A program made the position numbers and the translations under genes. 64,000 nucleotides of DNA. Origin: Alphaproteobacteria bacterium (GTDB lineage: Bacteria; Pseudomonadota; Alphaproteobacteria; Sphingomonadales; Sphingomonadaceae). Below are positions 1-64,000 of this stretch, in pieces. Within the stretch, counting starts at the first letter, position 1, and each line of letters starts with the position of its first letter. The stretch is from NCBI GenBank assembly GCA_005883305.1, contig VBAC01000001.1:248001-312000 (forward strand). Direction: 5' to 3'. A model generated the notes under the pieces. The model saw only the letters and a list, made by a program, of their open reading frames with translations. It did no database searches and was not told the DNA's origin.

Positions 1-818
1 TGACCTCGATGCAGCAGCGCTGGGATGCGACGGCGCCGATCCCGATCGGCCGCTTCGCCATCCACGACGATCCCGGGCACGCTCTGTCGCGGATGATCAC
101 CATTCCCGAGCTCATCGTCCATTCCTCCAATATCGGCACCGCCCACGTCGCCGAGGCGATGGGCGCGCAACGGATGCAGGCGGCTTTCCGCGCGCTCGGC
201 TTCAACGAGCCGCCGCTGATCGAGCTTCGCGAGCGCACCCGCCCGCTCTGGCCGAGCGACTGGAGCCGCTCGACGGTGATGACCTCGGGCTTCGGGCACA
301 GCCTCGCGATCACCCCGCTCCACCTCGCCAGCGCTTATGCCGCCCTCGTCAACGGCGGAATCTTCCGGCCCGCGACGCTGATGCGGGTCCCGCCGGGAAG
401 GGAAATCGCCGGCCGGCGGGTCTATTCCGAGCGGACCAGCTACCAGATCCGCCAGCTCTTGCGCCTCAACGTCCTCCACGGCACCGGCCGGCGCGCCGAG
501 GCCGCGGGCTTTCGGGTCGGCGGCAAGACCGGGACCGGCGAAAAGGCGATGGCCGGGGGCTATAGCCGCAGTTTGAACGTTTCCACGTTCGCGGCGGCTT
601 TTCCTATGGACGCGCCGCGCTATGTGGTGGTCGTCATGATGGACGCTCCAAGACCGACCGAGGCCAACAGCTTCGTCACCACCGCCGCTTTCGCGGCCGC
701 GCCGATCGTCGCTCACGTCGTCTCGCGCACCGGGCCGCTGCTCGGAGTCATCCCCAGCGACAGCCGCGACATCGACACCGCGGGCCTGCTGCCCTCGGCC
801 GAAACGCCGGGGCACTGA
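1..818 (+). CDS. ftsI: FtsI/PBP3 division transpeptidase, C-terminal part (5' truncated by window)
   Basis: The C-terminal two thirds of a class B penicillin-binding protein transpeptidase domain; the reading frame is open from base 3. The SxN motif is seen as HSSN near base 125 and the KTG motif as GGKTGTGEK near base 530; the SxxK serine lies upstream of the window. FtsI cross-links septal peptidoglycan in the periplasm with FtsW. Its stop TGA (816-818) overlaps the murE ATG by one base, which places it at the head of the dcw cluster. The family call is secure; the N-terminus cannot be judged. Confidence 0.93.
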   Translation, partial: TSMQQRWDATAPIPIGRFAIHDDPGHALSRMITIPELIVHSSNIGTAHVAEAMGAQRMQAAFRALGFNEPPLIELRERTRPLWPSDWSRSTVMTSGFGHSLAITPLHLASAYAALVNGGIFRPATLMRVPPGREIAGRRVYSERTSYQIRQLLRLNVLHGTGRRAEAAGFRVGGKTGTGEKAMAGGYSRSLNVSTFAAAFPMDAPRYVVVVMMDAPRPTEANSFVTTAAFAAAPIVAHVVSRTGPLLGVIPSDSRDIDTAGLLPSAETPGH

Positions 819-2233
819 TGCGCCTGGGGACGCTGATCGGCAGCGGAGAAACCCAGGCCGTCACCGGCTTCGCCATCGACCACCGCAAGGTGGCGCCGGG
901 CACCGTCTTCGGCGCCTTTCGCGGCGCGCGCTTCAACGGGGAGGATTATATCGGCGAGGCGGTCTCGCACGGAGCGATCGCGGTCGTGTCCCGGCCGGAG
1001 GCGCGGGTCACCGGCGCGGTGCACATCCCCGCCGAGGAGCCGCGAAGGGATTTCGCCCGGCTCGCGGCCAAATTCTTCAAGCCGTTCCCCGAAACGGTCG
1101 TCGCGGTGACCGGGACCAACGGCAAGACCTCGAACGTCGAGCTTGTCCGCCAGCTCTGGCGGATGGCCGGGCACCCTTCCGCGAGCATCGGCACGCTCGG
1201 AGTCACCACCTCGGACGAGCAGGTGACGACCGGGCTGACCACGCCCGACATCGTCACCTTCCTGTCCAACATGGCCGGGCTCGAGCGGATGGGGATCACC
1301 CATGCCGCGTTCGAAGCCTCGAGCCACGGCCTGTCGCAATACCGCACCGAAGGGCTTCCGGTGAAGGCCGGGGCGTTCACCAATTTCAGCCGCGACCATC
1401 TCGACTATCACGAGACGATGCACGCCTATTTCGAAGCCAAGATGCGATTGTTCGAGGACGTGCTCCAGCCGGGCGCCAGCGCGGTGGTCTGGACCGACGA
1501 TTCCAAGTCGGACGAGGTGATCGCGCGGTGCGCGGCGCGTGGGCTGAACGTCCTCAGCGTCGGCGCTCGGGGAGAGGCGCTGAAGCTGCTCAAGCGCGAG
1601 ACGACCCAGCTCGGCCAGAAGCTGACGATTCTGGCGGGGGGCAAGACCCACGTCGTCACGCTCGCCCTGATCGGCGCCTACCAGGCCGCCAACGCTCTGA
1701 CCGCGGCGGGCCTCGCCATCGCCACCGGCGGCGACGTGGCGCAGACCTTGGCCAATCTGGCGCGGGTCCATCCGGTGCGCGGACGGCTCGAGCGCGCGGT
1801 CATCACCCGGCGTGGGACTCCGGTCTATGTCGACTACGCCCACACGCCCGACGCTATCCAGAGCGCGATCGAGGCGCTTCGCCCCCACACGAAGAACCGG
1901 TTGATCATCATCTTCGGAGCCGGCGGCGACCGCGACACCGGCAAGCGCGCCGAGATGGGCAAGGTCGCCGCGGCGCTGGCGGACAAGGCGATCGTCACCG
2001 ACGACAATCCGCGCAGCGAGGATCCGGCCGAGATTCGCCGCGCCATCCTTTCGGGAGCGCCGGGCGCGACCGAAGTGGCGGGCCGCCGCGAGGCGATCCG
2101 CGCTGCGATCGCGGAGGCCGGGGAGGGCGACATCGTCCTCCTCGCCGGCAAGGGCCACGAACAGGGCCAGATCGTCGGCGATCGCGTGCTCCCCTTCGAC
2201 GACGTCACCGTCGCGCGGGAGGAGGCTGCGTGA
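818..2233 (+). CDS. murE: UDP-MurNAc-tripeptide synthetase MurE (meso-DAP adding)
   Basis: A 471-aa Mur ligase that adds the third stem residue to UDP-MurNAc-Ala-Glu in the cytoplasm. The ATP loop is VTGTNGKTSN near residue 97. The substrate motif DDNPR in the C-terminal domain (near base 2000) is the one that selects meso-diaminopimelate rather than lysine, so the wall is probably DAP-type. The length is close to the usual 480-500 aa. Start ATG 818 overlaps the ftsI stop, and the end overlaps murF, indicating translational coupling. Confidence 0.96.
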   Translation: MRLGTLIGSGETQAVTGFAIDHRKVAPGTVFGAFRGARFNGEDYIGEAVSHGAIAVVSRPEARVTGAVHIPAEEPRRDFARLAAKFFKPFPETVVAVTGTNGKTSNVELVRQLWRMAGHPSASIGTLGVTTSDEQVTTGLTTPDIVTFLSNMAGLERMGITHAAFEASSHGLSQYRTEGLPVKAGAFTNFSRDHLDYHETMHAYFEAKMRLFEDVLQPGASAVVWTDDSKSDEVIARCAARGLNVLSVGARGEALKLLKRETTQLGQKLTILAGGKTHVVTLALIGAYQAANALTAAGLAIATGGDVAQTLANLARVHPVRGRLERAVITRRGTPVYVDYAHTPDAIQSAIEALRPHTKNRLIIIFGAGGDRDTGKRAEMGKVAAALADKAIVTDDNPRSEDPAEIRRAILSGAPGATEVAGRREAIRAAIAEAGEGDIVLLAGKGHEQGQIVGDRVLPFDDVTVAREEAA

Positions 2234-3630
2234 GCGCGCTCTGGACCGCGCAGGAGATCGCCGAGGCGACCGGCGGCACCGTCCACGGCGATTTCGAGGC
2301 CGGCGGCGTGGCGTTCGACTCGCGGGAGATCGGCACTGGCGATCTCTTCGTCGCGATGAAGGGCGAGGCGACCGACGGGCACCTGTTCGCCGGCAAGGCG
2401 TTCGCCGCCGGCGCCGCCGGAGCGGTCGTCAGCGAGGCGATCGACCGTCCGCATGTCCACGTCGCCGATACGACGCAGGCGCTCAACGATCTCGGGCGGG
2501 CGTCTCGCGCGCGCAGCTCGGCGCGAATCGTCGGAGTCACCGGATCGGCGGGCAAGACGGGGACCAAGGAAGCGCTCTACGCCGCGCTGGAGCGCGCCGC
2601 GCCCGGCCGCGCCCACCGCTCGGTCAAGAGCTACAACAACCACACCGGCGTGCCGCTGAGCCTCGCCCGGATGCCCCGCGAGACGCGCTTCGGCGTGTTC
2701 GAAATGGGCATGAATCACAAGGGCGAACTCGCCGCTTTGACCCGCCTCGTCCGCCCCCACGTCGCGATCGTCACGACCATCGCTCCGGCGCACCGCCAGT
2801 TCTTCGCCAGCGATGCGGAGATCGCCGACGCCAAGGGCGAGATATTCGAGGGCCTGGAGCCCGGCGGCACGGCGATCGTCCCGTTCGACAGCTCCCACCG
2901 CGAGCGCCTGATCGCCGCGGCCACGCCCCATTCGGGGAGGATCGTCACCTTCGGCCTCGGCGAGGGCGCGGACGTTCGCGCCTCCTACGTCATCCGCGGC
3001 CCGCGTGGCGGATCGATGGTCACCGCTTCGCTTCCCGGGGCGCAGCTCAGCTTCACCATCTCGCAGCCCGGCGAGCATTGGGTGGCCAATGCGCTGGCCG
3101 TGCTGGCCGCGGTGCAGGCGGTCGGCGGCGACCTCGCGCTCGCCGGCCTCGCGCTGGCCGAGCTCGGCGGGCTGAAGGGACGCGGCGAGCGCCACCGGAT
3201 CGCGGTCGAAGGCGGCGAGGCGCTGCTGATCGACGAAAGCTACAACGCCAACCCGGCATCGATGGCGGCGACTCTGAAGGTGCTCGGCGAGGAGAAGGTC
3301 GCCGGCCGCCGGGTCGCCGTGCTCGGCGCGATGCGCGAGCTCGGCGCCGACAGCGGCGCCTTCCACGCAGCACTCGCGGGGCCGCTTGAAGAGGCCGGAA
3401 TCGATTATGCGATCCTCGTCGGCGAGGAGATGGGGAGCCTCGCGAAAGCGCTTGGCGGCCACGTCGAAATGGCGCATGTGGCCGACGCGGCGGCCGCGCT
3501 CCCGCTCGCGCGCCGGGCGATCGGCCCCGGCGACGCGTTGCTGATCAAGGGATCGAACTCGATCGGGCTCGCCGCCCTCGTCGAAGCGCTCGCGGGTGGC
3601 GCCGATGGGCTCGGGACAGGTGGGAACTGA
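2230..3630 (+). CDS. murF: UDP-MurNAc-tripeptide:D-Ala-D-Ala ligase MurF
   Basis: A 466-aa Mur ligase that adds D-Ala-D-Ala to complete the pentapeptide precursor. The ATP loop reads [12 protein letters not shown] near residue 105, followed by the conserved NNHxGVPL stretch. The start chosen is GTG 2230, which overlaps the murE stop in GTGA and gives the N-terminus [16 protein letters not shown]. The frame stays open far upstream, but that part is a shadow of murE. It ends one base into the mraY ATG. Confidence 0.95.
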
Positions 3631-4700
3631 TGTTTCTCTGGATCGCAGAACAGCTTGGCTATCCGGGGATCTTCAACCTCTTCCGCTACCTGAGCTTCCG
3701 CGCGGGCGCCGCCACCGCGACTGCTTTGTTCCTCGGCCTGCTGATCGGCCCCAAGTTTATCGGCTGGCTTCGGGTCCGCCAGGGCAAGGGCCAGCCGATC
3801 CGCGACGACGGGCCGCTCAGCCACCTCGCCAAGCGCGGAACCCCGACCATGGGCGGGCTGATGATCCTCACCTCGCTCACGGTCTCGATGATCCTGTGGA
3901 TGGATTTCTCCAACCGCTATTTGTGGGCCTGCCTCGGAATCACCGTCGGCTTCGGACTGATCGGCTTCCTCGACGATTACGACAAGGTGAAGAAGCGCCA
4001 CCATGCCGGCGTCTCGGGCAAGGTCCGGCTCGCCGCCGAGTTCCTTGTCGCCGGTGTCGGCTGCTGGTTCATCCTGCGCGGCGCCGGGAGCGAGCTCTAC
4101 ATCCCCTTCTATAAGGGACCGGTGGTCGATCTCGGGCCCTTCTACGTATTGTTCGCGGCGTTCGTGGTGGTCGCGTTCGGCAATGCGGTGAACCTCACCG
4201 ACGGGCTCGACGGGCTCGCGACCATGCCGGTGATCATCGCCGCCATGGCCTTCCTGCTGATCGCCTATCTCGTCGGCAACGCCCTCTACGCGCCCTATCT
4301 CGGAATCCCTTATGTGAAGGGGGCGGGCGACCTCACGGTGCTCTGTTCGGCGATCGTCGGGGCGGGGCTGGCGTTCCTGTGGTTCAATGCGCCGCCGGCG
4401 GCCGTCTTCATGGGCGATACGGGCAGCCTCGCGCTCGGCGGGGCGCTCGGCGCGATCGCGGTCTCGACCCAGCACGAGATCGTGCTCGGAATCATCGGCG
4501 GCCTGTTCGTGGTCGAGGCGCTCAGCGTGATCATCCAGGTCGCGGTCTACAAGCGCACCGGCCGGCGGGTCTTCCGGATGGCCCCGATCCATCACCATTT
4601 CGAGCAGCTCGGCTGGTCCGAGCCGACCGTCGTCATCCGCTTCTGGATCATCGCCTTCGTGCTGGCCCTGGCCGGCCTTTCGACGTTGAAGCTTCGGTGA
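3630..4700 (+). CDS. mraY: Phospho-MurNAc-pentapeptide translocase MraY
   Basis: A 356-aa polytopic membrane enzyme that transfers phospho-MurNAc-pentapeptide to undecaprenyl phosphate, forming lipid I. Family marks are [10 protein letters not shown] near residue 114, the [10 protein letters not shown] motif near 190, and the cytoplasmic loop APIHHHFE near 325. About ten hydrophobic segments are visible. ATG 3630 overlaps the murF stop by one base and the 3' end overlaps murD in GTGA. Confidence 0.97.
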
Positions 4701-5998
4701 TCGCGAGCCCCGCCTTCCGCGGCAAACGCTACGCGGTGCTCGGGCTGGCGCGGTCCGGCCTGGCCAGCGTCGAGGCGCTTGTCGCGAGCGGGGCGGAGGT
4801 GACCGCCTGGGACGCGCGCGAGGAGGCGCGGTCGGCGGTGGCGGGCAAGGCGGCTATCGCCGATCCGCTCCAGATCGACCTCGCCGGCTTTGACGGAGTC
4901 GTCGTCTCGCCCGGCGTTCCGCTCAACCGTCATCCGATCGCCGGCAAGGCGAAGGCCGCCGGCGTGCCCGTGATCGGCGACATCGAATTGTTCGCGCTCG
5001 CGCGGGCCTCCCTGCCGCCGCACAAGGTGGTGGGAATCACCGGCACCAACGGCAAGTCGACCACCACCGCGCTCGTCCACCACATCCTAAAGACCGCCGG
5101 CGTGCCGACGACGATGGGCGGCAATATCGGCCTGCCGATCCTCGCGCAGGACCCGCTGGCGCCAAATGAGAATGGGGTCGGCGTCTATGTGCTGGAGTTG
5201 TCCAGCTACCAGATCGACCTGACCTTCAGCCTCGATTGCGACGTCGCAGTATTGCTCAATGTGACGCCGGACCATCTCGACCGTTACGAGAGCTTCGAGG
5301 CTTACGCGGCTTCAAAGGCGCGACTGTTTGAGATGCAGCGTGAAGGCGGACATGCCTATGCGGGGGTCGACAACGGAGCCATCCCCAAAGTCGCGGAGGA
5401 TTGGGGCGCAATTCCAGTCAAGGCTGACGAGTTGGACGCCGGTTTGTTCGGACAGCAAAGTGAGTGGCCCGCGCTCCAAGGGCCGCACAACAAGAAGAAT
5501 GCCGCGGCTGCGCAAATAGCAGCCTTCATGACCGGTCTCGTAAGTTTTGGCGAAATTCGCGAGGCTTTCCGCACCTATCGCGGCTTGCCGCACCGCATGG
5601 AGCGGATTGCCGAGAAGGACGGCATCCTGTTCGTCAACGACAGCAAGGCGACCAATCCGGACAGCGCCGCTCCGGCGCTGGCCGCTTATCCGCATGTGCA
5701 CTGGATCCTCGGCGGTCTCGCCAAGACCGACGATCTTGGCCCCTGCGAGAACCAGCTCGGCCACGTACGCGCCGCCTATACGATCGGCGAGGCGGGGCCG
5801 ATGTTCGCCCGGCTGCTCGAAGGGAAGGTGCCGGTGACCGAGTCCGAATTGCTGGTGACCGCCGTGAAGGACGCAGCCGAGGCTGCGGCGCCGGGCGAGG
5901 TCGTCTTGCTTTCGCCGGCCTGCGCGTCGTTCGACCAGTTCCGTGATTACGAGGCGCGCGGGGACGCGTTCCGCGCCGCCGTGGAGGCCTTGGCATGA
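4697..5998 (+). CDS. murD: UDP-MurNAc-alanine:D-glutamate ligase MurD
   Basis: A 433-aa Mur ligase that adds D-glutamate to UDP-MurNAc-L-Ala. The ATP loop [12 protein letters not shown] lies near residue 118. GTG 4697 is the start: it overlaps the mraY stop and gives [16 protein letters not shown], a normal N-terminal Rossmann strand. The middle of the gene, roughly 5155-5560, uses codons that are rare in the flanking genes (AGT, CAA, CCA, AAA, TTT) and looks lower in GC, though the protein is intact there. Confidence 0.95.
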
Positions 5999-7191
5999 GC
6001 AGCGCGGCACCCACCCGCAAGATGATGGCCCCGCGCCTCGGCCGTTCGGACCGAAGCGCGATCGGCCGCTGGTTCTGGGAGATCGACAAGGTTTTGCTCG
6101 TGCTCGTCGCGGTGCTGATCGTCATTGGCCTGATCGCCGTCGCCGCCGCCTCGCCGGCGGCGGGGCATCGCCTGTCGGGGGCGGGCGTGAGCTTCGCCCC
6201 GCTTTATTATTTCTACCGCCAGCTGGTCTGGGTCGCGCTCGCCATTCCGGTGATGATCGGGGTCTCGATGCTCGCCAAGCCGACCGCCCGGCGGCTGTCG
6301 ATCGCCGGCGCGATATTCTTCATCCTGCTGCTCTTCCTGGTCCCGATCATCGGCGTCGAGGTGAACGGCGCCCGGCGCTGGATCGGCGCGGGCTTTACCC
6401 AGGTCCAGCCCTCCGAATTCCTGAAGCCGCTGTTCATCGTCACCACCGCCTGGCTGCTGTCGCTCAAGGAAAAGGATGCGAGCCTGCCCGTCGTGCCGCT
6501 GACCGCGGTGTTGACGGGCGTGATCGCGCTCCTCCTGATGCGCCAGCCCAATCTCGGCGAGACGATCATCTTCGTTTCCGCCTGGGTGGTGCTGCTGATG
6601 CTCTCCGGCGCGTCGATGCGCATTCTCTACGGCCTCGGCGCGGCGGGCGCGGCCGGGCTGGTGCTCGCCTATCTCTTCTACCCGGTGGCGACCCAGCGGA
6701 TCGACGGCTTCCTCTTCTCCCAGGGCGACAATTACCAGGTGGAATCGGCGCTTCGGACGCTGACCGCGGGCGGCCTGTTCGGGGCCGGGCCGGGGGCGGG
6801 TATCCGCAAATTCTCGCTGCCCGAGCCGCATACCGACTACATCTTCTCGGTGATCGGCGAGGAGTTCGGGATCATCGCCTGCCTCGCCATCGCCATTCTC
6901 TACATGACGATCGTCGTTCGCGTGCTCGTCCGCCTGCTCAACGAGGAGGACAAGTTCCTGGTCCTCGCCACCGCGGGCCTCGTCACCCAGTTCGGGCTTC
7001 AGGCGCTGATCAACATGATGGTCAACGTCCACCTCGCTCCATCCAAGGGCATGACGCTTCCGTTCATCTCTTATGGCGGCTCGTCGATGATCGCCCTGGC
7101 GATGGGCTTCGGCCTGCTGCTCGCCTTCAGCCGCCGCAATCCGCACCTCCATCCGACGCCCTATGTGGTGCGGTGGAAGGGGCTCAAATGA
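5995..7191 (+). CDS. ftsW: Septal peptidoglycan glycosyltransferase FtsW (SEDS)
   Basis: A 398-aa SEDS-family membrane protein with about ten hydrophobic segments; it polymerises lipid II at the septum with FtsI. Visible family stretches are GARRWIGAGFTQVQPSEFLK near residue 125, the large loop ending in EPHTDYIFSVIGEEFG, and the C-terminal KGMTLPFISYGGSSM. A roughly 40-residue cytoplasmic N-terminus precedes the first segment. The ATG overlaps the murD stop (ATGA). The stop overlaps an ATG at 7188 that used to be, or still resembles, the murG start. Confidence 0.96.
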   Translation: MSSAAPTRKMMAPRLGRSDRSAIGRWFWEIDKVLLVLVAVLIVIGLIAVAAASPAAGHRLSGAGVSFAPLYYFYRQLVWVALAIPVMIGVSMLAKPTARRLSIAGAIFFILLLFLVPIIGVEVNGARRWIGAGFTQVQPSEFLKPLFIVTTAWLLSLKEKDASLPVVPLTAVLTGVIALLLMRQPNLGETIIFVSAWVVLLMLSGASMRILYGLGAAGAAGLVLAYLFYPVATQRIDGFLFSQGDNYQVESALRTLTAGGLFGAGPGAGIRKFSLPEPHTDYIFSVIGEEFGIIACLAIAILYMTIVVRVLVRLLNEEDKFLVLATAGLVTQFGLQALINMMVNVHLAPSKGMTLPFISYGGSSMIALAMGFGLLLAFSRRNPHLHPTPYVVRWKGLK

Positions 7192-7415
7192 TCTCGCGCC
7201 ACTACGTCCTCGCCGCTCAGGCTCCCTCTCCCCTTGGGGGAGAGGGTTGCGCAGCCTTAGCGAGCTCTTTGGCGAGCTTAGGCGAAGCTGGGAGAGGGGG
7301 ACAGCGCCAGCGAATTATCTCCGACGCTGTCACCCTCTCCCAACTCCGCCTAGGCTCCTTCGTCGCCAAGGCTCCGTATCCCTCTCCCTCAAAGGGAGAG
7401 GAGGTGTTGTCATGA
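7188..7415 (+). other. 75-codon leader frame linking ftsW and murG, built from a duplicated murG start plus repeat
   Basis: This frame opens with an ATG overlapping the ftsW stop (ATGA) and closes with a TGA overlapping the murG ATG (again ATGA). Its first ten residues, [10 protein letters not shown], are those of MurG; the rest is encoded by the inserted palindromic repeat and is low-complexity. The peptide is unlikely to have a function. The frame would let ribosomes pass from ftsW to murG despite the 224 bp insertion. Whether it is translated is inference. Confidence 0.5.
7217..7411. repeat. Palindromic repeat, family A copy 1 (CCCTCTCC / GGAGAGGG type)
   Basis: This 195 bp element is a long imperfect inverted repeat. 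Its outer arms are CCCTCTCC..GGGAGAGGG at the left and CCCTCTCCCTC..GGGAGAGG at the right, with inner arms around CTGGGAGAGGG and CCCTCTCCCAA. Its right edge places GGAGAGGAGG a few bases before the murG ATG. Similar arms recur at 11051, 50605, 53291 and 55934. Confidence 0.85.
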
Positions 7416-8572
7416 TCTCGCGCCACTACGTCCTCGCCGCCGGCGGCACGGGCGGGCACATGATCCCGGCCCATGCTCTCGCCGAGGAATTGCTGCTTCG
7501 CGGCCATCGCGTGGCGCTGATCACCGACGATCGCGGCGCGCGCATCCCCGGCCTGTTCGAGAAAGCCCAGGTCCACGTCCTCCCCGCCGGGCGGCTCGGC
7601 GGCGGGCCGGTCGGCTGGCTGAAGGCCGGGCGCGACATCCTCACCGGGCGGACGATGGCGCTGAGGCTCTACGAGACCTTCCTTCCCTCAGCGGTGATCG
7701 GCTTCGGCGGCTATCCGGCTCTTCCCGCTTTGCTCGCCGCGCGCAGCGACAGGATCCCTTCGCTGGTGCACGAGCAGAACGCCGTGCTCGGCCGGGTCAA
7801 CCGGCTGATGGCCGGAAAGGTCGACGCGATCGCCACCGCCTATGACGAGGTCCAGCGGCTGCCCGCCAAGGCGCGGGACAAGGCGCGGCTGGTCGGCAAT
7901 CCGGTGCGCGACGAAGTGCTCGCGCTTCGCGACCAGCCTTTTCCGGTGCTGACCGAGGACGGCGTGTTCCGCCTGCTGGTCACCGGCGGGAGCCAGGGCG
8001 CCTCGATCCTCTCGCAGGTCGTTCCCGAAGGGCTGGGCCTTCTGCCCGAGCATTTCCGCCGCAGGCTGCAGGTAACCCAGCAGTGCCGGGCAGAGGACAT
8101 CGAAGAGGTCCGCGCCCGCTACGCCTCGCTCGGCATTCCGGCCGAGCTCGCCACCTATCTTCCCGATCTGCCCGAGCGTCTCGGCTGGTCCCATCTGGTC
8201 ATCGCCCGGGCCGGCGCGTCGACCATCGCCGAGCTGACCGCCGCCGGGCGGCCGGCGATCCTCGTGCCCCTGCCGAGCGCGACCGACGATCACCAGACGT
8301 TCAACGCGCGCGAGATGGCCAAAGCCGGCGGCGCCCGGACGATCGCGCAGGACCGGTTCACGCCGATCGAGCTCGCCAAGCAGATGCAGAAGCTCGGCCT
8401 CGATCCCGAGGCGCTCGCCAATGCGGCGGCCCGCGCCCGCTCGGTCGGGCGCCCGAATGCGGCCAGGGATCTCGCCGACCTCGTGGAGGAGACCGGGCGC
8501 GATCCGGGGCTGGACGTTGCCTTCGCCCGCGAGGCCGTGCTTCGCCCCATGACGGCAGGCGTTCCGGCATGA
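7412..8572 (+). CDS. murG: UDP-GlcNAc:lipid I GlcNAc transferase MurG
   Basis: A 386-aa GT28 glycosyltransferase that converts lipid I to lipid II at the inner membrane face. The N-terminal glycine loop [12 protein letters not shown] lies at residues 9-20, the second-domain loop VTGGSQGAS near 190, and the donor-binding region [17 protein letters not shown] near 270. The start at ATG 7412 is fixed by the GGAGAGGAGG Shine-Dalgarno supplied by the preceding repeat; the identical ATG at 7188 is out of frame (224 bp away). The 3' end overlaps murC in ATGA. Confidence 0.96.
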
Positions 8573-9978
8573 GAGGTGTGGGCACCGACATCGGCACGAT
8601 CCACTTCATCGGCATCGGCGGCATCGGCATGTCGGGCATCGCCGAGGTCATGTGCATCCTCGGCTACAAGGTGCAGGGCTCCGACATGGCCGACGGTTAC
8701 GTGGTCGAGGGCCTGAGGAAGCGCGGCATCGCGGTGACCATCGGCCACGCGCCGGAGAATCTCGGCGACGCAGCGGTCGTCGTCACCTCCACCGCGGTCA
8801 GGAAGGACAATCCGGAGGTCGTCGCGGCCTATGAGCGCCGAATTCCCGTCGTTCGCCGCGCGGAAATGCTCGCCGAGCTGATGCGCCTCAAGTCGACGGT
8901 CGCCGTGGCCGGCACGCACGGCAAGACGACCACCACCTCGATGATCGCCGCGATGCTCGACGCTGGCGGCATCGACCCCACCGTGATCAACGGCGGGATC
9001 ATCAACGCCTACGGCTCCAACGCCCGGCTCGGCAGCTCGGACTGGATGGTCGTCGAGGCCGACGAGAGCGACGGCAGCTTCCTCCGGCTCGACGGGACGA
9101 TCGCCGTGGTCACCAATATCGACCCTGAGCATCTCGATCATTATGGCGGGTTCGATCAGGTCAAGGACGCGTTCGTCGCGTTCATCGAGAACGTGCCTTT
9201 CTACGGCGCCGCCTTGCTCTGCGTCGACCATGGCGAGGTGCAATCGATCATCCCGCGCCTTCGCGACCGGCGAATCGTCACCTACGGCTTCGCCGCACAG
9301 GCCGACGTTCGCGGAGAGAACGTCGTCCCCTATCCGGGCGGCAACCGCTTCGACGTCAGCTTGCGCGACCGCACCGGCGAGGTGCGAACGATCACCGGAA
9401 TCGAGCTTCCGATGCCGGGGCGCCACAACGTCCAGAACGCGCTTGCGGCGATCGGAGTCGCCGCAGAGCTAGGCATCGCGGACGAAGTGATCGCCCACGG
9501 CTTCGACAAGTTCCACGGCGTGAAGCGCCGCTTCACCAAGGTCGGCGAGGTCGACGGGGTGACGATCATCGACGATTACGGACACCATCCGGTCGAGATC
9601 AAGGCCGTGCTCTCGGCCGCGCGTGAGGGAGCGGCCGGCCGGGTCATCGCCGTCGTCCAGCCGCACCGCTACACCCGCCTCCACGATCTGATGGAAGGCT
9701 TCCAATCGGCCTTCAACGACGCCGACGTGGTGCTGGTCGCGCCGGTCTACGCGGCGGGAGAGTCGCCGATCGAGGGTGTCGATTCGGAGGCTCTGGTCGA
9801 GGGGATGAAGGAGCGCGGCCATCTCGGCGCGGTCGCCGTCGCCGACCCGCAGGAGGTCTGCCGCCAGCTGCGCGATCTCGCCGCCCCGGGCGACATGGTG
9901 ATCTGCCTCGGGGCGGGGGACATCACGAAATGGGCCGCCGGCCTCGCCGACGGCATCCGCAAGGCGCGCGCGGCATGA
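8569..9978 (+). CDS. murC: UDP-MurNAc:L-alanine ligase MurC
   Basis: A 469-aa Mur ligase, the usual length, adding the first stem alanine. The N-terminal dinucleotide-type loop is [15 protein letters not shown], the ATP loop [11 protein letters not shown] lies near residue 118, and the C-terminal stretch [10 protein letters not shown] near 335 is typical of MurC. ATG 8569 overlaps the murG stop, and the stop overlaps murB in ATGA. The frame upstream of 8569 is a shadow of murG. Confidence 0.96.
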
Positions 9979-11036
9979 GCGTGGTAAATCCTCAAAACCC
10001 GTACGTGTCGAGCCCTTCGACGCCGCCTGTCGACGTCGCTCAGGATAAACCTGACCCTGCGGGTCAGGTCGAGACACCCGGCCGAGCGGAGCCGAGGCAA
10101 GGCATCTCGCCTCCGCTCGATAGGGCCCCTCGACTTCGCTCGGGGCGAACGGGGATTCCTGGGTTGCTCGGAACCGCCGAGCGCGGCGGCAGCCTCGCCG
10201 ACTTCATCTGGTTCCGCACCGGCGGCCCGGCCGAATGGCTGGTCCGGCCCGCCAGCGTGGAGGACCTCGCCGATTTCCTGCGCGCGCTCGATTCCGACGT
10301 TCCGGTTCTGCCCGTGGGCGTCGGCTCGAACCTGATCGTCCGCGACGGCGGCGTGCCGGGCGTCGTCGTTCGCCTGCCCAAGGCGATGAGCCATGTCCAT
10401 ATCGAGCCGGGAAACCGGGTCCGCGCCGGGGGCGGGGCGATGGGAATCACCGTCGCCTCCAAGGCGCGCGATGCGCATGTCGCCGGCCTCGAATTCCTGC
10501 GCGGCATTCCCGGGACCGCCGGCGGCGCGGTTAGGATGAACGCCGGCGCCTACGGGCACGAGGTCGCCGACATCCTCATCGAGGCGACTTTGGTGCTGCG
10601 GAGCGGCGAGATCGTCACCTGGCCGCGCGAGCGGCTCGGCTACACCTACCGGCACAGTGAAGTGCCCGAAGGCGCGGTGGTCGTCGAGGCGCTGTTCGAG
10701 GGCGTTCCAGGCGAGCGTGCCGAGATCGGCGCGGAGATGGATCGGATCGCCGCCGAGCGCGAAGCCTCCCAGCCGCTTCGGAGCCGCACCGGCGGCTCGA
10801 CCTTCAAGAACCCGCCCGCCGCCAAGGCCTGGCAGCTGATCGACCAGGCCGGCTGCAGGGGCTTGCGCATCGGCGACGCGCAAGTATCGGAGAAGCATTG
10901 CAATTTCCTCCTCAACCTGGGCGAGGCGAGCGCGGCCGAGATCGAGGCGCTGGGGGAGGAAGTGCGGCGAAGGGTGAAGGCGAATTGCGGGGTGGAGCTG
11001 GAGTGGGAAATACAGCGCGTGGGGACAAGCGGGTGA
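9975..11036 (+). CDS. murB: UDP-N-acetylenolpyruvoylglucosamine reductase MurB with repeat-encoded N-terminal extension
   Basis: A FAD-dependent reductase that forms UDP-MurNAc. The FAD-binding parts are [27 protein letters not shown] and [18 protein letters not shown]; the catalytic serine region is [10 protein letters not shown] and the C-terminus is complete. From ATG 9975, which overlaps the murC stop, the protein is 353 aa against about 300 for the family. The surplus is a 156 bp palindromic repeat (9998-10153) read in frame as about 52 Pro/Arg-rich residues. A TTG at 10164, downstream of the repeat, is an alternative start. The enzyme call is secure; the start is not. Confidence 0.93.
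9998..10153. repeat. Palindromic repeat, family D copy 1, inside murB
   Basis: The element starts CCCGTACGTGTCGAGC and ends in CTCGGGGCGAACGGG, so its ends are inverted copies of each other. An internal GGATAAACCTGACC / GGTCAGGTC hairpin is also visible. It closely matches the element at 49294-49448 in sequence and length (156 against 155 bp). The length is a multiple of three and no stop codon falls in the murB frame. Confidence 0.88.
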
Positions 11037-11050
11037 AGCGGCGACCACAA

Positions 11051-11173
11051 ATCCTCCCCGGGACGGGGAGGGGGACCATGCGCAGCATGGTGGAGGGGGC
11101 CCCGCGCCTTGCTCCGGGCCCCCTCCACCGCGCCGCTTCGCGTCGCGGTCCCCCTCCCCGTGCCGGGGAGGAT
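11051..11173. repeat. Palindromic repeat, family A-like copy, before ddlB
   Basis: A near-perfect long inverted repeat fills the murB-ddlB gap: ATCCTCCCCG..GGGGAGGGGGACC at the left pairs with GGTCCCCCTCCCC..CGGGGAGGAT at the right, with inner arms GGTGGAGGGGGCCC / GGGCCCCCTCCACC. The right arm supplies GGGGAGG as the ddlB Shine-Dalgarno five bases before the ATG. Confidence 0.85.
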
Positions 11174-11175
11174 CT

Positions 11176-12093
11176 ATGAAGCCCCTCCGTATCGCGGTGC
11201 TGATGGGCGGCTGGTCGTCCGAGCGGGAGGTCTCTCTCGTCACCGGCAATGGAGTCGCCGACGCGCTGGAAGGCCGCGGCCACACGGTGACCCGGATCGA
11301 CATGGGCCGCGACGTCGCCCAGCGGCTCGCCGAGGCCGCGCCGGACGTGGTCTTCAACGCGCTCCACGGCACCCCCGGCGAGGACGGAACGGTCCAGGGG
11401 CTGATGGACCTGATGGGCCTCAAATATACCCATAGCGGACTCGAAACCTCGGTCATCGCGATCGACAAGGAGCTGACCAAAATGGTCCTCGTTCCCCACG
11501 GCATCCGGATGCCGGAGGGGAAGATCGTCGCCAGCGAAAGCCTCTACGAAGGCGATCCGATGCCCCGGCCTTATGTGCTGAAGCCGGTCAACGAGGGGTC
11601 TTCGGTGGGCGTGGCGATCGTCACCGCGGACGGCAATGAAGGCGATCCGATCGGGCGAGACGTCGAAGGGCCGTGGAAGCATTTCGAGCGGCTTCTCGCC
11701 GAGCCCTTCATCCGCGGCCGCGAGCTGACCGTCGCCGTGCTCGACGACGAAGCGCTGGCGGTGACGGAATTGTGCCCCAAGTCCGGCTTCTACGATTACG
11801 ACGCCAAATATACGGACGGGATGACCCAGCATGTCTGCCCGGCGGACATCCCTACCGAAGTGGCCGACGCGGCGATGCGGATGGCGCTCGATTCCCACCG
11901 GCATCTCGGCTGCAAGGGCGCCTCGCGCTCCGATTTCCGCTGGGACGACGACATGGGTCTGAGCGGCCTCTATCTGCTCGAGGTCAACACGCAGCCCGGA
12001 ATGACTCCGCTGAGCCTCGTGCCCGAGCAGGCCAAAGCGCGCGGCATCGACTATGCGACCCTGGTCGAGCGGATCGTGGAGGCGGCGCTGTGA
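11176..12093 (+). CDS. ddlB: D-alanine:D-alanine ligase
   Basis: A 305-aa ATP-grasp ligase that makes the D-Ala-D-Ala used by MurF. Visible family stretches are VLMGGWSSEREVSL at the N-terminus, NALHGTPGEDGTVQG near residue 60, KPVNEGSSVG near 137, and the metal-binding EVNTQPGMTPLSL near the C-terminus. It starts at ATG 11176 after the repeat-borne GGGGAGGATCT ribosome site and ends overlapping the ftsQ GTG. Confidence 0.96.
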   Translation: MKPLRIAVLMGGWSSEREVSLVTGNGVADALEGRGHTVTRIDMGRDVAQRLAEAAPDVVFNALHGTPGEDGTVQGLMDLMGLKYTHSGLETSVIAIDKELTKMVLVPHGIRMPEGKIVASESLYEGDPMPRPYVLKPVNEGSSVGVAIVTADGNEGDPIGRDVEGPWKHFERLLAEPFIRGRELTVAVLDDEALAVTELCPKSGFYDYDAKYTDGMTQHVCPADIPTEVADAAMRMALDSHRHLGCKGASRSDFRWDDDMGLSGLYLLEVNTQPGMTPLSLVPEQAKARGIDYATLVERIVEAAL

Positions 12094-13025
12094 CGACCAG
12101 GATCGCCCGAGGCGCTCCGGCGCGCGGCCGCCAGAGGCCGCGCAGCGCGCCGCGAAGCGTCGGCACGAGGCGGCCGAAGAAGAAGCCCGGCCTGCTCGAG
12201 TCGCTTGGGGTCTCGCCGGGCTGGGCGCGGCGGATCGGCAACATGGTCCTGGCGACGATAACCTGCGTAGTGATCGTCGCCGCGGTGCTCGCCTTCCGCC
12301 TGCCGCAGCTTGCCGGCCTCGCGCTCGGCGAGGGCGTCGGAGGCGCCGGCTTCACCCTTCGCCGGGTGGAGATTACCGGCGCGCAGCGAGTCTCGCGGCT
12401 CGCCATCTACAACGTCGCCTTCGATCAGGATTCGATGGCCATGCCGCTGGTCGACCTCGGGGCGACTCGCGAGCGGCTGCTTCGCTTCGGGTGGATCCGC
12501 GAGGCGCGGGTCTCGCGCCGGTTGCCCGACACGTTGGTGATCGACGTGGTCGAGCGGCAGCCGGTCGCGATCTGGCAGCAGGCCGGGCAACTGACGCTGA
12601 TCGACGGCGAGGGCGTGGCGCTCGAGCCGGTTCGGGTCGAGGCGATGCCCGATTTGCCGCTGGTGATCGGCCCGGACGCCAACCGCCATATCGCCGGCCT
12701 CACCGCCCTGCTCCAGGCCGCCCCTCGCTTGCGCGCGCAGATCGCCGGCGCGACCTGGGTCGGCCAGCGCCGCTGGGACATACACTTCCAGAGCGGCGAA
12801 TGGCTCGCGCTTCCCGAGGGCGGCGACGAGGCCCGCCGCGCGATCGGGCGTTTCGCCCTGATGGACCAGCAGGATCCGCTGCTCGGCCGCGGCTTCGCCC
12901 GGATCGACATGCGCGATCCGCACCGCACCTATGTGCGCATCTCCCGTGAGCCCGGCGCGATCGTGCCGGCCGTCGCACCGCCCGACGCGGGCCAGATTCC
13001 GCAAGACCTGGCGAGGACGATTTGA
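12090..13025 (+). CDS. ftsQ: Cell division protein FtsQ
   Basis: A 311-aa bitopic divisome protein. A basic cytoplasmic tail of about 50 residues, rich in Arg and Pro, precedes one membrane segment (near residues 54-73). A POTRA-like domain follows (FTLRRVEITGAQRVSR) and then the FtsQ domain with WIREARVSRRLPDTLVIDVVERQPVA. It links early and late divisome proteins. The start is GTG 12090, overlapping the ddlB stop in GTGA; the stop abuts the ftsA ATG. Confidence 0.93.
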   Translation: MTTRIARGAPARGRQRPRSAPRSVGTRRPKKKPGLLESLGVSPGWARRIGNMVLATITCVVIVAAVLAFRLPQLAGLALGEGVGGAGFTLRRVEITGAQRVSRLAIYNVAFDQDSMAMPLVDLGATRERLLRFGWIREARVSRRLPDTLVIDVVERQPVAIWQQAGQLTLIDGEGVALEPVRVEAMPDLPLVIGPDANRHIAGLTALLQAAPRLRAQIAGATWVGQRRWDIHFQSGEWLALPEGGDEARRAIGRFALMDQQDPLLGRGFARIDMRDPHRTYVRISREPGAIVPAVAPPDAGQIPQDLARTI

Positions 13026-14296
13026 TGGGGCGGCGGGCGCCCACCATTCCGATCCGCAATCTCGTGGCCGCGCTCGACGTTGGCTCCTCGAAGGTGTGCG
13101 CTCTGATCGCCGAGCCTGGCGAGGACGGCAAATTGCGCATCCTCGGCACCGGCCAGCGCGAGAGCCGCGGAGTCAAGCGCGGCTTCATCGCCGACATGGA
13201 GAAGAGCGAGACCGCCATCCGCGAGGCCGTCGAGCAGGCGGAGCGCATCGCCGGCACCAATATCGACCAGGTGTTCGTCGGCTTTTCGGCCGGCGGATTG
13301 GTCAGCAACGTCGCCGGAGTCGAGGTGGCGATCGGGGGCAGGCGGATCACCGCCGAGGACGTGGACGCTTTGCTCGGCGCCGGCCAGGATTCGATCGACC
13401 CGGACGGCCGCACGGTCCTCCACGCAATCCCCGCTTTCTACACGATCGACGGAGTCGACGGCGTGAAGCAGCCGCGCGGCCTCCATGCGGACAAGATCGC
13501 GGTCGACATCCACGTCATCGCCGCCGACCCCTCGCCGGTCAAAAATCTCGATCTGTGCGTCCGATCCGCTCACTTGGGCGTTGAAGCGATCGTCGCCTCG
13601 CCGGTCGCGGCTGGGAAGGCCTGTTTGAGTGAGGAGGAGCGCGAGTTGGGTGTTGCGCTTGTCGAGTTGGGCGGAGGAGTGACCAACGTGTCGGTCTTCG
13701 CCGGCGGAATGCTGGTGGGCCTGAAGTCGCTGGCGATGGGCGGAGCCGACATCACGGACGACATCGCCGCCGCCTTCGGCACCCGCCGCGCCGAGGCCGA
13801 GCGGATCAAATGCTTCTACGGCTCGGCGATGACCTCCCCGCGCGACAATCACGACATGATCGAGCTGGCCCCGATCGCCGGCAGCCAGGAGGGGATCGAG
13901 GCCGCGCGCATCACCCGCGCCCAGCTCGTCGCGGTGATCCGCCAGCGGCTCGAGCATCTCACCGCCCAGATCGAGGGCGCGCTCAAGCAACTGGGCTTTT
14001 CCGGCCCCTTCGGCCGCCAGGTCGTGCTGACCGGCGGCGGTGCCGAGCTCAAGGGCATCGCGGACTATGCCCAGGGCGTGCTCGGCCGCGCGGTCAGGAT
14101 CGGCCGGCCGGCCATTCCCGGCCTTCCCGAAGCCCATAGCGGCCCGGCCTTTTCGACGCTCGCGGGCCTCGCCTTGTTCGCGGCGGCGGACGAGAACGAC
14201 CTCAGGAGCGGCTTCAGCGGCGCCGGAGGCCCTGCGGACAAGGGCGGCGGCGGCTGGATTCAGCGCCTGATTGCGGCATTTCGGACTCAGTATTGA
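13025..14296 (+). CDS. ftsA: Cell division protein FtsA
   Basis: A 423-aa actin-fold protein that tethers FtsZ to the membrane. The N-terminal phosphate loop is AALDVGSSKVCALIAE, phosphate 2 is VELGGGVTNVSVFAGG near residue 220, and the adenosine region is LTGGGAELKG near 338. The last 15 residues (GGGWIQRLIAAFRTQY) form the expected amphipathic membrane helix. ATG 13025 overlaps the ftsQ stop by one base; a TTG three bases earlier is possible but less likely. Confidence 0.95.
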   Translation: MGRRAPTIPIRNLVAALDVGSSKVCALIAEPGEDGKLRILGTGQRESRGVKRGFIADMEKSETAIREAVEQAERIAGTNIDQVFVGFSAGGLVSNVAGVEVAIGGRRITAEDVDALLGAGQDSIDPDGRTVLHAIPAFYTIDGVDGVKQPRGLHADKIAVDIHVIAADPSPVKNLDLCVRSAHLGVEAIVASPVAAGKACLSEEERELGVALVELGGGVTNVSVFAGGMLVGLKSLAMGGADITDDIAAAFGTRRAEAERIKCFYGSAMTSPRDNHDMIELAPIAGSQEGIEAARITRAQLVAVIRQRLEHLTAQIEGALKQLGFSGPFGRQVVLTGGGAELKGIADYAQGVLGRAVRIGRPAIPGLPEAHSGPAFSTLAGLALFAAADENDLRSGFSGAGGPADKGGGGWIQRLIAAFRTQY

Positions 14297-14416
14297 TGAA
14301 ATCTGGGGAAAACCTGAAGTGAGCGTTAACTTTTTACTCGCACGGCAGAATCGCTTCGTGCAAAAGGCCTTAGAGGGAGCGCGCCGTATTGCGCCAGGGC
14401 ATAGGGGAGACTGCGC
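14297..14416 (+). promoter_or_regulatory. ftsA-ftsZ intergenic region, probable ftsZ leader
   Basis: This 120 bp gap is the longest gene-free stretch in the cluster apart from the repeats, so a separate ftsZ promoter is plausible. A TTAAC element at 14326 resembles half of a CtrA site, but no second half is visible at the expected distance. No convincing -35/-10 pair was found. AGGGGAGACTG before ATG 14417 gives a good ribosome site. Confidence 0.35.
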
Positions 14417-15907
14417 ATGAGCATCGATTTCATCCGACCCGAGGTGGAGGAGCTGCGTCCCCGGATCAGCGTGATCGGCGTCGGCGGCGCGGGCGGCAAC
14501 GCCATCGCGAACATGATCCAGTCGGAGGTCCAGGGCGTCGACTTCATCGTCGCCAACACCGACGCCCAGGCGCTCAACCACAGCCTCGCGGACCGCAAGA
14601 TCCAGCTCGGCCTGAAGATCACCCAAGGTCTCGGCGCGGGCTCTAGGCCCGAGATCGGCAAGGCCGCGGCGGAAGAAGCGATCGACGAGATCGAGGCCGC
14701 GCTCGACGGGGCACACATGTGCTTCATCGCCGCCGGCATGGGCGGCGGCACCGGCACCGGCGCCGCGCCGATCATCGCCAAGGCCGCGCGCGACCGCGGC
14801 ATCCTCACCGTCGGCGTGGTCACCAAGCCGTTCAGCTTCGAAGGCGCGCGCCGCGGCCGCTCGGCCGAGGCCGGAATCGCCGAGCTTCAGCAGCATGTCG
14901 ACACGTTGATCGTCATTCCCAACCAGAACCTGTTCCGCATCGCCAATCCGAACACGACCTTCAAGGAAGCGTTCATGATGGCTGACGAGGTTCTCCAGCA
15001 GGGCGTTCGCGGGATCACCGATCTGATGGTCATGCCCGGCCTCATTAATCTCGATTTCGCCGACGTCCGATCGGTGATGAGCGAGATGGGCAAGGCGATG
15101 ATGGGCACCGGCGAAGGCTATGGCGACAACCGCGCCATCGAGGCCGCCGAGCAGGCGATCGCCAATCCGCTGCTCGACGGCGTTTCCATGCGCGGCGCCA
15201 AGGGCGTGATCATCTCGATCACCGGCGGCGAGGACATGCGCCTGATGGAGGTCGACGAGGCCGCCAATCACATTAAGGAGCTGGTCGATCCCGACGCCAA
15301 CATCATCTGGGGCTCGGCGTTCAACAACGAGCTCGACGGCAAGATCCGGGTTTCGGTCGTGGCGACCGGAATCGGGGCCGAGGAGATCATGCCGCTGCCT
15401 CAGCCGGCCAAGGTCTTCGCCTTCCCGGCGGCGCGCGCCGCCGAGCCGCCGCGCACCGAAGCCGCGCCCGAGCCGGCGATCACGCTCACCCCGCCCGAGA
15501 CGGCGGCCGACGAAGCCCCGGCGATGGACATGGACGACGAGGAGCCTGCCGCCGCGTCGGCGACTGCGATGGCCGAGGACGAAGACGAGGGCGACGAGCT
15601 TCTGCTCGACAGCGTCGACATGACCGCCGACGACGGCGAGCCGGAGAGCGGCCCGGTCGCGATCGAGGACGTCCCGATCGGCAACGGCAACCGTTCCTGG
15701 CTGACCCGCGAAGAGGCGCCGGCGGCGCCCCAGGCGCAGCCGATGCGCGAGGGCGGAACCCTGTTCGAGCGGATGTCGAACATCGCCCGCGGCGCGGCCA
15801 AGGCCCAGGTCGACGACGAGGCCGGCGAGGAGGGTCCGCGGATGCGCACCGGCACGCGCGACCCGCTCGACATCCCGCGTTTCCTCAACCGGCAGAACAA
15901 TCAGTAA
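14417..15907 (+). CDS. ftsZ: Cell division GTPase FtsZ
   Basis: A 496-aa tubulin homologue that forms the Z ring. The tubulin signature [10 protein letters not shown] lies near residue 107 and the synergy loop region [11 protein letters not shown] near 210. The globular part ends near residue 320. A long acidic, Ala/Glu/Asp-rich linker of about 150 residues follows, typical of alphaproteobacteria, and the conserved C-terminal peptide is DIPRFLNRQ, which binds FtsA. It is preceded by a good Shine-Dalgarno and is the last dcw gene here. Confidence 0.97.
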
Positions 15908-15918
15908 AATTCCGGCCT

Positions 15919-15940
15919 TCCCCGCCTTCGCGGGCGGGGA
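15919..15940 (+). terminator. Hairpin after ftsZ
   Basis: Twelve bases after the ftsZ stop, an 8 bp GC stem (TCCCCGCC / GGCGGGGA) with a TTCGCG loop is present. There is no T-run behind it (GGGGCGCCTTTC), so it is a weak intrinsic terminator or an RNA-end stabiliser for the dcw transcript. Confidence 0.45.
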
Positions 15941-16014
15941 GGGGCGCCTTTCACCCTTCGGCGAAACCGGCTGGCCGCAGGCAGGCCCTCCGGGCGATTG
16001 CGTCCGGGGCCGAA

Positions 16015-16030
16015 GACCTGTTTACAGGTC
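16015..16030. promoter_or_regulatory. 16 bp inverted repeat at the start of the TPR/SPOR gene
   Basis: GACCTG-TTTA-CAGGTC ends three bases before ATG 16033. The only Shine-Dalgarno-like bases, AGG, lie in its right arm. It could be an operator or an RNA hairpin that limits ribosome access; sequence alone does not decide. Confidence 0.35.
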
Positions 16031-16032
16031 CG

Positions 16033-17835
16033 ATGACTTTATCGGTGGGGTTTCGCCGCGGCTTGTCGCTCGCGGCGATGGGGATCTTTTTTGCAACCAG
16101 CTCCGTTCGCGCCCAGGAAATGGATGCGGGCGATCCACAGCCGCGCGCAAATCTGCCGCCCGGGGCCATCGTCCAGCCGCTCGACAACGGCCCGGGGGCG
16201 GAGCTTCGCCGCAACCTCGTCACCCTGGCCAACAATCCGCGCTCGCTCGACGCACTGATCGGCGCCGGCCGCGCCGCCATCGCCATGGGCGATGCTGAGG
16301 CTTCCCTCGGCTTTTACGCCCGGGCCGACGAGATCGACCCGTCGAACGGGCGCGTAAAGGCCGGGATGGCTACGGCGCTGGTGCGGATGGAGCGGGCCGA
16401 CCAGGCGCTGCCCTTGTTCGCCCGGGCGGTCGCGCTCGGCGCGCCGGAAGGCGAGATCGCCGCCGACCGGGGCCTCGCTTACGATCTGTCGGGCGAGCAG
16501 CATCGCGCCCAGCAGGATTATGCCCTTGCCTTGCGCCGCGGCGCCGATCCCGAGATCGAGCGCCGCCTCGCGCTTTCGCTGGCGATCAGCGGGCATCGCG
16601 ATCAGGCGCTTCAGGTTCTCGACGCGCAGCTCCGCCGCCGCGACCGCGCCGGCTGGCGCGCGCAGGCCTTCGTCCTTGCGCTGACCGGGGACGCCCGCGG
16701 CGCGGAGGATACGGCCGGGCGGATGCTGGCGAGCGCGAACGCACAGGCGATGATGCCCTTCTTCCAGCGGCTTCACATGCTGACTCCGGCGCAGAAGGCC
16801 GCGGCGGTCCATTTCGGCCGCTTTCCGGCAAGCGCGCGATCGATGCAGGTCGCGAGCTATGCGGAGCCGGCCCCTGAGCCGGCCCACGCCCGGCCCCAGC
16901 CGGCCGAGCCGCTGGGTCGCCGCGAGCGCCGCCGTCCGCGCACGGAGGATGCGCCGGTCGCGACTCTGATCCGGACCCGGCGGGGCGCCGTCGAGGCTCC
17001 GGCGGTCGAGCCGCGCTCCCAGGGGGTTCAGCTAGCCCAGGCCGAGCCGGCCCGCTCCGAGCCGCCACGGCCGGAGCCCCAGTCGCTCCGCTCCGAGCTG
17101 CCGCCGGCCGAGCCCGCGGCTGCTTCGCCGCCGCCCTCCGAGCCCGCCGTCCAGCCGGCGGACGTTCCGACGAGTGCCCCGGCCGCGCCGGGATTCAGCT
17201 TCTCGGCGCCGGCGGTGGACGTTCCGCCATCGCCGCAGCCTGCCGTTACCCGGCCGACCGATTTCGGCGCGGTCGCCGAGCTCGTTCAGTCGTTGCCGCC
17301 CGAGCAAACGACGCCGCGCCCTGCGGCGCGCACTGCACCGCCTTCGCCGCGCGCTGCTCGCGAGACTCGCATCGCCGAGGCGCAGCCTTCCCGCGAGCGC
17401 GCCAGGCGCAATGCGCCGCCGCCCAATCCGGCGCGCCACTGGGTGCAGGTGGCCGGCGGCGCCAATCGCTCCTCGATGCCGCGCGAGCTCGCTCGCCTGC
17501 GCGAGCAGGCGGGCGCGCTGCTGCGCAGCCGGACCGCCTACACCACCCCGGCGAACGCCACCAACCGGCTGCTGGTCGGGCCGTTCGAAAGCGAGCGCGA
17601 GGCGCAGGCTTTCGTCAACCAGCTGAGCCAGCGCGACGTCCGGGCTTTCGCCTGGACAAGCGCCGCGGGCCAGGAGATAGAGCGGCTCCAGACCGCCGAG
17701 GCGCCGCGCTCGGCCGGCGCCGGAGCGAGGCCGCGACAGGAGCAGGGACGGACCGCCGCCAATGAGTCTCGCGCCTCTCGCAACCGATCCGAACCTGAGC
17801 AGGGGGCGTCTTCACGCACAAGACGATCGCGCTAA
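16033..17835 (+). CDS. Exported TPR and SPOR domain protein
   Basis: A 600-aa protein with a signal peptide (about residues 1-28, ending VRAQ). Tetratricopeptide-like helices cover about residues 55-200 (ARAAIAMGDAEASLGFYARADEIDP and following). A Pro/Ala/Glu-rich disordered region spans about 280-465, and a SPOR domain runs from about 470 to 555 (WVQVAGGANR to LLVGPFESEREAQAFVNQL). SPOR domains bind denuded septal glycan, so a periplasmic division or wall-remodelling role is likely. Its last 74 bp overlap the dgt start. The exact function is unknown. Confidence 0.8.
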   Translation: MTLSVGFRRGLSLAAMGIFFATSSVRAQEMDAGDPQPRANLPPGAIVQPLDNGPGAELRRNLVTLANNPRSLDALIGAGRAAIAMGDAEASLGFYARADEIDPSNGRVKAGMATALVRMERADQALPLFARAVALGAPEGEIAADRGLAYDLSGEQHRAQQDYALALRRGADPEIERRLALSLAISGHRDQALQVLDAQLRRRDRAGWRAQAFVLALTGDARGAEDTAGRMLASANAQAMMPFFQRLHMLTPAQKAAAVHFGRFPASARSMQVASYAEPAPEPAHARPQPAEPLGRRERRRPRTEDAPVATLIRTRRGAVEAPAVEPRSQGVQLAQAEPARSEPPRPEPQSLRSELPPAEPAAASPPPSEPAVQPADVPTSAPAAPGFSFSAPAVDVPPSPQPAVTRPTDFGAVAELVQSLPPEQTTPRPAARTAPPSPRAARETRIAEAQPSRERARRNAPPPNPARHWVQVAGGANRSSMPRELARLREQAGALLRSRTAYTTPANATNRLLVGPFESEREAQAFVNQLSQRDVRAFAWTSAAGQEIERLQTAEAPRSAGAGARPRQEQGRTAANESRASRNRSEPEQGASSRTRRSR

Positions 17836-18931
17836 TCGCGGGCCGCGCGACGCCTTCCAGCGCGACCGCGACCGGATCATCCATTCGATCCCGTTCCGCC
17901 GCCTCCGCCACAAGACCCAGGTGTTCGTCTCGCCCGACGCGGACCATTATCGCGTCCGCCTGACCCACAGCCTGGAGGTCGCGCAGATCGCCCGAACGCT
18001 GGCGCGCGCGCTCGGCATCAACGAGGATCTGACCGAGGCTCTGGCCCTTGCCCACGACATCGGCCACCCGCCCTTCGGCCATGCCGGCGAGGACGTGCTC
18101 AAGGAAGCGATGGCCGAGGCTGGCGGCTTCGACCACAATGCGCACACGATCCGGCTGCTGACCCGCCTGGAGAGCCCCTATCCGCGCTTTTCCGGCCTCA
18201 ACCTCAGCTGGGAAACCCTGGAGGGGCTGGCCAAGCATAACGGGCCGGTGACGGGAGCGCCCTGGGCGCTGGCCGAGGCCGATTCCGAATGGCCGCTGGA
18301 GCTGGAATGCTGGCCCGGCCTCGAGGCGCAGGTCGCCGCCATCGCCGACGACATCGCCTACGACAATCACGACATCGACGACGGGCTGCGCGCGGGACTG
18401 TTCACGCTCGAGGAACTGCTCGAGGTTCCGCTGGTGGCGCGGACCTGGGACGCGGTTGTGGCGCGCTATCCCGATATCGAGGAGGCGCGGCTGGTGCCGG
18501 AGCTGGTGCGCGAGCTGATCGGCCTGATGGTCGCCGACGTTCTGGCCGAGACTCGGCTGCGCGCCGAAGGGATCGGCTCGGTCGAGGCGGTGCGCGGGGC
18601 GGGGCGCTCGCTCGCCGGCTTCTCCGAAGCGCTCGCAGGCGAGGAGCGGGCCCTCAAGCGCTTCCTCTACGCGCGGATGTACGACGCTCCCGAGGTGAAG
18701 GCGGTGCGCGCCGAGGCGCAGGCGCTGCTCGCGCGCCTTTTCGGGGCCTATCGCGCAGACCCCGGTCTGCTTCCGCCCGAATGGCGGCCGAAAGGCGATG
18801 AGGACCTGCTGCGCGGGATCGGCGATTTCGTCGCGGGGATGACGGATCGTTTCGCGGTGCGCTGCCACGACACCATCTTCGGCGTCGAGCCGGGCAGCGC
18901 TCAGCGACGTATCGCGACGATCGTCGGCTAG
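17762..18931 (+). CDS. dgt: Deoxyguanosinetriphosphate triphosphohydrolase-like protein
   Basis: A 389-aa HD-domain hydrolase of the dNTPase family, expected to remove triphosphate from dGTP. The N-terminal family stretch FQRDRDRIIHSIPFRRLRHKTQVF is partly visible from residue 33; metal ligands lie in RLTHSLEV (H of the first pair) and LAHDIGHPPFGHAGE (HD pair). The start at ATG 17762 lies inside the preceding gene; the N-terminal residues TDPNLSRGRL fit the family pattern xxPxxSRGR, so the long overlap is probably real. Confidence 0.9.
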   Translation: MSLAPLATDPNLSRGRLHAQDDRANRGPRDAFQRDRDRIIHSIPFRRLRHKTQVFVSPDADHYRVRLTHSLEVAQIARTLARALGINEDLTEALALAHDIGHPPFGHAGEDVLKEAMAEAGGFDHNAHTIRLLTRLESPYPRFSGLNLSWETLEGLAKHNGPVTGAPWALAEADSEWPLELECWPGLEAQVAAIADDIAYDNHDIDDGLRAGLFTLEELLEVPLVARTWDAVVARYPDIEEARLVPELVRELIGLMVADVLAETRLRAEGIGSVEAVRGAGRSLAGFSEALAGEERALKRFLYARMYDAPEVKAVRAEAQALLARLFGAYRADPGLLPPEWRPKGDEDLLRGIGDFVAGMTDRFAVRCHDTIFGVEPGSAQRRIATIVG

Positions 18932-18973
18932 GGTCCGGACTCAATCGGCCGGGCGGCTTTCATTTGATTTACA

Positions 18974-19092
18974 GAGTCATCCCGGCGAAAGCCGGGACCC
19001 ATGAACACGGTCTTCGAGGTGAAGTAAGATCGCCGCCGCCGTCCGCTCGACCACTTTGGTTCATGGGCCCCGGCTTTCGCCGGGGTGACTCC
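18974..19092. repeat. Palindromic repeat, family B copy 1 (GAGTCATCCCGGC type)
   Basis: GAGTCATCCCGGCGAAAGCC and its inverted partner GGCTTTCGCCGGGGTGACTC bracket a less conserved middle, with CCCATGAAC / GTTCATGGG inner arms. Both ends carry GANTC. It occupies most of the dgt-argS gap (18932-19216); nothing else recognisable is in that gap. Confidence 0.9.
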
Positions 19093-19216
19093 CTTGATTG
19101 ACAGCGACACCCGACTTCCACTTGAGTCCGGACCCCTGGGCCATCCCCGAGCATAACCTTCAAATCCCCAGCCGCATCGTCTAGAGCCGCGCCTCCCTCG
19201 TTTTTGGAAAGTGCCC

Positions 19217-20944
19217 GTGACGCTCTACGCCCGCTTTGCCGCGCATGTGAACGATGTGCTCGATGTCCTCGAAGCCGACGGCGTTCTGGCGCCGGGGATC
19301 GAGCGCGGCTCGGTCGCGGTCGAGCCACCGCGCGACGCCTCGCACGGCGATCTCGCGACCAATGCGGCGATGGTGCTCGCGAAGCGCGCCGGGATGAATC
19401 CCCGCGCGCTGGCTGAAGCCATAGCGCCGCGCCTCGCAGATCTGGGCACCGTGGAGAGCGCCGAGGTGGCGGGGCCGGGCTTCATCAACATCCGGTTGGA
19501 CCGGGTCGTCTGGGAAGAGGAGCTGAGCGCGATCCTCGCCGGCGCCGCGGATTATGGCCGCTCGGCCATGGGCGCGGGACGGACGGTCAACGTCGAATAT
19601 GTCTCGGCCAATCCGACCGGGCCGATGCACATGGGCCATTGCCGCGGGGCGGTGGTCGGCGACGCGCTGGCCAGCCTGCTCGAATATGCCGGCCACGAGG
19701 TGGTGCGCGAATATTACGTCAACGACGCCGGCGCCCAGGTCGACGTCCTCGCCCGCTCCGCGCACCTGCGCTACCTCGAGGCGCTGGGGCGGCAGATCGG
19801 CGAGATACCGGAAGGCCTCTACCCCGGCGATTATCTGAAGCCGGTCGGCGAAGCGCTCGCGGCGGAATTCGGCGATACTTATGCCGACGCCCCGGAAAGC
19901 CTCTGGCTGGAGACGTTCCGCCGCAAGACGGTTGCGGCGATGCTCGACCTGATCAGGGCCGATCTCGCCACGCTCGGCGTCCATCACGATCTGTTCGCAT
20001 CGGAATACGAAGTCCAGCAATCGGGAGCCGTCGAGCGCGCTTTCGAACTGCTCGGCGAGAAGGGCTTGGTCTACACCGGCACCCTGCCGCCACCCAAGGG
20101 CAAGACCGCCGATGATTGGGAGCCGGTCGAGCTTCTTCTCTTCCGCTCGACACAGTTCGGCGACGACCAGGACCGCCCGATCAGGAAGTCCGACGGCAGC
20201 TGGACCTATTTCGCCGCCGACACCGCCTATCACATGCAGAAGCTCGAAAAATCGGACGAGCTGATCAACGTCTGGGGCGCCGATCATACCGGCACGGTGA
20301 AGCGGACCCAGGCCGCGGTCGAGGCGCTCGCCGGCCGCCCGGCGCTCGACGTCAAGCTGGTCCAGATGGTCCGGTTGCTGCGCGCCGGAGAGCTGGTCAA
20401 GATGTCGAAGCGTTCGGGCAGCTTCGTCACCCTGGCCGAGGTGGTCGAGGAGGTCGGCAGGGACGTCGTCCGCTTCACCATGCTCACGCGCAAGAACGAC
20501 GCGCAGATGGATTTCGATTTCGCCAAGGTGGTCGAGGCATCGAAGGACAATCCCGTCTTCTACGTCCAATATGCCCATGCCCGGATCTGCTCGCTCCACC
20601 GGCGGACCAAGGAGGCGGGCGTCGATCTTCCCGCCGAGGCGGACCTCTCGCTGCTCGACGAGGACGAGCTGGCGCTGGTCAAGCTGGCGTCGCAATTCCC
20701 GCGCATCGTCGAGGCGGCCGCCGCGAGCCACGAGCCGCACCGCATCGCCTTCTACCTCGGCGACCTCGCCGCCGCCTTCCACGCCCAGTGGAACAAGGGC
20801 AATGACGAGCCCGAAAAGCGTTTCCTGATGGCACAGAATCCCGAATTGACACGCGCGCGGCTGGAATTGGCCGACGCGATCGGGCAAGTATTGCGCAACG
20901 GCCTTGGCGTCATGGGAGTGGCGGCAGCCGAGGAGATGCTGTGA
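19217..20944 (+). CDS. argS: Arginyl-tRNA synthetase
   Basis: A class I aminoacyl-tRNA synthetase of 575 aa. The Arg_tRNA_synt N domain covers about residues 1-85, the HIGH motif is seen as NPTGPMHMGHCRG near 135 and KMSKS as VKMSKRSGS near 393; the C-terminal DALR anticodon domain ends with EPEKRFLMAQNPELTRARL. Two GTG codons are possible (19211 and 19217). GGAAA at 19206-19210 lies six bases before 19217 and touches 19211, so 19217 (VTLYARFAAHV) is preferred. Confidence 0.95.
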   Translation: MTLYARFAAHVNDVLDVLEADGVLAPGIERGSVAVEPPRDASHGDLATNAAMVLAKRAGMNPRALAEAIAPRLADLGTVESAEVAGPGFINIRLDRVVWEEELSAILAGAADYGRSAMGAGRTVNVEYVSANPTGPMHMGHCRGAVVGDALASLLEYAGHEVVREYYVNDAGAQVDVLARSAHLRYLEALGRQIGEIPEGLYPGDYLKPVGEALAAEFGDTYADAPESLWLETFRRKTVAAMLDLIRADLATLGVHHDLFASEYEVQQSGAVERAFELLGEKGLVYTGTLPPPKGKTADDWEPVELLLFRSTQFGDDQDRPIRKSDGSWTYFAADTAYHMQKLEKSDELINVWGADHTGTVKRTQAAVEALAGRPALDVKLVQMVRLLRAGELVKMSKRSGSFVTLAEVVEEVGRDVVRFTMLTRKNDAQMDFDFAKVVEASKDNPVFYVQYAHARICSLHRRTKEAGVDLPAEADLSLLDEDELALVKLASQFPRIVEAAAASHEPHRIAFYLGDLAAAFHAQWNKGNDEPEKRFLMAQNPELTRARLELADAIGQVLRNGLGVMGVAAAEEML

Positions 20945-21636
20945 TGGGCGAGGACGATTCGGACGACGCGCTCCAGGCCGGGGGCGAGGACCGGCTTCCC
21001 TGGCTGGAGGCGGTCGAAGAGGAGGACGCCGAGGGGCCTTCGATCGCCAAGCTGGTCGCGGCGATCGTCATCGGCCTCGTCGCCATCGGAGTCATCGTCG
21101 GCGGGCTGTTCTGGCTCGGCAATCGCGGTCAGGACGCGACCGGCGAGGTCATCGCCGCGCCGCAAGGCGACTATAAGGTTCGCCCGGCCGATCCCGGGGG
21201 CATGAACGTCTCCGGCGAAGGCGACGTCTCCGCCGCCGCCAGCGCCGGCCGGCAGCCGCAGGGCAATCTGAACGTCAACGCCGTGCCCGAAGCGCCGGTG
21301 ACCGCCGCGCCGCGGCCGGCTACTCCGGCTCCGGCTCCGGCTCCGGCCCCGCCGGTCGCCGCCCCGGCCCCACCGGCGCCTCCGGCGCCTGCGCCCGCGC
21401 CGGCTGCCGGCGGAGCAACGATTCAGCTCGGCGCCTTTTCGAGCGGCGCATCGGCGAACGGCGCGTGGACGAGCCTTTCGGGCCGATTCCGCTATCTCGC
21501 GCCGCTCAGCCACTCGGTGGCCACCGCCGAGGTGAACGGACGCACCTATTATCGCCTGCGCGCGTCCGGCCCCGGCGCGTCCGACGTCTGCCGTCGCCTC
21601 CGGGCGGCGGGCGAGACCTGCGCGATCGTCAACTAG
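20944..21636 (+). CDS. SPOR domain membrane protein
   Basis: A 230-aa protein with an acidic cytoplasmic N-terminus (about 35 residues), one membrane segment near 37-60 (IAKLVAAIVIGLVAIGVIVG), a Pro/Ala-rich periplasmic stalk, and a C-terminal SPOR domain (about 160-230, from IQLGAFSSGASA). The topology matches divisome SPOR proteins such as FtsN/DedD. ATG 20944 overlaps the argS stop, and nagZ follows after six bases, so it sits in a wall-recycling context. No FtsN-type essential helix was recognised. Confidence 0.82.
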   Translation: MGEDDSDDALQAGGEDRLPWLEAVEEEDAEGPSIAKLVAAIVIGLVAIGVIVGGLFWLGNRGQDATGEVIAAPQGDYKVRPADPGGMNVSGEGDVSAAASAGRQPQGNLNVNAVPEAPVTAAPRPATPAPAPAPAPPVAAPAPPAPPAPAPAPAAGGATIQLGAFSSGASANGAWTSLSGRFRYLAPLSHSVATAEVNGRTYYRLRASGPGASDVCRRLRAAGETCAIVN

Positions 21637-21642
21637 CGGCGA

Positions 21643-22665
21643 ATGCTTCCCGCAATCCTCGGGCTTTCGGGGCCCGTCCTGACGGAGGACGAGCGCGCCT
21701 TCTTCGCCGAGACCGGGCCCGCCGGCTTCATCCTGTTCGATCGCAATGTCGCCGACAAGGCACAGCTTCGGGCGCTGACCGATTCGCTTCGCGATCTGAC
21801 GGGGCGGGGCGATCTGCCGATCCTGATCGACCAGGAAGGGGGCCGGGTCGCGCGGCTGAGGCCGCCGGAATGGCCCGCTTTCCCGGCACCCTGGCGCTTC
21901 GCCGAGCTCTACGAGATCGCGCCGATCAGCGCGATCGAAGCGGTCCGGGTCAACGCCGAGGCGCTCGCGGTGATGCTGGCCGAGGTGGGGATCAACGTCG
22001 ACTGCCTGCCCTTGCTCGATGTCCGCCAGGAGGGGGCGCACGACGTGATCGGCGATCGCGCGCTGGGCGCCGAGCCGATGCGAGTCGCGGCCCTCGGCCG
22101 GGCGATCCTGGACGGGCTCCAGACGGGCGGCGTCCTCGGCGTCGTCAAGCACATGCCCGGCCACGGGCGCGCCCGCGCCGACAGCCACAAGGAGCTTCCG
22201 GTCGTCGATGCCTCGCGGGAGGAGCTGGCGCTCGACCTGGCTCCGTTCCGCGCCCTCCACGATGCGCCGATGGCGATGACCGCGCACCTGCTCTACCCGG
22301 CCTGGGACTCGGATCTGCCGGCCACCATATCGCCGACAATCGTCGACGAAATCGTCCGCGGCACGATCGGCTTCGACGGGCTTCTGATAAGCGACGACCT
22401 GGGAATGGACGCTCTGCCGGACGGCCTGGAAGAGCGCGCTTCGGCGGCGATCGCCGCCGGCTGCGACCTCGTCCTGCATTGCTCCGGCGCGATCGGGGAG
22501 AGCAGGCAGGTGGCGTCCGGCTTGGGCGAGATGACCGGCGCGGCCCGCGAGCGTCTCGCCCGGGCGATGGCCCGGATAGGCGGCAAGCATTCCGTGCACG
22601 AATTCGCCGCGCTCGCCGAAAAGCGCGACTCGCTGCTGGCGATGATTCCGGATGCCGCCGCCTGA
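21643..22665 (+). CDS. nagZ: Beta-N-acetylhexosaminidase NagZ
   Basis: A 340-aa GH3 enzyme that removes GlcNAc from muropeptides in the cytoplasm during wall recycling. The family signature KHMPGHGRARADSHKELP lies near residue 170, with the catalytic His/Asp pair in the loop DSH. The nucleophile Asp lies in LISDDLGMDAL near 250. Length is normal. It starts six bases after the SPOR gene and is followed by a new promoter region for rpsM. Confidence 0.93.
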   Translation: MLPAILGLSGPVLTEDERAFFAETGPAGFILFDRNVADKAQLRALTDSLRDLTGRGDLPILIDQEGGRVARLRPPEWPAFPAPWRFAELYEIAPISAIEAVRVNAEALAVMLAEVGINVDCLPLLDVRQEGAHDVIGDRALGAEPMRVAALGRAILDGLQTGGVLGVVKHMPGHGRARADSHKELPVVDASREELALDLAPFRALHDAPMAMTAHLLYPAWDSDLPATISPTIVDEIVRGTIGFDGLLISDDLGMDALPDGLEERASAAIAAGCDLVLHCSGAIGESRQVASGLGEMTGAARERLARAMARIGGKHSVHEFAALAEKRDSLLAMIPDAAA

Positions 22666-22686
22666 ACTTTCCGGCGTCTCGGCCTG

Positions 22687-22715
22687 TTGACAGAGGGAAA
22701 ACCGCTCCCTAAATG
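22687..22715 (+). promoter_or_regulatory. Sigma-70 type promoter for rpsM-rpsK-rpoA
   Basis: TTGACA at 22687-22692, a 17-base spacer and TAAATG at 22710-22715 form a near-consensus housekeeping promoter. About 130 bases of leader follow, including a GC inverted repeat near 22747-22762 (GGCGCAC..GTGCGCC) that could act in autoregulation of the ribosomal operon; the latter is inference. Confidence 0.7.
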
Positions 22716-22847
22716 GCGCCCATCCCGTTAACCGGCTGACCCGGCGGCGCACTCGTGCGCCTGTCGGCTTTGTCTGTTTCGCGGGACCCAAGAAGCGCTG
22801 AGATAGGCCGCGATGCCAAAGCGGCCTGTGGAGCAGGAGAAACATCG

Positions 22848-23216
22848 ATGGCACGTATCGCGGGCGTCAACATCCCGACCAACAAGAGGGTCGAGATCGC
22901 CCTTACCTACATTCACGGCATCGGCCGCACCAAGGCCAGGGAAATCGCCGCCAAGCTCGGGATCCCGAGCGAGCGCCGGGTCCAGGACCTGACCGACCAG
23001 GAAGTCCTCCACATCCGCGAGGCGATCGACTCCGACCACCAGGTCGAGGGCGACCTGAGGCGCGAGACGGCGATGAACATCAAGCGTTTGATGGACCTCG
23101 CCTGCTATCGCGGGCTTCGTCATCGCAAGGGCCTCCCGGTCCGCGGCCAGCGCACGCACACCAATGCGCGCACCCGCAAGGGCAAGGCCAAGCCGATCGC
23201 CGGCAAGAAGAAGTAA
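22848..23216 (+). CDS. rpsM: 30S ribosomal protein S13
   Basis: 122 aa with the S13 sequence throughout: [20 protein letters not shown], the helix-two-turn-helix [12 protein letters not shown], and the basic C-terminal tail [17 protein letters not shown] that contacts tRNA in the ribosome head. AGCAGGAGA gives a good ribosome site before ATG 22848; the upstream part of the frame is non-coding leader. Confidence 0.98.
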
Positions 23217-23218
23217 TT

Positions 23219-23275
23219 CGTCCGGTCCTTCGAGACGCGGCTTCGACTTCGCTCAGCCGCTCCTCAGGATGAGCG
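23219..23275. repeat. Partial family D palindrome between rpsM and rpsK
   Basis: The sequence GTCCTTCGAGACGCGGC..GACTTCGCTCAGCCGCTCCTCAGGATGAGCGG resembles the core of the family D elements (CCTTCGAC, CTTCGCTC, CTCAGGAT). It is shorter than the 155 bp copies. It separates two ribosomal genes that are normally adjacent. Confidence 0.6.
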
Positions 23276-23307
23276 GTTATTCGGAATTTAGGTAGGATAG
23301 AAACGAT

Positions 23308-23697
23308 ATGGCACGCGAACCTCAGCGCATCAGGCGGCGCGAGCGCAAGAACATCACGGCGGGCGTCGCCCACGTGAATGCGAGCTTCAACAACACGATG
23401 ATCACCATCACCGACGCCCAGGGCAACGCCATCGCGTGGAGCTCGGCGGGCATGATGGGCTTCAAGGGCAGCCGCAAGAGCACGCCTTATGCGGCCCAGG
23501 TCGCGGCGGAGGATGCCGGCAAGAAGGCCGCCGAGCACGGCGTCCGCACGCTCGAGGTCGAGGTCAAGGGCCCGGGCTCGGGCCGCGAGAGCGCTCTTCG
23601 CGCCCTCCAGGCGGTCGGCTTCCAGATCACCTCGATCCGCGACGTGACCCCGATCCCGCACAACGGCGTCCGCCCCTCCAAGCGCCGCCGAGTCTGA
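23308..23697 (+). CDS. rpsK: 30S ribosomal protein S11
   Basis: 129 aa, standard S11 from [20 protein letters not shown] to the C-terminal [11 protein letters not shown]. It binds the platform of the 30S subunit. The highly conserved [19 protein letters not shown] and [20 protein letters not shown] stretches are intact. It is co-transcribed with rpsM and rpoA in all likelihood; gaps on either side are about 90 bp. Confidence 0.98.
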
Positions 23698-23788
23698 TTT
23701 CGTCCGCGGCTCCAGCGCCGTGGCCGGGCAGAAGAAGTAGAAGTTAGAAATAGGGAAGGGACGCCTTCCCCAACGCCAGAGGAACCCC

Positions 23789-24850
23789 ATGGCCGTCAAC
23801 GCAAAGAACTGGCAGGAAATGAAAAAGCCGAACAGCCTCGAGAAGAAGGCGACCGGGGATGCCCGCCGCAAGGCGACCTTCGTCGCCGAGCCGCTCGAGC
23901 GCGGCTTCGGCCTGACGCTCGGCAACAGCTTGCGCCGGGTGCTGCTGAGCTCGCTCCAGGGCGCGGCGGTGACCTCGATCAAGATCGAGGGCGTGCTTCA
24001 CGAATTCTCTTCGCTGGCCGGCGTGCGCGAGGACGTCACCGACATGGTGCTCAACGTCAAGCAGGTCGCGCTCAGGATGGAAGGCGAGGGGCCCAAGCGC
24101 CTCCAGCTCTCCGCCACCGGCCCGGCCGAGGTGACGGCGGGCCAGATCGCGGTGACCGGCGACATCGAGGTGATGAACCCCGATCTCGTCATCTGCCATT
24201 TGGACGAGGGCGCGACGCTCAACATCGAGCTGACCGCCGAGACCGGCAAGGGCTACGTCCCCGCCGCCTCGAACCGCCCGGTCGACGCGCCGATCGGCCT
24301 CATCCCGGTCGACGCGCTCTACAGCCCGGTGCGTCAGGTCAGCTACAAGGTCGAGAACACCCGCGTTGGGCAGGAGCTCGACTATGACAAGCTGACCCTG
24401 ACGGTCGAGACCGACGGCACGATCTCGCCCGACGACGCCATCGCCTATGCGGCCCGCATCCTGCAGGACCAGCTCCAGCTGTTCGTCCACTTCGACGAGG
24501 GCATGGCGCAGGTCCCGACCATGGCCGGAGTCGCCGTGCCGAGCGCCGAGCAAAGCGAAGCCGACGCCAACCAGCTCAACCGCTACCTGCTCAAGAAGGT
24601 GGACGAGCTGGAGCTCAGCGTGCGCAGCGCCAACTGCCTCAAGAACGACAACATCATCTATATCGGCGATCTGGTGCAGAAGACCGAGGCCGAGATGCTG
24701 CGGACGCCGAACTTCGGCCGCAAGTCGCTCAATGAGATCAAGGAAGTTCTCGCTTCGATGGGGCTTCGGCTCGGGATGGATATCCCGGGCTGGCCGCCGG
24801 AAAACATCGAGGAGATGGCGAAGAAGCTCGAGCAGGAATTGCTCGGCTAA
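23789..24850 (+). CDS. rpoA: DNA-directed RNA polymerase subunit alpha
   Basis: 353 aa with both alpha domains: the N-terminal assembly domain ([26 protein letters not shown] near residue 33) and the C-terminal DNA-binding domain ([23 protein letters not shown] to [22 protein letters not shown], about 275-345). ATG 23789 is preceded by GAGGAACCCC. Unlike the usual order, rplQ does not follow; a terminator and the RHS locus do. Confidence 0.98.
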
Positions 24851-24874
24851 CCGCTTCGTCCTTATCGAATCCAT

Positions 24875-24900
24875 CAGGGGCCGCCCGCGGGCGGCCCCTG
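24875..24900 (+). terminator. Perfect 26 bp palindrome after rpoA
   Basis: A perfect palindrome begins with CAGGGGCCGCCC and ends with the inverted copy GGGCGGCCCCTG, 24 bases after the rpoA stop. It would form a very stable hairpin. There is no T-run after it, so intrinsic termination is likely but not certain. Confidence 0.65.
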
Positions 24901-24913
24901 CTGCAACATGAAA

Positions 24914-24941
24914 CCCGCCGTTCGATTCGAACCGGCGGGGA
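24914..24941 (+). promoter_or_regulatory. Second hairpin overlapping the ribosome site of the YD partner gene
   Basis: CCCGCCG and CGGCGGG pair around a TTCGATTCGAAC centre. The right arm runs into GGGGAG, the only ribosome-site candidate before ATG 24952. It might terminate leftover rpoA transcription or restrain translation of the RHS locus; both are inference. Confidence 0.35.
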
Positions 24942-24951
24942 GCCTTTATAT

Positions 24952-25167
24952 ATGAAGAAAATCATGCTCGCGCTGGCTTCGGCCGCCGTGACGGCGACGG
25001 CCATCGCTTCGGAGACGATCAGCTACAGCTATGATTCGCGCGGGCGGCTGGTGAAGGTCGTTCGGAGCGGAACGGTCAACAACAACGTCTCGGCCGAATA
25101 TAAATACGACAAGGCCGACAACCGGACCAACGTCAACGTCGTCTCGCCGAACGCGCCGCCCCAATGA
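24952..25167 (+). CDS. Small secreted YD-repeat partner of the RHS protein
   Basis: 71 aa with a signal peptide ([20 protein letters not shown]) and one YD-type repeat, [18 protein letters not shown], followed by a second half unit, [12 protein letters not shown]. It overlaps the large RHS gene by four bases (ATGA), so the two are translated together. It may be a soluble piece of, or cap for, the RHS shell; no function is known to me. Confidence 0.6.
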
Positions 25168-28100
25168 GCTCCCTTCTTGTGCGGCGTCTGGCCGCCGGTT
25201 TCACCGCGCTGCTCGCGCTTGGCTCGGCCGTCGCGGCCCGAGCCCAGAACGCGCCAGCGGAGATTGCGCCTCTCCAGCTCGCGACCGACCAGAACAACGT
25301 CAATGTCCTCGACGGCAGGACGACGATCGAGCCGCCGGCGCTGTCGGTTCCGGGCGCGCCGAACCTGCGCTTCGACCGGCTCCAGAACGCCGCCCCTTTC
25401 CTCAACGGAAAGAGACTGACCGCGAGCGGCGCGGAGCAGGTTCAGAGAACTTATGCGATCCATATCGGGTCGGCGACGTCGGACGCGTTCGACTGCGTCG
25501 AATCCGATTGCCTGAGCGTGACCGGAACCGGCTCGACCTTCAACCCGAACATTCGAGTCTACACCGAGCGGGGTTCGGCCACGGTCTGGACGTTCGCCCA
25601 GCCGGCGCTCAACGACACGTCGCCGACCCCGTCCTACAATTATTACGCCACAACGGCGGCCTATGCGAACGGCGAGGTGATCGCCTATCATTACAACGCG
25701 GTGCCGAATGGGGCCCCCTTCGGGCGAATGTCCGTTCGTCCCTACCGGATCACCAGTAGCCTCGGCTACCTGATCAAGCTCACCTACGCGGACGACAGCG
25801 ACCCGAACTCCAACGACTGGCAACGCGTCACCGAGGCCGCGATATACGCGGCCGCCGACGAGAGCACGGCGCTGCGCCGGTTCGCCTATGGCGGCGCGAC
25901 GATCACCGAATATGGCGCAGGCGATTCCGCCGGCCGCACCTATACGTGCCAGGGCTGCGTCAGCGCGATGGGCGCCAGCCCCGAGGTCGGGTCGGGATCG
26001 ATGCAATTGCCGGGCGAGCTTTCGCCCTCGCTACAGGTCAGCGCGGCGACCAGCGGCCTTTCTCCGGTGGCAACGGTCGATCGCGACGGCGTGGGCTGGA
26101 CCTACAGCTACGTCAATCTCCACACGCAGCCGGGCACCCTGCACTACATATTCGACAGGATGACGGCGACCGCGCCCGACGGATCGAGCCAAGTCTACAA
26201 CGTCGCGAACTCCTACCACAGCGTCTACGATCTGGCGACCAACCGCATCCATACGACGCTCACCAGCGCCCGCGACGGGCTCGGGCGGACCACCTCTTAT
26301 TTTTACGACGGACAAGATCGGCCCTACCGGATCATTTATCCCGAGCTGAACGAGGTCGGCGTCGTCTACGACGAATATCGGAACATCATCTCGCGAACGG
26401 CCACCCCGAAGCCCGGCTCGGGCCTCTCGCCGATCACCGAGACGGCCCATTACGACGTATCGACCTGCCCTGCCGTGCCGCGGACCACGCCGCTATGCTG
26501 GCGGCCGAGCTGGACCCGCGACGGATTTCAAAATCCCAATCGCCAGACGGACTACGCCTATAATACGCTCGGCCAGCTGACCGAGCAGGTCGATCCCGCC
26601 GACGCGAACGGCGTTCGACGCCGGACCTCGATCGTCTACACCGTTTCGACCGGAGGACTCAGCCGACGCTCCGCCGTGCGCATCTGCAACGATGCCGGCC
26701 CTGGCACGACTTGCGGCACGAACGCGCCGATCCAGACCGAATATGATTATTGGCAGAACACCCTGCTGCCCAGCGCCGAGCGTCGGATCGATGTTACGCA
26801 GGGGCAGACGGCGACCCTGACCACAAGCTTCACCTACGACGCCGCCGGCCGCCTGATCGCCACGGACGGCCCGATGCAGGGCACTGCCGACACCTCCTAC
26901 AATCGCTATGACGCGTACGGGCGGCTGGCCGGCACGATCAGCCCCGATCCGGACGGGACCGAAGCGCTGCCGAGGCTCGCGGTCAGGAACAGCTACGATT
27001 CCGCCGACCGGCTGATCAGGGTCGAAACCGGCACCCTCGCGTCGCTTCAGAGCGAAAGCGTTCGGCCGGCCGACTGGACCGGCTTCACGCCCAATCGGAC
27101 CGCCGAGACGGTCTACGACGGCAATGGCCGCAAGATCATGGAGCGGGTTCGCGCCGATGGCGCCGCCGGCGCGATCGTGACGCGCGCCGAATATAGCTAC
27201 GACGCGCTCGGCCGGCTCGAATGCACCGCGGTGCGAATGAATCCTGCTTCATTCGGAGCGCCGCCTGCCCCGGCCTGCCATCAGACGACACCAGCGGGAA
27301 GCGATCCCGACCGGATCACCAGGAACGTTTACGACGCCGCCGGCCAGATCACCGAGGTACACCAGGGGGTGGAAACCGGCGATGCCGCCATCGAGGTACA
27401 ATATGGCTATACCGCGAACGGCAACCTCCTGAATGTCATCGACGGCAACGGCAACACCTCTCGCTACGACTATGACGGCCTCGGCCGCCGCTCGCACCTC
27501 TGGTTCCCGTCGCCGACCACGCCCACCCAGGTGAGCACTGCCGACCACGAGCAATATTGGTACGACGCCGCCGGCAACCGCACGTCCTTGCGCAAGCGCG
27601 ACGGATCGACGCTCACCTACAATTACGACAATCTCAACCGGGTGATTTCAAAGATCGTGCCCGAGCGCCCGTCGGGCCCGCAGGCGCTGAGCGGGGGCCA
27701 GACCCGCGACGTCCATTACGGCTACGATCTCGGCGATCGGCAGCTCTTCGCCCGGTTCGATTCGCCGACCGGCGAGGGCGTGACCAACAGCTATGACGGG
27801 TTCGGCCGGCTTCTCTCGAGCAGCATCAACCTGGGCGGCGTCACCCGCACGCTCAATCACGACTACGATGCGAACGGCGGCCGCGCCCGGATCACCCATC
27901 CGGACGGCAATTGGTTCTCCTATGAACGGGACGGCCTCGGACGGCCCTTCTACCTCGCCTCGGCCGATAATTCGGCGCGCTACTATAGCTCCTACCGGCC
28001 CGACGGCCTCCCCGCCGGGCAGAGCCGCGGCAACGGCGCCTCGACCTGGACCTCGCGCGACGGCGTCGGCCGGCTGAACGGGCTCGGCCATTATTACATC

Positions 28101-29483
28101 TATGGCGGCAGCGGCCCCAACGACGTGCTCTGGCTCTACGGCCACAATCCGGCCGGCCAGATCGCCTCGATCGCGCGCGACAACGATCTCTACGCCTGGA
28201 CCGGCCATTATGGGGTGAACCGGACCTACACCACCAACGGGCTCAACCAGTACATCGCCGCGACGGGCGGCCCGAGCTTCGCCTACGACCTCAACGGCAA
28301 CCTCACCGGCGACGGCGTCCACGCCTACACCTACGACATCGAGAACCGCCTCGTCATGGCGACCGGCGGCGGCGCAGGGGCGGTGCTCGACTACGACCCG
28401 CTCGGCCGGCTGTGGCGGGTGACCTCGGGGAGCAACGCCACCACCTTCGTCTACGACGGCGACGCGCTCGTCGTGGAATATAACGCCGCGGGGACGATGA
28501 CCCGCCGCTACGTCCACTGGGACGGCGCCGACGTTCCGGTGATCGCCTATAACGATCAGACTCTCGCCGCGCCGGTCTATCTCCACCCCGACCACCAGGG
28601 ATCGATCGTCGCCTTGTCCGGCGCGATGGGCGCGCTCAGCGCGATCAACCGCTACGACGAATACGGCATCCCCGCCATAAATCCGCAGGGCGTCAATCTC
28701 AACTCGGGCCGATTCCAGTATACCGGCCAGGCGTGGCTCGCCGAGATCGGCATGTATTACTACAAGGCGCGGGTCTACTCGCCCTATCTTGGTCGGTTCC
28801 TGCAGGCCGATCCGATCGGGTATGACGACCAGTTCAATCTCTATGCTTACGTGGGGAATGATCCGGTCAATGCGGCCGATCCAAGCGGAGAGGCATGCCT
28901 ATCTTTTACTAGCAATGTATTGGGTGAATACTGCACCAGAGCAAGGGCGTACGCCGCCATGGATCAAGGGCTAAATGGGAAGACCCGCTTTTTCGCTGCG
29001 GCGGCCGCAACAATGACCATGTTCGGTAGCTTACAATTGCCGTATCCTGGCCCGCAGCTGGCAACCAGCAGAGAGTATCGGGGGCACATGTCGGCTATAA
29101 GCGGACAGCTTCAACAGAGAAACATACGCATGTTTCAAGAGGCCGCCGGAAGTCGCCTCAGCGGCGGCCGCTTGGACCGGGCGCTGGTGCACGCCGAACA
29201 GTCCCACGTTCAAGGTTACCTCAACGGTCTTCGGCGGAGCGACTCCGCAGCCTATGATCGACTAGTGACCGAAGCTAACGGTCTTCTAAACTCTGGGACA
29301 GGTGTCCCACTAACCACCGACGCGGCGTATAATCGCGTCCTGGGCCAGGTGCGCGAGCAGGTTGGCGGTAGCTTAGACTTCGGCAACCAGGATCATCGCG
29401 AGGCCATTGGCATGGGCCTGATTCGGGAGATTCGGCAAAGCGGCGGATGCAATCTTACAGGTACTCGAATTCGAGGATGTTGA
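25164..29483 (+). CDS. RHS/YD-repeat polymorphic toxin with variable C-terminal tip
   Basis: 1439 aa: a signal peptide (about 1-28, ending AARAQ), a long YD-repeat shell (many units such as [24 protein letters not shown] and [12 protein letters not shown]), and the RHS core near residues 1190-1242 ([20 protein letters not shown], then [18 protein letters not shown]). After PSG (1240-1242) a unique tip of about 197 aa follows. DNA from about 28890 on is clearly lower in GC than the shell, the usual sign of an exchanged toxin tip. The tip matches no toxin family I recognise. A secretion signal without PAAR/VgrG suggests Sec export rather than type VI delivery. The overlapping downstream membrane gene is the likely immunity gene. 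Confidence 0.85.
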
Positions 29484-29869
29484 TGAAACGTTGGAAAGTT
29501 ACTTGGCTAACCGGCCGCCTCGTTGAAGTTGTCCTGGTAACAGCTGCACTTTTCGCATGGGGCGTTGTCGTCGAACGCCCGGAAGTGCTTGGATATGTGA
29601 AATCTATATCCTTGGCACTCTTTAGCACATTGTTCTTCGGAACTGTTAGCGGATATTTTATAATAACGGCAATTTACATGAAGGAATCCAGGGCGACGCC
29701 TTGGCGTATAATAACGGTAATGGCATCACTGTTCTGCGTAACATTTACTATATTTTCTATTTTTATAGACTTCAATTTGACTGGAGCGATAAAGATGGGT
29801 CTACTTGGATTGGCCGTCTCGATCTTCGCCAATTCCGTGGCGATGGTGCTTTTTCGCAACAGGGATTAA
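29483..29869 (+). CDS. Four-helix membrane protein, candidate immunity protein
   Basis: 128 aa with about four hydrophobic segments (VVLVTAALFAWGVVV, ISLALFSTLFFGTVSGYFII, IITVMASLFCVTFTIFSIFI, MGLLGLAVSIFANSVAMVLF). ATG 29483 overlaps the RHS stop (TGATG) and has GAGG six bases upstream; a longer N-terminus from 29447 would lie inside the toxin gene. It is AT-rich like the toxin tip, and its position is the canonical one for an RHS immunity gene. A membrane immunity protein suggests the toxin acts on the envelope. No family was recognised. Confidence 0.6.
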   Translation: MKRWKVTWLTGRLVEVVLVTAALFAWGVVVERPEVLGYVKSISLALFSTLFFGTVSGYFIITAIYMKESRATPWRIITVMASLFCVTFTIFSIFIDFNLTGAIKMGLLGLAVSIFANSVAMVLFRNRD

Positions 29870-29960
29870 GAATTCCGGGGACACAATACCTAATTGCCCC
29901 CCCCTGCCTCGCTCGCTCTCTCGGGAGCTGCGTAGGCGCTGCGGTTTTGAGCCCTTTCTC

Positions 29961-30200
29961 CGCGACAATGATGCGTTCGCGTGGGGCTCGCATTACGCCG
30001 TCGCTCGCCCCTACACCACCAACGGGCTCAACCAGTACATCGCCGCGACGGGCGGCCCGAGCTTCGCCTACGACCTCAACGGCAACCTCACCGGCGACGG
30101 CGTCCACGCCTACACCTACGACATCGAGAACCGCCTCGTCATGGCGACCGGCGGCGGCGCAGGGGCGGTGCTCGACTACGACCCGCTCGGCCGGCTGTGG
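29961..30200 (+). pseudogene. Displaced RHS core fragment
   Basis: The frame at 29961 reads RDNDAFAWGSHYAVARPY and then [14 protein letters not shown] and on to YDPLGRLW, matching residues about 1012-1084 of the RHS protein. Bases 30010-30200 equal 28225-28415 over 191 bp; upstream of 30010 the two are diverged. No start, shell or toxin tip is present, so it is a leftover of an earlier RHS 3' end or of a recombination event. Confidence 0.8.
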
Positions 30201-30336
30201 GCGCGAGGGGACAGTTACTGCGGCGGCCCCGAAACATGCGGTGACAGGACACTGAATTCCGAATGAGACGATCGGGCCGGAAATGCCGGGCTGACGCCTT
30301 CGCCCCGAAATGCTAGACCGCGCCGGGAAACTAAGG

Positions 30337-30370
30337 AGGGCCGCCGGCTCGGCGGTCCCTTTTCGTTTTC
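30337..30370 (+). terminator. Intrinsic terminator after the RHS locus
   Basis: AGGG-CCGCC pairs with GGCGG-TCCCT around GGCTC and is followed by TTTTCGTTTTC. This is the best rho-independent terminator in the window. It lies 15 bases before the small HTH gene, so it either ends the RHS region or attenuates that gene. Confidence 0.65.
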
Positions 30371-30384
30371 GGGGGAGTGGGGCG

Positions 30385-30564
30385 ATGGGGGAGCGTTTCG
30401 AGCGGCACAAGCAGGCCTGGACCAGCGACGAGATCCAGAAGCTGCACGCGCTCGCCAGGAAGGGCATGGCGCTGAAGGCGCTGTCGCGCGCCCTCACCCG
30501 AAGCGAGGAATCGATCAAGAATCGTGCGGCGGCGGACGGGCTGAAGATCGCCAAGCTGAGGTGA
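30385..30564 (+). CDS. Small helix-turn-helix (SANT/Myb-like) protein
   Basis: 59 aa from ATG 30385, which has GGGGGAGTGG in front. The pattern WTSDEIQKLHALARKGMALK..LSRALTRSEESIKNRAAADG follows the Trp-containing, three-helix fold of small bacterial DNA-binding proteins related to SANT/Myb or GcrA N-termini. It probably binds DNA. An upstream extension to 30310 would cross the terminator and is rejected. The target is unknown. Confidence 0.6.
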   Translation: MGERFERHKQAWTSDEIQKLHALARKGMALKALSRALTRSEESIKNRAAADGLKIAKLR

Positions 30565-30970
30565 GGGCCTGGTCTCGAAGCGATGCCAGCGGATTCACTG
30601 CAACGTCCGGGTAACGTTGCGCCACTGCCATTTCGAGCCGGTGCTGAAACAGGAATGGAGGCCGTTGCCAAGCGGCCCTATTTTTTATGCCCGGATTTCG
30701 AAGTCTGGTCCCTTAGACGGGAAGTCACCGCGTCAGCGCAGCGGCGGTGATGCAACCGGCTTGGGCCCGAAACCCTCTCGTAGCTCATCTTCCGTTTCAT
30801 CTCGAAACCATGGCCGAGCGGTTGCCTCCGGCGCGCAAAGCGCCCATAGGCGCTCTCGCTGACGTCGCTCAGGACGGAACCGATTGGCCGCGGCCATTCC
30901 TTTCTTTCAAGGCCGCCCGGCCCCGCGCCGAAACCGGTGCGTGGACTGATTTTCCGCCGATGGAGCGCGC
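30565..30970. other. Gene-free 406 bp stretch with one clear inverted repeat
   Basis: No convincing gene. A perfect inverted repeat GCAACGT-CCGGGTA-ACGTTGC lies at 30600-30620 and could be an operator or an RNA hairpin. Degenerate palindromic DNA resembling the intergenic repeats is present near 30825-30875 (GCGCAAAGCGCC, GACGTCGCTCAGGA). A promoter for the IF-1 gene is expected here but not recognised. Confidence 0.5.
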
Positions 30971-31237
30971 ATGAAAGAGGAATTGCTGGTGATGGAGGGG
31001 CGGATCGACGAGATATTGCCCGATGGCCGCTTCGGGGTCGTTCTCGACAACGAGCACCGGATCATCGCCTACACCGCCGGCAAGATGCGCCGCTTCCGGA
31101 TCCGCTCGATCGTCGGCGATCGGGTGCATGTCGAAATGACGCCTTACGATCTCAGCAAGGGCCGGATCATCTATCGCGAGAAGATCGCGGGTTCCGGAGG
31201 GGGTGGGCCACGCCGAGGCAACTTCCGAAGGAGATGA
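30971..31237 (+). CDS. infA: Translation initiation factor IF-1 homologue with basic tail
   Basis: 88 aa. Residues 1-70 follow IF-1 closely: [20 protein letters not shown], then [15 protein letters not shown] replaced by [15 protein letters not shown], and [18 protein letters not shown]-1 is an OB-fold protein that occupies the 30S A site at initiation. The last 18 residues ([19 protein letters not shown]) are an extra Gly/Arg tail; standard IF-1 has about 72 aa. The core is diverged, so this may be a second, specialised infA. The next gene follows after four bases. Confidence 0.85.
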
Positions 31238-31241
31238 GCCG

Positions 31242-31466
31242 ATGAGAATCCCCGATCACGATCGCTCGAAGGCCCAGCCCTATCTGCTCGAGAAGGTCGA
31301 CGATGGCGCCTGGCGGCTGACCCTGCGCGAGACCCGCTTCAACAGCCAGAACTACCCGATCGTCAGCGATTCGCCGGTCGATCAGTCCTTCCCCACCGCC
31401 GCCGCCGCCCGCGCCTACGCCAAGGAGAATTTCGGCGCCAAGGCCGGGGAATTCGCGACGAAATAA
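31242..31466 (+). CDS. Conserved-looking small hypothetical protein
   Basis: 74 aa, soluble, no signal peptide. AAGGAG at 31228-31233 sets ATG 31242 as the start, four bases after the IF-1-like gene, so the two are probably co-transcribed. The sequence (PYLLEKVDDGAWRLTLRETR..AAAARAYAKENFGAK) ends in a helix like those that bind nucleic acids or partners, but I do not recognise the family. Confidence 0.65.
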   Translation: MRIPDHDRSKAQPYLLEKVDDGAWRLTLRETRFNSQNYPIVSDSPVDQSFPTAAAARAYAKENFGAKAGEFATK

Positions 31467-31499
31467 GCGAGAGCGACGAGGGGATAGTCCGCCCCTTCA

Positions 31500-31619
31500 G
31501 AGTCATCTCGGCGAAGGCCGGGACCCATGAACACGGTCTTTGCGAGAGAGGCGAAGACCTTGTTACCTCTCTTCCCAGCACTTCGGTTCATAGGCCCCGG
31601 CTTTCGCCGGGGTGACTCC
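31500..31619. repeat. Palindromic repeat, family B copy 2
   Basis: GAGTCATCTCGGCGAAGGCC at the left and GGCTTTCGCCGGGGTGACTC at the right, with inner CCCATGAAC / GGTTCATAGG arms. Both ends have GANTC. It lies just before the Lgt-like gene; reading frames through it (peptides like GPGFRRGDS) are artefacts of the repeat. Confidence 0.9.
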
Positions 31620-31691
31620 CGGGGCCCTCAGGGCTTCCCATCGCGGCCGCCCCATGTCACGCAATGGCCCTCCGCAGGGGAGGGGCCGTTC

Positions 31692-32405
31692 TTGCAGATT
31701 CCAACGAATCCCGCCCTCCACATCCTGTTCGATCTCCTCGCCTGGGGATCGGCGGGGCTGCTCGCGCACCTCCTCTATCGCTGGCGGCTGCGCCCGGTCG
31801 CGGCGCGGTTCGTCGGAGTCACCGGCCCGGCCTATGTCGCCGCGCTCGCGCTCGGAGCGATCGGAGGAGCCTGGGCGTTCGGGTCGTGGAACACGGCGCT
31901 GATGGCCGTCCCGCATCCCTCGCACAGCATCGCCGGCGCCCTGGCCGGCGGGATCGTCGGAGTCGAGCTCTACAAGCTGGCGCGGGGCATCCGCGCCTCG
32001 ACGGGGCTGATCTGGGTGGGGCCGCTGGCGCTCGGAATCGCGGTCGGCCGGATCGGCTGCCTGCTCGCCGGCCTTCCCGACGAGACCTATGGCGTCCCGA
32101 CCAGCCTGCCCTGGGGAGTCGACCTCGGTGACGGCGTCGCCCGCCACCCGGTCCAGGTCTACGAAAGCCTGGCGATGCTCGCCTTCCTCGCCGTCTACCT
32201 CGCCGCGCTCGCCCGCCGCGCCGCCTGGACCCAGACCCGAGCCTTCTACCTGTTCGTGCTCTGCTACGCGGTGCAGCGCTTCGTCTGGGAGTTCCTCAAG
32301 CCCTATCCGCGGGTGATCGGCCCGTTCGACCTGTTCCATCTTCTCGCGGCCGGAATGATCGCTTATGCCCTGATCTTCGATGCACGCGCTCGCCACCAAC
32401 GCTGA
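31692..32405 (+). CDS. Lgt-like (prolipoprotein diacylglyceryl transferase family) membrane protein
   Basis: 237 aa with about seven hydrophobic segments. Family marks: a GRIGCLLAGLPDETYG stretch (119-134) in place of the Lgt signature GRxGNFxNxE, HPVQVYES (152-159) equal to HPxQxYE, and RFVWEFLKPYPRVIG (196-210). A SIAGALAGG stretch (79-87) stands where Lgt has its HGG motif, so it is a paralogue and not the housekeeping enzyme. The start is taken as TTG 31692 with AGGGGAGGGG about seven bases upstream; the frame continues upstream only through the repeat. Probable substrate: a phospholipid. It overlaps the radical SAM gene by 26 bp. Confidence 0.75.
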   Translation: MQIPTNPALHILFDLLAWGSAGLLAHLLYRWRLRPVAARFVGVTGPAYVAALALGAIGGAWAFGSWNTALMAVPHPSHSIAGALAGGIVGVELYKLARGIRASTGLIWVGPLALGIAVGRIGCLLAGLPDETYGVPTSLPWGVDLGDGVARHPVQVYESLAMLAFLAVYLAALARRAAWTQTRAFYLFVLCYAVQRFVWEFLKPYPRVIGPFDLFHLLAAGMIAYALIFDARARHQR

Positions 32406-33813
32406 CCTCACACGCAAGAGCGTGCCGTGGATCTTCTACGGCCAGACGACGAGCCTGTGCGAGACCTGCTGGGAGCTCGTTCCGGCCAAGATCATCGGTC
32501 AGGAGGGCAAGGTCTTCCTTCAGAAGCGCTGCCTCGATCATGGCGTCACCAAGACGCTGATCGAGGAGGACGCGGATTACTGGCTCGACATCCGCCGCTG
32601 GCTGAAGCCCGGCGACCGGCCGCTGCACAATGCGACGAAGACCGAGCGCGGCTGCCCGTGGGATTGCGGCCTCTGTCCCGACCACGAGCAGCATAGCTGC
32701 CTGTGCATCGTCGAGATCAACGATGCCTGCAACCTCACCTGCCCGGTCTGCTTCGCCGACAGCGCGGTGGGAAAGGGCGGGCACAAGAGCCTGGCCAAGG
32801 TCGAGGCGATGCTCGACGCGGTGGTCGCGGCCGAGGGCGAGCCGGACCTGATCCAGCTCTCCGGCGGCGAGCCGACCATCCATCCTCAATTCTGGGAGAT
32901 CGTCGCCGCGGCGCGGTCGCGTCCGATCCGCCACATCATGGTCAACACCAACGGCGTTCGGATCGCCCAGGAAGAGGGCTTCGCCGAGAAGCTGAAAGAG
33001 GTCGGGATCGGTTTCGAGGTCTATCTCCAGTTCGATAGCCTCAGCGACGACGCGCTGATGGAGCTTCGCGGCGCGCGGCTCGGGCGGATCCGCCGCCGGG
33101 CGCTCGAGCGGCTCGAGGCGGCGGGCGTCTCGACCACCCTGGTCTGCGCGGTGCGCCAAGGCGTCAACGATCACGAATGCGCGGCGATCGTCGACTACGC
33201 GCTGCAGTGGAAATGCGTGCGCGGCGTGGTTTTCCAGCCGGTTCAGGACGCGGGGCGCAACGAGGGCTTCGATCCCGCGCTGCACCGCGCGACCCTCTCG
33301 GGCCTCAGGCGGCAGATCGCGTCGGGCGGCGTGTTCGAGGCGTCGGATCTCGTGCCGCTGCCGTGCAATCCGGACCAGATCTGCATCGGCTACGGCATCC
33401 GCGCCGGCGCGAGCGTCGTTCCGGTGACCCGGATGATGAAGCGCGAGGACATCGTCTCGGTCGCTCCCAACACGATCAGCTTCGAGCGCGATCCGGCGCT
33501 CAAGGCGCGGATCTTCGATCTGCTCTCGCTGTCCACCGTAGAGGACAATGGCGAGAGCCGCCTCGCCAGCCTGTTCTGCTGCCTGCCGGAGATCGAGACT
33601 CCGACGAGCCTCGCCTATCAGGACACGTTCAAGGTCGTCATCATCCAGTTCCTCGACCGCTTCAATTTCGACATCGGAACGGTCAAAAGGTCGTGCATTC
33701 ATTTCGCGACGAGCGACGGGCGGATCATTCCGTTCGACACCTACAACAGCTTCTACCGCCCGGGCGCTCCCGGCGCGGCCAAGCTGGCGGAGAAGGGGGG
33801 AGTAGGAGCATGA
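32380..33813 (+). CDS. Radical SAM enzyme of the tetraether synthase (Tes/MJ0619) type
   Basis: 477 aa. An N-terminal metal knuckle has C27xxC30 and C51xxH54; a second cluster motif is C92xxxC96xxC99 with C107 (GCPWDCGLCPDHEQHSC); the radical SAM motif is C117xxxC121xxC124 (CNLTCPVC), and LSGGEPT follows near 165. The C-terminal VKRSCIHFATSDGRIIPFDTYNS also follows the archaeal Tes pattern. Archaeal Tes joins lipid tails through C-C bonds, so a lipid substrate is likely. It is placed between an Lgt-like gene (26 bp overlap) and a small membrane gene (ATGA overlap). Family call good; the reaction here is unknown. Confidence 0.8.
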   Translation: MHALATNADLTRKSVPWIFYGQTTSLCETCWELVPAKIIGQEGKVFLQKRCLDHGVTKTLIEEDADYWLDIRRWLKPGDRPLHNATKTERGCPWDCGLCPDHEQHSCLCIVEINDACNLTCPVCFADSAVGKGGHKSLAKVEAMLDAVVAAEGEPDLIQLSGGEPTIHPQFWEIVAAARSRPIRHIMVNTNGVRIAQEEGFAEKLKEVGIGFEVYLQFDSLSDDALMELRGARLGRIRRRALERLEAAGVSTTLVCAVRQGVNDHECAAIVDYALQWKCVRGVVFQPVQDAGRNEGFDPALHRATLSGLRRQIASGGVFEASDLVPLPCNPDQICIGYGIRAGASVVPVTRMMKREDIVSVAPNTISFERDPALKARIFDLLSLSTVEDNGESRLASLFCCLPEIETPTSLAYQDTFKVVIIQFLDRFNFDIGTVKRSCIHFATSDGRIIPFDTYNSFYRPGAPGAAKLAEKGGVGA

Positions 33814-34061
33814 GCGAGGGCGAGGGACCGTCGGCCGGTGCGATACTGCTCGGCATCTTCATGCTGTTGGCGGGGCTGTGCATCACGCTTCTCGGCGGCG
33901 GCTGCACCCTGCTGTGGCTCAGCCAGTTCAATTCGCCCTACGACGGGGGAATGTCCAATCTGGTCAATCCGCTCTTCATCCTGTCGCTCGTCACCCTCGC
34001 CGGCGGGCTCGGCATGCTGTGGTTCGGCTTCAGGCTGCTGACGGGCAAGTATCGCAGATAG
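33810..34061 (+). CDS. Small two-helix membrane protein of the radical SAM unit
   Basis: 83 aa with hydrophobic segments at about 11-37 and 52-76 and a short polar loop (SQFNSPYDGGMSN). ATG 33810 overlaps the radical SAM stop (ATGA), so it is translationally coupled. No family is recognised. It may anchor the enzyme at the membrane or help present a lipid; this is inference from position only. Confidence 0.6.
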   Translation: MSEGEGPSAGAILLGIFMLLAGLCITLLGGGCTLLWLSQFNSPYDGGMSNLVNPLFILSLVTLAGGLGMLWFGFRLLTGKYRR

Positions 34062-34239
34062 GCCCACCTTCCAGGATTGGATCTGGGCACTACGCGTGTG
34101 ATCGGGAGCTTTCGCGGTGCAGGTATCCTCTCCTGCCGAGCACGTCCTGCGACATGGAAAGCCTCGCGCCCCTTGGTAAATCGCGGTATACGATTGGCAT
34201 GACGAAGAGCAGAAGAGCGATTTTATTGTAATTGCCGTT

Positions 34240-34944
34240 GTGCGGCAGGTCCAGAATTACATCGACTCGGATGGAATTATTGAAATCCGAGCGGAAACGG
34301 AGACCGTTTCGATGGGCATTGTCAAGAATCGGCTGATCGAATGCGCGGAGCGGGAATGGCGATATTTTGGTGGGTCGACGCGAAACATCGAGAACCAGTG
34401 GAACATCGTGGGCGATGAGGCGGACGAACCCTTTCGATCGCACATAAGTCACTATTGGGCCTCCGTGGGCAAGCCCGATTGGAACGGCGGCACGGACGAG
34501 CCTTGGTCCGCGGCATTCATCAGCTGGTGTTTCAAGATTGCCGGAGCTGGAAGCGGATTCAGCGGAGACGCGACCCATTCCGTCTATATAAACCGGATAA
34601 GGCTGGGCGACGGCATGGATCCGCGCCTGACGCTCCGATCGCCGCCCAACACCCCCTTGCGAGTGGGCGACCTAATCTGGAACTCGCGTAGTGACGGCCA
34701 GGACGAGAATATTCCACGCAGCCTGGCCGAAGCGACCGCGCGCCTAGCGGCCGGCGACTTCTTTATTTCTCATGTCGATATCGTAGTTGCGGTTGGTCAG
34801 GGGCGGTGCGACAGCATAGGAGGGAATGTCTCCAACCTCGACGTTGGCGGATCGGTCACCAAGTCGACGTGGCGCCTTGATGATCAAGGTTGTTTGAGCG
34901 ATCCGCGCAAGCCCTGGATCGGCGTCGTTCGCAACGACCTCTGA
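34240..34944 (+). CDS. DUF2272 family protein
   Basis: Up to 234 aa; the motif EPWSAAFISWCFKIAGAGSGF followed by H..YI and later FISHVDIVVAVG is typical of DUF2272, which resembles NlpC/P60-like papain-fold amidases (candidate Cys in ISWC, His in SHVD). No signal peptide is visible. The start is GTG 34240 or ATG 34312 (MGIVKNRLIECAEREW, with GGAG nine bases upstream). The region 34090-34900 is lower in GC than its neighbours, suggesting transfer. Role unknown; a phage- or toxin-type wall amidase is possible. Confidence 0.65.
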   Translation: MRQVQNYIDSDGIIEIRAETETVSMGIVKNRLIECAEREWRYFGGSTRNIENQWNIVGDEADEPFRSHISHYWASVGKPDWNGGTDEPWSAAFISWCFKIAGAGSGFSGDATHSVYINRIRLGDGMDPRLTLRSPPNTPLRVGDLIWNSRSDGQDENIPRSLAEATARLAAGDFFISHVDIVVAVGQGRCDSIGGNVSNLDVGGSVTKSTWRLDDQGCLSDPRKPWIGVVRNDL

Positions 34945-35013
34945 GGCTTGGAAGAGCGGGGCCGCTTTCTCGCTTCGCGTTGACGCACGGGGGGCGAGAG
35001 AGGAAAAGGCGGC

Positions 35014-35604
35014 ATGACCTCCCGCCAAGCCGATTACTCGATCCATCCGTTGTTCCTGGAGCGCTGGTCACCGCGGGCATTCGACGGGGCGGAGTTATCC
35101 GACGCCAACCTGTTCTCGATGTTCGAGGCGGCGCGCTGGGCGCCGTCGGCGTTCAACTCGCAGCCCTGGCATTTCGTCTACGCCAAGCGCGGCGATGACG
35201 ATTGGGAGCGGTTCCTCTCGCTGCTGATCCCGTTCAACAAGGGCTGGGCGCACACCGCCTCGGCGCTGGTCTACATTGTCTCCGACACTTTGCCCTTCAC
35301 CGACAGGAAGACGGGGGAGCCGGCGCCGTCGACCACGCACAGCTTCGATGCGGGCGCGGCCTGGGCCTGCCTCGCCCTGCAGGCGACGAGGATGGGCTAT
35401 CATGCGCACGGCATGTCCGGCATCCAGTACGAGCTGGCCCGCGCGGAGCTCGGCCTGCCGAAACGCTACCAGCTCGACGCCGCCTGCGTCATCGGCCGGA
35501 TCGGCGATCCGGCCCAGCTCGACGAGAAGCAGCGCGCGCGGGAGTTTCCGAGCGGGCGGAAGGCGCAGGAGGAGTTTGTGCATCGGGGCGGCTGGTCCAG
35601 CTAG
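35014..35604 (+). CDS. Nitroreductase family FMN oxidoreductase
   Basis: 196 aa. The N-terminal FMN-binding stretch RWSPRAFDGAELS and the region FEAARWAPSAFNSQPWHFVYA mark the family; AGAAWACLALQATRMGYHAHGMSG is the second conserved part. It would reduce nitro or quinone compounds with NAD(P)H in the cytoplasm. It lies before the rut genes but does not look like RutE in sequence, so a place in uracil breakdown is only possible. Its stop codon TAG touches the following repeat. Confidence 0.85.
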   Translation: MTSRQADYSIHPLFLERWSPRAFDGAELSDANLFSMFEAARWAPSAFNSQPWHFVYAKRGDDDWERFLSLLIPFNKGWAHTASALVYIVSDTLPFTDRKTGEPAPSTTHSFDAGAAWACLALQATRMGYHAHGMSGIQYELARAELGLPKRYQLDAACVIGRIGDPAQLDEKQRAREFPSGRKAQEEFVHRGGWSS

Positions 35605-35675
35605 TTCCCCGGCGGAGGCCGGGGCCCAGGCCCTGGTTCGGCTTCGCCCCTGGACCCCGGCCTTCGCCGGGGAAC
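35604..35675. repeat. 72 bp palindrome (GTTCCCCGGC type, family E)
   Basis: GTTCCCCGGCGGAGGCCGGG at the left is the inverse of CCCGGCCTTCGCCGGGGAAC at the right, with inner arms GGGCCCAGG / CCTGGACCC. The left end begins in the nitroreductase stop codon, so it may also serve as that gene's transcription end. Confidence 0.85.
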
Positions 35676-35730
35676 AGCACTTGCGCGGAGTCCGCAAAGC
35701 GTGAACATTCGAGCGTAAGAGGAGGAATGC

Positions 35731-36453
35731 ATGACGGTTGATGCCGGGATTGCGAAGGGTCGCGTCGTAACCCTGCCCGCGCGCCCCGAGCCCATCCGCG
35801 TTTCGGCCGACGAGACCGCGGTGATCGTCATCGACATGCAGAATGCCTATGCCTCCCCTGGGGGCTATCTCGATCTCGCCGGCTTCGACATTTCGGGCGC
35901 GGAGGGCGTGATCGCCCAATCGGCCAAGGTACTGGAGACTGCCCGGGCGGCCGGAATGACGATCGTCTATTTCCAGAACGGCTGGGATGAGGATTATGTC
36001 GAGGCGGGCGGGCCGGGCTCGCCCAACTGGCACAAGTCCAACGCTCTGAAGACGATGCGCGCGCGGCCCGAGCTCCACGGCAAGCTGCTTGCGCGCGGCG
36101 GCTGGGATTACGCGCTGGTCGAGGCGCTGGCGCCCAAATCCGGCGACATCGTCCTTCCAAAGCCGCGCTACTCCGGCTTCTTCAACTCGCAGCTCGACAG
36201 CGTCCTTCGCTCGCGCGGAATCCGCAACATCGTCTTCGTCGGCATAGCCACCAATGTCTGCGTCGAGAGCACGCTTCGGGACGGCTTCTTCCTCGAATAT
36301 TTCGGGATCATGCTGGAGGACGCGACCCACCAGGCAGGCCCCGAATTCGTCCAAAAGGCGACGGTCTACAATGTCGAGACCTTCTTTGGCTGGGTTTCGA
36401 CCGTGGCGGACTTTTGCGGCGCCTTCGGCCAGATCGCGGAGGACCGGGAATGA
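35731..36453 (+). CDS. rutB: Ureidoacrylate amidohydrolase RutB
   Basis: 240 aa isochorismatase-type hydrolase that cleaves (peroxy)ureidoacrylate in uracil breakdown. The catalytic Asp lies in [15 protein letters not shown] near residue 36, a Lys in [14 protein letters not shown] near 145, and the nucleophilic Cys in [20 protein letters not shown] near 178. The NNG-type N-terminus and length fit RutB rather than other family members. A strong ribosome site AGGAGGAATGC precedes ATG 35731. Confidence 0.9.
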
Positions 36454-36462
36454 CAGAACACT

Positions 36463-36545
36463 GTCATTGCGAGGAGCGTAGCGACGCGGCAATCCAGCTC
36501 TGCATATCGGCCGAACTGGATTGCTTCGCTGCGCTCGCAATGACG
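36463..36545. repeat. Palindromic repeat, family C copy 1 (GTCATTGCGAGGAGC type)
   Basis: GTCATTGCGAGGAGCGTAGC and GACGCGGCAATCCAG at the left match, inverted, CTGGATTGC..GCTTCGCTGCGCTCGCAATGAC at the right. The element lies between rutB and rutC and supplies no visible ribosome site; AGGAGAGAAGC for rutC is just outside it. Confidence 0.9.
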
Positions 36546-36562
36546 AGGCAGGAGAGAAGCTG

Positions 36563-36949
36563 ATGCCCTTCGAATCGATCAACCCGCCCCAATTCCCCGT
36601 TCCGATCGCGCCTTACTCGGCGGGGACCAGGGCCGGGAACACGATCTACGTTTCAGGCACCTTGGCGCTCGGCGAAGCGGGCACGGTGCTGTTCCCCGGC
36701 AATTGCGAGGCGCAGACCCGCCATGTGCTTGAGACGATCAAGGCCGTGCTGGAAGCGGCTGGCGCGAGCCTCGCCGACGTCGCCTTCAACCATATCTTCC
36801 TCACCGACTGGGCCGATTACAAGGCGATGAACGCGGTTTACGCGGACTATTTTCCGGGCGCGAAGCCCGCGCGCTACTGCATCCAGTGCGGCCTGGTGAA
36901 GCCCGGCCTGCTGGTCGAGATCGCCAGCGTGGCGCATATCGGCGGGTGA
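36563..36949 (+). CDS. rutC: 3-aminoacrylate deaminase RutC (RidA family)
   Basis: 128 aa YjgF/RidA-type protein that helps remove toxic aminoacrylate in uracil breakdown. Family marks: [19 protein letters not shown] near the N-terminus, [22 protein letters not shown], and the C-terminal [19 protein letters not shown] with the conserved region that binds the imine carboxylate. ATG 36563 follows AGGAGAGAAGCTG. The stop overlaps the rutD GTG. Context with rutB, rutD and rutA decides RutC over general RidA. Confidence 0.9.
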
Positions 36950-37725
36950 TCGAGGGACTGTATTTCGAGGAGCATGGGCCGGCCAACGGGCCGCCGCTGA
37001 TCCTGTCGGCGGGCCTCGGCGGCGCCGGGGCCTATTGGCGGCCGAACCTGGAGGCGCTCGCCAGGGAGCATCGGGTCATTGTCTACGACCAGCGCGGCAC
37101 CGGCCGCAGCGACCCTGTGCTGCCCGTGGATCACACTGTCGGTCAGATGGCCGATGACGTCCTCAAACTCATGGCGGGGCTCGGCATCGAACGTGTCGAT
37201 TTCGTCGGCCACGCACTGGGCGGCGCCATCGGGCTGACCCTTGCCGCCGAAGCCCCGGAACGGCTGGCGAAGCTGGTGGTGGTCAACGGCTGGACCCGGC
37301 TTGATCCCCATATCGCGCGCTGCTTCTCGGTGCGCATAGAGTTGCTGCGCCGATCCGGCCCCGAGGCCTATGTGCGGGCCCAGCCGATCTTTCTTTATCC
37401 GGCGGCCTGGTGCTCTGCGCACGCGCGCGAGCTGGACTTGGAATTCCAACACCAGCTGGCCCATTTCCAGGGCCAGGAGAATCTGGAGAGCCGGATCGCG
37501 GCGCTCCAGGCTTTCTACCTCGACGACCGGCTGGACGAGATCGGCACGCCGCTGCTGGCGATTGCCGCAAAGGACGATATGCTCGTGCCCTGGACGTGCA
37601 GCCAGGCTTATGCCGGGCGCATCGCCAGCGCCTCCCTCCGGCTGATGGATTGGGGCGGCCACGCCTGCAACGTCACCGATCCGGACAGTTTCAACCGCCC
37701 GGTCCTCGAATTCCTAAGGAGCTGA
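36946..37725 (+). CDS. rutD: Alpha/beta hydrolase RutD
   Basis: 259 aa alpha/beta hydrolase assigned to aminoacrylate hydrolysis in the rut pathway. The oxyanion region is [16 protein letters not shown], the nucleophile elbow is [11 protein letters not shown] near residue 88 where Ala replaces the usual Ser, and the catalytic Asp/His region is near [10 protein letters not shown] and GGHACN. The elbow with Ala is noteworthy for a hydrolase (E. coli RutD has Ser/Ala variation that I cannot check here). GTG 36946 overlaps the rutC stop. Confidence 0.85.
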
Positions 37726-37728
37726 GCC

Positions 37729-38796
37729 ATGGAAGTCGGCATCTTCACCCCGATCGGCAACAACGGCTGGCTGATCTCGGAAAACAGCCCCCAATACATG
37801 CCGAGCTTCGATCTCAACAAGGAGATCGCCCAGAAGGCCGAGAGCTATGGAGTCGATTTCCTGCTCTCTATGATCAAGCTGCGCGGCTTCGGCGGGAAGA
37901 CCGAATTCTGGGAATATAATCTGGAAAGCTTCACCCTGATGGCCGGGCTCGCCGCCGTCACCGAGAAGATCAAGATTTATGCGACCTGCCCGACTTTGGT
38001 CATCCCGCCCGCCTTCTGCGCGCGCATGTGCAACACGATCGATTCGATCAGCCACGGCCGCTTCGGGCTCAATCTGATCACCGGGTGGCAGCGGCCCGAA
38101 TACAGCCAGATGGGGCTGTGGCCCGGCGACGAGCATTTCCGCAACCGCTACCAGATGCTCGGCGAATACGCCCACATATTGCGCGAGCTGTGGGAGACCG
38201 GAGTCTCCGACTTCAAGGGGGACTATTACCAGATGGACGATTGCCGGGTGAAGCCGCTCCCGACCGGCGACATGAAGATCATCTGCGCCGGATCGTCGGA
38301 CGAGGGCCTCGCCTTCTCGGCGCAATATGCGGATTACGCCTTCTGCCTCGGCAAGGGCGTGAACACGCCCAAGGCCTTTGCCTCGAACAACGAGCGGCTG
38401 ATGGCGGCGACGGCCAAGACGGGCCGCGACGTGCGCATCTACGCCTTGTTCATGGTCATCGCCGCCGAGACCGACGAGGAGGCCATGGAGAAGTGGATCT
38501 GGTACCGCGAGGGCACGGATCAGGATGCCGTCGCCTGGCTCGGCGCTCAGGGCGCGGCGGACAAGACCTCGACCACCACCAACGTCCGCCAGCTCGCCGA
38601 CAAGGAAAGCGCGGTCAACCTCAACATGGGCACTTTGGTCGGCTCCTATGAAAGCATCGCCCGGATGCTCGACGAGGTGTCGACCGTGCCGAATACGGGC
38701 GGCGTTCTGCTGACCTTCGACGATTTCATCGAAGGCACCGAGAAGTTCGGCACCCGCATCCAGCCTTTGATGCAGTGCCGGGCGGGCGTTCAATAG
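37729..38796 (+). CDS. rutA: Pyrimidine monooxygenase RutA
   Basis: 355 aa flavin-dependent, luciferase-like monooxygenase that opens the uracil ring. The sequence follows RutA closely: [20 protein letters not shown], then [39 protein letters not shown] and [13 protein letters not shown]. It starts three bases after rutD. In E. coli the order is rutABCDEFG; here it is last in BCDA. The reductase rutF and permease rutG are not in the window. Confidence 0.93.
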
Positions 38797-38836
38797 GGGG
38801 TGCATCGCGCGCGGCGCGTTGATAACCAAGCGCGCC

Positions 38837-39598
38837 ATGTCGATGAAAATACCCGCTCTTGCCCTGATCTCGGCCGCCCTGCTCGCGGGCTGCGCGGGGC
38901 AGGTGCGCGATTATGTCGGGCCTCGCGCGGGGATCGTCGCGCCCCAGCTGCTGCGCTTCGAGGTCAACCCGATGCAGGCGACCTGCATCGGCGAGCGGCT
39001 CGAGCGGCAGCTGACTCCGCGCCAGATGCGCATGTTCGCCCGGGCGCTGGGGGCGGTGCGGCAAGGCTATACCAATCCGGCCCGATTCACCTTTCCCGAC
39101 GTGATGTGGGTGGCGAACGCGATGGGCGACGCCGCGGTGCCCCGCGCGCTCTCCCAGGCCGACGCGGCCTGCGGCGTCACTCAGGCGCTGAACTATGCGC
39201 GCGAGACGTCCGAGGAAGCGGTGGCGCTTCGGCGCCGGTCCGAGCAGGCGAGCGCGCCGCGGCCGGCGACCTGGCTCAACCTCGGTGCCGCGCCGTCGGG
39301 CCAGGCCATCGCCATCGACGCCTCGACATTGGTCCGCGAAGGCGACGTTCGCACCGCCTGGTTCCGGCTCTCCGATCCCGGAACTCCCGGCCCCAGCGAC
39401 AACGCCTATCTGCTCCGGGTGGATTGCGCCGCGCGAACGATCGACGCCAGGGCGCGCGAGCGGCGAAGCGCCGCCGGCGCGGTTTCCGAGCATGTCGACT
39501 ATCCGAACAATCCGCTTCCGGTGGAAGGCGGCACGGTGATGGAGATCGCCTTCCTCTCGCTCTGCACCGAGGGCGGCGCCCGCCCCAATCCCGGATAG
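38837..39598 (+). CDS. Hypothetical lipoprotein
   Basis: 253 aa from ATG 38837 (or 38843). The signal peptide has a lipobox LLAGC (Cys near residue 22), so it is probably an outer- or inner-membrane lipoprotein. The mature part has no motif I recognise; conserved-looking pieces are ATCIGERLERQLTPRQMRMF and, near the C-terminus, SEHVDYPNNPLPVEGGTVMEI. It contains several Cys residues (CIG, ACGV, DCAA, LCTE) that could pair in the periplasm. Confidence 0.7.
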   Translation: MSMKIPALALISAALLAGCAGQVRDYVGPRAGIVAPQLLRFEVNPMQATCIGERLERQLTPRQMRMFARALGAVRQGYTNPARFTFPDVMWVANAMGDAAVPRALSQADAACGVTQALNYARETSEEAVALRRRSEQASAPRPATWLNLGAAPSGQAIAIDASTLVREGDVRTAWFRLSDPGTPGPSDNAYLLRVDCAARTIDARARERRSAAGAVSEHVDYPNNPLPVEGGTVMEIAFLSLCTEGGARPNPG

Positions 39599-39656
39599 GG
39601 ACGCCTCGAAGCGATTCCGGATTGGAGGGGCGTTTGGCAGGCGGCATAATGCGCGG

Positions 39657-39905
39657 ATGACGCTTCTCGGCCCCCTCGCGATCGCTGCCGCAGCGCAGAG
39701 CGCAGGCGCGACGCTCAGCGTCGGCGCGACCGTCGTTCGCCCGGAGCGGCCGCAGATCGTGATTGCGCGGCGACGGGTGGCCGTTCGCGCCGTCGACGAT
39801 GCCGTGATCACGGTCGAGGGCGGCAGCGCCCGCCGCACGGGCGCGGGCATTCTGCTGATCGCGCCCGCCGGCAGCGGCCCCGTCCGGATCGTCTTCACCT
39901 ACTGA
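39657..39905 (+). CDS. Small exported hypothetical protein
   Basis: 82 aa. Residues 1-17 (MTLLGPLAIAAAAQSAG) look like a short signal peptide. The rest is a Val/Arg-rich beta-type sequence ending in the pattern PVRIVFTY. It sits between a lipoprotein and a methyltransferase with short gaps. No family is recognised; a periplasmic location is inference. Confidence 0.55.
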   Translation: MTLLGPLAIAAAAQSAGATLSVGATVVRPERPQIVIARRRVAVRAVDDAVITVEGGSARRTGAGILLIAPAGSGPVRIVFTY

Positions 39906-39929
39906 GCTTTCGCCTGCTAGGGCTGGGCG

Positions 39930-40778
39930 ATGATCCTTCCCGGCGAACCCCAGACGGCCGCGGACGTCGGCGGCCATTATGACGAGCTCGACCGGGTCTA
40001 TCGCGACATCTGGGGCGAGCACGTCCATCACGGCTTCTGGCGCACCGGGCATGAGACTCCCCGCGAGGCGACCGAGGCGCTGATCGCGCTGGCGGCGGCG
40101 CGGCTCGCGCTCAAAGGCGGCGAGCGCCTGTGCGACATCGGCTGCGGCTATGGCGGCACCGCGCGCTATCTCGCCGAGCGTTACGCCGCGCAGGTCACCG
40201 GCCTCACCATCTCGGCGGCCCAGGCCGACTATGCCGCAAAGCAGACGGTCTCACGCGGCTCGGCGACGATCCTCCGCCGCGACTGGCTCGCCAACGGCCT
40301 GCCCGACGCGGCCTTCGACGGCGCCTATGCGATCGAAAGCTCCGAGCACATGGTCGACAAGCCCCGCTTCTTCGCCGAGGCCCACCGCGTGCTTCGGCCG
40401 GGCGGCCGGCTCGTCGTCTGCGCCTGGCTGGCGAAGAGCGCGCCGAGCGCGTTCGAGGTCGGTCATTTGCTCGAGCCGATCTGCCGCGAAGGGCGCCTTC
40501 CGGGCATGGGCAGCCGCGAGGACTATGAGGCGATGGCCGCCGCCGCAGGCTTCGTGGCCTCGGGCTTCGAGGATATCGGCCGGCAGGTCGGCAAGACCTG
40601 GGCGATCTGCATGCGCCGCGTGGCGGCCGGGCTGGTCACCGATCCGGCGCTTCGGCGAATGGCATTGAGCCGGGCGACCCGGAACCGCTCCTTCCTGCTC
40701 AGCCTTCCCCGCTTGTGGTACGCCCTTCGCACCGGCGCGATGCGCTACGGTGTGTTCGCCTGGCAGAAACCGAAATAG
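39930..40778 (+). CDS. Class I SAM-dependent methyltransferase
   Basis: 282 aa. The SAM-binding motif I is CDIGCGYGGTARYLAER near residue 68; post-motif GLTISAAQADYA and the later SSEHMVDKPRFFAEAHRVLRPGG place it near the tocopherol/cyclopropane-type small-molecule methyltransferases. The C-terminal RLWYALRTGAMRYGVFAWQKPK is a hydrophobic-basic tail. Substrate unknown. Its TAG stop (40776-40778) lies at the edge of a family B repeat. Confidence 0.8.
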   Translation: MILPGEPQTAADVGGHYDELDRVYRDIWGEHVHHGFWRTGHETPREATEALIALAAARLALKGGERLCDIGCGYGGTARYLAERYAAQVTGLTISAAQADYAAKQTVSRGSATILRRDWLANGLPDAAFDGAYAIESSEHMVDKPRFFAEAHRVLRPGGRLVVCAWLAKSAPSAFEVGHLLEPICREGRLPGMGSREDYEAMAAAAGFVASGFEDIGRQVGKTWAICMRRVAAGLVTDPALRRMALSRATRNRSFLLSLPRLWYALRTGAMRYGVFAWQKPK

Positions 40779-40895
40779 TCACCCCGGCGGAAGCCGGGGC
40801 CCACGAACCGAAGAGGATGAGGGGAAGCGAAGGCAGCCTCGCTCCAACCGCCGAGGCCAGCGGTCATGGGTCCCGGCCTTCGCCGGGATGACTCC
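40777..40895. repeat. Palindromic repeat, family B copy 3
   Basis: AGTCACCCCGGCGGAAGCCG at the left, CGGCCTTCGCCGGGATGACTCC at the right, inner CCCACGAACC / GGTCATGGG arms. The right end carries GACTC; the left end reads TAGTC, using the stop codon of the methyltransferase. It fills the gap between convergent genes. Confidence 0.9.
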
Positions 40896-40901
40896 ATAAG
40901 A

Positions 40902-41312
40902 TTAGCGCGCGCGGGTCCAGCGGCGCGACTGGCAGATGAACATCACGCAGCCGCGCACGTTGAGCGAGCCGTCGGCGTTGAGCGAGAGCGTCGTGCGGTA
41001 GGAGCGGCCGGACTTGGGATCGTAGGCCTGGCCGCCCGTCCACGACATCGCTTCCGGATTGAAGCCGGTGAGGGTCGGAAGCCCGACGATCGGGCGCGAG
41101 CGAAGCGCGGGGGCGGGATTGTTGACGTCGCGGGTCGGAACGTTCGGCCCGCGGTCGAGCACCCGGGCGATCCAGCCGCACATCTGCCGCCCGCAAGGGG
41201 CGATCCGAACCACGCCCTTGCCGTCGTCGGTGAGCCAGTTTCCCTGGATGTTCGGTGCCGCCAGGGCCGGCGTCGCCGCCAGCAGCATGATCGGGATCGG
41301 GAACGAACGCAT
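40902..41312 (-). CDS. DUF2147 exported protein
   Basis: 136 aa with a signal peptide (MRSFPIPIMLLAATPALA). The sequence IQGNWLTDDGKGVVRIAPCGRQMCGWIAR and YDPKSGRSYRTTLSLNADGSLNVRGCVMFICQSRRW is typical of DUF2147, a lipocalin-like periplasmic family. Four Cys are in positions where two disulfides could form. Function unknown. It is convergent with the preceding methyltransferase and divergent from the next one. Confidence 0.85.
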   Translation of the reverse strand: MRSFPIPIMLLAATPALAAPNIQGNWLTDDGKGVVRIAPCGRQMCGWIARVLDRGPNVPTRDVNNPAPALRSRPIVGLPTLTGFNPEAMSWTGGQAYDPKSGRSYRTTLSLNADGSLNVRGCVMFICQSRRWTRAR

Positions 41313-41420
41313 ACGGCTATCCCCTCCGGGGGAGGGGCGCTTCTAGCCCTGCGCCCCCGCCCCGACAATCGCTTGCGCGCCCGGGCGCGCGGGCGGATAA
41401 GTTGGGTGCCTGGAGGCCCA

Positions 41421-42116
41421 ATGCGCGATCTCACCACCCGCTCGCGTCAGGAAGAACAGATGGACTCCGCCGATCTCGATCCGGCGGTGTACGAAAAGGT
41501 CCTGCACGATCTCGCGCGGGTCAACCGCTGGACCTTCACCGCCAGGCCGGTTCTCGCCTTCATGAAGCGCGCGGTCGGCGACGCCAAAGCGTTCCGGCTG
41601 ATGGACGTCGGCTTCGGCGACGGCGACGTGCTTCGCGCGATCGCCCGCTGGGCGCGCAAGCGGGACATCGCCGCCGATCTGGTCGGAGTCGACCTCAATG
41701 AGAAGAGCCTGGCCGCGGCCCGGGCGGCGACTCCGCCGGGTTGGCCGATCGACTATCGCACCGGCGACTATCTCGACCAGGCCGGCCCGTTCGACTTCGT
41801 CATCTCCAGCCAGGTGACCCACCACATGACCGACGGCCAGCTGCGCACCTTCCTCCAATATATGGAGCGCGAGGCGCGGATGGGCTGGCTGATCTGCGAC
41901 CTTCACCGGCATAGGTTCTCGCACTGGGGCTTCCCCCTGCTCGCGCGGACGATGATGGTTCACCGGATCGTTCGCGAGGACGGCCAGCTTTCGATCGCCC
42001 GCTCGTTCCGCCCGGAGGAATGGCGCGCGATCCTCGCCGACGCGGGCATCGATCCGGCCGTGGTGCGCATCGTTCGGCGCTTCCCCTTCCGGCTTTGCGT
42101 GGAGCGCATTCGCTAG
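41421..42116 (+). CDS. Class I SAM-dependent methyltransferase
   Basis: 231 aa. Motif I appears as LMDVGFGDGDVLRAIARW near residue 54 (DxGxGxG with Phe), acidic motif II as VGVDLNEKSLAAA, and SSQVTHHMTDGQLRTFL follows. Related methyltransferases sit in bacterial type III polyketide synthase clusters, but no such synthase is in this window, so the substrate is open. GGAGG seven bases before ATG 41421 fixes the start. Confidence 0.75.
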   Translation: MRDLTTRSRQEEQMDSADLDPAVYEKVLHDLARVNRWTFTARPVLAFMKRAVGDAKAFRLMDVGFGDGDVLRAIARWARKRDIAADLVGVDLNEKSLAAARAATPPGWPIDYRTGDYLDQAGPFDFVISSQVTHHMTDGQLRTFLQYMEREARMGWLICDLHRHRFSHWGFPLLARTMMVHRIVREDGQLSIARSFRPEEWRAILADAGIDPAVVRIVRRFPFRLCVERIR

Positions 42117-42140
42117 ACGCAACGAAGAACGGGACGCCTT

Positions 42141-42674
42141 CTAGGCCAGCCGCTCCGGAACCTCCTGCGCCTCGGCGGCAAGCGTGGCGCGCGGCGCGAG
42201 CGCTTCCCAAGGGAAGACATACCATCTCTTGTCCAGGTCGCGGTCGATCTCGGAGCCGCGATATTCGACCTTGGCCCGCGAGCGGACATTGTGGATCAGA
42301 ACGGCGATCCTCAGCGCCTCCGGATTTCCGCTCTTGCCGTCGATGGCGGCGCGCAACTGGGTGATGGTCCCGCCGCTGTCGTTGATGTCGTCGACGATCA
42401 GCACTCGCTTGCCGCCGCGGATCTTCGCGGCGAGCTTGTCGAGCAATTGCTCCGCGAAATCCGGCTCGCCCGAGCTGTGGTCGACGGTGAGCAGGGCGAT
42501 TCCGGTCCGGTGGGAGAGGAACGCCGCCGGGACCAGCCCGCCGCGGCCGATGCCGAGCAGAAGATCGGGCCGCCACTCCCGATCGGCTTCGATCAGCCCG
42601 GCGAGAGTCTCCACTTCCTCGAGGAACCGCTCGTAGGGCAGGTAGAAGAATTCGGGTTCGGCATCCTGCGGCAT
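42141..42674 (-). CDS. Purine phosphoribosyltransferase family protein
   Basis: 177 aa PRTase. The PRPP loop is VLIVDDINDSGGTI near residue 95; the N-terminal region has GIGRGGLVPAAFLSHR. Most similar in outline to xanthine/hypoxanthine phosphoribosyltransferases (purine salvage, cytoplasm), though substrate residues cannot be assigned by eye. The start is set at ATG 42674 (MPQDAEPEFF); the frame continues upstream only into the family B repeat. Confidence 0.8.
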   Translation of the reverse strand: MPQDAEPEFFYLPYERFLEEVETLAGLIEADREWRPDLLLGIGRGGLVPAAFLSHRTGIALLTVDHSSGEPDFAEQLLDKLAAKIRGGKRVLIVDDINDSGGTITQLRAAIDGKSGNPEALRIAVLIHNVRSRAKVEYRGSEIDRDLDKRWYVFPWEALAPRATLAAEAQEVPERLA

Positions 42675-42776
42675 GGCGGCTCCCGGCGTGGTGCGCGGTG
42701 AATAGGGCGGCGGCGGCCGGGCGGCAATGCGGTGGGATCCGTACGCAATTAGGCTTGGCGATCCCCGTTTAATGAT

Positions 42777-42897
42777 AGAGTCATCCCGGCGAAGGCCGGG
42801 ACCCATGAACTCTGCATCGCCAGAAGGAGCTGCGGACTTTGCCGCACTTCTTCACCCTCCGGTGTGCATGGGTCCCGGCCTGCGCCGGGATGACTCC
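42777..42897. repeat. Palindromic repeat, family B copy 4
   Basis: GAGTCATCCCGGCGAAGGCC and GGCCTGCGCCGGGATGACTC with inner CCCATGAAC / TGCATGGG arms. Both ends have GANTC. It lies between the phosphoribosyltransferase promoter and the 3' end of the histidine kinase gene. Confidence 0.9.
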
Positions 42898-42934
42898 TTT
42901 TTTGGCCGAACTCGTTTCTGATCGGGTCCTGATC

Positions 42935-44941
42935 CTACGCCCCGTCCTCCACAAACACCGCGTCTCCGAGGCTGAGCGCCGCGATCTTGGCGGCGAGCTC
43001 GTCCTGGCGGAACGGCTTGGTCAGCCGCGGCAGATCCGGCGCGATTCCTTCTGCGTCGGCATAGCCCGAGACGATCAGCACCGGCAGCGCCGGGCGCTGG
43101 CCCTGGACGGTCCGGGCGAGGTCGGCGCCCGTGATCCCCGGCATCAAATGGTCGGTGACGAGCAGGTCGAGCGCCGGCTCGCGCGCGATCACCGACAGCG
43201 CCTCGTCGGCCGAGCTCGCCTCGACGACGCGGTAGCCGAGCTCGGCCAGCATATGGGCGGTGCTGGCGCGGACCAGTTCCTCGTCGTCGACGAGCAAGGC
43301 GGTGCCGCGATGGCCCTGCTCGCCGATCGGCTCGGCGACCAGAGTGTCGGCCGCGGCGAGCGCCTCCGTCACCGGCAGCCAAAGGTCGATGTTGGTGCCG
43401 ATTCCGACCTTGCTCGAGATCGTCAGGGCTCCGCCGAGCTGGGACGCGAGGCCGTGGACCATGGAGAGGCCGAGGCCGGTGCCCTTGCCGACCCCCTTGG
43501 TCGAGAAGAACGGCTCGATCGCCCGGGCGAGCGTATCTTCGTCCATGCCCACCCCCGTATCGGCGACCGAGAGGCGGATATAGTCGCCCGGCGGCAGGTG
43601 CGCCGGGTGGATCGGCCCGAGAGTCTCGCAGGAGACGGTGATCCTCAGCGTGCCGCCGTCCGGCATCGCGTCGCGCGCGTTCACGCTGAGGTTGAGAAGC
43701 GCCATTTCGAGCTGGTTCGGGTCGGCGAGCGCGTGGGGAAGGTTCGGCGCGGCCTCGGTCACCACCTTGATCTGCGGCCCCGTCGTGCTGGCGATGAGGT
43801 TGCCCATGCCTTCGACGAGGCCGGCGACGTTCACCGCGCTCGGCTGCAGCGGCTGGCGCCGGGCGAAGGCGAGCAGGCGCTGGACCAGGGTCTTGGCGCG
43901 CTCGGCCGATTGCAGCGCGCCGTCGATCAGCCGGCGTTCGCGCTCGCTGCCGACCCGGTTGCGCTGAAGCATGTCGAGGCTGCCGATGATCGGCGTCAGG
44001 AGATTGTTGAAATCGTGCGCGACTCCGCCGGTCAGCTGGCCCATCGCCTCCAGCTTCTGCGACTGGCGAAGCGCCTCCTCCGCCTGGCGGCGCTCGGTGA
44101 TGTCGATCGCCTCGGGGACGATCGCCACGACCTCCCCATCGGCGCCCCGCACCGGCCGCATGCAGAAATCGAACGAGCGCCAGCCGATCGGAAGGTTGAC
44201 CAGCATTTCGCGCCGGATCGTCTTGCCGCCGGCCACCGCTGCGACCGCGTCGCGGACGATATCGGGCATTCCGGGAGTCGCGGAGAACCACGGCGTCTCC
44301 CAGAATTTCTTGCCGACCACGTCCTCGGGCTCCGCCTTGATTCCGTCGAGCGAGGTGCGGTTGGCGTCGAGCAATGTGCCGTCGAGCGCCATCAGCCCCT
44401 GATATTGGTTGTTGGTCTCGAAGATCGCCCGCAGCCGCGCCTCGCCGGCGCTGAGGGCCGCGGTGCGCTCGGCGACCTGCACCTCGAGGGAGTCGGCGAG
44501 CTCGTGAAGCGCGACCAGCCGGGCCCGCGCCTCATATTGCCGCCGCCGTCCGCGCAGCGCCGACTGGGCGAGGCTGATCAGGGTCGTCGGATGGATCGGC
44601 CGCTCGACGAAGGTGACGTTTCCGAGCATGCCGAGATAGCGGCCGGCCGAAGCGTTGCGCTCGAGGCCGCCGCCGCGCTGGGTCAGCAGGACGAAGGGGA
44701 AATCGGACCATTCGGGCTGGGCCTCGATCCAGCCGCTGAGCGCGCGCAGGTCGGCATTGGCAAGCGCCTCCTCGGTGATCAGGCCGAAGCCCGCTCCCGC
44801 GGCGAGCTCGGCGACCAGCGAATCGAGCGAGGCGCAAGGGATCGCGCGAATTCCGGCCTCTTCCAGCATCGCGGCGGCAACCAGCGAATCGCGGCCGCCG
44901 GGGGCGAGGATCAGCGCTCTTTCGGAGAATTCTGGAATCAA
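42935..44941 (-). CDS. Hybrid histidine kinase with degenerate N-terminal receiver, partner of KaiC-like ATPase
   Basis: 668 aa. N-terminal receiver-like fold (about 7-125) without a clear phospho-Asp; a coiled linker (130-165); PAS domain (about 166-285); HisKA with H309 in [11 protein letters not shown]; HATPase with N-box near 417-422, D461xGxG and [11 protein letters not shown]-terminal receiver with D552-D553, D597 and K642. No membrane segment, so it is cytoplasmic. The start is TTG 44941, overlapping the KaiC-like stop in TTGA. With the KaiC-like gene it forms a two-gene operon. The last residues FVEDGA follow the receiver directly. Confidence 0.88.
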   Translation of the reverse strand: MIPEFSERALILAPGGRDSLVAAAMLEEAGIRAIPCASLDSLVAELAAGAGFGLITEEALANADLRALSGWIEAQPEWSDFPFVLLTQRGGGLERNASAGRYLGMLGNVTFVERPIHPTTLISLAQSALRGRRRQYEARARLVALHELADSLEVQVAERTAALSAGEARLRAIFETNNQYQGLMALDGTLLDANRTSLDGIKAEPEDVVGKKFWETPWFSATPGMPDIVRDAVAAVAGGKTIRREMLVNLPIGWRSFDFCMRPVRGADGEVVAIVPEAIDITERRQAEEALRQSQKLEAMGQLTGGVAHDFNNLLTPIIGSLDMLQRNRVGSERERRLIDGALQSAERAKTLVQRLLAFARRQPLQPSAVNVAGLVEGMGNLIASTTGPQIKVVTEAAPNLPHALADPNQLEMALLNLSVNARDAMPDGGTLRITVSCETLGPIHPAHLPPGDYIRLSVADTGVGMDEDTLARAIEPFFSTKGVGKGTGLGLSMVHGLASQLGGALTISSKVGIGTNIDLWLPVTEALAAADTLVAEPIGEQGHRGTALLVDDEELVRASTAHMLAELGYRVVEASSADEALSVIAREPALDLLVTDHLMPGITGADLARTVQGQRPALPVLIVSGYADAEGIAPDLPRLTKPFRQDELAAKIAALSLGDAVFVEDGA

Positions 44942-46428
44942 TGGTGCTCGTCTTTCAGCAATTCCATTCCCGGGCCCGCCAGCGTGGGAACGCCGCGAAG
45001 CACGCCCTGGAACTCGACCAGCGGCTCTCCGAGCTTTATCCCGTCGGCGCCGATCCGATATTCGCGGATCGTGTCCTCGTGGCGGCTGGTGCGCTTCTTG
45101 ACCACCGAAATCGCCCGGCGCACCCGGCCGGCCGCCTCAAAATAGCGCAGCAGAATGACGGTGTCGGCGAGATAGGTGACGTCGACGGGCGACTTCATGT
45201 CGCCGACGAGGCCGTGCTGGGCAACGGTGAGGAAGGTCGTCGCGCCTTGGCGGTTCAGATATTGCAGCAGCTCATGCATGTGGAGGACGAGCTGGGTCTC
45301 CTCAGGCATCGCCATCTGGTAGCCGTTGAGGCTGTCGATGATCACCGTGCGCGCTCCGTGCTCCTCGACGCAGGTGCGGACCCGCGAGGAGAGCTCGCCC
45401 GGGGAGAGCTCGGTCGCGTCGACCTGCTCGATCACCAGCTCGCCGGCGTCGACCATCTTCTGGAGGTCGATGCCGAGCCCCAGGGCACGGTTGAAGAGCA
45501 GGCCCATTTCCTCGTCGAAAACGAACATTGCGGAGCGCTCGCCGCGCCTCGCCGCGCCGACGACGAAGGTGAGCGCGAGCAGCGACTTGCCGGTGCCCGC
45601 GGGGCCGAGGACGAGGACGCTCGATCCGCGCTCGACGCCGCCGCCCAGCAGCGCGTTGATCCCGGCCAGGTCGCTCGGAAGGACGTCCCGCGTGAACGCT
45701 TTCTTGTGCTCGGCCGAGACCAGGCGGGGAAAGATGCGCACGCCGCCGGTTGCGATGATCAGATCGTGATAGCCGCCGCGGAAGCGCCGCCCGCGATATT
45801 TCACGACCCGCATCCGGCGCCGCTCGGCGCCGTAATCGCGCGCCATTTCCTCCAGCGAGATCACGCCGTGGGCGACGCTGTGCACGGTCTTGTCGTTGGT
45901 CTCGCTGGTCAGGTCGTCGAGCATCAGCACGGTTGCGTTCCGCCCCGCGAAATAATGCTTCAGCGAGAGGATCTGGCGGCGGTAGCGAAGCGAGCTTTGC
46001 GCCAGCAGCCGGATCTCCGAGAGGCTGTCGACCACCACCCGCAAGGGCTGAACCCGCTCGAACGCTTCGAAGATGCCCTGGGTGGTTTCGCCCAGCTCGA
46101 GGTCGGAGGAATAAAGCAGGCTCTGCTGCTGGTTCTCGTCGAGCAGGCTCTCCGGCGGCACCAGCTCGAAAATCTCGATATCGTCGAGCTTCCAGCCGTG
46201 CGAGGCCGCGCTTGCGCGCAATTCGTCCTCGGTTTCGCTAAGCGTGATGTAGAGCGTCTTTTCGCCGGCGGCCGCGCCCGCCAGCAGGAACTGCATCGCC
46301 ACCGTCGTCTTGCCGGTGCCGGGGCTGCCCTCTAGCAGGAACACCCGCCCGCGCGTCAATCCCCCGCCCAGGACGTCGTCCAGCCCCTCGATTCCGGTGG
46401 CCGCGGCCGTGCTTCGATCTTCGTTCAA
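44938..46428 (-). CDS. KaiC-like double-domain ATPase
   Basis: 496 aa with two RecA-like KaiC domains. CI: Walker A GSPGTGKTT (34-42), Walker B VVVDSLSE (131-138). CII: Walker A GPAGTGKSL (275-283), DEE (305-307) and Walker B VIIDSLNG (362-369). The S/T autophosphorylation pair of cyanobacterial KaiC was not recognised. No kaiA or kaiB is present. Such KaiC-kinase pairs in non-cyanobacteria are linked to stress and signalling rather than a full clock. An EcfG-type promoter lies about 80 bases upstream. Confidence 0.9.
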   Translation of the reverse strand: MNEDRSTAAATGIEGLDDVLGGGLTRGRVFLLEGSPGTGKTTVAMQFLLAGAAAGEKTLYITLSETEDELRASAASHGWKLDDIEIFELVPPESLLDENQQQSLLYSSDLELGETTQGIFEAFERVQPLRVVVDSLSEIRLLAQSSLRYRRQILSLKHYFAGRNATVLMLDDLTSETNDKTVHSVAHGVISLEEMARDYGAERRRMRVVKYRGRRFRGGYHDLIIATGGVRIFPRLVSAEHKKAFTRDVLPSDLAGINALLGGGVERGSSVLVLGPAGTGKSLLALTFVVGAARRGERSAMFVFDEEMGLLFNRALGLGIDLQKMVDAGELVIEQVDATELSPGELSSRVRTCVEEHGARTVIIDSLNGYQMAMPEETQLVLHMHELLQYLNRQGATTFLTVAQHGLVGDMKSPVDVTYLADTVILLRYFEAAGRVRRAISVVKKRTSRHEDTIREYRIGADGIKLGEPLVEFQGVLRGVPTLAGPGMELLKDEHH

Positions 46429-46506
46429 GCCTGTCTCCTTGTCGGCGGGCTCATGCCCCGCCGCGTGCCGTTGCCAGCATTAAATGGATCAAGTTCGGCC
46501 TTTCCC

Positions 46507-46531
46507 AACGCAGCTTCCGCGATGCCGTTCC
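46507..46531 (-). promoter_or_regulatory. EcfG (general stress response) promoter of the KaiC-kinase operon
   Basis: On the minus strand GGAAC (46531-46527), 16 bases, then CGTT (46510-46507). This is an exact match to the alphaproteobacterial EcfG consensus GGAAC-N16/17-CGTT. Transcription would begin near 46500, leaving a leader of about 70 bases before ATG 46428. Confidence 0.75.
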
Positions 46532-46596
46532 GCTACGGCAATGATCGTGTCGTCAAGGCGCTTGCCGACCTCGTTTCCGCTCCCTAGCCTCGCACG

Positions 46597-48051
46597 ATGC
46601 CGGCCGGATCAGAACATCTCGACGTGCTGATCGTCGGTGCCGGCATTTCCGGTGTCGACGCCGCTTATCATCTGCAGACGCGCTGCCCCAGCAAATCCTA
46701 CGCGGTCCTGGAGGCGCGCGAGCGGATCGGCGGGACGTGGGACCTGTTCCGCTATCCCGGCATCCGCTCGGATTCGGATATGTATACTTTGGGCTTTCCG
46801 TTCCGTCCCTGGACGAGGGAGAAAGCGATCGCCGACGGGGCCGACATCCGCGACTATGTCGAGGAGACGGCGGCGGAGTTCGGCATCGACCGGCATATCC
46901 GCTTCGGCCACCGCGCCGTTAGCGCTTCCTGGTCGTCGGCAGACCGGCGCTGGACGGTGGAAGTGGAGGCGGGCGGGGAGCTGCGCATCCTCACCTGCGC
47001 CTTCCTGATGCTGTGCAGCGGCTATTACGATTACGAGCGGGGCTATCGGCCCCAATGGCCGGGCGAGAGCGACTATGGCGGCCGGATCGTTCATCCCCAG
47101 CACTGGCCCGAGGATCTGGACGTCGCCGGAAAGAAGGTGGTGGTGATCGGCAGCGGGGCGACGGCGGTGACCCTGGTCCCGGCGCTCGCCGAGACCGCCG
47201 CCCACGTCACCATGCTCCAGCGCTCGCCCTCCTACATCGTCGCGCGCCCCTCGCGCGACGGCATCGCCCGCTGGCTTCAGCGCCGGCTGCCGCTCAAAAC
47301 CGCCGACGGCCTCACGCGCTGGAAGAACGTGCTGCTCGGAATGTTCTTTTTCTCGCGCGCCCGCAAGCGGCCGGACAAGGTGAAGGCGCTGATCCTTCGC
47401 CTCGCGGCGGAGCAGCTCCCGCCCGGCTACGATCTCGGGCGCGACTTCACGCCCCGCTACAACCCTTGGGACCAGCGCGTGTGCCTGGTCCCCGACGGCG
47501 ATCTGTTCGCTGCGATGCGTGGCGGGACAGTGTCGATCGTCACCGATACGATTGCGCGCTTCACGCCGGACGGGCTGGAGCTGGGCTCGGGCGCCGAGCT
47601 TGACGCGGATATCGTCGTCACCGCGACCGGCCTGGTGATGAAGCTGCTCGGCGGAATCGCGCTCGAGGTGGACGGGGAGGCGGTCAACGTCGCGGATTGC
47701 TTCAGCTACAAGGGCATGATGCTGAGCGGCGTGCCCAACCTTGCGGTGACCTTCGGCTACACCAACGCCTCCTGGACCCTGAAATGCGACCTCACCTCGC
47801 GCAGCGTCTGCCGCTTGCTCAATCACATGGATCGGCACGGCTACGCGGTCTGCCTGCCGCGCCTCCCCGACGCCGGGATGGAGCGCCTGCCGATGCTCGA
47901 CTTCAGCTCGGGCTACGTGACCCGCGCCTCCGGCAGCCTGCCGAACCAGGGCGCGAGGCCGCCATGGCGAGTCCACCAGAATTATCTCAAGGACGTCGTC
48001 GCCATGCGCCTGAAGCCGATCGCGGACGAGGCGCTGGAGCTTCGGCGCTAG
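46597..48051 (+). CDS. Flavin-containing (Baeyer-Villiger type) monooxygenase
   Basis: 484 aa. FAD loop GAGISG (14-19), the type I Baeyer-Villiger fingerprint as YGGRIVHPQHWP (160-171, Tyr in place of Phe), and the NADPH loop GSGATA (185-190). It would insert oxygen next to a ketone or oxidise a hetero-atom, using NADPH. ATG 46597 is the likely start; the promoter must lie in the 168 bp shared with the divergent KaiC-like gene. The acyl-CoA dehydrogenases downstream suggest degradation of a lipid or terpenoid, which is inference. Confidence 0.88.
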   Translation: MPAGSEHLDVLIVGAGISGVDAAYHLQTRCPSKSYAVLEARERIGGTWDLFRYPGIRSDSDMYTLGFPFRPWTREKAIADGADIRDYVEETAAEFGIDRHIRFGHRAVSASWSSADRRWTVEVEAGGELRILTCAFLMLCSGYYDYERGYRPQWPGESDYGGRIVHPQHWPEDLDVAGKKVVVIGSGATAVTLVPALAETAAHVTMLQRSPSYIVARPSRDGIARWLQRRLPLKTADGLTRWKNVLLGMFFFSRARKRPDKVKALILRLAAEQLPPGYDLGRDFTPRYNPWDQRVCLVPDGDLFAAMRGGTVSIVTDTIARFTPDGLELGSGAELDADIVVTATGLVMKLLGGIALEVDGEAVNVADCFSYKGMMLSGVPNLAVTFGYTNASWTLKCDLTSRSVCRLLNHMDRHGYAVCLPRLPDAGMERLPMLDFSSGYVTRASGSLPNQGARPPWRVHQNYLKDVVAMRLKPIADEALELRR

Positions 48052-48078
48052 CTTGACTCCGGCCGCCGGGCACGGCAG

Positions 48079-48094
48079 TTGACGTTTACGTAAA
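48079..48094 (+). promoter_or_regulatory. LiuR-like operator (TTGACGTTTACGTAAA)
   Basis: A 16 bp palindrome TTnACGT-TT-ACGTnAA lies 15 bases before the first acyl-CoA dehydrogenase, touching its ribosome site AAGGAGAGG. As I recall it, the MerR-family regulator LiuR, which controls branched-chain amino acid and fatty acid oxidation, binds sites of this form. No liuR gene is in the window. Confidence 0.55.
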
Positions 48095-48108
48095 GGAGAG
48101 GTCGCGCC

Positions 48109-49272
48109 ATGGACGATCTGGACAAGTTTCGCCAAGAAACCCGCTTCTGGCTCGAGGCGAACTGCCCGCCCGAGATGCGCGAGCCGATGCGCGACGAGAG
48201 CGACGCCTGCTGGGGCGGCCGCAATCCGGTCTTCAAGAGCGACGCCCAGAAGAGCTGGATGGAGACGATGGCCGCGCGTGGCTGGACCGTGCCGGACTGG
48301 CCGGCCGATTATGGCGGCGGCGGCCTCTCGCCCGCCGAGGCCAAGATCCTGAAGCAGGAAATGGCGCGGATCGGCGCCCGCAATCCGCTGATGAGCTTCG
48401 GCATCTCGATGCTCGGCCCGGCCCTGCTCAAATACGGCACCGAGGAGCAGAAGAAGCATTATCTGCCGCAAATCGCCCGCGGCGAGATCCGCTGGTGCCA
48501 GGGCTATTCCGAGCCCGGCGCGGGCAGCGACCTCGCCTCCTTGCAGACCAAATGCGAAGACAAGGGCGATCACTGGCTCGTGAACGGCCAGAAGGTCTGG
48601 ACCAGCTATGCCGACAAGGCCGATTGGATCTTCTGCCTGGTCCGCACCGATCCGCAGGCGCCCAAGCATCAGGGGATCAGCTTCATCCTGTTCGATATGG
48701 CGAGCGAGGGCGTCTCGACCAAGCCGATTCTGCTCATCTCCGGCAATTCGCCCTTCTGCGAGACCTTCTTCGACGACGTGAAGGTGCCCAAGGACCAGGT
48801 GGTGGGCGAGGTCAACAAGGGCTGGGACGTCGCCAAATATCTGCTCGGCCACGAGCGCGAGATGATCTCGGGAATGGGCCTCGGCGGCCAGGGCGAGTCG
48901 CTCGGCGCCGCGCTCTCCGAGGCGCTGGCCGACGATCCGGTGCTTCGCGCCGACGTCGCGCGCTTCGACGTCGACCAGATGGCGTTCCGCGCGATGTCCG
49001 AGCGGTTCATCGACGAGCTGAAGGCCGGCCAGGCGCATCCGGCCCAGCCTTCGATGATGAAATATGCCGGGACCGAGCTCAACAAGGCGCGCCACGAGCT
49101 GGCGATGGCCGCCGGCGGCTCCGACGCGCTCGAATGGGAAAGCGAGCGCTCGCGCAAGGGCAAGGGCGCCCGCGAGTGGCTCAGGACCAAGGCCAATTCG
49201 ATCGAAGGCGGGACGAGTGAGATCCAGCTCGGGATCGTCGCGAAACGGATCCTGGAACTGCCTGGAGGGTGA
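48109..49272 (+). CDS. Acyl-CoA dehydrogenase, first of a pair
   Basis: 387 aa flavoenzyme. N-terminal helical domain, then RWCQGYSEPGAGSDLASLQT (family signature near residue 130), beta domain with NGQKVWTSYADKADWIF, and the C-terminal FAD/ETF helices ending IEGGTSEIQLGIVAKRILELPGG. It oxidises acyl-CoA to enoyl-CoA, passing electrons to ETF. The next gene is a second, shorter member; adjacent pairs of this kind often form alpha2-beta2 complexes in steroid and side-chain degradation. Confidence 0.92.
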   Translation: MDDLDKFRQETRFWLEANCPPEMREPMRDESDACWGGRNPVFKSDAQKSWMETMAARGWTVPDWPADYGGGGLSPAEAKILKQEMARIGARNPLMSFGISMLGPALLKYGTEEQKKHYLPQIARGEIRWCQGYSEPGAGSDLASLQTKCEDKGDHWLVNGQKVWTSYADKADWIFCLVRTDPQAPKHQGISFILFDMASEGVSTKPILLISGNSPFCETFFDDVKVPKDQVVGEVNKGWDVAKYLLGHEREMISGMGLGGQGESLGAALSEALADDPVLRADVARFDVDQMAFRAMSERFIDELKAGQAHPAQPSMMKYAGTELNKARHELAMAAGGSDALEWESERSRKGKGAREWLRTKANSIEGGTSEIQLGIVAKRILELPGG

Positions 49273-49293
49273 GTTGAGACGGCGATGCCAACT

Positions 49294-49448
49294 CCGTTCG
49301 TGTCGAGCCCTTCGACTGCCTGCAAGGCAGGCGCTCAGGGTAAACTTCGGCCGAAGGCCGAAGTCGAGACACCCCTTCGAGCGAAGGCGAGATCGAGGGC
49401 CTCGGCTGCGCTCGGCTGGGTCCCTCGACTTCGCTCGGGACGAACGGG
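49294..49448. repeat. Palindromic repeat, family D copy 2
   Basis: 155 bp starting CCGTTCGTGTCGAGCCCTTC and ending CTCGGGACGAACGGG. Internal hairpin CTTCGGCCGAAGGCCGAAG. It is the intergenic counterpart of the element inside murB. It fills the gap between the paired acyl-CoA dehydrogenase genes. Confidence 0.9.
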
Positions 49449-49484
49449 TTTCACATTTCCAGGATCATACGGAGACGCGCTGAT

Positions 49485-50600
49485 ATGCCGCTCTATCTCA
49501 ACGACGATCAGGCGATGCTTCGCGACAGCGCGCGCGACTTCATGGCCGCCGAAGGCGCGATCGCAAAGCAGCTTCGCCACTGGCGCGACAAGGGCTGCAA
49601 GGACGGCTTCGGCCACGGCCTGTGGAGGCAGTTCGGCGAGATGGGCTTCACCGGCATATTGATCGGCGAGGCGGACGGCGGCCTCGGCCTCGGCCATGTC
49701 GAGGCGGGGATCGTGCTCGAGGAGATCGGGCGCAACCTGACGCCTTCGCCCTTCCTCACGACGGCGATCGCCTTCGTCGAGGCGCTGAAGGGCACGGCGG
49801 CGCGCGAGCGCTGGTATCCCGGAATCCTCGCCGGGGAGACGGTCGCCGCGCTCGCCGTGGACGAGGGGCCGAAGCACCGTCCCGAGGCGATCGAGATGCA
49901 CGCCGAGCGCTCCGGCAACGGCTTCAGCCTGACGGGCCGCAAGCAATTCGTGGTTCAGGGGGCCTCGGCCGATGTAACGCTGGTGGCGGCGCAGACCGAC
50001 GAGGGGCTGACCCTGTTCGCGGTCGAGAAGGATGCCAGGGGTCTCGACGTCGAGGGCGTCCGGCTCGCGGATTCGAGCATCGGCGCCCGGCTGACCTTCG
50101 ACGACGTGACGGTCGATGCCGACGCGGTGATCGGCGAGGTTGGGGGCGGCGCCGAGATTCTCGACCGCGCCCTCCACGCCGGCCGCACCGGCGCGGCGGC
50201 CGAGCTGGTCGGCGTAGGCTCGGCGTCGATGGACATGACGGTCGACTATCTCAGGCAGCGCAAACAGTTCGGACGCCTCATCGGAGAGTTCCAGGCCCTG
50301 CAGTTCCGCGCCGCGCATCTCTATTCCGAGCTGGAGATCGCCCGAGCGGCCACGCTCAAGGCGCAGCAATTGCTCGACGAGGACAGCGAAGACGCCGAGG
50401 CGATGGTCTCGGTCGCCAAGGCCAAGGCCGGCCGCGCCTCTCAGCTCGCCGTCCAGGAGGGCGTGCAGATGCACGGCGGCATCGGCATGACCGACGAATA
50501 TGATATCGGCCTCTACATGAAGCGCGATCGGGTGCTGAATGAGCTGTTCGGGGATCCGGCCTATCATGCGGACAAGCTGGCGCGGATGAAGGGGTACTGA
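49485..50600 (+). CDS. Acyl-CoA dehydrogenase, second of a pair
   Basis: 371 aa. Shorter and more diverged than its neighbours: the usual signature around residue 125 reads LAVDEGPKHRPEAIEM instead of TEPxAGSD, while DYLRQRKQFGRLIGEFQALQFRAAHLYSELE and VQMHGGIGMTDEYDIGLYMKR are clear. It probably forms a heteromeric enzyme with the preceding protein, in which only one subunit is fully catalytic. ATG 49485 follows GGAGACGCGCTGAT. Confidence 0.88.
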   Translation: MPLYLNDDQAMLRDSARDFMAAEGAIAKQLRHWRDKGCKDGFGHGLWRQFGEMGFTGILIGEADGGLGLGHVEAGIVLEEIGRNLTPSPFLTTAIAFVEALKGTAARERWYPGILAGETVAALAVDEGPKHRPEAIEMHAERSGNGFSLTGRKQFVVQGASADVTLVAAQTDEGLTLFAVEKDARGLDVEGVRLADSSIGARLTFDDVTVDADAVIGEVGGGAEILDRALHAGRTGAAAELVGVGSASMDMTVDYLRQRKQFGRLIGEFQALQFRAAHLYSELEIARAATLKAQQLLDEDSEDAEAMVSVAKAKAGRASQLAVQEGVQMHGGIGMTDEYDIGLYMKRDRVLNELFGDPAYHADKLARMKGY

Positions 50601-50604
50601 AATC

Positions 50605-50722
50605 CCCTCTCCCCGCCGGGGAGAGGGTTAGGGAGAGGGGGAGTCCCTCGCTGAAACCAGTGGCCGGGGTGATGCTCTGACTCCCCCTCTCCCCGGCCCT
50701 CTCCCCGGAGGGGAGAGGGAGG
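50605..50722. repeat. Palindromic repeat, family A copy
   Basis: CCCCTCTCCCCGCCGGGGAG at the left and the inverse CTCTCCCCGGAGGGGAGAGGG at the right (split as CCCTCTCCCC / GGAGGGGAGAGGG), with inner GGGGGAGTC / GACTCCCCC arms. Its right edge gives AGAGGGAGGAAACA in front of ATG 50728, so it also serves as the ribosome site of the third acyl-CoA dehydrogenase. Confidence 0.88.
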
Positions 50723-50727
50723 AAACA

Positions 50728-51870
50728 ATGCCCCTCGACCCCGAGACCTTCGATGCACTGATCGACACGGTCCGCCGCTTCGTCGCCGGGCGGCTTCGGC
50801 CGCTGGAGGCGCGGGTCGCCGAGGAGGACGAGGTCCCCGCCGAGATCGTCGCCGAGATGCGGGAGATGGGGCTGTTCGGCCTGTCCATTCCCGAGGAGTT
50901 TGGCGGGCTCGGACTCACCATGAGCGAGGAAGTGCGGGTCGCGCTCGAGTTCGGGAGGACGACTCCGGCTTTCCGCTCGGTGTTCGGCACCAATGTCGGG
51001 ATCGGCAGCCAGGGGCTGGTGATGGCCGGCAGCGAGGCGCAGAAGCGCGAATGGCTGCCGAGGATCGCCTCCGGCGAAATCGTCACCAGCTTCGCGCTGA
51101 CCGAGCCCGGCGCCGGCTCCGACGGCGCCTCCGTCCAGACCCGAGCCGTTCGCGATGGCGACGTCTATTGCCTCTCCGGCAGCAAGCGCTTCATCACCAA
51201 TGCCGACAAGGCCTCGCTCTTCACGGTGATGGCGCGCACCGGCGGGGAGGGGGCGGGGGGCGTTACCGCTTTCCTCGTGCCCGCAGGCCTGCCCGGCCTC
51301 GGCATCGGAAGACCTGAGAAGAAGATGGGCCAGCAGGGCGCCCATGTCTGCGACGTCAATTTCGACGAAACGCCGGTTCCGGCCGCCAACCGTCTGGGCG
51401 CGGAAGGCGAGGGCTTCAAGATCGCGATGCGCGTCCTCGACCGCGGCCGGCTGCACATTTCCGCGGTCTGCGTGGGCGTCGCCGAGCGGCTGATCGCCGA
51501 CGCCGTCGCTTATGCCGTCGAGCGCAGGCAATTCGGCAAGGCGCTGTCGGATTTCCAGCTGATCCAGGCGATGATCGCGGACAGCAAGACCGAGGCGATG
51601 GCGGCGAAGGCGCTGGTGATGGAGGCGGCGGCGCTCAAGGACGAAGGCAAGCCGATCACGCTCGAGGCGGCGGCGGCCAAATATTTCGCCAGCGAGATGG
51701 TCGGCCGGGTCGCCGACCGCGCGGTGCAGATTTTCGGCGGCGCGGGCTACATCGCCGATTACGGCATCGAGCGCCTCTACCGCGACGTCCGCCTGTTCCG
51801 GATCTACGAAGGCACAAGCCAGATCCAGCAGCTGGTCATCGCGCGCGAAACGATCAAAGCCGGCGGCTGA
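50728..51870 (+). CDS. Acyl-CoA dehydrogenase
   Basis: 380 aa with all family parts: LPRIASGEIVTSFALTEPGA near residue 120, GSKRFITNADKASLFTVMAR, QFGKALSDFQLIQAMIADSK, the helix with AVQIFGGAGYIADYGIERLYRD, and catalytic-Glu region IYEGTSQIQQLVIARE near the end. Likely a homotetrameric short/medium-chain enzyme. Start ATG 50728 uses the repeat-borne ribosome site. Confidence 0.93.
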   Translation: MPLDPETFDALIDTVRRFVAGRLRPLEARVAEEDEVPAEIVAEMREMGLFGLSIPEEFGGLGLTMSEEVRVALEFGRTTPAFRSVFGTNVGIGSQGLVMAGSEAQKREWLPRIASGEIVTSFALTEPGAGSDGASVQTRAVRDGDVYCLSGSKRFITNADKASLFTVMARTGGEGAGGVTAFLVPAGLPGLGIGRPEKKMGQQGAHVCDVNFDETPVPAANRLGAEGEGFKIAMRVLDRGRLHISAVCVGVAERLIADAVAYAVERRQFGKALSDFQLIQAMIADSKTEAMAAKALVMEAAALKDEGKPITLEAAAAKYFASEMVGRVADRAVQIFGGAGYIADYGIERLYRDVRLFRIYEGTSQIQQLVIARETIKAGG

Positions 51871-51874
51871 ATCC

Positions 51875-51990
51875 CGTCATTGCGAGGAGCCCTTCGACGC
51901 CGCCTGCGGCGGCGCTCAGGATAAACTGCCGCTCCGCGGCAGCGACGCGGCAATCCAGTTCTGGATTGCTTCGCTTCGCTCGCAATGACG
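51875..51990. repeat. Family C palindrome with a family D core nested in it
   Basis: The outer parts (GTCATTGCGAGGAGC at the left, CGACGCGGCAATCCAG..CTGGATTGC..CGCAATGAC at the right) match the family C copy at 36463. Between GAGGAG and CGACGCGG lies CCCTTCGACGCCGCC..GCTCAGGATAAACTGCC, which matches the left half of family D. It is thus one repeat inserted in another. Confidence 0.85.
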
Positions 51991-51991
51991 A

Positions 51992-52381
51992 TTAGGGCCG
52001 GGCGCGCTTCAACAGCACGTTGAGCTGCGCCGCCGCGATCGGCCTGGAGCGGTGCCCTTGCCAGGCGTGCGCCTCGACATTGGCGACCCGCTTTCCGAGG
52101 CGGGTGACGGTGGCCGCGGCGACCGTCTCGCGCTGCGTGCCGCCGCGCATGAACTGCACGGTGACGTTGATCGGCTTGACCACCGCCTTGTCCGTCCCCA
52201 GCGCCTCGTAAAGCGCGCCGAAGGCGGCGAATTCGAGCAGGCCGGCGATCGCTCCGCCGTGAAGATAGCCGGGACGGCCGAGCACGACGTCGGCGAACGG
52301 CATGACGAATTGCAGCTCGCCGTCCTCGGCCCGTTGGGTGCGGATTCCGAGATATTCGGCATAAGGGGGCAGCAGGTTCAT
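51992..52381 (-). CDS. PaaI-type hotdog thioesterase
   Basis: 129 aa single hotdog domain. The family motif is GRPGYLHGGAIAGLLEFAAFGAL near residue 48 (HGG active-site turn). It would hydrolyse a small acyl-CoA or aryl-CoA. The start at ATG 52381 overlaps the mtnP stop (ATGA), so both form an operon. The longer N-terminus up to 52444 lies in mtnP and is rejected. Confidence 0.8.
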   Translation of the reverse strand: MNLLPPYAEYLGIRTQRAEDGELQFVMPFADVVLGRPGYLHGGAIAGLLEFAAFGALYEALGTDKAVVKPINVTVQFMRGGTQRETVAAATVTRLGKRVANVEAHAWQGHRSRPIAAAQLNVLLKRARP

Positions 52382-53250
52382 CGCGGCGCGCCTAGGGCAC
52401 GTCGGCAGATGGCGTCCAGCCTTGCCGCCATCGCCGGATCGCATGCTTGCGGATCGGTGATGATCGCGCCGTCAAGCGCGGTGTCGATCGGCGAGGGCGC
52501 GCGCGCCTTCGGCAACCGCCGCGCAAGCTCGAGGATCAGGCCGCGGGCCGTGGCGGCGTTGGCGTGGAGGCGCTCGACGATCTCGGCGACGCCGGCTTCC
52601 TTGCCGTCCCGCCAGCAATCATAATCGGTGACCATGCAGACCGAGGCATAGGGCAGCTCGGCCTCGCGGGCGAGCCGCGCTTCGGGCATCCCGGTCATCC
52701 CGATCACGTCGCCGCCCCATGAGCGGTAAAGCCGGCTCTCGGCTCGGGTCGAGAATTGCGGGCCTTCGATGGCGACATAGGAGCCGTCCCGCGCGACCTC
52801 GGCGCCAGCGGCCTCCGCGGCGTCGGCGGCGAGCGACGAGAGGCGCGGACAGGTGGGGTCGGCCAGCGAGACGTGGGCGACGAGACCGGGGCCGAAGAAG
52901 CTGTTCTCACGGGCGACGGTGCGGTCGATATATTGGTCGACGACGACGAACCGGCCCGGCGGCAATTCCTCCCGCAGCGAGCCGACCGCGGAGATGGCGA
53001 GAAGATCGGTGCAGCCGGCGCGCTTCAGCGCATCGATATTGGCGCGGAAGTTGAGGCCGCCCGGCGGAATGCGGTGGCCGCGGCCGTGACGGGGGAGGAA
53101 GACGAATCTCACGCCCTCGATCCGCCCGATCAGCAATTCGTCGGACGGCGCCCCCCAGGGCGTCTCGACAGCGATCCACTGCGAATCCTCGAGCGCGTCC
53201 ATGCTGTAGAGGCCGGAGCCGCCGATGATACCGATCGTCCATTCGCTCAT
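52378..53250 (-). CDS. mtnP: S-methyl-5'-thioadenosine phosphorylase
   Basis: 290 aa purine-nucleoside phosphorylase fold. Phosphate and base sites are seen in GIIGGSGLY, RHGRGHRIPPGGLNFRANIDAL, DQYIDRT and, for MTA recognition, MVTDYDCWRDG near residue 215. It splits methylthioadenosine in methionine salvage. ATG 53250 (MSEWTIGIIGGSG) is the start; the upstream part of the frame runs through a repeat. Confidence 0.93.
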   Translation of the reverse strand: MSEWTIGIIGGSGLYSMDALEDSQWIAVETPWGAPSDELLIGRIEGVRFVFLPRHGRGHRIPPGGLNFRANIDALKRAGCTDLLAISAVGSLREELPPGRFVVVDQYIDRTVARENSFFGPGLVAHVSLADPTCPRLSSLAADAAEAAGAEVARDGSYVAIEGPQFSTRAESRLYRSWGGDVIGMTGMPEARLAREAELPYASVCMVTDYDCWRDGKEAGVAEIVERLHANAATARGLILELARRLPKARAPSPIDTALDGAIITDPQACDPAMAARLDAICRRALGAPR

Positions 53251-53290
53251 GACGGCGTTAGAGCGCAGGGAAGGGGGCCTGTCGAGACTT

Positions 53291-53400
53291 AGCCCCTCCC
53301 CTTGATGGGGAGGGGTTGCGTTGGGGTGGCGTCTCCGAAAATGCACCGCCTTTCATTGACGTTCACCCCCACCCCGACCTCCCCCATCAAGGGGGAGGGA
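53291..53400. repeat. Palindromic repeat, family A-like, between mtnP and glycerate kinase
   Basis: GCCCCTCCCCTTGATGGGGAGGGG at the left and CCTCCCCCATCAAGGGGGAGGG at the right (each a hairpin and inverse of the other), with inner TTGGGGTGG / CCACCCC arms. Its right end overlaps the last codons and the stop of the glycerate kinase gene on the minus strand. Confidence 0.85.
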
Positions 53401-54538
53401 GTCGGCCGACAAGGATGATCCGCAAGTCGCTGACGTTGGTCCCGGTCGGGCCGGTGACGAACAGATCGGCCACGGAGGCAGCGTTGTTGCCCAGGAGCGC
53501 GGCCCCGCCGTCGGCGCGCGCGGCGATGAAGGCGCCGGCCGCATCGCTCGTCCCGTCGAGACCGTCGCTGTCCCCGGCGAGACCGATTATGTCGTCGCTG
53601 CCATCCAGCGCCAGGCTCGCGGCGAGCGCATATTCGGTGTTGGGACCGCCCCGTCCCGAGCCGGTCACCGTGACGGTGAGCTCGCCGCCGGAGATCAGCG
53701 CGGTCCCGGGCGGCGCCTTCAGCGCCATTCGCGCATGGCTACGGCCGACATCGCGGGCCTCGCCGGTGCACTGGCCGAGCAGGAGCGGGCGGTAACCGAG
53801 CCGCTTCGCCTCCGCCGCCACGGCGCGCAATGCGTCTTCCGCATTGGCGACGATCCGGAATTTACCGTCGACCTGCTTCGGAGTCTCAGAGAGCGCCGCG
53901 TCGAGCCCGTGCCGCTCGAGGATCGCACGGGCCTCCGCGATGGTGGTGGGATCGGCAAGGGTGGGGCCGGAGCCGATGTCCTCAGGGCGGCCGGTCACAT
54001 CGGAGATGGCGAGCGTGATGAGCCGGGCCGGCGTGGCGGCGAGGGCAAGGCGGCCGCCCTTGATCCGGGAGACGTGGCGGCGGACGCAGTTGATCTCCGC
54101 TATTGGCGCTCCCGATCGCAGCAGGGCCGCAGTCAGCGCCTGCTTGTCCGCGAGCGTCATCCCCCCGGCCGGGACACAAGCGAGCGCCGAGGCGCCGCCG
54201 CTCAGCAGGACGAGGACCAGATCGTCCGCCTTCGCTTCCCCGGCGAGCGCGAGCAGGCGCTCGGCCGCCGCGACGCTGACCTGATCCGGAACGGGGTGGC
54301 CGGCGTGCAGCAATTCGATCCGGCGAAGACCGGCCTCCACGCCGTGCGGAACGACCGCCACGCCCGCCGCATCGCGGTAATGCGCCTCGGCGACCATCGC
54401 CATCTCGCCCGCCGCCTTACCGATCGCCAGCACGATATTGCGGCCGCGCCCCGCCTCCGGCAGATGCGCCGGCAGCACGCGCCGCGGGTGGCAGGCGGCG
54501 ATCCCGGCCTGGAACATCTGCACGAGATGGTCTCTCAT
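53387..54538 (-). CDS. Glycerate 2-kinase (MOFRL/DUF4147 type)
   Basis: 383 aa. The N-terminal DUF4147 domain has LAIGKAAGEMAMVAE and VLLSGGASAL with the phosphate loop; the C-terminal MOFRL domain has LISGGELTVTVTGSGRGGPNTEYAL near residue 280. It phosphorylates D-glycerate to 2-phosphoglycerate. Start ATG 54538 (MRDHLVQMFQAGI). The stop codon and last residues (GRLPPP) are provided by a repeat. Confidence 0.88.
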   Translation of the reverse strand: MRDHLVQMFQAGIAACHPRRVLPAHLPEAGRGRNIVLAIGKAAGEMAMVAEAHYRDAAGVAVVPHGVEAGLRRIELLHAGHPVPDQVSVAAAERLLALAGEAKADDLVLVLLSGGASALACVPAGGMTLADKQALTAALLRSGAPIAEINCVRRHVSRIKGGRLALAATPARLITLAISDVTGRPEDIGSGPTLADPTTIAEARAILERHGLDAALSETPKQVDGKFRIVANAEDALRAVAAEAKRLGYRPLLLGQCTGEARDVGRSHARMALKAPPGTALISGGELTVTVTGSGRGGPNTEYALAASLALDGSDDIIGLAGDSDGLDGTSDAAGAFIAARADGGAALLGNNAASVADLFVTGPTGTNVSDLRIILVGRLPPP

Positions 54539-54591
54539 CGGCTCTGGTTGTCGCCGTCCGGGCCGGTTAGCACAAGGCGGTGGCGAGGCGA

Positions 54592-55278
54592 ATGACACGG
54601 GGCAGGCGGGCGCTCATCTGGGCGCTCAGGATCGTGGCGGGGATCGTCGCGATTCCCCTGCTCTATCTCGCCGCCGCGTTGTTCCTCGGCCTCGTTCCCG
54701 CCAATGTCGCGTTCCATCAGCCGAGCGAGGGGGTCACCATCTTCGTCCAGTCGAACGGCGTCCACACCTGGATCGTGATGCCCAAGGTGAGCGAGGATAT
54801 GGACTGGCGGCCTTACGCCCAGCCGGCGCACCTGCGCGACCCACGCTGGGGCGCCGCCGATCATATCGCGGTCGGCTACGGCAACCGGGAATTCTACCTC
54901 AACACGCCGACCTGGGGCGACCTGACCGTGCGCCGCGCCTTCTACGCCTTCTTCGGCGACGGGGAGAGCCTGCTCCACGTCGAGCATATCGACCATCCGC
55001 GGGCCGGCGAATGGCTCAAGCCGATCCGGATCAGCCACGCGCAATATCAGCGCCTGGCCGGCTTCATCCAGCGCCGCTTCCGGCTCGATCCCGGCGGCCA
55101 TCCGATTCCCGTGCTCGGCCGCGGGTATGGGCCGAACGACATCTTCTACGAAGCGAACGGCGGCTATTCCTTCATCCTCACCTGCAACGAATGGACCGGC
55201 CGGGCGCTGCGCGGGGCGGGGGTGCGGATGGGTCTGTGGACGCCGTTCGAGCAAAGCATCATGTGGCGTCTCGATTGA
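54592..55278 (+). CDS. DUF2459 / TIGR02117 family membrane-anchored protein
   Basis: 228 aa from ATG 54592 (GTG 54580 also possible). One N-terminal membrane segment (about 9-32, WALRIVAGIVAIPLLYLAAALF); then a conserved domain with FVQSNGVHTWIVMP, DHIAVGYGNREFYLNTPTWGDL and FILTCNEWTGRALR. The H, Y and C residues in these motifs suggest a papain-like (NlpC-type) fold outside the membrane, but no activity is known to me. It is divergent from the kinase gene. Confidence 0.8.
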   Translation: MTRGRRALIWALRIVAGIVAIPLLYLAAALFLGLVPANVAFHQPSEGVTIFVQSNGVHTWIVMPKVSEDMDWRPYAQPAHLRDPRWGAADHIAVGYGNREFYLNTPTWGDLTVRRAFYAFFGDGESLLHVEHIDHPRAGEWLKPIRISHAQYQRLAGFIQRRFRLDPGGHPIPVLGRGYGPNDIFYEANGGYSFILTCNEWTGRALRGAGVRMGLWTPFEQSIMWRLD

Positions 55279-55328
55279 GCGCGCATGATGCTCTAGAAGG
55301 GTTTCATAACCGAAACGGGGGAAGCGAA

Positions 55329-55910
55329 ATGGCGAAGATTCTCGGCAATTTCCACATGGCGCTGGTGATCGGCGTGATCCTGGTGATCGCGGCGATGGCG
55401 GGCCTTCACCGCGATGCGATGGACGCCAATTACTGGGTCCAGTTCCTGCGCTATCTCCATGTATTCTCGGGTATTTTGTGGATCGGGCTGCTCTACTATT
55501 TCAACTTCGTCCAGATCCCGACCATGCCCAAGGTGCCGGCCGAGCTGAAGCCGGCCGTGTCCAAATATATCGCGCCGGCCGCGCTGTTCTGGTTCCGCTG
55601 GGCGGCGGTCGCGACCGTGCTGTTCGGGCTGGCGCTGCCGGAGATCCGGCAATCCGGCTCGGTCGGCGACCTGCTGATGCTGAAGGACCCCTATCGCACG
55701 ATCGGCATCGGCATGTGGCTCGGCATCGTCATGGCGCTCAACGTCTGGCTGGTGATCTGGCCGAACCAGAAGCGCGCGCTTGGAATCGTCCCCGCCTCCG
55801 ACGAGGCCAAGGCGAAGTCGGCGAGCCTGGCGATGATGGCCTCGCGCACCAACCTGATCCTGTCGCTGCCGATGCTCTATTGCATGATCATGGGCGCCCA
55901 CGTCGGCTGA
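55329..55910 (+). CDS. Urate-oxidase N-terminal-like (PuuD-type) membrane protein
   Basis: 193 aa with four or five hydrophobic segments. NYWVQFLRYLHVFSGILWIGLLYYFNFVQIPTMPKVP and the later DPYRTIGIGMWLGIVMALNVWLVIWPNQKR follow the Urate_ox_N membrane domain of PuuD-type proteins, here without the C-terminal cytochrome c domain. It may be a transport or haem-binding module. AACGGGGGAAGCGAA gives the ribosome site; a GATGCTCTAG repeat fragment lies just upstream (55288-55297). Confidence 0.75.
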   Translation: MAKILGNFHMALVIGVILVIAAMAGLHRDAMDANYWVQFLRYLHVFSGILWIGLLYYFNFVQIPTMPKVPAELKPAVSKYIAPAALFWFRWAAVATVLFGLALPEIRQSGSVGDLLMLKDPYRTIGIGMWLGIVMALNVWLVIWPNQKRALGIVPASDEAKAKSASLAMMASRTNLILSLPMLYCMIMGAHVG

Positions 55911-55933
55911 GGGCGATCGGCATTCGGCCTCCT

Positions 55934-56040
55934 AATCCCTCTCCCTGAGGGGGAGGGTAGGGTGGGGGTTTCGGCGTTGGAGGCTATTCGCAGACGCCCG
56001 AACCCCTCACCCCAGCCCTCTCCCCATGCGAGAGGGAGCT
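55934..56040. repeat. Palindromic repeat, family A copy
   Basis: AATCCCTCTCCCTGAGGGGG at the left; CCCTCTCCCCATGCGAGAGGG at the right, with inner GGTGGGGGTTTCG / CGAACCCCTCACC arms. It lies after the urate-oxidase-like gene. Confidence 0.82.
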
Positions 56041-56050
56041 TTGCGGCGCG

Positions 56051-56075
56051 GTCTCACATGCCGGTACAGTCTCAC
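56051..56075 (+). promoter_or_regulatory. Direct repeat GTCTCAC x2 upstream of the efflux operon
   Basis: GTCTCAC occurs at 56051 and 56069, 18 bases apart, in the only non-repetitive part of the 334 bp gap before the efflux genes (with CACCTGACG and TTGATACAAAG nearby). Tandem half-sites like this suit a transcription activator, but no regulator gene is adjacent. Confidence 0.3.
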
Positions 56076-56147
56076 CTGACGCCCCGCGTGACATTTTGAT
56101 ACAAAGTCGCGCGGGGGCAAACATACTTGCGCGACACCGGCCACCGA

Positions 56148-56235
56148 CTAGAGCGGGATGTACCCCGCTCTAGATTTTTGTGGTCGCATCGCTTCTGCCG
56201 AAAAGCGGTTCCCGCTTTTCGGCGTGATGCTCTAG
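56148..56235. repeat. Double-hairpin repeat (CTAGAGCGGG type, family F)
   Basis: First hairpin CTAGAGCGGG-ATGTAC-CCCGCTCTAG (56148-56173), followed by ATTTTTG; second hairpin GCCGAAAAGCGG..CCGCTTTTCGGC (56197-56223); the closing GATGCTCTAG matches the opening CTAGAGC. Similar elements are common in alphaproteobacteria. The first hairpin with its T-run could end transcription ahead of the efflux operon. Confidence 0.75.
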
Positions 56236-56244
56236 GGACGGCTC

Positions 56245-57639
56245 ATGCGTCGCTTTGCTGTCCCCCTCAGTGTCTTCGCCTTGGCTGCCTGCACCGTCGG
56301 ACCGGACTACCGGCCGCCCGCGCCGTCGGCGCTGTCCGTCCCGGATGCCTATTACGGCCGCGAGGCGGCGGCCCAACCCGCCGATCTCGCGCGCTGGTGG
56401 GAGCGGCTCAACGATCCGCTGCTGACCCGCCTGATCGACGAGGCGACCGCCGGCAATCTCGACCTCGCCGCCGCCGCCGCTCGCCTCACCCAGGCGCGCG
56501 AGTCGCTGATCCAGGCCCGCGCCGGGCGGCTGCCGACGATCGGCGCGACCGCAACGGGCGGGCGGACGGTCGGCACCGGGAATGACTCGAACAGCTTCCG
56601 CGCCGGAGTCGACGCCGCCTGGGAGGCCGATCTGTTCGGCGGAATCCGGCGCGGGATCGAGGCCACGGGCGCCGACGCCGAGAGCGTCTATTACAACCGC
56701 GAGGCGCTTAAGGTGGCGATCGCCGCCGAGGTCGCGACCAATTATGTCGAAGCGCGGCTCGCCCAGGAGCGGCTCGCCCTCGCCCGGGACACGCTGCGCA
56801 TCGCCGAAGACAATTTGCAGATCGCCCAGTGGCGGGTCCAGGCGGGGCTGGTCTCCTCGCTCGATTCCGAGCAGGCCCGCGCGGCGCGCGCGCAGACCGC
56901 GGCGGCGATCCCGAACATCGAGAACAATTTCACCAGCGCCACTTATCGCCTCGCGGTGCTGACCGGCCGGGCGCCGGGCGCGCTGACGGCCGAGCTCAGC
57001 GAGGCGAAGCCGATTCCCAAAGCGCCCGAGGAGATCGCGCTCGGAATCCCGGCCGACACCTTGCGCCAGCGGCCGGACGTCCGCGCGGCCGAGCGTAGCC
57101 TCGCGGCGCAGACCGCGCGGATCGGAGTCGCCGAGGCGCAGCTCTATCCGGACCTTCGCCTCAGCGGGAATATCGGCACCTCGGCCTTCTCGCTCGGCGG
57201 CCTTCTCGATTCGATCACCGGCGGCATTTTCTCAAGCCTGAGCCAGACCCTGTTCGACGGCGGGCGGCTGCGCTCGCAGGTCCGCTCGCAGCAGGCCGCG
57301 ACCGAGGGGGCGCTCGCGACCTACCACCAGTCGGTGCTGACCGCGCTCGAGGATGTCGAGAACGCCTTGCTCGCCCTGCGAGCATCGCGCGAGCGCCAGG
57401 CGCAGTTCGCCATCGCGCTCGAGGCGGCGACCAATTCGGCGATCCTCTCCCGGGTCGAATATCGCTCCGGCCTGCTCGATTTCCAGCAGCTGCTGGACGC
57501 CGAGCGAAGCCTCGTCTCGGCGCGCGACGGCATGGCGACGAGTCGCGGCGACGAGGCGCTCGCGCTGGTCCAACTCTATCGCGCCATGGGCGGCGGCTGG
57601 GATCCCGCTGCATCGCCCGCAATCGGAAGCCAAAGATGA
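56245..57639 (+). CDS. TolC/NodT-type outer membrane efflux lipoprotein
   Basis: 464 aa. Lipoprotein signal with lipobox LAAC (Cys near residue 16) and the usual TVGPDYRPP start of NodT-family outer membrane factors. Two repeated outer-membrane-factor halves are visible, each with a coiled region and the DLFGGIRRGIEA and LFDGGRLRSQVRSQQ stretches. It forms the outer membrane channel for the adaptor and ABC pump encoded next (ATGA overlap). Confidence 0.92.
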   Translation: MRRFAVPLSVFALAACTVGPDYRPPAPSALSVPDAYYGREAAAQPADLARWWERLNDPLLTRLIDEATAGNLDLAAAAARLTQARESLIQARAGRLPTIGATATGGRTVGTGNDSNSFRAGVDAAWEADLFGGIRRGIEATGADAESVYYNREALKVAIAAEVATNYVEARLAQERLALARDTLRIAEDNLQIAQWRVQAGLVSSLDSEQARAARAQTAAAIPNIENNFTSATYRLAVLTGRAPGALTAELSEAKPIPKAPEEIALGIPADTLRQRPDVRAAERSLAAQTARIGVAEAQLYPDLRLSGNIGTSAFSLGGLLDSITGGIFSSLSQTLFDGGRLRSQVRSQQAATEGALATYHQSVLTALEDVENALLALRASRERQAQFAIALEAATNSAILSRVEYRSGLLDFQQLLDAERSLVSARDGMATSRGDEALALVQLYRAMGGGWDPAASPAIGSQR

Positions 57640-59444
57640 ACGAAGTCAGCAAGACGATTGTCACCAACGAGGCCTCGCCGGACAAGAAGACGCTCGAGGT
57701 CTTCCTCGGCGCCCCGGCGGCGAAGCCATGGTACAAGAGGCCGGCCTATGTGGCGGCGCTGGTCGTGCTCGTCCTCCTGCTGCTCCTGTTGTCGCGCTGC
57801 TTCATGGACACGGCCGAGGGCGGCTATGCGACCGAGGCCGTGCGCCGGGGGAATCTGCGAGTCACCGTTTCGGCGACGGGCAATCTCCAGCCGACCAACG
57901 AGGTCCAGGTCGGCTCCGAACAATCGGGCCTGGTCACCCAGGTTTTCGTCGACAATAACGACCGCGTGATCGCCGGGCAGCCGCTCGCCCGGCTCGACAC
58001 CGCGCGGCTCCAGGACACGATCGCTCAGGCCCAGGCGGGCCTCGCCGCCGCCCAGGCGCAGGTCGCGACCGCCCAGGCCTCGGCCGCCCAAGCGCGCGCC
58101 AACCTCGCCCGGCAGGAAGAGGTGTGGCGCCTGTCGAACCACCGCGTCCCCTCGGAGACCGAGCTCGACGCGGCGCGGGCCGAGGCGCGGCGCGCCAACG
58201 CGTCGGTCAACGCCGCCAACGCCCAGGTCGCCCAGGCCCGCGCCCAGCTCTCCTCGGCGCAGACCAATCTTTCCAAGGCGACGATCTATTCGCCGGTGAC
58301 CGGAGTCGTGCTTTCGCGGCAGATCGATCCCGGCCAGACGGTGGCCGCTTCCTTCCAGGCGCCCACCCTGTTCACCATCGCCGAGGACCTTTCGGCGATG
58401 AAGCTCGAGGTCCGGGTCGACGAGGCCGATGTCGGCCAAGTCCACGAAGGCCAGCGGGCGAGCTTCACCGTCGACGCCTGGCCGGGCCGGACCTTCCCGG
58501 CGACGGTGACCCGGATCGACGTCGGCGCCAATGCCTCGGGCTCGACGACCTCGGGATCGAGTGCGTCGAACGCCAATGCGGCGAGCGGCAGCGTCGTCGC
58601 CTATACCGCGGTTCTCTCGGTGCTGAACCCGGAGCTGGTGCTTCGGCCGGGAATGACGGCGACGGCGGATATCGTCACCGCCGAGCGGCGCGGGGCTCTA
58701 CTCGTCCCCAACGCGGCGCTGCGCTGGTCGCCCGAGCGCGACGCCGCCGCGGCGCGCGGCCAGCAGGGCGGGGTGACCTCGGTGCTCGTGCCCCGGGGCG
58801 GACGCGGCGGGCGCGGCTTCGGCGGAGGCGGCCGTGGCGGCGGGCGCGAGGTCGCGATCGGTCGGGGCAGCCGGCAGACGGTCTACGTCGTCGGCGCGGG
58901 CGGCAACCCGACACCGGTCCGGGTCGTCGTCGGCGAAAGCAACGGATCGGAAACCGAGATCGTCGGCGGGGACCTTCGCGAAGGCCAGGAAGTGATCACC
59001 GCCCGCCTCGCCCCCGGCCAGACCCAGGACAAGAGCGGGAGAGCACGGTGGCGGGGCCGTGGCGGCGGCCGCGACCAGGGCGAAGCCGACGGCAATCAGG
59101 TGGCTCCCGCCGCGGGCCCGCCGCCGGCTCAGGCTCAGCGACCGGCCCCGCAACCCGGTGCGGCTTCGCAGCAGCAGCGGCAGCAGAATCGCGCCGCGCC
59201 CGCCGCTCCGGCCGCCCAGCCACAGGGACAGCGTCCGCAGCGCCAGGCGGCGCCCTCGGCTGCTCCCGGCGCCGGGCCGCCGCGCGGCCCTGGCGGGCAG
59301 CGCTTCCGCGACATGACGCCCGAGCAGCGCCGCGCCTTCTTCGAAAGCATGACCCCCGAGCAGCGCGAGCAGATGCGCGAGCGGCGGCGGCAGTGGCGCG
59401 AGCGGCGCGAGGCGGAAGGTGCGGCGGCGCCCGATGGCCGCTGA
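57636..59444 (+). CDS. MacA-type periplasmic adaptor with long C-terminal tail
   Basis: 602 aa against about 370-400 for MacA. One N-terminal membrane segment (about 32-52); lipoyl-type half motifs (VTVSATGNLQPTNEVQVGSEQSG near 75 and ATIYSPVTGVVLSRQIDPGQTV near 210) around a hairpin of Ala/Gln-rich coiled coil (about 120-200). A Gly/Arg-rich insertion (RGGRGGRGFGGGGRGGGRE) lies near 390. The last about 130 residues are Gln/Pro/Ala-rich, then MTPEQRRAFFESMTPEQREQ. It bridges the pump and the outer membrane channel. Confidence 0.9.
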   Translation: MNEVSKTIVTNEASPDKKTLEVFLGAPAAKPWYKRPAYVAALVVLVLLLLLLSRCFMDTAEGGYATEAVRRGNLRVTVSATGNLQPTNEVQVGSEQSGLVTQVFVDNNDRVIAGQPLARLDTARLQDTIAQAQAGLAAAQAQVATAQASAAQARANLARQEEVWRLSNHRVPSETELDAARAEARRANASVNAANAQVAQARAQLSSAQTNLSKATIYSPVTGVVLSRQIDPGQTVAASFQAPTLFTIAEDLSAMKLEVRVDEADVGQVHEGQRASFTVDAWPGRTFPATVTRIDVGANASGSTTSGSSASNANAASGSVVAYTAVLSVLNPELVLRPGMTATADIVTAERRGALLVPNAALRWSPERDAAAARGQQGGVTSVLVPRGGRGGRGFGGGGRGGGREVAIGRGSRQTVYVVGAGGNPTPVRVVVGESNGSETEIVGGDLREGQEVITARLAPGQTQDKSGRARWRGRGGGRDQGEADGNQVAPAAGPPPAQAQRPAPQPGAASQQQRQQNRAAPAAPAAQPQGQRPQRQAAPSAAPGAGPPRGPGGQRFRDMTPEQRRAFFESMTPEQREQMRERRRQWRERREAEGAAAPDGR

Positions 59445-60141
59445 GCCGATCATCCAGCTTAGCGGCGTCACCAAGACCTATGGCGCCGGGGCAATGGCGT
59501 TCCAGGCGCTGAAGGGGATCGATCTCGACGTTGCCGAGGGCGATTTCGTCGCGGTGATGGGCCCGTCGGGTTCGGGCAAGTCGACGGCGATGAACATTCT
59601 CGGCTGCCTGGACGTGCCGACCACCGGCACGTTCCGTTTCAAGAGCGTGCCGGTCGAACATCTTGACCGCGACCAGCGCGCCCTTCTCCGCCGCCGCTAT
59701 CTCGGCTTCGTCTTCCAGGGCTTCAACCTGCTCGCGCGAACCGACGCGCTCGAAAATGTCGAGCTGCCCCTGCTGTATCGCGGCGAGGACAAGCACAAGC
59801 GCCGCGAGCTGGGTATGGCCGCGCTCGACAAGGTCGGCCTCAAGGACTGGTGGGACCACACGCCCGCCGAGCTTTCCGGAGGCCAGCAACAGCGGGTGGC
59901 CATCGCCCGCGCGATCGTCACCAATCCCGACGTGCTGCTCGCCGACGAGCCGACCGGCAATCTCGACAGCAAGACCTCGATCGAGATCATGGACCTGCTG
60001 ACCGACCTCAACCGCAATTTCGGCATCACCGTGCTGATGGTCACCCACGAGCCCGACATGGCCGCCTACGCCCGCACCATCGTCCATTTCCGCGACGGGG
60101 TCGTGGAGAGCGTCGAGGCGGGGCAGGGGGTGCCGGCGTGA
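59434..60141 (+). CDS. MacB-type ABC transporter ATPase subunit
   Basis: 235 aa. Walker A GPSGSGKST near residue 43, Q-loop FVFQGFNLLARTDALENV, signature LSGGQQQRVAIARAI near 145, Walker B VLLADEPTGNLD, H-loop VTHEPD. It belongs to the LolD/MacB group. ATG 59434 overlaps the adaptor end by 11 bp. In E. coli MacB the ATPase and permease are one chain; here they are separate and a family B repeat lies between them. Confidence 0.92.
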   Translation: MAAEPIIQLSGVTKTYGAGAMAFQALKGIDLDVAEGDFVAVMGPSGSGKSTAMNILGCLDVPTTGTFRFKSVPVEHLDRDQRALLRRRYLGFVFQGFNLLARTDALENVELPLLYRGEDKHKRRELGMAALDKVGLKDWWDHTPAELSGGQQQRVAIARAIVTNPDVLLADEPTGNLDSKTSIEIMDLLTDLNRNFGITVLMVTHEPDMAAYARTIVHFRDGVVESVEAGQGVPA

Positions 60142-60154
60142 TCGGACCCCCAAT

Positions 60155-60250
60155 GAGTCGTCCCGGACTTGATCCGGGATCCATGAACATCGACGGCAAC
60201 CGGATTTCGCATTCCGTGTTCATGGGTCCCGACTTTCGTCGGGATGACTC
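60155..60250. repeat. Palindromic repeat, family B copy 5
   Basis: GAGTCGTCCCGGACTTGATC at the left and CCCGACTTTCGTCGGGATGACTC at the right, with inner CCATGAAC / GTTCATGG arms; 96 bp, the shortest of the family. Both ends have GANTC. It separates the ATPase and permease genes of one transporter. Confidence 0.88.
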
Positions 60251-60268
60251 GCTGAAGCGAGTCACCTG

Positions 60269-61474
60269 ATGTTCTTCACCACCGTCATCCTCGCCGTTCG
60301 CGAGATCCGCCGCCACTTGCTGCGCTCGTTCCTGACCGTGCTTGGAATCGTCATCGGCGTTGCAGCGGTGGTGACGATGGTCACGCTCGGCAAGGGGGCG
60401 ACGGCGGCGGTCGCCGAGCAGATTTCGAGCCTCGGGGCGAACATCCTCCAGATCAGGCCCGGCCAGGGTTTCGGCCGCGGCGGCGGCGGGCCGCAGGCGC
60501 CGGACTTCGAGATGGCCGACGTCGAGGCGATCCAGGAGCAGGTCGCGGGCGTGCGCGCCGTCGCTCCCCAGGCCCAGTCGACCGGGCTTGCCGTCCACAA
60601 CGCCGCCAATTGGTCGACCAACATCGGCGGGACCACCTCGCAATTCTTCACCGCCCAGCAATGGGCGCTGACCGACGGACGGATCTGGACCGATCCCGAG
60701 GAGCAGGCCGGCAAGGCGGTCTGCGTAATCGGCTCGACCGTTCGGCAAAACCTGTTCCCGCGCGAGGAGCCGGTCGGTCAGCGGCTTCGGGTGCGCGATT
60801 TGAGCTGCGAGGTGATCGGCACATTGGCATCGCGCGGGCAGGGCGGCTTCCAGGACCAGGACGACGTCATCCTGATGCCGATCAAGGCGGTCCAGCGCCG
60901 CTTCACCGGCAACCGCAACCTTCGCTTCATCATGGTCGCGGTCGACGACGCCTACGAAACCTCCTCGGTGCAAAGCTCGATCGAGAATCTGCTGCGCGAG
61001 CGGCGCCATTTGGGGCGCGGGGCGGAGAACAATTTCAACATCTTCGACACCAAGCAGATTTCCGAGACGCTGCAGGGGACGACCCGGATCCTCACCGCGG
61101 TGATGGGCGCGGTCGCCGCCGTCAGCCTGATCGTCGGCGGAATCGGGATCATGAACATCATGCTGGTCTCGGTCACGGAGCGGACCCGCGAGATCGGCAT
61201 CCGCCTGGCGATCGGCGCGGTCGGCCGCGAGGTGCTGATGCAATTCCTGGTCGAGGCGGTCGTGCTCGCCTGCCTGGGCGGGCTGATCGGGCTCCTCCTG
61301 GCGCTGGTGGCGACCTTCCTTCTGGCGCCGGTCATCCAGGTGCCGTTCCTGTTCGATCCGCAGATCAACCTGATCGCGTTCAGCGTCTCGGCCCTGATTG
61401 GGATCGTCTTCGGCTATTTCCCCGCCCGCCGCGCCGCCGCGCTCAACCCGATCGACGCGCTGAGGCACGAATAG
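60269..61474 (+). CDS. MacB-type ABC transporter permease (FtsX/MacB fold)
   Basis: 401 aa. First membrane segment at about 20-42 (SFLTVLGIVIGVAAVVTMV), a MacB-like periplasmic core domain (about 45-270), then three C-terminal segments with GGIGIMNIMLVSVTERTREI, the FtsX signature, near 290. It drives extrusion of drugs, peptides or lipids by mechanotransmission together with the adaptor and channel. Start ATG 60269 lies 19 bases after the repeat; no strong ribosome site is seen. Confidence 0.92.
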   Translation: MFFTTVILAVREIRRHLLRSFLTVLGIVIGVAAVVTMVTLGKGATAAVAEQISSLGANILQIRPGQGFGRGGGGPQAPDFEMADVEAIQEQVAGVRAVAPQAQSTGLAVHNAANWSTNIGGTTSQFFTAQQWALTDGRIWTDPEEQAGKAVCVIGSTVRQNLFPREEPVGQRLRVRDLSCEVIGTLASRGQGGFQDQDDVILMPIKAVQRRFTGNRNLRFIMVAVDDAYETSSVQSSIENLLRERRHLGRGAENNFNIFDTKQISETLQGTTRILTAVMGAVAAVSLIVGGIGIMNIMLVSVTERTREIGIRLAIGAVGREVLMQFLVEAVVLACLGGLIGLLLALVATFLLAPVIQVPFLFDPQINLIAFSVSALIGIVFGYFPARRAAALNPIDALRHE

Positions 61475-61480
61475 CTATCG

Positions 61481-61596
61481 GAGTCACCCCGGCGAAGGCC
61501 GGGCCCATGAACCGAAGCATCTGGGATGATAATGCCGATTCTTCGTTTTCCCGCGAACGCCGTGTTCATGGGTCCCGGCCTTCGCCGGGATGACTC
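61481..61596. repeat. Palindromic repeat, family B copy 6
   Basis: GAGTCACCCCGGCGAAGGCC and GGCCTTCGCCGGGATGACTC with inner CCCATGAACCG / CGTGTTCATGGG arms; both ends have GANTC. It lies between the convergent permease and histidine kinase genes, where it could end transcription from both sides. Confidence 0.9.
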
Positions 61597-61616
61597 ACAA
61601 TTTACTTCTTACGGCC

Positions 61617-63710
61617 TTATCCCTCGTCCACGCACGCCGGCGGAAGCGCGGCGCAGATCGCGGCCTGCATCTGCTCCGGCGTGAAGGGCTTGCGAAGGAT
61701 CACCGTCTCGTCGGGGCAGGCGCCGAGCGCTCGGCTTTCGGCATAGCCGCTGATGATGATTCCGGCGATGTCGGGGCGGATCGCGCGCGCCTGCTTGAGC
61801 ACGTCCGATCCTGAGACGAGCGGCATCGCGTAATCGGTGACGATCAGATCGTAGACGTCGGGCTCGGCCTCCAGCTTGCTGAGCATCGCCGGGCCGTCCG
61901 CGGCCGAATCGACCTGGTGGCCCATATCGGCGAGCATTCCGGCGGTGGTCTCCCGAACGCCGTCATGATCGTCGACCAGGAGGATTCTCAGCGGCAGCGC
62001 CGCGGCGGCCGGCACCGCGGCGGCGGCGGGCTCGGCCGGGGCCTGCGCCGCACCCTCTCCCTCGGCGCGCGGAAGCCAGATCTCGACCGCGGTCCCCTCG
62101 CCGATGACCGACGAGATGTCGAGCGCGCCGCCCGACTGGCGGGCGAAGCCGTAGACCATCGACAGGCCCAGGCCGGTGCCCTTGCCGACGTCCTTGGTCG
62201 TGAAGAAGGGCTCGGTGACCTGCTCGATCAGCTCGGGCGGGATTCCGGTGCCGCTGTCGCGAACCGCTATCACCACATAGTCGCCTGCCGGAAGGCCGAG
62301 CGGATTTTCGGCGCCGACCGAAGAGTCGCGCGCGGCGACCGAGATGGTGCCGCCGTCGGGCATCGCGTCGCGCGCGTTGATGATCAGATTGACCAGCGCC
62401 AGCTCGAGCTGCGCGCTGTCGGCATAGGCGCGACCGACCTTCTCCTCCGCATTCCATTCGAGCTGGACCAGGCCGCCGAGCGTGTGGGCGAGAAGGTCGG
62501 TGACCGATGCCCACAATTTCCCGACGTCGATCTCGGCCGGCGCGAGCTGCTGGCGGCGGGCGAAGGCGAGCAGCCGGCCCACCAGGTCCGATCCCTGCTC
62601 GGCGGCACGGCGGGTGAGGCCCAATATCTTCTTCTGCTCGTCGTCGAGCTTCACGCGGCGCTCGATCAGCCCGATTCCGCCGAGGACGGCCGCGAGGAGG
62701 TTGTTGAAATCGTGCGCGATCCCGCCCGTGAGCTGGCCGATCGCGTCCATCTTGCGCGCCTGGAGCAGCTCCTTCTCCAGATTCTTGCGCTCGGTGACGT
62801 CGAGCAGGGTGCCGGCATAGCTCGGCCCGGCCTCGGCCTCGCCCAGAAGCACCGCCTGGTCGAGGAAATGCTTGTAGCTTCCGTCGGCGCACTTCCAGCG
62901 ATATTCGATCGCCATCGCCCCCGCTCGGGAGCGCTCGCCCAGCGCCTTCAGAGTCCGCTCCCGGTCCTCCGGGTGGATCCGCTCGGCCCACAGGCCGGGA
63001 TTCGCCTCGACGGCGTCGAACTCGAAGCCGGTCACCGCGGCGAAATTGCCGCCGACGAACTGGGGCAGGCGGGGGTCCGTCCCGTCCGTTTCGAGATAGA
63101 GGATGATCGGAAGCGACTGGATGATCGCCGCCTGGCGCTGCTCGGCGATGCGCAGCTCCTGCTCGACCTTCAGCCGCGCCGCGTTGGCCTTGAGGTTGGC
63201 GTCGAGCAGCTCCTGCTCCTGCGCCGCCTTGCGCTGGATCTCCTGGGTCATGGTGAAGAGATCGACGAACACCGCGACCTTGGAGCGAAGCACGACCGGC
63301 TCGACCGGCTTGAACACATAATCGACCGCGCCCATCGAATAGCCGCGCATCAGATGTTCCTTCTCCTTGTTCACCGCGGAGAGGAAGACGATCGGGATGC
63401 GCTTGGTCTGGTCGCGCTGGCGGATGATCTGGGCCGTCTCGTAGCCGTCCATCCCGGGCATGAAGACGTCCAGCAGGATCACCGCGAACTCCCCCCTCAG
63501 CAGGTGGCGCAGCGCCTCCTCGCCCGACTGCGCGACCTCGACCTCGGCGATGTCCTCGATCACCGTTCGGATGGCGAGCAAATTCTTGTCGTCGTCGTCG
63601 ACGACCAGCACGCGGGCGCGCTTCAGCGGCGCGGCCGCGGCCGGCGCGGAGGCCGCCGCGGGCTCGGCCTCGGGTTTTGGCTCGGGTGTCACCAACTGGA
63701 TCGGACTCAT
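61617..63710 (-). CDS. Hybrid histidine kinase (receiver-PAS-kinase-receiver)
   Basis: 697 aa, no membrane segment. Receiver 1 with D38-D40, D81 and K134; a coiled linker; PAS domain about 195-308; HisKA with H333 in [11 protein letters not shown]; HATPase with [10 protein letters not shown] (445-454), D485xGxG and [10 protein letters not shown]; an Ala/Pro-rich linker; receiver 2 with D580-D581, D626 and K674. It resembles the kinase at 42935. It follows a response-regulator gene in the same direction with only three bases between them, so both belong to one signalling operon. Confidence 0.92.
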
Positions 63711-63713
63711 CTG

Positions 63714-64000
63714 CTACTCGGCGGCCGTCTGGGCGATGGCTCGCGCGGGCGACGCCGCCTGGCTGCGCGCCTTGCCGATCCATACCCGCAGCAACGCCAA
63801 TAGCAATTCTATGTCCACCGGCTTGGCGATGTAATCGGACGCTCCGGCGTCGAGGCACTTCTGCCGGTCGCCCTTCATCGCCTTGGCGGTGACCGAGATC
63901 AGGGGAACGTCGGCCAGCGCCGGATTGGCGCGGATCTGCCGCATCGTCTCGTAGCCGTCCATTTCGGGCATCATGATGTCGATGAGCGCGATGTCGATTC
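63714..64000 (-). CDS. Response regulator, C-terminal part (5' end outside the window)
   Basis: The frame is open to the window end. Visible are [17 protein letters not shown] with the phospho-Asp region, [10 protein letters not shown] and the conserved Lys in YIAKPVD, then a short tail rich in Ala. It is a receiver domain, perhaps the last module of a larger kinase. The stop lies three bases before the hybrid kinase start. Confidence 0.85.

Follow-up and report, generated by a model that had tools for sequence, protein, structure and literature searches.

What do an Lgt paralogue, a radical SAM enzyme related to the tetraether synthase Tes and a small membrane protein do together? This question is raised by three adjoining genes in a 64,000-nucleotide stretch of alphaproteobacterial DNA, which is referred to here as the window. 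The initial annotation had proposed that the three form a lipid-modifying unit and that its chemistry might be tail-to-tail coupling of lipids.

Gene layout and conservation of the pair

Three open reading frames lie at 31692–34061 on the + strand and overlap in series, as had been annotated. Their features are as follows.

31692..32405, + strand: Lgt paralogue P0002, 237 aa (PF01790, AlphaFold model, alignment)
32049..32060, + strand: changed Lgt signature, codons R120 (= E. coli R143) to C123 (= N146 position), both 140/140 in the main set
32380..33813, + strand: Tes-related radical SAM enzyme P0001, 477 aa (7TOL profile match, NCBIfam TrsS and Tes scores)
32458..32541, + strand: rubredoxin-type metal site C27, C30, C51, H54 (C27 and C30 in 146/149, C51 in 148/149, H54 in 147/149 main-clade rows)
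32653..32685, + strand: N-terminal auxiliary cluster motif C92x3C96x2C99 with H102 (148–149/149 main-clade rows)
32728..32751, + strand: radical SAM motif CxxxCxxC, C117x3C121x2C124 (149/149 rows)
33364..33696, + strand: C-terminal part with C329 (33364–33366), C400–C401 (33577–33582) and C439 (33694–33696), conserved in 149, 145, 146 and 147 of 149 rows
33810..34061, + strand: small membrane protein P0003, 83 aa, two predicted transmembrane helices, candidate substrate

The Lgt-like gene runs from a TTG at 31692 to its stop at 32405. The radical SAM gene (ATG 32380 to TGA 33813) overlaps it by 26 nt, and the gene for the small protein (ATG 33810 to TAG 34061) has the letters ATGA in common with the radical SAM stop. 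An upstream ATG at 31527 is also in frame with the Lgt paralogue, whose conserved part starts at ∼31692.

Comparison across genomes revealed that in 151 of 161 loci, near-duplicates kept in, the radical SAM gene has an Lgt-like gene next to it in the same orientation (140 upstream and 11 downstream), and 103 of the 140 upstream genes overlap it or lie at most 30 nt away. Co-occurrence in other genomes, which the initial annotation had named as a check, is thus strong, and its view of the genes as a unit holds: the pairing of Lgt-like and radical SAM genes is conserved, and most pairs come with a small membrane protein. The pairing is present in Pseudomonadota, Bacteroidota, Planctomycetota and Actinomycetota, and its recurrence in four phyla rules out a chance arrangement. 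In evenly drawn samples, each including the system-bearing genome on which it was centred, the radical SAM gene was detected in 12 of 398 Pseudomonadota genomes (Lgt in 12/12 loci), 32 of 345 Bacteroidota genomes (Lgt in 28 of the 30 loci given) and 64 of 343 Planctomycetota genomes, with Lgt in 24 of the best 30 loci from these 64, a choice biased to the high-scoring clade. We found no description of this pairing in searches of the open-access literature. An Lgt paralogue paired with a Tes relative most naturally suggests a lipid-linked role.

Of the ten exceptions, the two from Bacteroidota have a system-type Lgt on a different contig (250.6 and 244.2 bits), so the pairing holds there without linkage. 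Two main-clade loci, L186 and L187, had no Lgt within the stretch around the radical SAM gene. Among 12 lower-scoring Tes-like regions from Planctomycetota and Bacteroidota (L200–L211), 8 had no Lgt near the radical SAM gene and 4 had one. When 118 relatives were examined, a second Lgt lay beside the radical SAM gene in all 6 with a full radical SAM gene, and a comparable second LGT match was found in one (G088) of the 111 others counted (Fisher p = 2e-9). That match scored 82 bits and fits the system profile weakly (18.2 bits with filters off). G088 is one of five radical SAM-negative relatives among the 111 with more than one LGT match; the second copy in G048 scores as an ordinary Lgt (243.8), G032 has one gene in two pieces, and G003 and G058 have extra matches of 20–25 bits. 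All nine system-bearing genomes tested showed two Lgt-family matches each, one strong and one weak.

The pairing is kept while gene order changes. Two mycobacterial plasmids carry pairs of small proteins, with GxCTGLNP near the end, between Lgt and the radical SAM enzyme, and one small protein precedes Lgt in Nonomuraea. Simple co-inheritance is countered by these order changes, by the unlinked co-occurrence and by scattered presence among relatives, although the correlation between pairwise identities of the two proteins (r = 0.964 over 136 loci) fits co-inheritance too. A defence system was rejected as well, the PADLOC matches being weak ones to viperin (pVip) that cover the radical SAM core only, with a best score of 46.1 bits.

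Active site of the Lgt paralogue

Family membership of the first protein was confirmed: it matches PF01790 (LGT) with 70 bits against a Pfam gathering cut-off of 24.9, and its AlphaFold model (pLDDT 92.6) is mostly helical, with seven long helices. It falls under the NCBIfam equivalog cut-off for a true prolipoprotein transferase (50.4 vs 334) and under that of TIGR00544 (26.5 vs 118.9), and its signature reads GRIGC where ordinary Lgt has GRLGN. An ordinary second lgt copy is ruled out by the changed signature and the radical SAM pairing.

We compared the paralogues with E. coli Lgt (5AZB/5AZC), whose numbering was transferred by sequence alignment. R143, Y235 and R239 are invariant across the aligned main-set rows (n = 140), the E243 position holds Glu in 122/140 and Asp in 16/140 rows, and G154 and the RHP motif are also kept. 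In contrast, the Y26 position is His in 135/135 aligned rows, the H103 position is Met, Val, Ala, Leu or Ile in 135/140 and Glu in 5/140, with His in none, and the N146 position is Cys in 140/140; Glu92 (98%) and Lys95 (100%) are newly conserved. Changes at R143, Y235, R239 and E243 are reported to be inactivating, with Y235T partly active, and R143 and R239 are described as acting on the donor (PMC4728403). From the set reported as essential in E. coli Lgt, Y26, H103, R143, N146, G154 and R239 (PMC13251419), the paralogues keep only R143, G154 and R239. Because Y26, H103 and N146 are all changed, transfer to a thiol by the paralogue is not assured. H103 is reported to vary among true Lgts, and the Lgt of L. 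interrogans to have Cys at 146 (PMC13251419). In the same source, MSMEG_5408, the second Lgt homologue of M. smegmatis, is given Y26H and N146C, both marks of the paralogue family, but is reported just as having presumed low Lgt activity; we set it beside the paralogue by description only.

Relation of the radical SAM enzyme to Tes

The radical SAM enzyme matches PF04055 (Radical_SAM, 78.5 bits) and PF23545 (zinc ribbon, 59 bits), and its nearest solved structure is that of Tes, also called GDGT-MAS (MJ0619, 7TOL/7TOM), with E = 9.4e-63 for 7TOL and a profile E of 1.1e-109 over nearly the whole chain. The Tes-like cysteine layout of the initial annotation, comprising a metal knuckle, an extra cluster motif and CxxxCxxC, was confirmed throughout. 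C27x2C30x20C51x2H54 has the same spacing as the Tes rubredoxin site, printed as C9x2C12x20C33x2H36 (PMC9433317), and the two proteins share the N-terminal [4Fe-4S] motif, which is not kept in four actinobacterial-type rows, and the radical SAM motif. Residues matching R210, Q268 and R275 of the Tes SAM site are kept in the clade.

The Tes-type C-terminus that had been annotated stood in part: the stretch IHxxxxDGRIIPFxTYNxFYR is common to both proteins, but the conserved cysteines differ. Most Tes C-terminal cysteines are missing and the enzyme has its own conserved set (149 rows), in which only C439 aligns with a Tes cysteine (C456); this is a difference in which cysteines are conserved, not in established cluster ligands. 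The Tes C438 position is I or V in 148/149 rows, that of the labile Met439 is Met in 93/149 and Ile in the window protein, and that of Tyr459 is Ile or Phe in 147/149. Met439 and Tyr459 are reported as completely conserved in 1000 archaeal Tes homologues (PMC9433317). The C-terminal cluster region is the reported place of Tes chemistry. AlphaFold confidence was <50 at residues 82–93, 97–105, 358–371 and 373–411.

Among NCBIfam models, the enzyme scored higher with TrsS (NF045646, a radical SAM (seleno)protein; 305 bits over nearly full length) than with Tes (NF045702; 264.7 bits), both below the curated cut-offs of 490 and 450, and TrsS was also the best score for all ten relatives scanned. 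The window gene differs from TrsS further in having no in-frame stop. A tree was built from 60 of 180 rows after filtering at 70% identity, with 7TOL as the one archaeal Tes and with some long branches. In it, 7TOL clusters with a row that has no Lgt link (99/93), and the Lgt-linked rows fall on a different side (89/86). An archaeal-type Tes moved into bacteria is ruled out by the tree, the cut-off and the C-terminal residues. The low scores, the tree position and the remodelled C-terminal region do not support tail-to-tail coupling as originally stated, and make it one possibility, not the indicated one.

These data bear on a free-lipid pathway in which the Lgt paralogue would make or remodel a glycerolipid, the radical SAM enzyme would couple tails as Tes does, and the small protein would serve as scaffold or regulator. 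In its favour, no solved structure is nearer than that of Tes, and the enzyme keeps the rubredoxin site, the N-terminal cluster motif and the SAM-site matches. Tes itself acts on lipid tails, E. coli phospholipids were present in its crystal (PMC9433317), and brGDGT synthesis has been proposed as a role of Tes homologues in bacteria (PMC8941075). We nevertheless consider this pathway doubtful. The Tes C-terminal cysteines and Met439 are not conserved, the enzyme does not group with the single Tes included in the tree, and a free lipid offers no reason for the conserved Cys of the small protein. The named hosts also count against it: among the best 80 of 95 matches, found with patterns from the window protein that favour close relatives, they include Sphingomonas, Reyranella and Flavobacteriaceae, none of which is known for membrane-spanning lipids. 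Mss, a bacterial membrane-spanning lipid synthase that we compare by description only, is likewise proposed to join acyl tails and is Tes-like in models (PMC13274423), but is reported alongside Ger and for the most part from anaerobic conditions (PMC11868695).

The small membrane protein and the proposed chemistry

Two transmembrane helices are predicted in P0003, in agreement with the initial annotation, and its cysteines C24 and C32 lie in the first, C32 within a GGGCT motif. No family was assigned, the one match (E = 0.07) being below cut-off. A Cys in or at a helix was present in 78 of 81 loci with an ORF of at least two helices beside the pair, versus 38 of 185 control pieces (20%), and Gly at −2 of the Cys (Gly-x-Cys) in 54/81 versus 7/185; the loci are related, hence not independent, and the controls were ORFs from the same loci with matches in at least three other loci. 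A strict inside-to-outside helix test gave 59/73 versus 17/199 control ORFs from the same loci, spurious ORFs included; the window's small protein is among the 14/73 that fail it. The transmembrane Cys of a small protein beside the Lgt-radical SAM pair is a new observation here. The small proteins lack the N-terminal signal peptide and lipobox of the classical lipoprotein test, and the residue before the Cys is most often Ile or Leu (44/98), unlike the normal lipobox, which has the consensus [LVI][ASTVI][GAS]C. In Bacteroidota, the Cys lies a median of 6 residues from the C-terminus. At least two small membrane ORFs with such a Cys occur in 23 loci, and in a single locus, L174, the small membrane ORF contains no Cys at all. 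An automatic filter detected no small ORF in 25 of 106 unique loci, 18 of the 25 from Planctomycetota. Some of these loci lie at contig ends, and L170 and L171 show a small ORF on inspection. The small proteins of different phyla may or may not be related: 101 of 105 were linked to each other by single-linkage BLAST run without composition correction, but hydrophobicity may be the cause.

Given the conserved transmembrane cysteine, the small protein may be the substrate, where it had been annotated as an accessory. It could then be matured by the radical SAM enzyme through a peptide C–S or C–C bond, with the Lgt paralogue anchoring or presenting it in a hybrid resembling both a RiPP and a lipoprotein, but we regard this as improbable. 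The partner is small, divergent and sometimes duplicated, with a conserved Cys, and the peptide maturase SkfB is the second solved structure; its profile E of 1.6e-11 is far weaker than the value for Tes. SPASM-type and other maturase families appear among the NCBIfam matches listed (25 of 39), but they cover only the radical SAM core (residues ∼102–313) at ≤58 bits, far below the TrsS and Tes scores, and the Cys of the small protein lies in or at a membrane helix. DAG-RiPPs, in which a small protein joined to diacylglycerol is combined with a metal enzyme, do exist, but they are reported with an MNIO enzyme and an ordinary lipoprotein signal and pathway (PMC12636315). Synthesis of a small molecule or cofactor as in TrsS-type systems, with a non-lipid substrate for the Lgt paralogue, is very unlikely: TrsS gives the best scores and relatives without Lgt have methyltransferase and redox genes alongside, but every score is under the TrsS cut-off, and the donor-side Arg pair of Lgt is kept in all aligned main-set rows. 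For TrsS itself we found no function, only one table entry in PMC13188914.

The reading that we prefer, tentatively and with somewhat less than even confidence, is that the Lgt paralogue attaches diacylglycerol to the Cys of the small protein and the radical SAM enzyme performs C–H chemistry on the lipid or its donor. What is directly supported is that the genes are present and stay associated, which active-site residues are kept or changed, and that the Cys is conserved; from this we infer the chemistry. At the outer face of the inner membrane, the paralogue would use R120 and R196 (E. coli R143 and R239) to take the diacylglyceryl group from phosphatidylglycerol. The acceptor would be the conserved Cys in or at the transmembrane helix, often in Gly-x-Cys with a small residue next. 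In most cases in which the charges indicate an orientation, the Cys helix runs from inside to outside, which would place the Cys near the outer interface where Lgt works. In the least certain step, the cytoplasmic radical SAM enzyme would generate a radical on a saturated acyl chain and link that chain through a C–C bond, or a C–S bond through its own C-terminal cluster; the chain would belong either to the donor phosphatidylglycerol, ahead of its outward flip, or to the lipid that the small protein carries. Against this, a lipid on a Cys at the outer face is hard to reach for a cytoplasmic radical SAM enzyme. The predicted end product is a tiny membrane protein with an unusual lipid anchor. 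In a bolder version that we think improbable, the Tes relative would join the acyl tails of the lipidated protein to each other by C–C bonds, or else to another lipid or protein, so that bacteria of at least four phyla would have a protein-capped lipid staple that spans the membrane.

Bacterial Tes relatives have been counted in hundreds of genomes as proposed brGDGT makers, with their activity unconfirmed (PMC8941075, PMC11868695). One large clade of them now gains a genetic partner, the Lgt paralogue, and a candidate substrate, which make the question directly testable in culturable bacteria and caution against taking bacterial "Tes" matches alone as a sign of membrane-spanning lipids. If true, the preferred reading would mean that proteins are also lipid-modified by a route other than Lgt-LspA-Lnt. 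In line with this reading, an ICMT/PEMT-type methyltransferase gene of a sister clade lies between the radical SAM and Lgt genes (L198: PF04140, 49.9 bits; PF04191, 41.4 bits); ICMT acts on S-lipidated cysteine.

Gene organization and distribution of the Lgt-radical SAM pair

The initial annotation described three overlapping genes, for an Lgt-like protein, a radical SAM protein and a two-helix membrane protein, and both the overlaps and the Pfam LGT and Radical_SAM matches confirmed this arrangement at 31692-34061.

31692-34061, + strand: trio of overlapping genes (ORF reading)
First gene of the trio, + strand: Lgt paralogue, 237 aa (Pfam LGT, 70 bits)
Start 26 nt inside the end of the Lgt-like gene, + strand: radical SAM protein (rSAM), 477 aa (Pfam Radical_SAM, 78.5 bits; zinc-ribbon domain, 59 bits)
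ATG overlapping the rSAM stop as ATGA, + strand: membrane protein with two helices, 83 aa (ORF reading)

No Pfam family matched the 83-aa protein. The source genome (3.03 Mb) also carries an ordinary lgt on a separate contig (271.8 bits), and the nearest named locus among the best 80 of 95 scanned was that of a Sphingomonadaceae bacterium, with 90% protein identity. A DUF2272 protein gene (34240-34944, + strand; 69.7 bits) lies immediately 3' of the trio. Inspection by eye of 25164-30266 (+ strand) showed an RHS/YD-repeat-like protein of 1439 aa, then a small membrane ORF (29447-29869) and an orphan fragment (29805-30266); the fragment repeats the segment of the large protein ending DPLGRLW, as in Rhs tip exchange.

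From a contig scan of genomes the best 80 of 95 loci were taken, and with six loci from relatives an Lgt-like gene was present in 84 of 86, all but L004 and L062. Loci from plasmids and from genomes sampled evenly across three phyla enlarged the set to 161; the Lgt-less, methyltransferase-linked plasmid loci L114-L116 and a duplicate of the window's own locus were left out. Lgt lay upstream of rSAM in 140 of these loci, downstream in 11 and nowhere within the examined stretch in 10; co-occurrence of the two families in other genomes, which the initial annotation had proposed as a check, was found in 151 of 161 loci. Paired loci occur in Pseudomonadota, Bacteroidota and Planctomycetota, and also in Actinomycetota, where they come from three plasmid records. 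Among the 10 loci, a short flank cut off an Lgt-like gene ∼1.4 kb upstream in L004 (genome G024), the contig start interrupted the rSAM gene in L062, and the stretch began at a contig end in L174. L180 also met a contig end, and another contig of that genome opens on a partial Lgt-like gene. Lgt lay ∼3.5 kb downstream of L189 in a widened stretch (L196), on a different contig as the system-type (altered) paralogue for L144 and L147, and on another contig as a sister-type gene (115.8 bits) for L185. The genome of L187 has two LGT matches, counted without typing, and that of L186 has only one.

In each of nine genomes tested, PF01790 matched exactly twice, once strongly and once weakly. In 118 relatives, the second Lgt adjoined rSAM in all six genomes with a full-length rSAM; G004, which lacks a second Lgt and whose only rSAM sequence is 45 residues at the end of a contig, was excluded from the count. 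Only one of the other 111 (G088) had a second LGT match of comparable score, and it fitted the system profile weakly.

Conserved and altered residues of the two enzymes

Residues of the Lgt paralogue were counted in the 140 sequences of the main set (one from every locus, without removal of near-copies; E. coli Lgt numbering). The R143 and G154 positions are invariant, Y235 and R239 are conserved in 139 of 139 aligned rows, and the E243 position holds Glu in 122 and Asp in 16. In the portion of PMC4728403 available, which describes the E. coli structure, R143 and R239 bind and activate the phosphatidylglycerol donor, and H103, R143 and R239 mutants are reported as inactive. At the Y26 position every one of the 135 aligned rows has His, and at N146 all 140 sequences have Cys; the H103 position carries Met, Val, Ala, Leu or Ile in 135 and Glu in 5. 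Glu92 (98%) and Lys95 (100%) are new. The available part of PMC13251419 (2026) describes Cys at 146 in distant Lgts and H103 as variable among Lgts, and contains no mention of a radical SAM neighbour of MSMEG_5408, a second Lgt homologue of M. smegmatis that is reported to carry Y26H and N146C. The structure of the window's paralogue was predicted confidently (pLDDT 92.6).

The top solved structure for the rSAM was archaeal Tes (7TOL; E=9.4e-63, profile 1.1e-109), with SkfB far behind. In NCBIfam, the TrsS family (305 bits) scored above Tes (264.7 bits), both far under cut-off, and ten relatives behaved in the same way. The initial annotation had assigned the protein a Tes cysteine layout with a Tes-type C-terminus. 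In 149 main-clade rows, the rubredoxin ligands (C27, C30, C51 and H54), the cluster motif at the N-terminus (C92, C96, C99 and H102) and CxxxCxxC are all conserved, as are the positions matching Tes R210, Q268 and R275. The C-terminal part differs. The position of Tes C438 carries Ile or Val in 148 rows and that of C470 carries Glu or Asp in 147; Cys occurs at C455 in none and at C338 in 12, and Met439 is Met in 93. Tyr459 is replaced by Ile or Phe in 147 rows, a difference of little weight because Tes Tyr459 variants remain active, according to the portion of PMC9433317 available. The rSAM has C-terminal cysteines of its own, at C329 (149 rows), C400 (145), C401 (146) and C439 (147).

The small membrane protein as candidate substrate

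Many loci have a small membrane ORF 3' of rSAM or between Lgt and rSAM. Automatic filtering for two or more Cys-blind helices, a length of at most 200 aa and fixed distances, applied to 106 loci after removal of near-copies, detected one in 81 (Pseudomonadota, 34 of 37; Bacteroidota, 32 of 36; Planctomycetota, 12 of 30; Actinomycetota, 3 of 3) and at least two in 23. A Cys lies in or at a helix in 78 of the 81; for control pieces from other conserved membrane ORFs, the count was 38 of 185. Gly occupies position -2 from the Cys in 54 of 81 loci compared with 7 of 185 control pieces. A stricter test, additionally demanding greater positive charge before the helix than after it, was passed by 59 of 73 small proteins and by 17 of 199 controls; the window's protein does not pass, as Lys and Arg are absent from its N-terminus. 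Under the positive-inside rule, cysteines passing this test would be close to the outer face, the side on which Lgt works. The median distance of the Cys from the C-terminus is 6 residues in Bacteroidota, 9 in Planctomycetota and 11 in Actinomycetota; in Pseudomonadota it lies further inside (median 51), in the first helix in the window's protein. Some planctomycete small proteins (L164, L165, L189 and L191) carry a zinc-ribbon-like CxxC...CxxC at the N-terminus, ahead of the membrane helices.

Taken together, the altered Lgt that retains its Arg residues, the Tes-type radical enzyme and the mini-protein with a fixed membrane cysteine favour a dedicated protein-lipid modification as the best fit for the trio, with a mechanism that we propose tentatively. 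The role of the rSAM is the weakest link; Tes chemistry is suggested by its fold family, not by its C-terminal site. Each enzyme family and the existence of bacterial Tes homologues are already known; new here are the Lgt-rSAM unit, the partner of the altered Lgt subfamily and the candidate substrate. No description of the unit appeared among the matches listed in the open-access literature, a search that left subscription papers mostly outside.

Sister clade and relatives without Lgt

In a tree of 60 rSAM rows, the single Tes included fell outside the side holding all 40 Lgt-linked rows and 6 without Lgt (support 89/86), and the Lgt-link label changed 5 times compared with 16.2 when shuffled. 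Lower-scoring Tes-like proteins had no Lgt nearby in 8 of 12 regions (L200-L211), so the pairing marks clades and not the whole superfamily. One sister-clade locus (L198) has further genes between rSAM and Lgt, and L197 has the same arrangement by eye.

L198:4784-5855: sister-clade operon of rSAM, ICMT/PEMT-type methyltransferase, DUF4395 membrane protein and Lgt-like protein with GR.GC..GCC

This gene set is a further indication of S-lipid or phospholipid chemistry. In G088, a 651-aa protein (L215:1607-3559) combines, by eye, three parts: a methyltransferase resembling ICMT, a membrane part resembling a phosphatase and an Lgt-like end that carries GRVRC..GCC, a further meeting of the ICMT-like methyltransferase and Lgt-like families. 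Sister-clade rSAM genes (L159/L197 and L191) contain one in-frame TGA, possibly encoding selenocysteine, as in TrsS. L114-L116, on one Mycolicibacterium and two haloarchaeal plasmids, have a Tes-like rSAM without Lgt, a methyltransferase gene directly after it, and CcdA, redoxin or DUF547 genes near. On planctomycete contigs L206, L207 and L208, two or three Tes-like rSAM genes are clustered, with no Lgt within the stretch.
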